From contig JAABTX010000031.1 of assembly GCA_011389655.1 (NCBI GenBank), forward strand, positions 1-33,860: a DNA stretch of 33,860 nucleotides. Direction: 5' to 3'. Each line of letters begins with the position of its first letter. Within the stretch, counting starts at the first letter, position 1. This document shows, piece by piece, positions 1-33,860 of this stretch. The notes under the pieces are model-generated. The model was given only the letters and a program-made list of their open reading frames with translations. It had not been told where the DNA came from and did no database searches. The translations under genes and the position numbers were made by a program. This stretch comes from Thioalkalivibrio sp. Lineage in GTDB: Bacteria; Pseudomonadota; Gammaproteobacteria; Ectothiorhodospirales; Ectothiorhodospiraceae.

Positions 1-222
1 CCCGGACGCGCGTCCGGCGGTGAGCGCATAGGCATAGGCGGCCCAGAACAGGAACAGGCCGAAGCCGAAGCCCCCCGCGGCCGGCGAGCCGGTGGGCGCG
101 CGGAGCACGGCGGCCCCCCGGGCCTCGAGACCGAGACCGAGGCCCACCAGCGCCAGGGCGGCGCCGATGCTGATGATCAGCCAGAACCACAGGGTTCCAC
201 GTTGGATGGTCGGTTCCGTCAT
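1..222 (-). CDS. Small membrane protein of unknown function (3' part missing)
   Basis: The frame opens with ATG at 222 and runs off the left edge after 74 codons without a stop, so the C-terminus is not seen. A GGAG sequence lies about 5 bases before the ATG. The protein has a first hydrophobic helix at about residues 12-32 (WFWLIISIGAALALVGLG), a Gly/Ala-rich loop, and a second hydrophobic stretch at about 50-67 (GFGFGLFLFWAAYAYAL). I do not recognise the family. It follows another two-helix protein on the same strand (320-550), 97 bases away, and the two may share a transcript. Small two-helix proteins like these can be accessory subunits of respiratory complexes, but nothing visible here proves that. 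Confidence 0.55.
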   Translation of the reverse strand, partial: MTEPTIQRGTLWFWLIISIGAALALVGLGLGLEARGAAVLRAPTGSPAAGGFGFGLFLFWAAYAYALTAGRASG

Positions 223-272
223 CGGCTCTCCATTGGGGCGGGCCGCACCCCGCGACTGCCCGGTCGATGCCC

Positions 273-288
273 CGCGGGCCTGCCCGCG
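273..288. repeat. GC-rich palindrome between two small membrane genes
   Basis: CGCGGGC at 273-279 is the exact reverse complement of GCCCGCG at 282-288, with two bases between. It lies in the 97-base gap between the two left-edge membrane genes and could fold in their transcript. No T-run follows, so it does not look like a standard intrinsic terminator. Confidence 0.35.
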
Positions 289-319
289 CGACGATCCGCT
301 CCCGAGGCGTTCGGCGCCA

Positions 320-550
320 TCAATCGGGGTTGAAGCTCTCCGGCGGACGCTGGAAGAAATACGAGATCGCCGTGGTCGCCGCGGTGGTTGCCCAGAGAAA
401 GAGGAAGGTCACGGAGTAATAGCCCACGTTCGTCAGTGCCGGGCCTCCGCCGCGTGCGAGCTGTGCGGGGTCCAGAAACATGAACACGATCGCCGTGGCC
501 ACTGCGGACATGATGAAGGAAGGCCAGAATACCGAAACCCATTTCTGCAT
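320..550 (-). CDS. Small two-helix inner-membrane protein, unknown function
   Basis: A 76-residue protein with ATG at 550 (MQKWVSVFWPSFIMSAVATA). Two predicted membrane helices lie at about residues 8-26 and 43-65 (YYSVTFLFLWATTAATTAIS), joined by a short loop containing a DPAQL segment. The C-terminus FFQRPPESFNPD is polar. The overall form matches small conserved proteins of gammaproteobacteria that carry a W-P-S-F opening and an FLFWA second helix, whose role I cannot name. Longer in-frame starts exist upstream, but they would add a charged, non-conserved-looking segment, so the M before QKWVSV is preferred. The gene at 1-222 lies downstream on the same strand. Confidence 0.6.
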   Translation of the reverse strand: MQKWVSVFWPSFIMSAVATAIVFMFLDPAQLARGGGPALTNVGYYSVTFLFLWATTAATTAISYFFQRPPESFNPD

Positions 551-1120
551 CGTTCGTCTCTCGTGTTGCAAACACATGCCCGCCGCGGACCGATTCCGTA
601 ACCGGAAGCTACCCCGACCGGCGCAATGAAGAATCACCCTGCCGGTCCGGTACCGCGGTCCGAAGGCTCGGAAGAGAGGCGTCCTGCCGGGCTGTCGCTT
701 CGTCGCCGGACCGGAATTCGGGGGTCTCGCCCCTCGCGTGATGCCTCCGGAGAGGGGTCGGTTCCAGGGATTCTGGCACCGCGGCTCATCCGCTTACAAG
801 GCCATTTCTGATACCGGAAATGGCCCTCCAGGGGCAAAATTGGCACATGCTCGCCCCCCTGACCCGATGTTTAACAATGACTTGGCCTGGTCCGACCCCG
901 GTGGTGGGGGCGGCCTGCCCGGTCGCGCCGGCCTGACTGTCCGTATGTGGATGCAGAATCTTGTGCGCTACCGTGCGATCATTTGGCTCGCCCCTAGCCC
1001 CCTGATGATGATGGCAGCGCCCGAACTCTCCGAACTCCAGCAGAACACGGTGACCGCGGCAGTCGTGTGTCCGGCCACGATCGCCACTGAACGCACCGCC
1101 GGCCCGGGCGTCAGGACACC
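551..1120. other. 570-base non-coding stretch between divergent genes
   Basis: This gap separates the minus-strand membrane gene from the plus-strand histone-deacetylase-like gene and must hold both promoters, but I could not pick a convincing -35/-10 pair. The clearest structure is the inverted repeat at 800-825. A plus frame open from 738 to 1124 ends in an ATGA overlap with the next gene, but it has no good start site, its third-position GC is lower than that of neighbouring genes, and it resembles no protein I know. I leave it unannotated. Confidence 0.5.
800..825. repeat. 9-bp inverted repeat (possible operator or hairpin)
   Basis: GGCCATTTC at 800-808 is the exact reverse complement of GAAATGGCC at 817-825, with an 8-base centre (TGATACCG). 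It lies about 300 bases before the histone-deacetylase-like gene and about 250 bases before the membrane gene. A TTGGCAC sequence follows at 840-846. Symmetry and position suit a protein-binding site or an RNA hairpin, but no T-run follows on either strand. Confidence 0.45.
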
Positions 1121-2323
1121 ATGAGGAACGCCGGCAACGAAACCCGGCCCGTGCCCCTCGCGCCTCGCGCGGTGCTGATCGGCGCCGCGCGCTACCGCCG
1201 GCACTCCTACGGCAGCAATCACCCACTGGGGATTCCGCGCGTCTCGCTGACGCTGGACCTGATCCGTGCCTACGGCGCCCTGACCGCGAAGGAATTCAGC
1301 GTGTCGCGGCCGGCCACTTCGGTGGAACTGGAGCGGTTCCACACGCGCGAGTATGTCGGGGCGCTGCGCCAGTGCGAGGTCGATGGCAAGGTCGCACACC
1401 GCTACCGCCAGCGGCACAATATCGGCAATTTCGAGAATCCCTTCTTTCCCGGCTTCTTCACCACGCCCGCGACCGCGGCCCACGGGAGTATCCTCGGCGC
1501 GGAGATGCTGCTGGAGGGCCGGATCGCCTTCAGTCCGGCGGGCGGGATGCATCACGCGCGTGCGGACGAGGCGCGTGGCTTCTGCTACATCAACGATCCG
1601 GTCCTCGCCATCAACCGGCTGCGCCGGGAGGGGCTGCGGGTGCTGTACGTGGACCTCGATGCCCACCACGGCGACGGCGTCGAGGCGGCCTTCGTTCGCG
1701 ATGCGCGGGTGACCACCCTGTCACTGCACATGGACACGGCCTACGCCTATCCCTTCGAGGGCGGCGGTGTAGCCGACACGGGGCCGCTTGGCAATGCGGT
1801 GAATCTGCCGTTGCCGCGAGGGATCCACGACGACGAGTACCGCTATGCCTTCGACCGGGTCTGGCCCGCGGTTCTGGAGATGTCGCGTCCGGACGCGATC
1901 GTGCTGCAGGCCGGCACCGACATCCTGGCGCCGGATCCACTGGGCAAGTTCCGCATCTCCACCCAGCTGTTCCTGGAGGTGGTTGCGCGGATCCTCGCGG
2001 ATGCCCCGGCTCACCCGGATGGAACACCCCGGATTCTGGTGCTCGGGGGCGGCGGCTACCATCCGCTGGTGCTTGCGCGCTGCTGGACCGGACTGTGGGG
2101 CCTGCTTTCCGGGCGCGACCTGCCGGAGACGATTCCGGCCGAGGGGGAGGCGCTGCTGCGGGCGGTGGACTGGGATCTGGACGAGGACGAGGAGCACTTC
2201 CCGGGCCTCTTCACCCGGCGTGTGGACGTGGCGCAGGGAGGCGAATTGCGCGCCGGGCTGCGCGAAGGGGTCGAGCGGCTGCTGGACACGCATCCGCTGC
2301 TGCGGATGCGTCCCCGCGGCTGA
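1121..2323 (+). CDS. Histone deacetylase family protein (AcuC/acetylpolyamine amidohydrolase-like)
   Basis: A 400-residue zinc-dependent deacetylase of the arginase/deacetylase fold. Seen in the sequence: the GGMHHA active-site histidine pair (H144, H145), DLDAHHGDG with metal ligands D180 and H182, LQAGTD with the third ligand D267, and a GGGGY motif near residue 320 that supplies the catalytic tyrosine. The length is slightly above the usual 310-380. Start at ATG 1121 is supported by an AGGA about 5 bases upstream. Bacterial members remove acetyl or acyl groups from lysines, polyamines or related amides. AcuC links to acetyl-CoA synthetase control in Bacillus, but no acs-type gene is visible here, so the substrate is unknown. 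The gene is monocistronic in this view and converges on the fumarase gene 40 bases away. Confidence 0.9.
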   Translation: MRNAGNETRPVPLAPRAVLIGAARYRRHSYGSNHPLGIPRVSLTLDLIRAYGALTAKEFSVSRPATSVELERFHTREYVGALRQCEVDGKVAHRYRQRHNIGNFENPFFPGFFTTPATAAHGSILGAEMLLEGRIAFSPAGGMHHARADEARGFCYINDPVLAINRLRREGLRVLYVDLDAHHGDGVEAAFVRDARVTTLSLHMDTAYAYPFEGGGVADTGPLGNAVNLPLPRGIHDDEYRYAFDRVWPAVLEMSRPDAIVLQAGTDILAPDPLGKFRISTQLFLEVVARILADAPAHPDGTPRILVLGGGGYHPLVLARCWTGLWGLLSGRDLPETIPAEGEALLRAVDWDLDEDEEHFPGLFTRRVDVAQGGELRAGLREGVERLLDTHPLLRMRPRG

Positions 2324-2326
2324 TGC

Positions 2327-2348
2327 GGCCGTCTCGGCGAGATCGGCC
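2327..2348. terminator. Possible bidirectional terminator hairpin
   Basis: GGCCGTCT (2327-2334) pairs with AGA-T-CGGCC (2340-2348) around a CGGCG loop, with one bulged T. It lies just after the stop of the deacetylase-like gene and between two converging genes, where a shared terminator is expected. There is no clear T-run on either side, so Rho-independent function is uncertain. Confidence 0.3.
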
Positions 2349-2363
2349 GGTCCCGCGTACGGT

Positions 2364-3896
2364 TCAGGCGGGGGCGACCGGGATGCGCCCGATGCGGGCC
2401 CGCCATTCCTGCGGTCCGGTGACGTGCACGCTGGTGCCCCGGCTGTCCACCGCGACGGTCACCGGCATGTCGCGGACCTCGAACTCGTAGATCGCCTCCA
2501 TACCGAGGTCTTCGAAGGCGACCACCCGCGCCGAGCGTATCGCCTTCGCGACCAGGTAGGCGGCCCCGCCGACCGCCATCAGATAGGCGGAGCCGTTTTC
2601 CCGGATCGCGTCGATCGCGGCGGGGCCGCGTTCGCCCTTGCCGACCATCGCGATCAGTCCGGTCTGTTCCAGCATCATGCGGGTGAACTTGTCCATGCGG
2701 GTTGCCGTGGTCGGGCCAGCCGGGCCGACGGCCTCGTCGCGCACCGGATCCACCGGTCCGACGTAGTAGATCACGCGGTTGGTGAAGTCGACCGGCAGGG
2801 GATCGCCCCGGTGGAGCATCTCCTCGATCCGCTTGTGCGCGGCGTCGCGTCCCGTGAGCATCCGTCCGTTCAGCAGCAGGACCTGCCCGGGACTCCAGGA
2901 AGCGACCTCCTCGCGGGTGAGGCGGTCGAGGTCCACGCGCCGTGCGACCTCGCTGTCGGGCTGCCAGGTCACCGCCGGCCAGTCCTCCAGCCGCGGCGTC
3001 TCGAGCTGTGCCGGCCCGCTGCCATCGAGACGGAAGTGCAGGTGCCGGGTGGCGGCGCAGTTCGGGATCAACGCCACCGGCAGGCTGGCCGCGTGGGTGG
3101 GATAGTCGAGGATCTTCACGTCCAGCACGGTGGTGAGGCCGCCGAGCCCCTGGGCGCCGATGCCCAGGGCGTTCACCTTGTCCATCAGTTCCAGGCGCAG
3201 TTCCTCGATGCGGGTCAGCGTCGCGCCGCCGGCGGCCTTTTGCCTGACGTCCTGGATGTCCACCGGCGCCATCAGCGCCTCCTTCGCCATCAGTGCGGCC
3301 TTCTCCGGCGTGCCGCCGATCCCGAGGCCCAGGATGCCGGGCGGGCACCAGCCGGCACCCAGCGTTGGCACGGTGCGCAGCACCCAGTCGGCGATGGAGT
3401 CGGAGGGGTTCAGCATCGCCATGCGGGCCTTGTTCTCGGAGCCGCCGCCCTTCGCGGCACAGATCACCTCCACGCCGTCGCCCGGAACGATCTCGTAGTG
3501 CACCACCGCGGGTGTGTTGTCCCGGCTGTTGCAACGCGCGCCGGCCGGGTCCAGCAGCACCGAGGCGCGCAGCTTGTTGTCCGGGTGCAGGTAGGCGCGG
3601 CGCACGCCCTCGTCGACCATCTCCTGCAGGCTCATCGCCGCGTCCCACCGGACGTCCATGCCCACCTTCAGGAAGACCACCGCGATCCCCGTGTCCTGGC
3701 AGATCGGACGGCGTCCCTCGGCGCAGAGGCGGGAGTTGGTCAGGATCTGGGCGATCGCGTCGCGGGCCGCGGGGGATTCCTCGCGCTCCCAGGCCGCGCC
3801 GAGGGCCCGGACGTAGTCGACGGGATGGAAGTAGCTGATGTACTGGAAGGCGTCCGCGATCGACTGCACGAGGTCCTGTTCGCGAATCACGGCCAT
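2364..3896 (-). CDS. Fumarate hydratase, class I (iron-sulfur, single chain)
   Basis: A 510-residue [4Fe-4S] fumarase that interconverts fumarate and malate in the TCA cycle. Three conserved cysteines expected to bind the cluster are present: C66 in CQDTG, C184 in GAGWCPPG, and C280 in LIPNCAATRH. Their spacing (118 and 96 residues) closely matches the class I family. The N-terminal alpha part and the C-terminal beta part (VGPVDPVRDEAVGPAGPTT, then VGKGERG) are fused in one chain, as in FumA/FumB. Start at ATG 3896 follows GGAG about 8 bases upstream. Tartrate dehydratase is a sister family, but its two parts are usually separate subunits, so fumarase is preferred. The cluster is expected to be oxygen-sensitive. 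It lies downstream of the deaminase gene on the same strand, with a REP-like hairpin between. Confidence 0.93.
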   Translation of the reverse strand: MAVIREQDLVQSIADAFQYISYFHPVDYVRALGAAWEREESPAARDAIAQILTNSRLCAEGRRPICQDTGIAVVFLKVGMDVRWDAAMSLQEMVDEGVRRAYLHPDNKLRASVLLDPAGARCNSRDNTPAVVHYEIVPGDGVEVICAAKGGGSENKARMAMLNPSDSIADWVLRTVPTLGAGWCPPGILGLGIGGTPEKAALMAKEALMAPVDIQDVRQKAAGGATLTRIEELRLELMDKVNALGIGAQGLGGLTTVLDVKILDYPTHAASLPVALIPNCAATRHLHFRLDGSGPAQLETPRLEDWPAVTWQPDSEVARRVDLDRLTREEVASWSPGQVLLLNGRMLTGRDAAHKRIEEMLHRGDPLPVDFTNRVIYYVGPVDPVRDEAVGPAGPTTATRMDKFTRMMLEQTGLIAMVGKGERGPAAIDAIRENGSAYLMAVGGAAYLVAKAIRSARVVAFEDLGMEAIYEFEVRDMPVTVAVDSRGTSVHVTGPQEWRARIGRIPVAPA

Positions 3897-4020
3897 GGCT
3901 GCACTCCGGCTGACGGGATCAGGGCTCCATTCTAACCGTGATGGCGCTCCGCCACCCCCAGACCATGAAGGCCTCCCGCGCCTGCTGGAAAGGACGCGGA
4001 AGGGAAGGACAGGAAGGACA

Positions 4021-4046
4021 GGGGGCAGATTAATAAATCTGTCCCC
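4021..4046. repeat. REP-like hairpin with a GGGGACAGATTTAT core
   Basis: The arms GGGGGCAGATT (4021-4031) and AATCTGTCCCC (4036-4046) pair over 11 positions with one G-T mismatch around an AATA centre. A tandem AAGGACAGG-type repeat (about 4001-4020) sits directly beside it. The minus-strand core GGGGACAGATTTAT resembles interspersed repeats scattered in many proteobacteria, often linked with REP-associated tyrosine transposases. That link comes from memory of the repeat type; no transposase is present here. In the minus-strand transcript it would fold between the deaminase and fumarase genes. Confidence 0.5.
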
Positions 4047-4112
4047 GATACGAAGGGGAGGTTTCCGCGGTGGCGCCTCGGCCCAATGGTGGCCCGCTGC
4101 GCCCGGCCGGCC

Positions 4113-4727
4113 CTACGCCGGTTCCGCCTTGTGGGGTGAGGGGTCGGTAGGCAGGGGGCCGTTGTAGATGGGTCCGCCACGTTCCACGTAGCGTTGCAGG
4201 ATGGCCTGTCCCTGCCGGCGCAGCAGCGGGCCGCGCACGGCGATGCCCCGACGCTGCAGTTCCCGCCGCCACCGGGGAGTCGCGGGTCCCTCGTCGAAGC
4301 CGATGGCCTCGACGTCCTGACGGGGAGTGCAGAACACCAGCCGCTGCACCCCGCTCCATGCGATTGCACCCAGGCACATGGTGCAGGGTGCGCTGGAACT
4401 GACCAGGACACAGGGCAGGGCAGCCAGGCTGTGACAGCCGATGCGCTGCTGTGCCAGGGACAGGGCCTGCAGTTCGGCATGGGCCGCGGCACAGCAGCTG
4501 GCGATGGTGGTGTTCACTGCGGCCCCGAGACGCTCCCGGGTGTCGATGCGGTAGACGACCGCCGCGAACGGCCCGCCGCCCCCGTGCTCCACGTGCTCCC
4601 GCGCCAGGCCGAGCACCTCCGCGAGGCGTTCACGGTCATCCGCGGCGGGCGCGGGCTGTCGCGTCCAGTCGTGCAGCCATCGCGGCTGCTCCAGCCGGAT
4701 CACGAGGGTGGCATCGTTGTCGGACAT
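4113..4727 (-). CDS. Zinc-dependent nucleoside/guanine deaminase family protein
   Basis: A 204-residue member of the cytidine/deoxycytidylate deaminase fold. The zinc site is complete: HAE (H83, E85) followed by SAPCTMC (C115, C118). The preceding GGGGPFAAVV and the LGAIAWSGVQRLVF segment after the second cysteine match the guanine deaminase/TadA branch. Likely substrates are free guanine or an adenosine/cytosine analogue. The N-terminal extension of about 30 residues and the divergent C-terminus make tRNA adenosine deaminase (TadA) less likely. ATG at 4727 is used here, but an in-frame ATG at 4748 is also possible; neither has a well-spaced ribosome site. It is divergent from parA and upstream of the fumarase gene. 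Confidence 0.8.
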   Translation of the reverse strand: MSDNDATLVIRLEQPRWLHDWTRQPAPAADDRERLAEVLGLAREHVEHGGGGPFAAVVYRIDTRERLGAAVNTTIASCCAAAHAELQALSLAQQRIGCHSLAALPCVLVSSSAPCTMCLGAIAWSGVQRLVFCTPRQDVEAIGFDEGPATPRWRRELQRRGIAVRGPLLRRQGQAILQRYVERGGPIYNGPLPTDPSPHKAEPA

Positions 4728-5026
4728 CCTCGGCGCCCCGGGGGCCATGGGTCTGCACAGAGCGTAGCGCGGATCGCCCCGGATTGCTGCCGGATCGAGC
4801 ACCGCGGAAAGTCCGGTATCAGCTCGCCGGGCCGACCCGCCGGCGCTGCGTCGGCAAGCCGGCAACAGGGTGGCCATTCCTGCGCTTGCCTGCCTTGCTC
4901 CGCGGTGTCGGGCTGGGCGCCATCGTTACCGAACGTCCCGCATGCACCATCCGAGGCCGCGGAAGACGGGCAGCGTGAAGGCGTTTTTGGCACAATCGGA
5001 TCAGCGGGGGCATCGGGGGGGCGGCC
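4728..5026. other. Divergent intergenic region before parA and the deaminase gene
   Basis: About 300 bases with no convincing gene. It must carry the promoters of both divergent genes. A TTTTTGGCACAATCGG stretch at 4984-4999 offers a CACAAT -10-like box before parA, but no matching -35 box is visible, and it does not fit the sigma-54 spacing either. A run of seven G just upstream of the parA ATG may act as its ribosome-binding site. Confidence 0.4.
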
Positions 5027-5809
5027 ATGCGCAGGGTGGTGTTCAACCAGAAGGGTGGTGTCGGAAAATCCACCATAACGGTGAATCTTGCAGCAATCAG
5101 TGCCGATCACGGCCTTAAAACCCTTGTCGTCGATCTTGATCCGCAGGCCAATTCGACCCAGTACCTGCTCGGGACCGACGACCTCGGGTCGGGCCCGACG
5201 CTCGCGGACTTCTTCGATCAGGTCCTGAATTTCAAGCTCAATCCCCGGGAGAGCAGCGAATTCGTCACCGCGACCCCCTTTCCCAACCTGCATCTGATGC
5301 CCTCGCATCCCGACCTCGAGGACCTGCAGGGCAAGCTGGAGTCCCGGTACAAGATCTATAAGCTGCGCGAGGCCCTCGAGCAGCTCTCCAGCGACTACGA
5401 ACGGATCTGGATCGACACTCCCCCCGCGCTCGGGTTCTATACGCGATCTGCGCTGATCGCCGGCGATCGCTGCCTGATCCCGTTTGACTGCGACGATTTT
5501 TCGCGCCGGGCGCTCTACACGCTGATGCAGAACGTGCAGGAGATCCGCCTGGACCACAATCGCGCGCTGTCGGTCGAGGGGATCGTCGTGAACCAGTTCC
5601 AGTCCCGCGCCTCGTTGCCGCGCCGGATCGTGGAGGAGCTGGATCGGGAGGGACTCCCGGTGCTGAGGCCCTATCTCTCGACCTCGGTGAGGATCCGCGA
5701 GTCACACGGCCGGTCGAAGCCGATGATTCATCTCGATCCTCGGCACAAGGTTACGCGGGAGTATCTGGAACTGCACGAGGCGCTGGACCGACTCCACGCC
5801 GGCGCCTGA
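5027..5809 (+). CDS. Orphan ParA family ATPase
   Basis: A 260-residue ParA/MinD-type P-loop ATPase. It opens directly with MRRVVFNQ and the deviant Walker A box KGGVGKST (residues 9-16). VDLDPQANST and WIDTPPALGFYT mark the Walker A' and B regions. There is no N-terminal DNA-binding domain, as in the short ParA type. No ParB or parS-like gene lies beside it, so it is probably not a chromosome-partition pair member; orphan ParAs usually position cargo such as chemoreceptor arrays, flagella or carboxysomes. The C-terminal half (ESHGRSKPMIHLDPRHK) resembles a conserved gammaproteobacterial ParA subgroup. MogA follows 15 bases downstream on the same strand and is probably co-transcribed, although the functions seem unrelated. 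Confidence 0.92.
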   Translation: MRRVVFNQKGGVGKSTITVNLAAISADHGLKTLVVDLDPQANSTQYLLGTDDLGSGPTLADFFDQVLNFKLNPRESSEFVTATPFPNLHLMPSHPDLEDLQGKLESRYKIYKLREALEQLSSDYERIWIDTPPALGFYTRSALIAGDRCLIPFDCDDFSRRALYTLMQNVQEIRLDHNRALSVEGIVVNQFQSRASLPRRIVEELDREGLPVLRPYLSTSVRIRESHGRSKPMIHLDPRHKVTREYLELHEALDRLHAGA

Positions 5810-5824
5810 AAGCGAGGCAAGAAC

Positions 5825-6373
5825 ATGCACGACCCCGCACGCATCGGAATCCTGACCGTATCCGACCGGGCCAGCCGCGGCGAGTACCGGGATGAGGGCG
5901 GCCCTGCCATCGAGGCCTGGCTGGATGCGGCTCTGACCACCTCATGGGTGGCGTTGCGGCGCGTGATTCCGGACGAACTGCACGAGGTCGAGGCCACACT
6001 TGCGCTGCTCGCGGACACGGAGGACTGCTGCCTGATCGTGACCACCGGCGGCACCGGGCCGGCGCCGCGCGACGTCACCCCGGAGGCCACCGAGGCAGTC
6101 TGCGACAAGCTGCTGCCGGGCTTCGGCGAACAGATGCGGGCGGTGTCCCTCCGCCACGTACCGACCGCGATCCTGTCGCGCCAGACCGCCGGCATCAGGG
6201 GCGGTGCGCTGATCGTGAACCTTCCCGGCAAGCCCTCGGCAATCGCCGAATGCCTGGACGCGGTCTTCCCGGCCATCCCGTATTGCGTGGATCTGATCGG
6301 CGGACCGTATCTCGAGACGGACCCGGTGCGCGTGGCCTCGTTCCGGCCGGCGCATGCCAGGCCACCGGGGTGA
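5825..6373 (+). CDS. mogA: Molybdopterin adenylyltransferase MogA
   Basis: A 182-residue protein of the MoaB/Mog fold. MogA adenylates molybdopterin to prepare it for molybdate insertion during molybdenum cofactor synthesis in the cytoplasm. The signature TTGGTGPAPRDVTPEAT lies at about residues 73-89, and GALIVNLPGKPSAIAECLDAVFPAIPY is the family's second conserved block (shown only in part as PGKPSA). RIGILTVSDRASRGEY is a typical start. Length agrees with the family (about 180-195). A GAGG site lies before ATG 5825. MoaB is a close relative, but the length and the PAPRD form favour MogA. No other Moco gene is in view. Confidence 0.9.
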   Translation: MHDPARIGILTVSDRASRGEYRDEGGPAIEAWLDAALTTSWVALRRVIPDELHEVEATLALLADTEDCCLIVTTGGTGPAPRDVTPEATEAVCDKLLPGFGEQMRAVSLRHVPTAILSRQTAGIRGGALIVNLPGKPSAIAECLDAVFPAIPYCVDLIGGPYLETDPVRVASFRPAHARPPG

Positions 6374-6406
6374 GGCGCGGCGGGATCGGGCCGGCCGCCG
6401 AAGACC

Positions 6407-6901
6407 TCAGAACGCGGTCGCGTTATCGACGACGCGGTCGAGCAGCTCCTCGACATCCTGCAGCGCCGCGCGGGTCTCCTCGTCACCCACGATCGGGACA
6501 CGCTGGTAGCCGATGTAGACGGTACCCGGTTCGGTTGTCAGTTCGTAGACCGCGATCACGTAGGGACAGAACACGATGCTGTGAGGGTCGGCCTCCATCA
6601 TGCCGCGGGAGTAGATCGCACTGCAGAATTCCAGCGACTCTCCCTGCAGGTAGATGCTTTCCTCTGCGCCAAGGTCCCCCCCGGTACGGTCCAGCATATC
6701 GGCGATCCGGCCCACCGCGTTGATCACCATGCCTTCGCCGGTAATCGCGGATTCGACCATCTCCCGGTAAAAGTCGTAGTCGCCCTCGATCGCGTAGATC
6801 CGGCGATCGTCGGTGTCGAGCACGAGTTCCTTTGCCTGTGCGGCGGGCAGGGCGAGCAGCAGGGCGAGGGTTGCCAGGATGGCTGAGCGCAGAAGGTTCA
6901 T
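6407..6901 (-). CDS. Exported DUF302-type protein
   Basis: A 164-residue protein with a clear Sec signal peptide (MNLLRSAILATLALLLALPAAQA, cleavage near residue 23). The mature part has an alternating alpha/beta pattern and one Cys pair (EFCSAI and VFCPYV, about 23 residues apart) that could form a disulfide in the periplasm. The layout, with GEGMVINAVGRIADML and a central CPYVIAVYEL strand, resembles the DUF302/TT1751-like fold, whose role is unknown. ATG at 6901 has GAGGA 5-9 bases upstream. It follows another exported protein (7006-7770) on the same strand, 104 bases apart, and converges on mogA. Confidence 0.75.
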   Translation of the reverse strand: MNLLRSAILATLALLLALPAAQAKELVLDTDDRRIYAIEGDYDFYREMVESAITGEGMVINAVGRIADMLDRTGGDLGAEESIYLQGESLEFCSAIYSRGMMEADPHSIVFCPYVIAVYELTTEPGTVYIGYQRVPIVGDEETRAALQDVEELLDRVVDNATAF

Positions 6902-7005
6902 CACGGAGTCCTCAGGGTGGTCGGATGGAGTGGGGGTGTCCGGGACCGGGCGCAGGGCCAGGCAGGCTGTCCGCGTTCCCGGGACCGCGGACGCCGCCAT
7001 GGTCT

Positions 7006-7770
7006 TCAGAGCGGCTCCTGTTCCTGGAAGGTCCGGGGAATGCGGAAGAATTCGGGACTCAGGGTGTCGGTGGATAGGCCGGTCAGGCGCGTGACCAGGT
7101 CATCGCGGACATGGCGGACCTCCAGGGGCACGCCGTCCAGTCCGGGAAGCACATTCGCGCTCATCGCCCGGGCCACCGGCCCTCCGGCATCCAGCGCCCT
7201 GCGCGACAGCTCGAACAGCCGCTCAGTCAGGGCGTTCAGCGTCTGGAAATCGATCCGGGACAGGCCGAGGTCGTCCGGGCCCGTGACACAGGCGACGCTC
7301 TGCACCCGCCCGTCGACCCGGATCTCCTTTTCTTCGCATTGCAGCTCGCCGATCTGCCGGGTTTGCCCGGTCGTCCGGATCTCGACCTCGACCGGTGCAC
7401 GGTCGACGCCCAGGCCGAGCTGCGTTTCCAGTTCCGCACGCGCATCCTCCGGAAGTTGCTGGATCTCGGTGCGCATCTCCGCGATCATCTCCTCCATCGC
7501 CTGCATCTGGGCATCGACCACCTGCTCGTCGAAGGCCATATAGGTCCGGTTGGTCCGGTCAACGATGTACAGCGAACGGTCGTTCGCGTTGAAGAGCATG
7601 AACCCGGCGCCGCCATCGCCATCCGCGATGTCCATGCGCGCGTAGTTGCCCTTGACCAGTATCTCCGAGTTCTGACCCGTGTTGTCCGCGAAGCGCAGCA
7701 GGGCATCCGCATGCGCGATGCCCGCGGACAGCAGCATCAGAAAGCCGAACGTCGCGAGAGTGGGACGCAT
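7006..7770 (-). CDS. Exported protein of unknown function (DUF4412-like)
   Basis: A 254-residue protein with a signal peptide (MRPTLATFGFLMLLSAGIAHA). The following part is beta-rich and reads like DUF4412-type periplasmic proteins: a strand pattern with SEILVKGNYARMDI, FMLFNANDRSLYIVDRTNRTYMAFDE, then a helical coiled segment QAMEEMIAEMRTEIQQL and a later CEEKEIRVDG...VACV cysteine pair. The family assignment is by pattern only. The start is strong: GGAGGTGACTGG precedes ATG 7770. The next upstream gene on the strand is the kinase/P-loop fusion, 147 bases away, with a stable hairpin in the gap. Confidence 0.75.
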   Translation of the reverse strand: MRPTLATFGFLMLLSAGIAHADALLRFADNTGQNSEILVKGNYARMDIADGDGGAGFMLFNANDRSLYIVDRTNRTYMAFDEQVVDAQMQAMEEMIAEMRTEIQQLPEDARAELETQLGLGVDRAPVEVEIRTTGQTRQIGELQCEEKEIRVDGRVQSVACVTGPDDLGLSRIDFQTLNALTERLFELSRRALDAGGPVARAMSANVLPGLDGVPLEVRHVRDDLVTRLTGLSTDTLSPEFFRIPRTFQEQEPL

Positions 7771-7816
7771 CCAGTCACCTCCGGATAGGAGAAATGCCCG
7801 CCGGCGGCCCCGCGGC

Positions 7817-7853
7817 CCGGGAGGGGCTGCGCAGGGGCGGCCGCTCCTCCCGG
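7817..7853. repeat. Stable inverted repeat between kinase and exported-protein genes
   Basis: CCGGGAGG (7817-7824) is the exact complement of CCTCCCGG (7846-7853); three more pairs, including one G-T, extend the stem inward to give about 11 base pairs and a 15-base loop. It lies downstream of the kinase stop codon on the minus strand and before the next gene. No T-run follows, so it may be a processing or stability hairpin or a weak terminator. Confidence 0.4.
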
Positions 7854-7917
7854 CGATTCCGCCAGTCGTTACGGGCCGCGGGATCGCGGCGGCTCATGGG
7901 CGCTGCGCCGGTGATGG

Positions 7918-9525
7918 TCATCCGGAGACGCCCTCCGACCGCGATCCGCGTCCCAGCATCTCTTCGAGTGCCGGCCAGCGCAGGGGGTTCCCCGGTCCCG
8001 TGTGCAGGCTCGGCTCATCCTCGCCGGGCGGCTCGACCGCGGCGCGCTGCTGCTCCATGACCTCGATGTCCGCGTCCGAGGCATCCCCGGAGCTCCTGCG
8101 GCGCTCGACGAGCCGCTCGCGCAGGGTCTCGATGTCTGCAGAGCAGTGGACGATCGCGAATCCTGCGTCGCGGTCCCGGGCGAGGTCCTGGAACGGGCGG
8201 CGCTGCTCCCGCTTCATGAAGGTGGCATCGACGATCACCAGGTGACCGCCGGCGAGCAGGCGCCCGGCGAGACCCTGCAGGTGCCGGTAGACCGCATCAA
8301 TGCCCTCGGGGGAGTACATCGCTTCCTGCTGTTCCGGTGTCGGACGGTCGTCGGGCGCAAGGCCGATCATGCGCTTGCGCTCCACGTCACTGCGCAGCCG
8401 GATCGCGCCGAGGCGCTCCAGGATGGCGGTACTGATCCAGGTCTTGCCGCTGCCGGAGATGCCGTGCATCAGGATCAGCCCGGGCTGTCCCGGAAGCCGC
8501 AGGCGGCTGGCCAGCTTCAGGTAGCGCTCCACCTCGGCGTCGCACTCTGCGCGCTGCTCGTCGGAGATCTCCGCCTCGGCGGCGTGGATCGCGTTGACCT
8601 TCGCCCGGACCAGCGCCCGGTAGACCTGGTAGAAGGGAAGCAGCGACAGCGCCTCGAGGTCGTCCCGCCATTCGAGATAGGCATTCAGCACACGGTGCGC
8701 GTGGGCCGGCGCGCCGCGGGCATGCAGGTCCATGGTCATGAAGGCGAGTTCGGAGGCCACGTCGATCCAGCGCAGCGACGCGTTGAACTCGATGCCGTCG
8801 AAGATCGCGAGCCGCTTCCGGCCCTGATCGTCCCGGACATACACCATGTTGCCCAGGTGCATATCCCCATGGCAGGCGCGTACGAACCCGTTGGCGAGCC
8901 GGGAGCGGATCAGGGACTCCAGACGCGCGCATGTCTGCCGCGTCCAGGATTCGAGTTCGTGCAACTGCCCGGACCGTCCCGGCGCCGCGTCGGCCGCCGG
9001 CTCGAGCGCCTCGAAGTTGGCCAGCATCGGTGCCAGGACCGCCTGGGGCGTTCCGTATTCCGAATCCGCCGGGGCGCGGTCCGCCTGCTCGTGGAAGGCG
9101 GCGACCTTCGCACCCAGTTCGTCCATCGCAGACACCGGCAGCCGTCCACTGTCGAGAAGACGGTCCAGTTCCTGGTCGCGGTCGAAGCGGCGCATGTGGA
9201 CCGCGTATTCCAGTACCGGCCCCTCGCCCCCGATGTTCGGGTCGTCCGGCGTACCCCGGATGGTTGCGACATCGAGATAGATGCCTGGCGCGAGGGCGCG
9301 GTTGATCTCGAGCTCCGCTTCACAGCAACGCCGGCGGGATTCCAGAGTGGAGAAGTCGAGGAAGCCGAGATCCAGCGGCTTCTTGATCTTGTAGGCGTGC
9401 TCGCCCGCCAGCAGCAGGGTGGAGATGTGGGTCTCGATGCGTTCCACCGCTTCAGCGGAATGCGGGAACCTGGACGGCTCCGCAAGCCGCGCGAGCAGGT
9501 GACGCTGGCGTTCCAGTGCGGTCAT
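7918..9525 (-). CDS. Phosphotransferase-like and P-loop kinase fusion protein (COG2187/COG0645 type)
   Basis: A 535-residue two-domain protein. The N-terminal part (about 1-330) is aminoglycoside-phosphotransferase-like: KIKKPLDLGFLDFS near residues 46-59, HGDMHLGN (219-226, catalytic-loop form) and IFDGIEFN with D243 for metal binding. The C-terminal part (about 345-535) is a small nucleotide kinase/zeta-toxin-like P-loop domain with GISGSGKT (355-362), a VDATFMKREQR segment and a lid rich in arginine (RERLVERRR). This fusion is widespread in proteobacteria, but its substrate is unknown; annotated as an aminoglycoside kinase it would be misleading, as no resistance role is shown. The chosen ATG (9525) gives a natural start of the domain, although no strong ribosome site is visible. 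Confidence 0.85.
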   Translation of the reverse strand: MTALERQRHLLARLAEPSRFPHSAEAVERIETHISTLLLAGEHAYKIKKPLDLGFLDFSTLESRRRCCEAELEINRALAPGIYLDVATIRGTPDDPNIGGEGPVLEYAVHMRRFDRDQELDRLLDSGRLPVSAMDELGAKVAAFHEQADRAPADSEYGTPQAVLAPMLANFEALEPAADAAPGRSGQLHELESWTRQTCARLESLIRSRLANGFVRACHGDMHLGNMVYVRDDQGRKRLAIFDGIEFNASLRWIDVASELAFMTMDLHARGAPAHAHRVLNAYLEWRDDLEALSLLPFYQVYRALVRAKVNAIHAAEAEISDEQRAECDAEVERYLKLASRLRLPGQPGLILMHGISGSGKTWISTAILERLGAIRLRSDVERKRMIGLAPDDRPTPEQQEAMYSPEGIDAVYRHLQGLAGRLLAGGHLVIVDATFMKREQRRPFQDLARDRDAGFAIVHCSADIETLRERLVERRRSSGDASDADIEVMEQQRAAVEPPGEDEPSLHTGPGNPLRWPALEEMLGRGSRSEGVSG

Positions 9526-9630
9526 GGCGGTGTCGGCCGGCTGGCGCTGCAGCGGTGCCGCCGCAGGATTCTCTGAAAGGTACGCACGGCTCAGGTTAAC
9601 ATTAGGCCTTATCCGAAATCGATCGAGTCC

Positions 9631-11952
9631 ATGCCCCGAAGCCGACCCCCTTCCCGCCCCCGGTCGCGGATGCGCCGCGCGCTGGCCGCAGGGGCGTGGT
9701 TCAGCGTCGGGCTGCTGCTGGTGGCCGTCGGGGTCGGCGCCCTGCACGTGCAGCAGCTGGACCGCGAGGTGCGGGAGCGCTTCGAGGGCAAGCGCTGGGC
9801 CCTGCCGGCCCGGGTCTTCGCAAGGCCACTCGAGCTGTATGTAGGGCGTGCCCTGACGCCCGAGCTGCTGCGTCTGGAACTCGAGGCACTGAACTACCAG
9901 GAGGAGGGCGAGGGCCGCCCCGGCCAGTTCACCATCCGCGGCAAGGAGGCGTCGCTGCACACCCGGGCCTTCGTGTTCAGCGACGGGCCGGAGCCCGCGC
10001 GTTCGGTGCAGATACGGTTTGGCGATGGGGTGGTGGCCGACCTGCGGGACCGCCACGGCAGTGTCGATCTGATGCGGGTCGAACCCATGCTGATCGGCAG
10101 CATCTACCCGACTCACGGCGAGGATCGCGTGCTGGTGAACCTGCGGGAGGTGCCGGGCGGCCTGGTGGGCGCGCTGCTGGCCACGGAGGACCGCCGCTTT
10201 CTGGCCCATCGCGGCGTGGATCCGATCGGGATTGTGCGTGCGGCGTGGGCCAACCTGCGTGCCGGGCGGACGGTGCAGGGCGGCAGCACCCTGACCCAGC
10301 AGCTGGTGAAGAACTTCTATCTGACCCACGAACAGAGCCTCAAGAGGAAGATCAACGAGGCGGTGATGGCGATCCTCCTCGAGTACCACTATTCCAAGGA
10401 GGAGATCCTCGAGGCCTATCTGAACGAGGTCTTCCTGGGCCAGGCCGGAGCCCGCGCGATCCACGGCTTCGGTCTGGCGGCGGAATTCTATTTCCAGCGG
10501 CGGCTGCAGGAACTCGAGCTGGACCAGCTGGCGCTGCTGGTCGGCCTGGCCCGGGGCGCCAGCTATTACGATCCGCGCCGCTTCCCGGAGCGGGCGCTCG
10601 CGCGTCGCAACGGCGTGCTGGACCGGATGCAGCGCGAGGGGCTGGCCTCGCGCGACGAGATCGAGAGGGCCCGGTCGCGGCCGCTGGGCGTGACGCCCCG
10701 CATCCCGCGGGGGGAAGGCCACTTTCCGGCCTTCCTGGACCTGGTGCGGCGGCAGCTGCGGGACGAGTACCGGGACGAGGACCTGCGCACCGAGGGGCTG
10801 CGGATCTTCACCACCCTCGACCCCGGCATCCAGCTGACCCTGGAGAGACAGTTGACCGCGGGCATCCAGGAACTGGTACGGGTACGGGGCATCGAAGACC
10901 CGCTGCAGGCCGCCGCGGTGGTGACCGATCCGCTGGCAGGCGAGGTGCTGGCGCTGGTCGGCGACCGGGACCCGCGCTTTCCCGGCTTCAACCGGGCGGT
11001 GGAGGCGCGGCGCCCGGTGGGGTCACTGATCAAGCCCTTCGTCTACCTGGCCGCGCTGTCGGATCCCGAACGCTACACGCTGGCGACGCTGCTGGACGAC
11101 GGGCCCCTGACACTGCACCTGCCGCACGGCGAGCCCTGGACCCCGCAGAACTTCGACCGCGAGTTCCGCGGTCCGGTCACTACATGGGAGGCGCTGGTCC
11201 ACTCCTACAACGTGCCCACCGTGCGTCTCGCCCAACAGATCGGAATCCCGCAGGTGGTGCGGCTGCTCCAGACACTGGGGCTGGAACGGACTCCGGCGCC
11301 CCTGCCTTCGGTGGCCCTGGGGGCGCTGGACCTGTCGCCGCTCGAGGTGGCGACGCTCTACCAGGCCCTCGCCAACGGCGGCTACGCGACCCGCAGCCGG
11401 GCGATCCGCGATGTGCTGGATGCCGGGGACCGGCAACTGTCGCACTACGGCCTGGAACTGCGCGGAGCGGTCCCGGATGGGGCCGTGCGGCTGGTCGTGC
11501 GGGCGCTGCACGACGTCACCACCCAGGGCACCGGACGGCAGATCGGCTGGCGCCTGCCGGAACGCGTGGTCGCCGGGAAGACCGGTACCTCGAGCGATCT
11601 CCGGGACAGCTGGTTTGCCGGCTTCGACGACCGTTTCCTGCTGGTGGTCTGGCTGGGCCTGGACAACAACCGCCCCCTCGGTCTGACCGGTGGAGGCGGC
11701 GCGGTGCCCATCTGGTCGCGGGCGATGGCGGCGTTTCCCGGCGCTTCACTGAATCTCGGGCACCACCCCGAGATCCGGATGCAGCAGGTGGACCGGGCGT
11801 CCGGCCTGCGTGCCGATACCGATGCCTGTGCCGAGCGTATCGAGTTACCCTTCTGGCGGGACTCCGCTCCCGAGGTGCGGGCCGATTGCGACCTCGGGGT
11901 GGCTCTTCCCGGACCGGGCGGTGACAACTGGCTGGAGAGGTGGCGGCGATGA
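9631..11952 (+). CDS. mrcB: Penicillin-binding protein 1B (bifunctional transglycosylase/transpeptidase)
   Basis: A 773-residue class A PBP that polymerises lipid II and cross-links peptidoglycan. It has an arginine-rich cytoplasmic tail, one membrane anchor at about 17-40, a UB2H-like domain at about 60-150, the GT51 glycosyltransferase with catalytic E186 in ATEDRRF and GGSTLTQQLVKNF, and the transpeptidase with S465-x-x-K (SLIK), S525-Y-N and KTGT (650-653). The presence of UB2H and the motif order identify PBP1b rather than PBP1a. ATG at 9631 has only a weak ribosome site. The next gene overlaps by 4 bases (ATGA) and encodes a TPR lipoprotein, its probable partner. Confidence 0.95.
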   Translation: MPRSRPPSRPRSRMRRALAAGAWFSVGLLLVAVGVGALHVQQLDREVRERFEGKRWALPARVFARPLELYVGRALTPELLRLELEALNYQEEGEGRPGQFTIRGKEASLHTRAFVFSDGPEPARSVQIRFGDGVVADLRDRHGSVDLMRVEPMLIGSIYPTHGEDRVLVNLREVPGGLVGALLATEDRRFLAHRGVDPIGIVRAAWANLRAGRTVQGGSTLTQQLVKNFYLTHEQSLKRKINEAVMAILLEYHYSKEEILEAYLNEVFLGQAGARAIHGFGLAAEFYFQRRLQELELDQLALLVGLARGASYYDPRRFPERALARRNGVLDRMQREGLASRDEIERARSRPLGVTPRIPRGEGHFPAFLDLVRRQLRDEYRDEDLRTEGLRIFTTLDPGIQLTLERQLTAGIQELVRVRGIEDPLQAAAVVTDPLAGEVLALVGDRDPRFPGFNRAVEARRPVGSLIKPFVYLAALSDPERYTLATLLDDGPLTLHLPHGEPWTPQNFDREFRGPVTTWEALVHSYNVPTVRLAQQIGIPQVVRLLQTLGLERTPAPLPSVALGALDLSPLEVATLYQALANGGYATRSRAIRDVLDAGDRQLSHYGLELRGAVPDGAVRLVVRALHDVTTQGTGRQIGWRLPERVVAGKTGTSSDLRDSWFAGFDDRFLLVVWLGLDNNRPLGLTGGGGAVPIWSRAMAAFPGASLNLGHHPEIRMQQVDRASGLRADTDACAERIELPFWRDSAPEVRADCDLGVALPGPGGDNWLERWRR

Positions 11953-12503
11953 GCAGGGCAACGATCGGGCTTTCCGCGGTAACGAGCCGGGCCGGCTGCC
12001 TGGCCGCGGTGCTGCCGGCCTTCGCGCTGCTCGCGGCCTGCGCGGTGCCTGCGCCGCGACCAGAGGCTCCGGCGCAGACCGGCGCCGTGGTCGTGGTCCC
12101 CGAAGTCCCGCCGTCGCCCCGGGAGGAGCGGCCGCCGGCTCCGGCCGCGCTCCCGGACCCGTCGCACACCGCAACGGCGGCACTGGCCCTGGCTGCGCAG
12201 TCCGACGAGGCAATGGCGGCTGGTGATCTGCGCCTGGCGGGACTGCAACTCGAGCGGGCGCTGCGCATCGCCCCGCGCGATGCCGGACTCTGGAGCCGCC
12301 TGGCCCGGGTGCGGCTTCAGCAGGGCGCATTCCAGCAGGCCGAGCGCATGGCGCAGCGCTCGCTGCAGCTGGGGTCCGCCGACCGCGGACTGGCACTCGC
12401 GAACTGGCGCATCATCGCCGAAGCCCGTGAACGGATGGGCGACGCCGAGGGCGCGCGCCGGGCGCTCGAAGAGGTGCAGCGGCTGGAGCGGGCGCTTGGC
12501 TGA
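11949..12503 (+). CDS. TPR lipoprotein, probable LpoP-type PBP1b activator
   Basis: A 184-residue lipoprotein. The signal peptide ends in LAAC (lipidated C31), followed by a Pro/Ala-rich linker (about 32-80) that could span the periplasm, then two or three TPR-like helix pairs (about 85-180: AAGDLRLAGLQLERALRIAP, SRLARVRLQQGAFQQAERMA, GDAEGARRALEEVQRLE). In Pseudomonas a TPR lipoprotein named LpoP, encoded next to the PBP1b gene, activates it; the same arrangement here, with ATG 11949 overlapping the mrcB stop as ATGA, makes this role likely. ATG 11949 has GGAGAGG 8 bases upstream and is preferred to the in-frame GTG at 11940. Function is inferred from position and architecture. Confidence 0.8.
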   Translation: MSRATIGLSAVTSRAGCLAAVLPAFALLAACAVPAPRPEAPAQTGAVVVVPEVPPSPREERPPAPAALPDPSHTATAALALAAQSDEAMAAGDLRLAGLQLERALRIAPRDAGLWSRLARVRLQQGAFQQAERMAQRSLQLGSADRGLALANWRIIAEARERMGDAEGARRALEEVQRLERALG

Positions 12504-14469
12504 AACGGCACTGGATACCGCCGGGCGCGCGCGTGCCGCCCTGTGTACCGGGGGGCTGGTCGCGCGCGCGGTGCCGGGCTTCCACCCGCGCGAGCCGCAG
12601 CAGGTGATGGCCGGGCTGGTGGCCGAGACCATCGATGCCGAAGCCGGGACGCTGCTGGTCGAGGCCGCGACCGGCGTGGGCAAGACCTTTGCCTATCTGG
12701 TGCCGGCGATGCTCTCTTCGCGCCGGGTGCTCATCTCCACCGGCACCAAGACCCTGCAGGACCAGCTCTTCGAGAAGGACCTGCCGATGGTGTGCGAGGC
12801 GCTGGGACAGCGACCGAAGATGGCCCTGCTGAAGGGGCGCTCGAACTACCTGTGCCACTACCGGCTGGACTCGGCGGCGGCCGATGCAGCGGGGCGCACG
12901 GGGCAGGCGGAAACGATCCGTGAGCTGCGCCGTCTGGCCGCGAGCTCCAGGACCGGCGACCTGACGCAGGCCGGAGTCCTTGCAGAGGATGCGCCGCTCT
13001 GGCCGCAGGTGACCTCCACGGTCGACAACTGCCTGGGTGGCGAGTGTCCGCGGCTGAGCGACTGCTTCGTGGTGCGTGCCAGGCGCCGGGCGCAGGAGGC
13101 GGAGGTGGTGGTGGTCAACCACCACCTGCTGCTCGCGGATATGGCGCTGAAGGATGAGGGCTTCGGTGAACTCCTGCCGGAGGTCGAGGTGGTGATCGTG
13201 GACGAGGCGCACCAGTTGCCGGAGATCGCCGGCGCGTTCTTCGGGCTGGCCTTCGGTACGCGGGCGGTCCGGGATCTCGGCCGGGATGTGCTGCGGGAGA
13301 TGGAGCGGGACGCCCCGGACATGGTCGACCTGCGCGATCGGGTGTCCGCTCTGCAGTCGGTGGTTGCGGAACTGCTCCGTTGCTCGGACGGCTGGCCCGC
13401 GCGCGCTGCCTGGTCCGGGGTGCCCGATCACGACGGCGCGCTGGAGACGCTCGCCGGGGTGGACGTGGCGCTGGGGGCCCTGGAGGAAGGACTGCGTGCC
13501 GCGGCCCAGCGCGGCCCGGGTCTGGATCAGGCGCGGTCCCGGTGTACCGCCCTCCGTGCGCGGCTCCAGGGCTGGCTCGAGGATACCGCGGGAACGGTGC
13601 CCTGGGTGGAGCGCTTCCGGCAGAGCCTGATGCTGCACCGCACGCCGCTGGACGCCGCGCGGCCGCTGGCCGAGCAACGGACGCGAACGCCGGCCAGCTG
13701 GATCTTCACCTCCGCGACCCTCGCCGTGGGCGAAGACTTCCGGCACGCGGCGCGCCGCCTCGGATTGCCGGACGACGTCCGCGCACAGCGCCTCGACAGC
13801 CCCTTCGACTTTGCGCGCCAGGCCTGCCTCGCAGTGCCTGCGCCGCCACTGCCCAATCCGAACATGTCCGGCTATACCCGCGCCTGCGTCGAATGGGCAT
13901 GGCCTCTGCTGATCGGGAATCCCGGTGGCGGGTTCTTCCTTTTCACCAGCCACCGCGCGTTGCGGGAGGCGGCTGCGCTGCTGCGGGACCGGCTGCCGGC
14001 GGAGCAGCCGCTGCTGGTGCAGGGGGAGCGCCCGAGGGCGGAATTGCTGGAGCGTTTCCGCGCCTCCGGCAACGCGTGGCTTCTCGGCGCCCACAGCTTC
14101 TGGGAGGGGGTGGACATACGCGGCGACGCGCTGTCGGTCGTGATCATCGACCGCCTTCCCTTCGCCGCCCCCAGCGACCCGGTCCTGCAGGCGCGGACCG
14201 CCGCGATCGAGGCCGCGGGCGGGAGTCCGTTCATGGACTTCCAGCTGCCGCAGGCGGTGCTGGCCCTGAAGCAGGGAGCGGGCCGCCTGATCCGCGATGC
14301 GAGCGACGCCGGCATCCTGGCCCTGTGCGACCCCCGGCTCACCGGAAGGCCCTACGGACGCCAGTTCCTGAAGAGCCTGCCGCGCTTTCACCAGTCGAGC
14401 GATCCCGCCGCGGCGCTGGAATTCCTGCAGGCGGCAAGACGGCGCAGAGGGGTGGACGCATGCGCCTGA
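12496..14469 (+). CDS. DinG/YoaA family iron-sulfur DNA helicase (TTG start)
   Basis: A 657-residue superfamily 2 XPD-like helicase. Walker A is ATGVGKT (58-64), the DEAH box is VDEAHQ (235-240), and four cysteines (C120, C179, C184, C190) form the [4Fe-4S] site between them. Late motifs include FFLFTSHRALRE, SFWEGVDIRG and QGAGRLIRD. Length fits YoaA (about 640) better than E. coli DinG (about 716), and these enzymes act in DNA repair. No ATG fits the domain start: the first ATG lies after the Q-motif region, so TTG at 12496 is chosen. It overlaps the lipoprotein stop and has GGAG about 8 bases upstream. tsaB starts inside its 3' end. Confidence 0.88.
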   Translation: MAETALDTAGRARAALCTGGLVARAVPGFHPREPQQVMAGLVAETIDAEAGTLLVEAATGVGKTFAYLVPAMLSSRRVLISTGTKTLQDQLFEKDLPMVCEALGQRPKMALLKGRSNYLCHYRLDSAAADAAGRTGQAETIRELRRLAASSRTGDLTQAGVLAEDAPLWPQVTSTVDNCLGGECPRLSDCFVVRARRRAQEAEVVVVNHHLLLADMALKDEGFGELLPEVEVVIVDEAHQLPEIAGAFFGLAFGTRAVRDLGRDVLREMERDAPDMVDLRDRVSALQSVVAELLRCSDGWPARAAWSGVPDHDGALETLAGVDVALGALEEGLRAAAQRGPGLDQARSRCTALRARLQGWLEDTAGTVPWVERFRQSLMLHRTPLDAARPLAEQRTRTPASWIFTSATLAVGEDFRHAARRLGLPDDVRAQRLDSPFDFARQACLAVPAPPLPNPNMSGYTRACVEWAWPLLIGNPGGGFFLFTSHRALREAAALLRDRLPAEQPLLVQGERPRAELLERFRASGNAWLLGAHSFWEGVDIRGDALSVVIIDRLPFAAPSDPVLQARTAAIEAAGGSPFMDFQLPQAVLALKQGAGRLIRDASDAGILALCDPRLTGRPYGRQFLKSLPRFHQSSDPAAALEFLQAARRRRGVDACA

Positions 14470-15170
14470 TCGCGCTGGAGACCGCGACCGGGGCCTGTTC
14501 GGCGGCGTTGTGGATCGACGGTGAACTGCGCTGGCTGATGGAACCGGAGGCCGCCCGGCGCCACGGCGAACTGGTGCTGGGGCAGGTCCAGCGCCTGCTG
14601 GCCGACGCCGGGCTTCGGCCCCCGGATCTGGATGCGGTGGCGGTCGGGCGGGGGCCCGGGGCATTCACGGGCGTCCGCCTGGGGCTGGGGACCGCCCAGG
14701 GTCTCGCCTTCGCCACCGGAATCCCGGTGGTGCCGGTGTCAACCCTGGCCGCACTGGCCCAGCAGGGTGCGGACCGCGGGGCGCGCCAGGTCCTCGCGGT
14801 GCTCGATGCGCGCATGCGGGAGGTGTACTGGTCGGTACTGCATACCGGTCCTGATGGTCTGGTGGCGCCTGCGGCCGAGTTCGTGGGCGCGCCGGGGGAC
14901 GTGCGCGTGAACTGGGCAACGGATTCGCGTCTGGCGCTCGGGAACGGCCTGTCCGCGTACCCGGAGCTCCAGCGTCGGCTGGGCCTGTCGGGTCCGCAGA
15001 CCGACCCCGCGGCGCTTCCCTGCGCTCGCGAGGTCGCAATGCTCGGGGCCGCAGCCCATGCCCGGGGCGAGGCGGTGCCGCCGGAGCAGGCGCGGCCCGT
15101 GTACCTGCGGGATCGGGTGGCGGAGCCCGCGCGGGCCCCGGCGGCCCCGATCCGCGGAAGCGGTGAATGA
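14460..15170 (+). CDS. tsaB: tRNA t6A threonylcarbamoyl transfer protein TsaB
   Basis: A 236-residue member of the ASKHA fold that pairs with TsaD and TsaE to make the t6A base at position 37 of ANN-decoding tRNAs. Conserved features are LALETAT-like RLIALETATGACSAAL at the start, HGELVLGQVQRLL, and the strongly conserved VGRGPGAFTGVRLGLGTAQGLA near residues 62-82. Length is typical (about 230). ATG 14460 overlaps the helicase stop by 10 bases, has AGAGGGG before it, and fits translational coupling. The tail after residue 210 (AEPARAPAAP) is low-complexity. tsaD and tsaE are not in this window. Confidence 0.95.
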   Translation: MRLIALETATGACSAALWIDGELRWLMEPEAARRHGELVLGQVQRLLADAGLRPPDLDAVAVGRGPGAFTGVRLGLGTAQGLAFATGIPVVPVSTLAALAQQGADRGARQVLAVLDARMREVYWSVLHTGPDGLVAPAAEFVGAPGDVRVNWATDSRLALGNGLSAYPELQRRLGLSGPQTDPAALPCAREVAMLGAAAHARGEAVPPEQARPVYLRDRVAEPARAPAAPIRGSGE

Positions 15171-16201
15171 TGTCGGCTGGCGCGCCGGAAGGGCTCCTGT
15201 ATCCCTGGGCGATTCCGCTTCGCGCAAGGCTCCGGGCCGAGCCGGAGGACTTTCGCGTCGACGAGATTGCGGCCACGGAGCCGGAGGGCGAGGGCGAACA
15301 CGTGTGGCTGCGGATCCGCAAGACCGGCCTCAACAGCGAGACGGTCGCCGAGTGGATTGCCAGGGTGGCGGGCGTGGCGCGTTCCGCCGTCGGCTACGCC
15401 GGCCGCAAGGACCGCCACGCGGTGACCACGCAGTGGTTCAGCGTGCAGCTGCCGGGACGCGCGGAGCCGGACTGGTCCGAAGGCCCGCCCGCCGGTGTCG
15501 AGGTCCTGACCCGTCGCCGCCACGGGCGCAAGCTGAAGACCGGACACCTGGCGGGAAACCGCTTCCACCTGCGGCTGCGCGATGTCCGCGGCGACCGGGC
15601 TGCCGCCGACACCCTGCTGGAGCGCATGCGGCAGCGGGGGCTGCCGCACTACTTCGGGGAACAGCGCTTCGGTCATGCGAACCTGGAACGGGCACGCATG
15701 TGGCTTGCGGGCCGTTCACGACCCCGGAACCGCAATCAGCGCAGTCTCTACCTCTCCGCGGCCCGGGCCGCGATCTTCAACGCGGTGCTCCGCAGGCGGG
15801 TGGAGGACGGCAGCTGGGACCAGCTCCTTTCCGGCGACGTCGCGAACCTGGACGGCAGCGGCAGCATCTTCCCGGTCGCGACGATCGACGGGACGCTGCG
15901 CGCACGATGCGAGCGTCTGGACCTCCATCCCACCGGCCCGCTCTGGGGTCATGGCGATCCGGGCACGGGCGGAACGGTGCGCGCCCTCGAGGCCGCCGCA
16001 GCCGATGCCTTCGGGGATCTGGCGCGTGGGCTGGAACGGGAGCAAATGCGGCCCGGGCGCCGGCCGCTTCGGATGCGTCCGGGACGGCTGGCGTGGTCCT
16101 GGGAGTCCGACGAGACCCTGGTGCTGGAGATCGAGCTGGGTCCGGGAGGGTATGCGACCGGCGTTGCCGGAGCGGTCGCCCTGACCTCGGCGGTTGACTG
16201 A
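15167..16201 (+). CDS. truD: tRNA pseudouridine(13) synthase TruD
   Basis: A 344-residue pseudouridine synthase that modifies U13 of tRNA-Glu. The catalytic aspartate is D82 in the AGRKDRHAVTTQWFSV block. Other family segments are EDFRVDEI (residues 27-34), HVWLRIRKTGLNSETV, GHLAGNRFHLRLRD, and YFGEQRFGHANLERA. Length matches E. coli TruD (349). Start is ATG at 15167, overlapping the tsaB stop as ATGA; the next codon is also ATG, so the start could be one residue later. In many gammaproteobacteria truD sits directly before surE; here three minus-strand genes come between. Confidence 0.95.
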   Translation: MMSAGAPEGLLYPWAIPLRARLRAEPEDFRVDEIAATEPEGEGEHVWLRIRKTGLNSETVAEWIARVAGVARSAVGYAGRKDRHAVTTQWFSVQLPGRAEPDWSEGPPAGVEVLTRRRHGRKLKTGHLAGNRFHLRLRDVRGDRAAADTLLERMRQRGLPHYFGEQRFGHANLERARMWLAGRSRPRNRNQRSLYLSAARAAIFNAVLRRRVEDGSWDQLLSGDVANLDGSGSIFPVATIDGTLRARCERLDLHPTGPLWGHGDPGTGGTVRALEAAAADAFGDLARGLEREQMRPGRRPLRMRPGRLAWSWESDETLVLEIELGPGGYATGVAGAVALTSAVD

Positions 16202-16231
16202 ACCGGGCCGGGAGGGAGTGGGCGCAGGGGT

Positions 16232-16684
16232 TCAGGAACCGTCCGGACCGGTACCTCGCGCCGCGGCCAGGGCGCGCTCCGCGCGCTCGGCCCGTGCCTC
16301 GGCCTCGACCCGGGCGGTGATGTCCTTCTGGATGCCGATGTAGTAGGTGAGCTGGTCGTCGTCGTTGTACACCGGCGTGATGGACAGTTCGTTCCAGAAC
16401 AGCGACCCGTCCTTGCGGTAGTTGCGCAGGACCACGCGGCAGGGATCGCCCTTTTCCAGTGCGGCGCGGATCTGGCGCACACCCTCCTGCTCGGTGTCGT
16501 CGCCCTGCAGGAAGCGGCAGTCCCGGTACAGGATCTCGTCCGAGCTGTATCCGGTCAGTTCCTCGAAGGCACGGTTCACGTAGATCAGGATGTTGTCGTG
16601 CCCTTCCTGTTCGGCGATCACGATGCCGTCATTGGAGGCATCGACCGCGAGGGCCAGGAGTTCTGCGTCAATCGATCGGGTCAT
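16232..16684 (-). CDS. Short LOV-domain blue-light photoreceptor
   Basis: A 150-residue protein made of one LOV (PAS) domain and a C-terminal helix, without an output domain. The flavin-adduct motif YRDCRFLQ places the photoactive cysteine at C56, and the signalling glutamine is Q119 in YIGIQKD; N34-like contacts RNYRKDGSLFWNELSITPV are conserved. It strongly resembles the short LOV proteins PpSB1-LOV and PpSB2-LOV of Pseudomonas putida, including the D before the cysteine. Of the four FMN-phosphate arginines of PpSB1, R57 and R73 are kept but the other two positions are T64 and V69. The final helix (about 122-145, VEAEARAERAERALAAAR) is coiled-coil-like and suits dimer formation. ATG 16684 gives the length seen in relatives. 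Confidence 0.9.
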   Translation of the reverse strand: MTRSIDAELLALAVDASNDGIVIAEQEGHDNILIYVNRAFEELTGYSSDEILYRDCRFLQGDDTEQEGVRQIRAALEKGDPCRVVLRNYRKDGSLFWNELSITPVYNDDDQLTYYIGIQKDITARVEAEARAERAERALAAARGTGPDGS

Positions 16685-16737
16685 GTTCCGGCTTGTTCGG
16701 GCACCATGCTCGGTGTCCTGAGGCGCACCAGTCCAGG

Positions 16738-16746
16738 ACTGTAGCA
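16738..16746 (-). promoter_or_regulatory. Candidate extended -10 box for the LOV gene
   Basis: On the minus strand TGC-TACAGT (16746 down to 16738) matches an extended -10 box, about 54 bases before the LOV start codon and after the hairpin of the upstream gene. No good -35 hexamer is visible at the normal distance, so this is a weak prediction. Confidence 0.28.
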
Positions 16747-16794
16747 CAGGCTGCGCATTCCGCGCGGAACCGCCGCCGTATCCCGGGCAAAGGA

Positions 16795-16820
16795 AGAGGG
16801 CTGCGCGCGCGCAGCCCTCT
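16795..16820 (-). terminator. Rho-independent-like terminator of the DUF3365 gene
   Basis: A perfect 26-base palindrome: AGAGGGCTGCGCG pairs with CGCGCAGCCCTCT. It begins 34 bases past the stop of the minus-strand heme protein gene, and on that strand is followed by TTCCTTTG, a short T-rich tail. It should end that transcript and separate it from the LOV gene. Confidence 0.75.
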
Positions 16821-16854
16821 GGCGGGAAAACGGTTGAACGTCCAGCCGCTGCCG

Positions 16855-17421
16855 CTACATCCGCTGGATGATCGTGAAGGCGCCGCGCACGTCTCCCTCG
16901 GAATAGCCGGTGGCCTGGTCCTCGGGGTACAGCCGCTCCAGCGCGTGCTGGATGTCCCCGTCCACCTCGCTGCCGTGACAGGTCAGGCAGACGCTGCCAG
17001 TGGGAATCGCCCGCATGAAACGGAAGACCTCTTCATCGCCTTCCTGCACGGTTTCATGGTAGGCCAGCTCGGATGCCGGTACGCCCTGCGCGCGGCGTGC
17101 CTCGAAGTGCTCGAGCACGGCCCGCTCCCACTCGTCGGGGGCATTGTCCGGGTTGCGAAGCTTCAGGCTGGTGCGTCCGACGCTCCAGCCGGTCTCGGCC
17201 GAGATGTCTTCGGCGATCTGGGGAGCGACCTGCTGGCATACGGAGATCGCCTCGGTCGGGCCGCCCTGCTGCATGGCCTCCATCAGATGGCCCTGCAGGG
17301 TCCCGGCGAAGTCCTGGATCGCCTCCTGGCTCGCCGCAATGCGTTCATCGACGGATTCGGCGTGTGCCGGACCGACGGCGGCGAGAGCCAGTGCAACGGA
17401 AATCATCTTCCATCGGTTCAT
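16855..17421 (-). CDS. Periplasmic monoheme DUF3365 (Tll0287-like) protein
   Basis: A 188-residue exported protein with a signal peptide (MNRWKMISVALALAAVGPAHA) and a single CLTCH heme c motif near residue 147, in the segment PTGSVCLTCHGSEVDGD. The preceding helices with SVCQQVAPQIAEDISAETGWSVGRTSLKLRNPDNAPDEWE (quoted in part: GWSVGRTSLKLRNP) and the closing GDVRGAFTI are typical of DUF3365, a PAS-like heme-binding domain suspected to sense redox or gases. The start ATG 17421 has GAGGG about 9 bases upstream. It has its own terminator at 16795-16820 and a palindromic promoter-region site at 17455-17475. Electron-transfer versus sensor function cannot be decided here. Confidence 0.88.
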   Translation of the reverse strand: MNRWKMISVALALAAVGPAHAESVDERIAASQEAIQDFAGTLQGHLMEAMQQGGPTEAISVCQQVAPQIAEDISAETGWSVGRTSLKLRNPDNAPDEWERAVLEHFEARRAQGVPASELAYHETVQEGDEEVFRFMRAIPTGSVCLTCHGSEVDGDIQHALERLYPEDQATGYSEGDVRGAFTIIQRM

Positions 17422-17810
17422 CTTTGCAGCCCTCAATTTGGGTTGTTCTGCCATTTTGTACAGCAGTTGTACAAATACTGCATCGTATTTCCCTTTCTTG
17501 CAAGCGCCGGGAGCGCGGAATACGTACCGGGATCCCGCGAGCGGCGCCAGGGAGTACGCGCCATGAGGGAGACACCGGTGAATCAGGGTTTGCCGGTCTC
17601 GCGCGGCTGCAGCTTCGCCCGTCACGCCGCAAGCGCCGGTATCAATCTACACACTACGGATAATGGCGCTTGCCCGCAACGCCGTCCGGGTCTTCCCGGA
17701 CTCCGGATATGTCCTCTGCGGTGAGGTGGAGGAACCCGGCCTGCCGTGAAGGGAAGGCGTCAGCGGGGGAGGGGGCCTTTATTGTCAGGGGTGGTGGAGG
17801 GCCATGGCAG
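17422..17810. other. 389-base gap between DUF3365 and Smr genes
   Basis: No gene is supported here. The minus-strand promoter of the DUF3365 gene lies near the left end, with the 17455-17475 palindrome. Near 17658-17664 there is a GGATAAT -10-like box on the plus strand, followed by two adjacent hairpins: GGCG-C-TT/AACGCC (17665-17683) and GTCCGGG/CCCGGAC around TCTT (17684-17701). No plus-strand gene follows for nearly 800 bases, so a small RNA is possible but unproven. Confidence 0.35.
17455..17475. promoter_or_regulatory. Palindromic operator-like site TTTGTAC-N7-GTACAAA
   Basis: TTTGTAC (17455-17461) and GTACAAA (17469-17475) are exact inverted arms around AGCAGTT. The site lies 34 bases before the start codon of the DUF3365 gene, in an AT-richer patch of an otherwise GC-rich gap. 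Arm length and spacing fit a dimeric regulator, but the half-site does not match FNR, Fur or CRP sites that I know. Confidence 0.5.
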
Positions 17811-18350
17811 TCAGGACGCGCGGCGCAGCAGCACGTACACCGCTCCGGTGCCGCCATCGGCCGGCGGCGCGGAGCAGAAGGCGAGGACATCATCGCGCTG
17901 CCGGAGCCAGTGATCCAGCAGTCCCTTCAGTACCGGTCCCTGCTGTCGCGACCGCAGCCCCTTTCCATGCACCACCCGCACACACAGGTGGCCGGCCGAG
18001 CGTGCGTCGTTGAGGAATTCGGCGACGGTCCTGCGTGCCTCGCCGGCGAAGAGACCGTGCAGGTCCAGCTCCTCCTGCACGCGATACTGGCCGCGTTTCA
18101 GGTTCCGGAATGCCCGGTGGCTGACCCCGGGCCGCATGAAGCGCAGTTCGTCCCCGGGTTGCAGGTCGGTGGCATTCACCGGATCGCTGAGCAGGTCGTT
18201 CAGCACCTCCCGTTCATCCTCGCGTCGCTTGCCGGCGCGCGCGCTGGGAGGCGGAGGGTGTACCTCCGCCCGATCGTGCTCCAGGCGCCTGACCGCGCCG
18301 ACGGCCCGCAGGAAGTGTCCGATGTCGTTTGGGTCTTCGTCCGATTTCAT
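17811..18350 (-). CDS. Smr-domain protein (SmrA-like nuclease)
   Basis: A 179-residue stand-alone Smr protein. The Smr domain covers about residues 90-178, with LDLHG (about residue 95), VRVVHGKGLRS, and GGTGAVYVLL. The N-terminal part is charged and partly proline-rich (EVHPPPPSARAGKRRED). Stand-alone Smr proteins are structure-specific DNA nicking enzymes or, for SmrB, mRNA nucleases at collided ribosomes. The C-terminal FCSAPPADGGTGAVYVLL form and HGKG motif suggest the SmrA (YdaL) side, but the substrate cannot be settled here. Start ATG 18350 is preceded by GGAAG. It is divergent from surE, 137 bases away. Confidence 0.88.
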   Translation of the reverse strand: MKSDEDPNDIGHFLRAVGAVRRLEHDRAEVHPPPPSARAGKRREDEREVLNDLLSDPVNATDLQPGDELRFMRPGVSHRAFRNLKRGQYRVQEELDLHGLFAGEARRTVAEFLNDARSAGHLCVRVVHGKGLRSRQQGPVLKGLLDHWLRQRDDVLAFCSAPPADGGTGAVYVLLRRAS

Positions 18351-18487
18351 TCGCCACTTCCGTTGCTTCGGGGGTGGTCAGCGCGGGGAATCCGTCGGGA
18401 TGATCGGGCCCGTCGATCAGCCCGGATTCGATGCGCTGGCGATCGTTTCCAGTATATTAGGCGGCTACGCACCCCGTTTGTTCGCCC

Positions 18488-19246
18488 ATGCATATCCTGG
18501 TCAGTAATGATGACGGCATCCACGCGCCCGGTATCCAGTGCCTGGCCCGGCACCTGCGCGACCTGGCGGAGGTTCGGGTGGTGGCGCCGGATCGCGACCG
18601 CAGCGGGGCCAGCAACAGCCTGACGCTGGTGCATCCGCTGCGCGCCCAGGCGCTGGATAACGGGGACATCGGCGTGGATGGCACCCCCACCGACTGCGTG
18701 CACCTGGCCATTACCGGGCTTCTCGAGCGCGAACCGGACCTCGTGATCTCCGGCATCAATGCCGGGGCCAACATGGGCGACGACGTGCTGTATTCGGGTA
18801 CGGTCGCGGCCGCGATGGAGGGCCGTTTCCTGGGCCTTCCGGCGATCGCGGTCTCCCTGGTCGGACCGAGGATGCAGCATTACGATGCCGCCGCACGCGT
18901 GGTGCTGAATCTGCTGGACCGGTTGCACCGGGTGCCCCTGCCGGCCGCAACCATCCTGAACGTGAACGTCCCGGATCTCCCGTTCGCGGAGATCCGGGGG
19001 GTACAGGCAACGCGGCTCGGTCACCGGCACAAGTCCGAGCCGGTGGTGAAGACCACCGATCCCCGCGGACGCCCAATCTACTGGGTCGGACCGGCGGGAC
19101 CCGAACAGGATGCCGGTCCTGGTACGGATTTCTTTGCGGTGCGCGAGGGCTTTGTGTCGGTGACGCCCATCCAGGTGGACCTGACGCAGTTCGAGGCGAT
19201 CGATACCCTGGGGCGCTGGCTGGAGGGCGATGCCGGTGGCGATTGA
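18488..19246 (+). CDS. surE: 5'/3'-nucleotidase SurE
   Basis: A 252-residue metal-dependent nucleotide phosphatase of stationary-phase survival. Visible motifs: [16 protein letters not shown] with metal ligands D8 and D9, [12 protein letters not shown] (serine ligand), [12 protein letters not shown], and [23 protein letters not shown] with the conserved asparagine. Length equals E. coli SurE (253). It acts on nucleoside 5' and 3' monophosphates in the cytoplasm. ATG 18488 lacks a clear ribosome site. A TATATT -10-like box lies at 18453-18458 in the gap upstream, without a good -35. It is first in the conserved surE-pcm-yqaA-nlpD-rpoS run, and pcm overlaps its end. Confidence 0.96.
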
Positions 19247-19901
19247 CATGCTTGGAGCGGGCCTGACCTCTCAGCGCGCGCGCGACCGGCTGATCCGGCA
19301 GCTGGCGGAGCTGGGCATCCGTGATCCCGCGGTACTGGAGGCGATCCGGCAGGTACCGCGTCACCTGTTCGTGGAAGAGGCGCTTGCACACCGCGCCTAC
19401 GAGAACATCGCGCTGCCGATCGGCTACAGGCAGACGGTATCGCAGCCGTTCATCGTCGCCCGCATGACCGAGGCACTGCTGGAAGGCGGTGCGGTGAGCA
19501 CCGTGCTCGAGGTGGGCACCGGGTCCGGCTATCAGGCCGCCGTGCTCGCACACCTGGTCGAGCGCGTCTTTTCGGTGGAACGCATCCGGGCGCTGAGCCG
19601 TTCGGCGCGCGAACTGCTCACCCGGCTGCGCATCAACAACGTCAGTCTGCTGCACGGGGATGGAGGGCAGGGCTGGCCCGCCCGGGCGCCCTTTGATGGC
19701 ATCCTGCTGACCGCGGCTCCGCGCGAGGTGCCCCACGAACTGTTGACGCAGCTGGCGCCCGGAGGCCGCCTGGTCGCGCCGGTGGAGGGTGTGGACGGGC
19801 AGCAGCAGCTGGTGCGCTATACCCATACCGCCGAGGCCTTCGTCCGTGATCTGCTCGACACGGTATGCTTTGTGCCGATGCTTTCCGGGGCGGAACAGTG
19901 A
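19230..19901 (+). CDS. pcm: Protein-L-isoaspartate O-methyltransferase
   Basis: A 223-residue SAM-dependent repair enzyme that methylates isoaspartyl residues in damaged proteins. Conserved blocks are [20 protein letters not shown], the [15 protein letters not shown] segment, the SAM site [17 protein letters not shown], and [23 protein letters not shown]. The start is uncertain: ATG 19230 overlaps surE by 17 bases, while GTG 19236 (better spaced from GGAGGG) or ATG 19248 would also give a complete protein; E. coli Pcm is 208 residues. The next gene begins inside the stop (GTGA). Confidence 0.95.
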
Positions 19902-20482
19902 GGGTCTTCGAGCCGCTCTACGACCGCGTGATGGACTGGTCGCGGCATCGTCACGCCCCCCGCTACCTGGCCGGACTCTCCTTTGCCGAATCGTCCTTCT
20001 TTCCAGTGCCGCCCGACGTGATGCTGGCACCGATGGCCGCGGCCCGTCCGCGCGAGGCGCTCCGCCTGGCCGGCCTCACGACCCTGTTCTCGGTTCTGGG
20101 CGGCCTGCTCGGCTACGCGATCGGGGTGCTTGCGTTCGAACTGGTGGAGCCCTGGATCGTCGAGATGGGCCAGCGCGAGAAGCTGGAGCTCACGCAGGAG
20201 TGGTTTGCGGTCTGGGGCGTGTGGGTGGTGCTGATCGCCGGTTTCTCGCCGATCCCCTACAAGCTGTTCACGGTAACCGCCGGGGCGCTGGCGATGCCGC
20301 TGCTGCCATTCGTGGTGGCCTCGGTGGTGGGCCGGGGCGCGCGCTTCTTCGCCGTGGCCGTGCTGATGGCATGGGCGGGTCCCCAGGCCGACCGGCATCT
20401 GCGTCCCTACATGGAACGCCTGGGCTGGGCATCGGTGCTGATACTGGTAGCCATCGTCGCCTTCTACACCCTTGCCGCCTGA
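19898..20482 (+). CDS. YqaA-type DedA/VTT-domain inner membrane protein
   Basis: A 194-residue membrane protein starting at GTG 19898, which overlaps the pcm stop as GTGA. The YqaA family signature is present: [23 protein letters not shown] (seen here as [16 protein letters not shown], about 29-44), a helix [41 protein letters not shown], and a last helix near the C-terminus. DedA relatives are linked to lipid-carrier or undecaprenyl phosphate transport and membrane homeostasis, but YqaA itself is uncharacterised. Its place between pcm and nlpD suggests co-transcription with the stationary-phase cluster. nlpD starts at the last base of its stop codon. Confidence 0.9.
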
Positions 20483-21270
20483 TGCGCTGTATTCGGCTCC
20501 TGCTCGGGATGGCTCTGGGGATCATCATGGCCTCGTCCCTGGGTTGTGCCACGTCCCCGCCGTCCGCGCCCGCGGCGAGCGGATCGGGCAGCCCCGCGGC
20601 CACGCACGTCGTGCGTCGGGAGGAGACGCTGTATCGTATCGCGACGCGTCACGGGCTCGACTGGCGCGACGTCGCCCGGCGCAATGGCATCGGGCCCCCC
20701 TATCTGATCTATCCGGGCCAGCGCATTCGCCTCGCCGGTGCGGCACCGATGGACAGCCCTCGGGCCACGGAGGCCCCCGGCCCGGCGGCCCGTCCGGCGC
20801 CGTCGCAACCGGCGCCGCAGCAGGCCGGGGCGCGGGCTCCGGCCGTTGCGGCGCCTTCGGCCGCGGAGCCGGCCCGGGAGCCGGCCGGCGCGACCGGGCC
20901 ACCGCAGTGGCAATGGCCGGTCGACGGACCGGTGTTGCGGGGCTTCAGCAACGGTGCCACGACCCGACGGGGCATCGCGATCGGCGGCGAGGGCGGCGAG
21001 GACGTGCGCGCCGCGGCAGCTGGCGAGGTGGTATATGCCGGAAGTGGACTGGTCGGTTACGGCCGGCTTATCATCCTGAAGCACGATGCCCGGTTCATCA
21101 GCGCTTACGGGCACAACGAGGAACTGCTGGTGCGCGAAGGTCAGAACGTGCGCGCCGGCGAGCGGATGGCCCGCCTGGGCGATTCGGGGGCAGAACGTCC
21201 CATGCTGCATTTTGAAATCCGGCTCGATGGTGCGGCCGTCGATCCGACGCGTTATCTTCCCCGGCGGTAG
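20482..21270 (+). CDS. nlpD: NlpD-like lipoprotein with LysM and degenerate LytM domains
   Basis: A 262-residue lipoprotein. The signal peptide ends in SLGC (C22), followed by a LysM domain (about 41-85: [18 protein letters not shown] to YPGQRIRL), a Pro/Ala-rich linker (about 90-140), and an M23/LytM domain (about 145-262). The usual zinc ligands are not intact: the HxGxD region reads [11 protein letters not shown] and HxH reads MLHFEIR. This fits NlpD, which activates cell-wall amidases (AmiC) instead of cutting peptidoglycan itself. It is shorter than E. coli NlpD (379), mainly in the linker. ATG 20482 overlaps the yqaA stop by one base. rpoS starts 32 bases after its end; in E. coli an rpoS promoter lies inside nlpD. 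Confidence 0.92.
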
Positions 21271-21302
21271 ATGCTGTCGCCCCGAAGGAGAAGTTCCGCC
21301 CC

Positions 21303-22334
21303 ATGGCCTCACAGAACCGATTGCGAAAGCGGGCTCCCGAGGAGCCGACTGAAACCGGGCCGGATGTGGGTCCGGAACCCAGTGGCGAGGACGCCGAGCT
21401 CGAGCCCGGGATCGATGCAGGGGAGGACCCGGCATTGAGCGACGAACCACTCGTGGTGACGGCGGTGGATCGCATTGCGCACGACGCGGGCCCGGCGGAA
21501 CTGGACGCGATCCAGCTGTATCTGCGCGACATCGAGTTCCGGCCACTGCTGACCCCCGAGGAGGAGGTGTATTACGCCCGCCTCGCGCGCGCCGGGGATC
21601 CGAAGGGGCGGCAGCGCATGATCGAGTGCAATCTTCGTCTCGTGGTCAAGATCGCGCGCCGGTACATGAACCGGGGCCTGGCCCTGCTCGATCTGATCGA
21701 GGAGGGCAACCTGGGCCTGATGCACGCGGTGGAGAAGTTCGATCCGGAACGCGGGTTCCGCTTCTCGACCTATGCGACGTGGTGGATCCGGCAGACCATC
21801 GAACGCGCGCTGATGAACCAGTCCCGCACCATCCGGATTCCGGTGCACGTGAGCAAGGAGCTGCGTGCCCAGAACAAGGTGTCCCGGGTGATGATGCAGG
21901 AACTGGGAAGGGAGCCGACCGAGGACGAGCTGGCGGCCCGAATGGGCAAGCCCGTCAGCGAGATCCAGAAGCTGCGTGCGATGTCCGAGCCGTCCACCTC
22001 GATCGACATCGCCGTGGGACCCGATGGCGATCGCTCCCTGACCGAGATTCTGCCTGATGAAAACGCCTCCGGTCCCTCCGCGCTGCTGGAGGATGCGGAC
22101 ATCCGCAACCTCGTTGCCGCCTGGCTGGAGGAGCTGGACCAGAAGCAGCGCGAGGTGCTGGTGCGGCGTTTCGGACTGCACGGCTTCGAGCGCTGCACGC
22201 TGGAGCAGGTGGGCGCCGAGATCGGAGTGACGCGGGAACGGGTCCGTCAGATCCAGATGGAGGCCCTGAAGCGCCTGCGCCGCCTGCTTCGGGCCCGGGG
22301 TCTGTCCGAAGACGTGCTGCTGCCGCGCCCCTGA
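21303..22334 (+). CDS. rpoS: RNA polymerase sigma factor RpoS
   Basis: A 343-residue group 2 sigma-70 factor of the general stress and stationary-phase response. After an acidic N-terminal region (about 1-60), region 1.2 reads [21 protein letters not shown], regions 2.1-2.4 include [27 protein letters not shown] and [24 protein letters not shown] (shown in part as [15 protein letters not shown]), and region 4.2 is [19 protein letters not shown]. Length and position directly after nlpD separate it from RpoD and RpoH. An AAGGAG lies 11-12 bases before ATG 21303, a slightly long spacing. It converges on the DUF498 gene only 8 bases later. Confidence 0.97.
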
Positions 22335-22342
22335 ACCGGCCG

Positions 22343-22717
22343 TCAGCTGCCAACGATCAGGGCGGCGGCGACCGTGCGTCCTTCGGCAACGATGAGGTTG
22401 TAGGTCCGGCAGGCCGCCGCGGTGTCCATGATCTCGAGGCCCCACGGCTCCATCCGCAGTTCCCGCCAGATCGCGCGGGGTGGAAAGACCTGCCGGGTGC
22501 CGGTTCCGAGCAGCAGGATCTCGGGCGGGTGCTCGCGGATCCAGGACAGGTCTCCGGTCTGCAGGACCGTGGCGTCCGCGACTGGCCAGGACCGGAGAAT
22601 CGCGTCGGGACGAAGGATCAGGCTGGTCGTGTGGCGCACGCCGTTCACGGCCACGTGATCGCGCCCGTAGCCCGTGATCATGTTCTGGTCTTCGCCGGTG
22701 ATCTGGGTGATCTGCAT
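22343..22717 (-). CDS. Mth938/DUF498-family protein
   Basis: A 124-residue soluble protein of the Mth938-like (DUF498, NDUFAF3-type) family. It shows the family order: [28 protein letters not shown], then the strand [18 protein letters not shown], and the C-terminal [29 protein letters not shown] (core [13 protein letters not shown]). The human relative helps respiratory complex I assembly; the bacterial role is unproven. ATG 22717 has a run of six G as ribosome site. It stands divergent from alaC and converges on rpoS. Confidence 0.9.
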
Positions 22718-22791
22718 GCCCCCCAACCTAAAGGCATCAGCCGGTCGCGGCAAGCGTCCGCGAATTGGGGCGGACCCCGCCCGCGATCGCG

Positions 22792-22818
22792 TTGACAGTG
22801 GAATGGACGGGTTATACT
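22792..22818 (+). promoter_or_regulatory. Sigma-70-like promoter of alaC-hom-thrC
   Basis: TTGACA (22792-22797) and TATACT (22813-22818) are near-consensus boxes with a 15-base spacer, two shorter than the optimum of 17; ATACTT one base on gives 16. The boxes stand out in a GC-rich gap about 60 bases before the GTG start of alaC. Confidence 0.6.
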
Positions 22819-22880
22819 TTCACCCGTTTTCTCCGCACCGGCCGTTCTGCCGTGCCCATTCACGATCCAGGAAGCCATCC

Positions 22881-24113
22881 GTGACCGACGTCTTTCCGCG
22901 CATCGAACGCCTGCCGCCCTACGTCTTCAACATCGTGAACCAGTTGAAGGCCGAGGCCCGAGCCCGTGGCGAGGACATCATCGACTTCGGCATGGGCAAT
23001 CCGGACCAGCCCACGCCCGCGCACATCGTGGAGAAGCTGGTCGAGGTCGCCCGGCGCGGGGACACGCATCGCTACTCGGTGTCCAGGGGTATTCCGCGCC
23101 TGCGCCGGGCGGTCACGCGCTGGTACAAGGCCCGCTTCGACGTCGATCTGGACCCGGAGACCGAGGCGATCGTGACCATCGGTTCCAAGGAGGGGCTCGC
23201 CCACCTGGCGCTGGCGATCCTCGGTCCCGGCGATGCGGTCCTGGTGCCCAACCCCGCGTACCCGATTCACCCCTACGGTTGCGTGATTGCCGGGGCGGAT
23301 GTGCGTCACGTCCCGTTGACCCCCGATGTGGACTTCTTTGCCGAGCTACGCCGCGCGATCCAGGATTCCTGGCCGCGGCCGAAGATGCTGATCCTGAACT
23401 TTCCGGCCAACCCGACCACGCAGTGCGTGGACCTGGACTTCTTCGAGCGGGTGGTGGAGATCTGCCGCGAGCAGCACATCTGGCTTGCGCATGACATCGC
23501 CTATGCGGAGATCGTGTTCGACGGATACAAGGCGCCGTCGGTACTGCAGGTGCCGGGGGCGAAGGAGATTGCGGTCGAGTTCTACACCCTGTCCAAGAGC
23601 TACAACATGCCCGGCTGGCGTATCGGCTTCATGTGCGGCAATCCCACGCTGGTCGCCGCGCTGGCGCGGATGAAGTCCTATCTCGACTACGGTACCTTTA
23701 CGCCAATCCAGGTGGCGGCGATCGCCGCCCTCGAGGGGCCCCAGGACTGCGTGCAGGATGTCCGGGATCTCTACCGTTCCCGCCGGGACGTGCTCTGCGA
23801 CGGTCTGAACGCGATGGGCTGGCGGGTCGAGAAGCCGAGGGCGACCATGTTCGTGTGGGCCCCGATCCCGGAGGCCTACCGCGACATGGGTTCCCTCGAG
23901 TTCTCCAAGAAGCTCCTGCGCGACGCCAAGGTGGCGGTGTCACCGGGCATCGGTTTCGGCAGCTACGGCGATACCCACGTCCGCTTCAGCCTCATCGAGA
24001 ACGAGCAGCGTACCCGCCAGGCACTGCGCGGGATCAAGGCGATGTTCCGGGCCGATTCCATCCTCGCCGGCGCCCGGGCCGAGGATACGGACGCCGGGCT
24101 GCATTCCGCCTGA
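22881..24113 (+). CDS. alaC: Alanine-synthesising aminotransferase (AlaC-type)
   Basis: A 410-residue class I/II PLP aminotransferase that makes alanine from pyruvate and glutamate in the AlaC (YfdZ) family. Seen: [22 protein letters not shown] at the start, [26 protein letters not shown], and [15 protein letters not shown] with the PLP lysine. Length matches E. coli AlaC (412). GTG at 22881 has CAGGAAG before it; the frame remains open upstream, but without a better start. The homoserine dehydrogenase gene follows 47 bases later, an arrangement common in gammaproteobacteria, so all three genes probably share the promoter at 22792. Confidence 0.92.
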
Positions 24114-24160
24114 AACACGGCCCGTTCGGCGCGGGCGCAACAGAATAAGGAAGCTGACCC

Positions 24161-25474
24161 ATGAAACCCGTGAAGATCGGACTGCTCGGCCTCGGCACGG
24201 TCGGCTGCGGCACCGTGATGGTGCTCGGCCGTAACGGCGACGAGATCGCGCGGCGCGCGGGCCGCGGCATTGTCGTGGTGGCCGCGGCCGTGCGCGACCT
24301 CGATCGTGAGCGTGACTGCGCACTGAATGGCGTCCGCCTGACCGACGAGCCGGACTCTGTCGTGGACGATCCCGAGGTCGAGGTGGTGGTCGAACTGATG
24401 GGCGGCGCCGAACCGGCCCGGACGCTGGTGCTGCGGGCGATCGCGGCCGGCAAGCACGTGGTCACCGCGAACAAGGCCCTGATTGCCCTGCATGGCAACG
24501 AGATCTTCGCCCGCGCCCACGAGCGGGGCGTGATGGTGGCCTTCGAGGCGGCGGTGGCCGGGGGCATCCCGATCATCAAGGCACTGCGCGAGGGACTGGC
24601 GGGCAACCGCATCGACTGGGTGGCCGGCATCATCAACGGCACGGGCAACTTCATCCTCACGGAGATGCGCGATCACGGCCGGGACTTCGGCGACGTGCTC
24701 GCCGAGGCCCAGCGTCTGGGGTATGCGGAGGCCGACCCCACCTTCGACGTGGAGGGGATCGATGCGGCGCACAAGCTGTGTATCCTTGCGGCCATTGCCT
24801 TCGGCATCCCGCTCCAGTTCGAGCGGATCCACACCGAAGGCATCACCGGGATCACCCGCGAGGACGTCACCTATGCCGCGGAACTGGGATACAGCATCAA
24901 GCACCTCGGCATCGCCCGCCGCGCGGCCGGCGGCTTCGAGCTTCGGGTGCATCCGACCCTGATTCCGGAGCGCCGGCTGATCGCCAACGTCAATGGCGTG
25001 ATGAACGCGGTGCTGGTGCAGGCGGACGCAGTCGGTCCGACGCTGTACTACGGGGCGGGGGCCGGGGCCGAGGCGACCGCGTCGGCGGTGGTCGCGGACC
25101 TGGTCGACGTGGTGCGCGTGCTCACCGCGGATCCCGAGAACCGGGTGCCCCATCTCGCCTTCCAGCCGGGCGCACTCTCGGATCTTCCGGTCCTGCCGAT
25201 GGCCGAGGTGCGCACCTCCTTCTACCTGCGCCTGCGGGCACGGGACCGCCCCGGCGTGCTGGCGGACATCACGCGGGTGCTCGGCGCCCACTGCATCAGC
25301 ATCGAGGCGATCCTGCAGCGCGAGCCGGATCCCGATCGCGGCGAGGCGACGATCATCATCCTGACCCACCAGGTCCGGGAGGGCGACGTCGACGAGGCCA
25401 TCAGCGAACTCGGTGGCCTTCCGCACCTCACCTCGCCGGTGACGCGAATCCGCATGGAGCCGCTGTCCCGCTGA
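24161..25474 (+). CDS. hom: Homoserine dehydrogenase
   Basis: A 437-residue NAD(P)-dependent enzyme that reduces aspartate semialdehyde to homoserine for threonine and methionine synthesis. The Rossmann nucleotide site is GLLGLGTVGCGTV (7-19), followed by VTANKALIALHG, the central GGIPIIKALREGLAGNRI and GIINGTGNFILTEM blocks, AEADPTFDVEGIDAAHKL with catalytic acidic and lysine residues, and a C-terminal ACT domain (about 355-430: RARDRPGVLADITRVLG) that usually gives threonine feedback control. It is the single-function type, without an aspartokinase part. AAGGAAG precedes ATG 24161. thrC follows 33 bases later. Confidence 0.96.
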   Translation: MKPVKIGLLGLGTVGCGTVMVLGRNGDEIARRAGRGIVVVAAAVRDLDRERDCALNGVRLTDEPDSVVDDPEVEVVVELMGGAEPARTLVLRAIAAGKHVVTANKALIALHGNEIFARAHERGVMVAFEAAVAGGIPIIKALREGLAGNRIDWVAGIINGTGNFILTEMRDHGRDFGDVLAEAQRLGYAEADPTFDVEGIDAAHKLCILAAIAFGIPLQFERIHTEGITGITREDVTYAAELGYSIKHLGIARRAAGGFELRVHPTLIPERRLIANVNGVMNAVLVQADAVGPTLYYGAGAGAEATASAVVADLVDVVRVLTADPENRVPHLAFQPGALSDLPVLPMAEVRTSFYLRLRARDRPGVLADITRVLGAHCISIEAILQREPDPDRGEATIIILTHQVREGDVDEAISELGGLPHLTSPVTRIRMEPLSR

Positions 25475-25507
25475 CCCACAACGCCTTCTACGAGGAACGC
25501 ACCCAAC

Positions 25508-26650
25508 ATGGCCTTCGGACATCGCTACACCGGCCTGATCGACCGCTACCGGGACCGCCTCCCGGTGCACGACGATACCCGGATCATCTCCCTGGGCGAG
25601 GGCAACACGCCCTTGATCCGCCTGAACAACATTCCGCGGGAGCTGGACCGCGACGTTGAGCTCTACGTGAAGTTCGAGGGCCTCAATCCCACCGGTTCCT
25701 TCAAGGACCGGGGCATGACGATGGCGGTGACCAAGGCGGTCGAGGAGGGCTCGAAGGCGATCATCTGTGCGTCCACCGGAAACACCTCGGCGTCGGCCGC
25801 GGCCTACGCGGCGCGGGCGGGCATCACCGCCTTCGTGGTCATCCCCGACGGGAAGATCGCGATGGGCAAGCTGGCCCAGGCGATGATGCACGGGTCCGTG
25901 GTGATCCAGATCGAGGGCAACTTCGACGATGGCATGCGCCTGGTCAAGGAGGTCGCCAACACCGCACCGGTCACCCTGGTGAACTCGGTGAATCCCTTCC
26001 GGCTGCAGGGCCAGAAGACCGCCGCCTTCGAGATCGTCGAGGAGCTCGGGCGGGCCCCCGACTTTCACTGCCTGCCGGTGGGCAATGCCGGCAACATCAC
26101 GGCGCACTGGATCGGCTACTCGGAGCTGGCCGCGCACAGCGGGGAACGCGTGACCGAGGCCTGCACCTTCTGCCGCGGACACTGCCGCTTCGCCGGCGGC
26201 GGGGTGGCGGGGCAGCGGCCGCGGATGGTCGGCTACCAGGCCAGCGGCAGCGCGCCGTTCCTGCGGGGTGCAATGGTGGATGCCCCGGAGACGGTTGCGA
26301 CCGCGATCCGGATCGGCCATCCGCAGTCCTGGGACGTTGCCTGGAAGGTGCGCGAGGAGTCCGGCGGCTGGTTCGACGAGTGCTCGGACGAGGAGATTCT
26401 GGCCTCTCAGAAGCTCCTGGCCGAGAAGGAGGGGGTGTTCTGCGAGCCGGCGTCCGCGGCCTCGGTCGCCGGCGCCCTGCGGGACATAGGCAACGGGCTG
26501 ATCCCGGAAGGTTCCAGCGTGGTGTGCACCCTCACCGGCCATGGCCTGAAGGATCCGGATGCGGCCATTGCCCAGGCCAGCCGCGAGCCGATCAAGGTGC
26601 GCGCAGAGCTGGACGCGGTGACTCGCGCCATTCACGACAACATGGTCTGA
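25508..26650 (+). CDS. thrC: Threonine synthase with a Cys-rich insertion
   Basis: A 380-residue PLP enzyme converting O-phosphohomoserine to threonine. Motifs are LGEGNTPLIRLNN (29-41), PTGSFKDRG with the PLP lysine K66, ASTGNTSASAAAYAARAG, and LPVGNAGNITAHW. It belongs to the short type (B. subtilis ThrC is 352 residues). Between GYSELAA (about 203-209) and RPRMVGYQASGSAPF it carries about 20 extra residues with C219-T-F-C222-R-G-H225-C226, which I do not expect in the family and which could hold a metal or be redox-active. The enzyme core otherwise looks complete. It is last in alaC-hom-thrC and converges on the regulator gene 62 bases away. Confidence 0.95.
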   Translation: MAFGHRYTGLIDRYRDRLPVHDDTRIISLGEGNTPLIRLNNIPRELDRDVELYVKFEGLNPTGSFKDRGMTMAVTKAVEEGSKAIICASTGNTSASAAAYAARAGITAFVVIPDGKIAMGKLAQAMMHGSVVIQIEGNFDDGMRLVKEVANTAPVTLVNSVNPFRLQGQKTAAFEIVEELGRAPDFHCLPVGNAGNITAHWIGYSELAAHSGERVTEACTFCRGHCRFAGGGVAGQRPRMVGYQASGSAPFLRGAMVDAPETVATAIRIGHPQSWDVAWKVREESGGWFDECSDEEILASQKLLAEKEGVFCEPASAASVAGALRDIGNGLIPEGSSVVCTLTGHGLKDPDAAIAQASREPIKVRAELDAVTRAIHDNMV

Positions 26651-26712
26651 GGAGCACGCGGACACGCGCCATCCATGACAAGGCGCGCCACGGAAGAACA
26701 AGCCCGTATGGC

Positions 26713-28077
26713 TCAGTCGGGCGCGCGCTCCGGCTCCGGGATCAGGCGCAGCCGGTGCAGCTTCCGCCACAGGGTCGTGCGGTCCATTCCCAGGCTGCGG
26801 GCGGCCTGCGAGCGGTTGCCGTTGTGGATTGTAAGGGCGTGCTGCAGCGTCTCGCGTTCACGCCTTTCCGCTGCGGTGAAGGGCGCCGGCGACGGCGCAT
26901 CAGAGGGATGCCACGCAACTCCGCAGTCCTCGAAGGCCTCGCGGACGGCGTCCGCGTCGACGCGCGCCCCCGGCTCCGCATGCAGGCCGAGGGCCCCGAG
27001 CAGGTTGCGCAGTTCCCGGAAGTTGCCCGGCCAGTCGTGTCGGTGGAGGAGGCCCCGGGCCGCGTCCGTCAGCGCCACGTCGGTGTGCCGGGACCAGCAC
27101 TCGAGGGTCGCGTCGAGGTCCCCGGGACGCTCGCGCAGCGGCGCCAGTGCAATGATCAGGCCCGCGAGCTGGTGGTACAGACCCCGGCCGAAGCGCCCGC
27201 TCGCCAGCCCGTGGCGGAGGTCCCGGCTCGAGGTCGAGATGACCTGAAGATCGACCTGCCGCACACGGTTTTCTCCCATGCGCTCGAAGCGCCCGTCTGC
27301 GAGCACCCGATGCAGGGCCTGCTGCAGGGGTGCCGACATTCCGTCGACCCCGTCCAGGATCAGGGTGCCTCCGTCCGCACTCTCGAGTCTGCCGATCCTT
27401 TCGGCCGACGCGCCCGGGAAGGCACCGCGTGTGTGTCCGAACAGTTCCGAGTCGAGTACCGTCTCCGGCATGGACGCGCAGTGCATCTCCGCGCAGGCTG
27501 CGGCAGCGCGGGGGCCGGATCGGTGCAACGCGCGTGCCAGCACGGTCTTGCCGGTACCGGTCTCGCCCACCAGCAGCACCCTGATCCCGGAGGCCACGGC
27601 CCGGCGTGCGAGATCGAGACGCATCCGGCAGCGCTCATCCGCCGATTCGAGCGGCGATCCCGGCATGAAGCCGGCCGCATCCGGAGTTGCCGTGTCGAGC
27701 GGCGGTTCGGGGCGTACGGTGATCAGGCGCAGGCGGCCGTCACCGGCATGGGGGTCAAGCGGCACGCTGGTGATTCTGACCGGCAGCACCGGATGCATCG
27801 TGTCGAGCTCGGTCCGGAAATCCAGGGACCGGGAACTCGCGCGCCCGACCGCATCCTGCTCCCCGGCCGCGATCGCTGCACGGACCAGCAGGCGTTGCAG
27901 GTTGATCGGGCCCATGCGGAGGGTCGTCTCGAACCGGGTGCCGGCCGGCTGTTCGAGCAGTTCTACCAGGGCGGTGTTATGTGTGACAATGCGTCCGTGG
28001 TTATCGATGACCAGCGCCCCGTCCCGATTCTGCTGAATGAGGGTCTCGATCAGGCCGAGCTGCGAGTCTGGGTTCAC
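26713..28077 (-). CDS. PAS-AAA-Fis regulator with altered enhancer-binding motifs
   Basis: A 454-residue protein built like a sigma-54 activator: a PAS-like N-terminal domain (about 8-120), an AAA+ domain (about 140-370), and a Fis-type HTH (about 408-445, NRSQAARSLGMDRTTLWRKL). Walker A is intact (GETGTGKT, 171-178), but several normally strict positions differ: the GAFTGA loop reads GAFPGA (218-223), Walker B is LILDG (D242, G243 where a glutamate is expected), and the usual LYYRL arginine is Q in LYHQL (301-304). It may therefore act without sigma-54 or without normal ATP hydrolysis. GTG 28077 is chosen as it starts the PAS domain; no strong ribosome site is seen, and a longer frame upstream has no domain-like content. 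It is divergent from the RND pump genes and is probably their regulator. Confidence 0.82.
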   Translation of the reverse strand: MNPDSQLGLIETLIQQNRDGALVIDNHGRIVTHNTALVELLEQPAGTRFETTLRMGPINLQRLLVRAAIAAGEQDAVGRASSRSLDFRTELDTMHPVLPVRITSVPLDPHAGDGRLRLITVRPEPPLDTATPDAAGFMPGSPLESADERCRMRLDLARRAVASGIRVLLVGETGTGKTVLARALHRSGPRAAAACAEMHCASMPETVLDSELFGHTRGAFPGASAERIGRLESADGGTLILDGVDGMSAPLQQALHRVLADGRFERMGENRVRQVDLQVISTSSRDLRHGLASGRFGRGLYHQLAGLIIALAPLRERPGDLDATLECWSRHTDVALTDAARGLLHRHDWPGNFRELRNLLGALGLHAEPGARVDADAVREAFEDCGVAWHPSDAPSPAPFTAAERRERETLQHALTIHNGNRSQAARSLGMDRTTLWRKLHRLRLIPEPERAPD

Positions 28078-28430
28078 GGTACCGGGTGCCCGAATGGGTT
28101 TGCAACAGTATGCCCGCAGGATTGCAACGGTTCCAGGCCGGCCATGACCGGCGCGCGATTGCAAGTTGCTCCCGGGCACCGACACGAGGTTGCCCCGGGA
28201 ACCGGTGTTGCAACAGTCCTCGGGGTCCCGAAGGCCGCTGTGCCGCGCCCCGGTGCCGACCCGGATCCGTGCCGGGAGCGGGCATCGGCGACCGCGACCC
28301 GCGCCGCCGTCGGTCACACGGATACAATCGGATGTGGTAAAAAGGCGGGGTTGCTCGGGTTGAACGCCTGCACGAGGTGTCTTCCGGTCTGCGGTCGTTT
28401 GCACCAGCGCCTACACTCAGAATCTGCGAC
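28078..28430. other. 353-base divergent regulatory region with repeated TTGCAA sites
   Basis: It separates the regulator gene from the efflux adaptor gene. Four TTGCAA elements occupy its regulator-proximal part (see separate entry). A TACAAT -10-like box lies at 28323-28328 on the plus strand, about 100 bases before the adaptor start, with no good -35 box, as expected for an activator-dependent promoter. I find no TGGCAC-N5-TTGC sigma-54 promoter here. Confidence 0.5.
28100..28215. promoter_or_regulatory. Cluster of four TTGCAA sites, candidate regulator-binding region
   Basis: TTGCAA occurs at 28100 (TTGCAAC), 28122 (TTGCAAC), 28159 (TTGCAAGTTGC) and 28208 within TGTTGCAACA, a perfect 10-base palindrome (28206-28215). 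The first two are 22 bases apart, about two helical turns. Four copies of an AT-rich 6-mer in about 115 bases is striking in such GC-rich DNA. Position between a regulator and its divergent target suits operator or upstream activator sites. Confidence 0.5.
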
Positions 28431-29609
28431 ATGAAGACGATCATGAACCGAACCATCGTATTCCTGACTGCCGTGCTGGCAGCCGTCATCACCTTCGCGG
28501 CCGCCTCTCAGGCGCAGTTCGGTCGGATCATTGAGGTCGAGGGCGCCTCGGTGGGCGGGCAGACGATCAGCGGCACGGTGGTGCCGTTCCGGGAGGTGAC
28601 CCTGACCGCGCAGATCGGGGGGCGCGTAACGCTGGTCGCCGGCGATGAGGGGGACTACTTCGACCGCGACGAGGTGCTGGTCGCGATCAGCGACGACCGT
28701 CTTACCGCCCAGCGCCGTCAGGCGCTGGCCGAGTTGCGCGCGGCCGAGGCGGCAATGCGCAATGCGCAGGTCCAGTACGGCAGGGAGGTTGCCGCACCGC
28801 GCAGCCGTGATATCGGACAGATGCCGGGCATGGGCATCCCGTCCATGTTCGACCAGCTGATTACCAGGCCGGCGGGCTCGATCGCCGGTCTGGGCGATCC
28901 GGGGCTCGAGCGCCAGGTGGATCTCTATTCCCAGGGGGTGGGGATTGACCAGGCGGCAGCCGCCTGGCAGCAGGCCAGGGCGGCGCTCGAGGAGATCGAC
29001 TCGGCGATTCGCGACACCCGCTCGATGGCCCCGTTTTCGGGTCTGGTCATGCGCAAGCACGTGGAGGAAGGGGACACGGTGCAGCCCGGCCAGCCGCTGG
29101 TGGACTTCGGGCACGTCGAGTTCCTGCGGGTCGAGTCGGACGTTCCTGCCCGTTTCGTCGGGCGCCTGGAGGTCGGCGACATGGTGCGCGTGACGCTTGA
29201 CATCGGGCCGACGGAGGTCGATGCCCGCGTCGCGCAGATCTTCCCGATTGCCGACCCGCAGCGCCACACCGTCACGGTCAAGTTCGATCTTCCGCGCGGT
29301 GTGCCCGGCGGTCCCGGGATGTACGCGGACGTGCACATACCGGGAATGGAGGTCAGTGATGCCGTGGTGCGAATACCGCTGAGCGCGATCGTGCCGGGCG
29401 GGGCGCTGCCACGGGTCGCGGTGGTCGAGGGGGATGGGACGGTTCGGATGCGGATGGTCCGACTCGGCGCGGTTCAGAACGACACCATCACGGTGCTGTC
29501 GGGTCTGCAGGTCGGCGAACGCATCCTGGACCAACCAGCCGCGGATATCCGTTCAGGTGACCGCGTCGACGGGATGAACGCTCCGCGGGCAACACCACGC
29601 TTTCGCTAG
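28431..29609 (+). CDS. RND efflux periplasmic adaptor (membrane fusion protein)
   Basis: A 392-residue HlyD/AcrA-type adaptor linking an inner-membrane RND pump to an outer-membrane channel. It has an N-terminal signal sequence (about 1-32, VFLTAVLAAVITFAAASQA), a lipoyl half-motif (SGTVVPFREVTLTAQIGGRV, about 44-62), a helical part with RRQALAELRAAEAAMRNAQVQ, the second lipoyl half (APFSGLVMRKHVEEGDTVQPG), then beta-barrel and membrane-proximal domains to KFDLPRGVPGGPGMYADV. No lipobox cysteine is seen, so it is probably anchored by its signal helix or soluble. ATG 28431 is used; ATG 28443 (MNRTIVF) is an alternative. The RND permease gene follows after 253 bases. Confidence 0.92.
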   Translation: MKTIMNRTIVFLTAVLAAVITFAAASQAQFGRIIEVEGASVGGQTISGTVVPFREVTLTAQIGGRVTLVAGDEGDYFDRDEVLVAISDDRLTAQRRQALAELRAAEAAMRNAQVQYGREVAAPRSRDIGQMPGMGIPSMFDQLITRPAGSIAGLGDPGLERQVDLYSQGVGIDQAAAAWQQARAALEEIDSAIRDTRSMAPFSGLVMRKHVEEGDTVQPGQPLVDFGHVEFLRVESDVPARFVGRLEVGDMVRVTLDIGPTEVDARVAQIFPIADPQRHTVTVKFDLPRGVPGGPGMYADVHIPGMEVSDAVVRIPLSAIVPGGALPRVAVVEGDGTVRMRMVRLGAVQNDTITVLSGLQVGERILDQPAADIRSGDRVDGMNAPRATPRFR

Positions 29610-29678
29610 GGGGCCATGCGGAAGGTTCGCTAACCATGGGGCACAGTCAGACAGGCCGGAGCAGGGCGGGTGCGGGCG

Positions 29679-29692
29679 GGAATGGCCATTCC
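29679..29692. repeat. 14-base perfect palindrome in the adaptor-permease gap
   Basis: GGAATGGCCATTCC reads the same on both strands. It lies 70 bases after the adaptor stop and about 170 bases before the permease start. The 253-base gap is long for a two-gene efflux operon; the palindrome could be a binding site for an internal promoter or simply chance. No clear -35/-10 pair was found. Confidence 0.3.
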
Positions 29693-29862
29693 ATTCCAGG
29701 CTTGTCCATTGCGGCGCCGGCGTGTCGGGCGAAGGGATTCGAGACCGAATTTCCCGCATCGCCCACCAGGGGCCACCGGGGGGCTGGAGGGTTGTCGATG
29801 GTCCCTTGCAGCCATCTGCCGATGGTCGTCAGGGATTGGGATAAGAGAGACCGATAAGAGCC

Positions 29863-32800
29863 ATGTCCGAGCAAAAGAACGAGCACGTCGCCGGCGGGGA
29901 GGAGACTGAACGGGATCTGGGATTGGCCGGGAGGATGGCCCAGAGCTTCATTCACTCCCCGCTGTCGCCATTGCTCCTCATCGCCACGCTCGCGATCGGC
30001 ATTCTCGGCGTGATCATCACGCCGCGCCAGGAGGACCCGCAGATCTCGGTCCCGATGGTCGACATCTTTGTCTCCTTCCCCGGCGTGCCCTCGGAACAGG
30101 TCGCCAGCCTGGTCGCGCGACCGCTGGAACGCCTGATGAGCGAGATCTCCGGGGTCGACAACGTCTATTCCGTGTCCCATCGAGGCGAATCGATGGTCAC
30201 CGTGCAGTTCGACGTCGGCGAAGAGATGGAGTCCTCGATCGTCAAGGTGCACGACAAGCTGATGTCCAACCGGGACCTGATGCCACCCGGGGTCTCGGAG
30301 CCCATGGTCAAGCCGAAGGGCGTGGATGACGTACCGGTCGTGACCCTGACCCTCTGGTCGCATGAGGTCGATGACGCGATGCTCCGGCAGATCGCCCTCG
30401 ACTCGCTCCAGTATCTGAACGAGGTCCCGAACACCAGCCAGAGCTTCGTGGTCAGCGGGCGTGAGGAAAAGGTCCGCATCGAGGTGTCGCCCGAGCGTCT
30501 GACCGGCAACAATGTAACCATGGACCAGATCGCGGGCGCGGTGCAGGCGGCGAACGCCGAGCGCACGGCAGGCACGATCGAGGTCGGGTCGAACAGCACG
30601 CCCATCTACACGGGTGCATTTCTCCGGGACTCCGAAGACATCGGGCGGTTGCTGGTCACGGTGGCGGGTGGCCGTCCGGTTTATGTGCGGGATGTCGCCG
30701 ACGTGATCTACGGGCCGGGGGAGATCGAGCGCTTCGTCCGCCACTACACCGGTGTCGCCGGCGAAGAGCCCGATGCCGCGCCCGAGGGCGCCTCGGCGGT
30801 CACCATTGCGATCGCGAAGAAGGAGGGCAGCAACGGGGTCTCGGTGGCGAACGGCATCCTTGAGCGCCTGGAATTGCTCAAGGGCCAGGTGATTCCCGAC
30901 AACGTCGAGGTGTCGGTGACCCGCAACTACGGCGATACCGCGAACGCCAAGGTGAACGAGCTGATGTTCAAGCTCTTCATCGCGACCGCCGCGGTCACCG
31001 TGCTCGTGTTCATCTTTCTGGGTCTGCGGGCCGCCCTCGTCGTGCTGATCGTGATCCCGGTGGTGCTGCTCTTCACCATCTTCAGCGCCTGGCTGATGGG
31101 CTACACGATCGACCGGGTGAGCCTGTTCGCGCTGATCTTCGCGATCGGCATCCTGGTCGATGACGCGATCGTCGTGGTGGAGAACATCTACCGGCGCTGG
31201 CTGATGAAGCGCGGGATAGACACCGAGACCACCGTCGACGCCGTCGCGGAGGTCGGCAACCCGACCATCCTCGCGACCTTCACCGTGATCGCGGCCCTGC
31301 TGCCAATGGGTTTCGTGAGCGGCATGATGGGGCCGTACATGCAGCCGATCCCGGCGCTCGGTTCCGTCGCGATGCTGTTCTCCCTGGTCGCGGCCTTTCT
31401 GTTCACGCCCTGGCTGGCCTGGCGCCTGCGCCCGAGCATGGGCTACCTGCAACGGGCCGAGGAGAAGGAGCACAGGCAGAACGAGATGATGGGGCGGCTC
31501 TTCGCGAAGGCCATCCCCGGCCTCGTGCAGAACCGCACCTACGGCTGGTCGTTCCTGATCGGCATTGTGGTCGTCTTCTTTCTGACCGTGCTGCTGTTCT
31601 TCACCAAGGATGTGTCGGTGAAGATGCTTCCGCTGGACAACAAGCCGGAATTCAACGTGGTCATCGACTTCCCCGAGGGGACCGCGCTGCCGGAGACGGG
31701 GACCCTGATGCATGAACTCGCGCTGGTCCTGCGCGAGATGCCTGAGGTCACCGCGGTACAGGGCTACGTGGGCACTGCCTCCCCGTTCAACTTCAACGGG
31801 CTGGTGCGGCACTACTACCTGCGGCAGCAGCCATGGCAGGCCGACATCCAGGTCCAACTGGTCGACAAGGGCGATCGCGAGCGCACCAGTCACCAGATCG
31901 CGATCGAGGCACGCGAAGTCCTCACCCCGCTGGCGCACGCGGCGGGCGCCCGCATCCAGGTCGTCGAGATGCCGCCCGGTCCACCGGTACTGCAGTCCGT
32001 GGTGGCCGAGATCTACGGTCCCGACGCGAACGTGCGCCGCCAGGTTGCGCTGGACATGGAGGACATGTTCAGAAATGCCCCGCATCTCGACGACGTCGAC
32101 AGCTTCCTGCAGACCCCGTATGACGTCTGGCACTTCAACGTCGATCGCGACAAGGCACTGCGAAGGGGCGTCACGGTCGATGCGGTCAACCGCACGCTGG
32201 AGACGGCCGTCGGGGGGCAGGTGCTGGGTGACGTGAAGACGCGCTCCCTGGTGGAGCCGCACCTGATCGAGATGCACCTCCCGATGCACGTCCGTTCCGA
32301 CGTCGAGCGCCTGCTGGTCCTCCCCGTTCCCTCCAGTGGGGGAGGATCGGTCTCGCTGTCCGAACTGGGCGCCTTCGTCCGCGTGCCGCAGGACGAGCCG
32401 ATCTACCACAAGAACCTGCGTCCACTCGAGTACGTGACCGCGGAGACCGTGGGCCGTCTCGCGGCGCCGATCTACGGCATGCTGGAGGTCGAGCAGCAGT
32501 TGGAAGACTACCGGCTTCCCATTGGGGGCGAACTCGAGTCGCACTGGGTGGGCCCGCCGCCCAATGACGGGTCGGTCGCCTTCGAGTGGGCCGGCGAATG
32601 GACGGTGACCTACGAGACCTTCCGCGACATGGGCATCGCCTTCGCGATCGCACTGGTGCTCATCTACATGCTGGTGGTCTGGGAGTTCGGGAACTTCGTG
32701 CTGCCGGCGATCGTGATGGCGCCGATACCCCTGACCCTGATCGGGATCATTCCGGGCCACTGGGTTCTGGGCGCCGAATTCACCGCCACCTCGATGATCG

Positions 32801-33860
32801 GCTTCATCGCGCTGGCGGGCATCATCGTCCGGAACTCGATTCTGCTGGTGGATTTCGCCCGCCATGCAGTAGCCGAGGGTCAGGACGTGATGCAGGCCAT
32901 GATCAATGCCTGCCAGGCGCGGACGCGACCGATCCTGATCACCGCGTTCGCGCTGCTTGCCGGTTCCAGCGTGATTCTGTTCGACCCGATCTTCCAGGGG
33001 ATGGCCATCTCCCTGATGTTCGGAACGGTCGTGGCCACGCTGCTGACCCTGCTGGTGATCCCGCTCGGTGCGATCAGTGCCCGGAAGATCCTGGAGGCGG
33101 ACGCCGCCGCCGCTCACGGCTCCGGGCCGGACAATGATGGCGGCAATGGCGGTGCTGGCGGCACGATCGCGGCGATGGGACCCGAGGGCTCGGCCGAGGC
33201 GGGCCCCGGTCAGGAGACGGGACGGCGCCGCACGATGACGAGCCCGGACGGGGGACCCGTGATGAAGACACTCGGGTTCATCGGGCTCTACCTGAGGTCG
33301 CTCGCCGAGGCCTTCATGGAAGGAGTCATGCAGTTCCTGCGGGCCATTGCGCGCCTGATTCTCCGGCTCGCGGGCAGTGGATCGAAGGGTGGCCCCCCCG
33401 GGCCCGGCACGGGCGGCGGTGGTGGGGCCGGAACGGGGTCCGGCAGCGGGCCGCGATCTCCGGAGGGGCCGGGCCCTTCGCCGGGTTCAGGTGAGCGCCC
33501 GGATCATGCCCGAGCCCCCGGAGCCCGCCGCACTTCCGGCGGACCGGAGGAATCGGCCACAGCACCACCCTCAAGGCCGACGGCGGTGGCTAAGGCACCA
33601 GCTGGAGAACCCGCGCCACCCGGGCCCGAAACCCCTGGCACCGACCGCGCGGCGAAGGCGGCTCCGGCGACATCCGAGACGACGGGGGCCGACGAGGCGT
33701 CCGCTTCGACGGGTGATGCGGGCGAACCGGCGGTGAAGCCGGAGCCGGCGCGAGCCGGAACCGGTAAGATGGCCGGAACCGGTAAGATGGCCGGAGCCGG
33801 CAAGAGCGCCGGAGCCGGCAAGACGGCTGGAGGCAGGAAGGCGACCAGGCGGCCGGCCCG
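29863..33860 (+). CDS. RND efflux permease with long C-terminal tail (runs off the right edge)
   Basis: At least 1332 residues, open to the window end. The first roughly 1085 residues form a standard HAE1/AcrB-like proton-driven transporter: first helix after PLSPLLLIATLAIGILGVI, porter segments, and the proton-relay pair D433-D434 in ILVDDAIVVVEN. Further helices include VLVFIFLGLRAALVVLIVI and, at the end, GTVVATLLTLLVIPLG. The start ATG 29863 follows AAGAG. After the last helix the same frame continues through Gly/Asp-rich sequence, an amphipathic segment at about 1134-1170 (MKTLGFIGLYLRSL...), then Pro/Gly/Ala-rich sequence ending in lysine repeats. AcrB-like proteins usually end near 1050, so the tail is unusual. 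RND C-termini face the cytoplasm. The substrate is unknown. Confidence 0.93.
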   Translation, partial: MSEQKNEHVAGGEETERDLGLAGRMAQSFIHSPLSPLLLIATLAIGILGVIITPRQEDPQISVPMVDIFVSFPGVPSEQVASLVARPLERLMSEISGVDNVYSVSHRGESMVTVQFDVGEEMESSIVKVHDKLMSNRDLMPPGVSEPMVKPKGVDDVPVVTLTLWSHEVDDAMLRQIALDSLQYLNEVPNTSQSFVVSGREEKVRIEVSPERLTGNNVTMDQIAGAVQAANAERTAGTIEVGSNSTPIYTGAFLRDSEDIGRLLVTVAGGRPVYVRDVADVIYGPGEIERFVRHYTGVAGEEPDAAPEGASAVTIAIAKKEGSNGVSVANGILERLELLKGQVIPDNVEVSVTRNYGDTANAKVNELMFKLFIATAAVTVLVFIFLGLRAALVVLIVIPVVLLFTIFSAWLMGYTIDRVSLFALIFAIGILVDDAIVVVENIYRRWLMKRGIDTETTVDAVAEVGNPTILATFTVIAALLPMGFVSGMMGPYMQPIPALGSVAMLFSLVAAFLFTPWLAWRLRPSMGYLQRAEEKEHRQNEMMGRLFAKAIPGLVQNRTYGWSFLIGIVVVFFLTVLLFFTKDVSVKMLPLDNKPEFNVVIDFPEGTALPETGTLMHELALVLREMPEVTAVQGYVGTASPFNFNGLVRHYYLRQQPWQADIQVQLVDKGDRERTSHQIAIEAREVLTPLAHAAGARIQVVEMPPGPPVLQSVVAEIYGPDANVRRQVALDMEDMFRNAPHLDDVDSFLQTPYDVWHFNVDRDKALRRGVTVDAVNRTLETAVGGQVLGDVKTRSLVEPHLIEMHLPMHVRSDVERLLVLPVPSSGGGSVSLSELGAFVRVPQDEPIYHKNLRPLEYVTAETVGRLAAPIYGMLEVEQQLEDYRLPIGGELESHWVGPPPNDGSVAFEWAGEWTVTYETFRDMGIAFAIALVLIYMLVVWEFGNFVLPAIVMAPIPLTLIGIIPGHWVLGAEFTATSMIGFIALAGIIVRNSILLVDFARHAVAEGQDVMQAMINACQARTRPILITAFALLAGSSVILFDPIFQGMAISLMFGTVVATLLTLLVIPLGAISARKILEADAAAAHGSGPDNDGGNGGAGGTIAAMGPEGSAEAGPGQETGRRRTMTSPDGGPVMKTLGFIGLYLRSLAEAFMEGVMQFLRAIARLILRLAGSGSKGGPPGPGTGGGGGAGTGSGSGPRSPEGPGPSPGSGERPDHARAPGARRTSGGPEESATAPPSRPTAVAKAPAGEPAPPGPETPGTDRAAKAAPATSETTGADEASASTGDAGEPAVKPEPARAGTGKMAGTGKMAGAGKSAGAGKTAGGRKATRRPA
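33754..33843 (+). repeat. Tandem 18-base repeat coding AGxGKx in the permease tail
   Basis: Four in-frame 18-base units (33754-33771, 33772-33789, 33790-33807, 33808-33825) encode AGTGKM, AGTGKM, AGAGKS and AGAGKT; the first two are identical at the DNA level. A degenerate fifth unit encodes AGGRKA. The array may continue past the window end. Such repeats often change copy number. Confidence 0.8.

Follow-up and report, generated by a model that had tools for sequence, protein, structure and literature searches.

A Short LOV Photoreceptor in Thioalkalivibrio and Its Putative LitR-Family Partner

The stretch of Thioalkalivibrio sp. DNA analysed here (33,860 nucleotides, referred to as the window) encodes a PpSB-type short LOV protein. 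This protein quite probably serves as an anti-repressor of a LitR-family regulator encoded on contig C329 of the same genome, freeing genes that carry TGTACA operators in blue light. In the proposed circuit, blue light would produce an adduct between C56 and the flavin, the adduct would, by way of Q119 and the terminal helices, cause the dimer to rearrange, and the lit LOV protein would bind the LitR repressor, which would then leave its 11-bp-phased TGTACA operators. The genes released would be litR itself, a haem-Cache gene next to lov, and the divergent C13 genes (GPx-DUF3429-FolE on one side, FAD-oxidoreductase-DUF1365-CFA synthase-MFS-chalcone isomerase-like on the other), together a putative photo-oxidative stress response. 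As two of the four arginines that bind the phosphate are missing, the adduct would decay within minutes in the dark, so that repression would soon be restored. We infer the photochemistry, its rate, the binding of LOV to LitR, and the direction of regulation.

Thioalkalivibrio are sulfur-oxidising bacteria. A receptor thought to be partnerless would, through this reading, become part of a specific and testable circuit in soda-lake bacteria, outside the pseudomonads in which LOV-LitR signaling was worked out. In Pseudomonas mendocina, illuminated PmSB-LOV is reported to bind the class II LitR protein PmlR2 and to inhibit its DNA binding (PMC9758184, 2022). The preliminary description of the window had called the partner of its LOV protein unknown; for the family this is outdated by that publication, and both a homologue of the published partner and its type of operator are found in the present genome. 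Our literature searches, which left subscription papers mostly outside, found no work on short LOV proteins in Thioalkalivibrio and, judged by titles and abstract openings, nothing relevant on LitR in this genus. A red-light diguanylate cyclase, TsPadC, is listed as coming from a Thioalkalivibrio in a review (PMC8846402).

The LOV Protein and Its Predicted Photocycle

The minus-strand translation of the lov gene (Table 1) has C56, R57, T64, V69, R73, and Q119 at the expected positions, and the LOV motif is absent by eye from the one plus-strand frame of 16232-16684 that was translated. The protein matches PAS_9 in Pfam (E 9.8e-25), and its top relatives of solved structure are PF5-LOV (7r5n, E 3.3e-58) and PpSB2-LOV (7a6p, E 6e-58). 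PpSB2-LOV also ranked first in a Foldseek search (E 6.5e-17) with a moderately confident AlphaFold2 model (mean pLDDT 75.7), which places helices at residues 7-16 (N-terminal) and 123-144 (J-alpha). No effector domain is fused within its 150 residues, and identity to the compared segments is 70% for PpSB1-LOV and 66% for PpSB2-LOV. A MAFFT alignment with these segments is gapless over the stretch with C56, T64, and V69, so that T64 corresponds to R61 of PpSB1-LOV and H61 of PpSB2-LOV, and V69 to R66 and I66 respectively; R57 and R73 are retained as the counterparts of R54 and R70. The preliminary description had thus been right in proposing a stand-alone LOV protein close to the short LOV proteins of P. 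putida, with C56 and Q119 kept, no output domain, and the residue equivalences just given.

Table 1. Coordinates of features in and around the lov gene (positions of the window).
Feature	Position	Strand	Basis
Short LOV photoreceptor gene, 150 aa	16235..16684 (stop codon 16232-16234)	minus	Translation, Pfam, structure matches, alignment
Codon of photoactive cysteine C56	16517..16519	minus	Residue 56; codon place counted from start at 16684
Codon of T64 (R61 in PpSB1-LOV, H61 in PpSB2-LOV)	16493..16495	minus	Alignment; counted from start at 16684
Codon of V69 (R66 in PpSB1-LOV, I66 in PpSB2-LOV)	16478..16480	minus	Alignment; counted from start at 16684
Codon of signaling glutamine Q119	16328..16330	minus	Alignment; counted from start at 16684
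Extended -10-like element TGCTACAGT, inferred separate LOV promoter	16738..16746	minus	Sequence pattern
Terminator-like hairpin between haem gene and lov	16796..16819	minus	11-bp stem
Tll0287/DUF3365-like stand-alone c-type-haem Cache protein, 188 aa	16855..17421	minus	PF11845, E 1.2e-27; start codon chosen by analyst
LitR-type operator TGTACA-ACTGC-TGTACA	17457..17473	minus	Exact match; 36-52 bp upstream of haem gene start
smr, conserved neighbor	17811..18350	minus	PF01713; synteny
truD, conserved convergent neighbor	15167..16201	plus	PF01142; synteny

In an alignment of 31 sequences (the window LOV and 30 from the best 80 of 564 relatives), C56 within its CRFLQ motif is invariant, as are Q60, N88, N98, and Q119. 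The last four are the flavin-contacting or signaling residues described for PpSB1/W619_1 (Q57, N85, N95, and Q116; PMC5314338), shifted by +3. Since an orthologue (E 8.2e-73 or better) is present in 30 of 30 Thioalkalivibrio genomes in a search of 47 family genomes (the order-level search set consists of the same 47), and dN/dS against eight orthologues is low (~0.02-0.15, purifying selection), lov is not a chance open reading frame. The receptor is unremarkable within its family, a short LOV protein of PpSB type predicted to bind FMN.

Three side observations concern lov and similar genes. On the plus strand, ARAGORN places a tRNA-Pro (cgg) at 16206-16306, where it overlaps lov at the 3′ end; in DNA this rich in GC, the call is probably spurious. 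The same genome, a 367-contig assembly, encodes another stand-alone LOV-like PAS protein of 127 aa (G000:C338:1888-2298; L110:1915-2298, minus strand), which we rejected as a second LOV because it has proline at the place of the photoactive cysteine; it is presumably no photoreceptor. At E ≤ 1e-25, 16 of the 47 family genomes contain a further LOV-like match that is more distant (41-47% identity, open frames of 154-216 aa); the window genome has none at this threshold.

For the dark recovery, PpSB1-LOV (R/R at positions 61 and 66) and PpSB2-LOV (H/I) are reported to have tau values of ~2400 and ~2 min respectively, and the substitution I66R slows PpSB2 ~7-fold (PMC13322254). R66I brings PpSB1 to 23 min (PMC6047819), mutation of both R61 and R66 makes recovery 280-fold faster, and W619_1-LOV, with all four arginines, takes 460 min (PMC5314338). 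The window LOV, like PpSB2-LOV, has arginine at neither position, so that minutes are the best guess; we consider such a recovery likely as predicted from homologues and mutants, among which, as far as measured proteins were compared, the T/V pair is absent. The fast, PpSB2-like recovery predicted in the preliminary description agrees with the residue equivalences and with most published kinetics; a caution comes from PmSB-LOV, whose full recovery of 56 min its authors describe as relatively slow and PpSB1-LOV-like (PMC9758184, which quotes 109 min for PpSB1-LOV and 0.5 min for PpSB2-LOV). A LOV protein of equal length from another P. mendocina strain, found among the best 80 of 564 relatives, has an R/L pair, and PmSB-LOV itself is probably also without R66; loss of R66 alone therefore need not give a PpSB2-like rate.

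The residue pair varies within the genus, with T/R in 12 of the 30 genomes, T/V in 11, H/V, T/I, and N/V in two each, and R/A in one; R73 is replaced by cysteine in a single sequence (L017). Threonine occupies the first position in 25 of 30 genus genomes vs. none of the 69 loci outside Thioalkalivibrio among the best 80 of 564 relatives, where 56 have R/L, seven have H first, and one has C first; all six sister-genus LOV sequences have R/L. Threonine at this position thus looks genus-specific, while the loss of arginine there does not. The V69/R69 alternatives provide naturally occurring variants of a single kinetically relevant residue, with which the relation of adduct lifetime to lifestyle can be asked.

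The LitR-Family Regulator and Its Association with LOV

Two proteins of the window genome match MerR_1 at E ≤ 1e-4. One of them, a 340-aa protein encoded on contig C329, is homologous over its full length to LitR proteins encoded close to LOV genes in Pseudomonas and related bacteria (hhalign probability 100, E 6.3e-49, 299 columns, 27% identity), and contains a MerR helix-turn-helix (HTH) domain (PF13411, E 4.9e-15). We refer to it as LitR-family and class II-like, because its operator keeps the half-site but has N5 spacing, a departure from the class II consensus T(G/A)TACA-N12-TGTA(C/T)A.

Among the best 80 of 564 LOV relatives, 69 loci lie outside Thioalkalivibrio; 48 of these have litR in their flanks (up to 6 kb), and the remaining genomes (21 of 21) have a LitR match elsewhere. 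In nearly complete family genomes, LitR is present in 29 of 29 with this LOV vs. five of nine without it (Fisher 0.0017; the LitR match in G006 spans residues 2-97 only). Among 183 further genomes sampled across the class, LitR at E ≤ 1e-25 occurs in three of five LOV genomes, adjacent in two, vs. 24 of 178 others (p 0.024), and the first count may be low since this threshold missed the LitR of the window genome itself. Both Fisher values are optimistic, as the genomes are related and not independent. Of 11 sister-genus genomes that have both litR and the FAD-oxidoreductase gene, 10 have the two 2-7 kb apart; in the remaining one (G041), it is lov that lies ~2.5 kb from the FAD-oxidoreductase gene.

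Several features count against the circuit. In the window genome, lov and litR lie on separate contigs, no operator precedes lov, and lov appears transcriptionally separated from the haem gene; moreover, the association in the class-wide sample is incomplete, the operator spacing departs from the published N12, and the haem gene lacks an operator in G013, G014, and the sister-genus loci. The first two features, and the LitR-bearing genomes without this LOV counted above (five of nine in the family, 24 of 178 in the class), would also fit an alternative in which LOV works as a photoreceptor with some other partner, the LitR regulon is independent, and the target gene is merely adjacent. We regard this as unlikely, though the best of the alternatives, given the direct partnership published for P. 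mendocina (PMC9758184), the proximity of litR to most of the 69 LOV loci compared outside Thioalkalivibrio, and its presence in every nearly complete family genome with this LOV.

A partnership of LOV with LitR is also preferred to a scheme in which LitR is itself the light sensor, using adenosyl-B12 (class I, CarH-like), and LOV has an accessory role, which we consider highly improbable. In CarH, TGTACA-like repeats stand in an 11-bp phase, which the operators described below resemble, and the HTH of LitR matches the CarH model over residues 18-96 (E 9.1e-17, under the model cut-off). However, Pfam detects no B12-binding domain in the C329 protein up to E 1, and W-x9-EH, a hallmark of CarH, is found in none of 23 Thioalkalivibrio LitR rows, on which grounds LitR was rejected as a B12 sensor. 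The motif DxHxxG occurs in four of these 23 rows, two of which are the same own protein, where by eye it falls in the linker after the HTH. The P. mendocina relative is likewise without a Pfam B12 domain up to E 0.001, although one is reported for PmlR2 (PMC9758184).

Operators and Candidate Target Genes

The exact pattern TGTACA-N5-TGTACA occurs at only two places in the window genome, the start of litR and the site upstream of the haem gene (Table 1), while the control pattern gave none. Allowing one mismatch adds a single place, on C13, with three half-sites, dividing the GPx-DUF3429-FolE genes from those beginning with the FAD-oxidoreductase (Pfam). Where compared by Pfam (FAD oxidoreductase, FolE, and CFA synthase), the C13 genes resemble the published light-inducible LitR set, which includes UfaM, FAD oxidoreductase, FolE, photolyase, and cryptochrome (PMC9758184).

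Across the family, 27 of 47 genomes contain exact sites, with zero control matches in each. Operators with at most two mismatches precede litR in 29 of 29 regions (26 genus, three sister-genus) and the FAD-oxidoreductase gene in 30 of 30 (26 and four respectively); out of 40 litR and 42 FAD-oxidoreductase matches, the 30 best loci were scored, less one litR locus (L082) that lacks its N-terminus. For the haem gene, they are found in 29 of 37 regions, five of which are second loci (L043-L047, four from genomes already scored). Counted per genome, this corresponds to 26 of 28 genus genomes (all but G013 and G014; L013 and L017 had no scorable region) and none of five sister-genus loci. At the same stringency, control regions upstream of smr (0/11), surE (0/11), and truD (0/33) lack operators, as does the region upstream of lov itself (0/29), and shuffled upstream regions gave at most 0.2 operators per set. 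At the level of sequence, then, the receptor and its residues, the regulator, the operators, and their conservation are in place.

With a relaxed half-site, the spacing in the litR regions is N5 in 24 of 29, and in 48 Pseudomonas-type litR regions it is N5 in four and N12 in fewer than two; as those four share it, N5 was rejected as a mark of Thioalkalivibrio alone. The litR operator (L048:2837-2853) overlaps the predicted litR start codon, which suggests either tight self-repression or a later start.

Exact sites in other genomes were also observed near other genes. Some lie near a CheY-type gene (L191, L195, L197, L199, L200, L215-L217, L219), which a STAS gene accompanies in seven loci, and others near a PAS-MCP gene (L192-L194, L201, L203, L209, L210, L213, L214); these loci were grouped by BLAST, Pfam was applied to L192 and L195 alone, and L210 belongs to a sister genus. 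A light control of motility is possible from these sites. In ten further loci (L196, L198, L202, L204, L205, L207, L208, L211, L212, L218), exact sites precede a priA-type gene by 266-288 bp (Pfam on L196 only).

The protein encoded by the haem gene has a CLTCH (CXXCH) motif at residue 145 and, by eye, an apparent signal peptide, and the order smr-haem gene-lov with convergent truD is present in most genus loci. We rejected a single operon of the haem gene and lov under the operator, as a terminator-like hairpin and a separate -10-like element stand between them, with read-through possible. Such a hairpin is found in 21 of 29 genus loci (0.2 in shuffles), and 22 of 29 have GTG[CA]TA no more than 130 nt ahead of lov (0.9 in shuffles); both counts follow our own rules, laxer than a sigma-70 consensus/terminator scan of 16150-17700 that returned zero promoters and zero terminators, and cover 29 of the 30 genus loci, L013 being too short. 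From these elements, lov is probably transcribed from its own promoter, apart from the haem gene.

Proteins of the PF11845 type are c-type-haem Cache domains, and redox-related roles have been proposed as probable for the stand-alone ones (PMC12889525). Despite this neighbor, a LOV domain that mainly reports redox state or flavin, its light signaling vestigial, is the least credible reading, as C56 is invariant in all 31 aligned sequences and selection is strong.

Comparison with Known Systems

The window LOV shares with PpSB1-LOV and PpSB2-LOV the stand-alone architecture, the terminal helices, the cysteine and glutamine, and two phosphate arginines (R57 and R73), and differs where it has T64/V69 instead of R/R or H/I. 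With CarH and class I LitR, the C329 regulator has the MerR-type HTH in common but not a detectable B12-binding domain. The haem protein is stand-alone with a CXXCH motif, similar to the Tll0287/DUF3365 sCache_haem proteins (PMC12889525); a difference is that its gene adjoins a LOV gene and stands behind a LitR-type operator, a link absent from the titles and abstract openings of the papers listed for Tll0287 or DUF3365.

The closest comparison is with PmSB-LOV/PmlR2 of P. mendocina, which likewise combines a short LOV protein and a LitR-family MerR regulator with TGTACA half-sites, and has similar targets, namely an FAD oxidoreductase, FolE, and a CFA-synthase-family protein (UfaM in PMC9758184). 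In contrast to the published N12 spacing (PMC9758184), the spacing here is N5, lov and litR are not adjacent, and the haem-Cache gene is among the predicted targets. New in the present analysis are thus a probable partner, its operators and target genes, and a layout unlike the published one. More tentatively, Thioalkalivibrio may have rewired LOV-LitR, with an 11-bp operator phase, scattered genes, a light-released haem protein, in some species chemotaxis promoters (STAS-CheY, PAS-MCP), and a photocycle retuned inside the genus at V69/R69.
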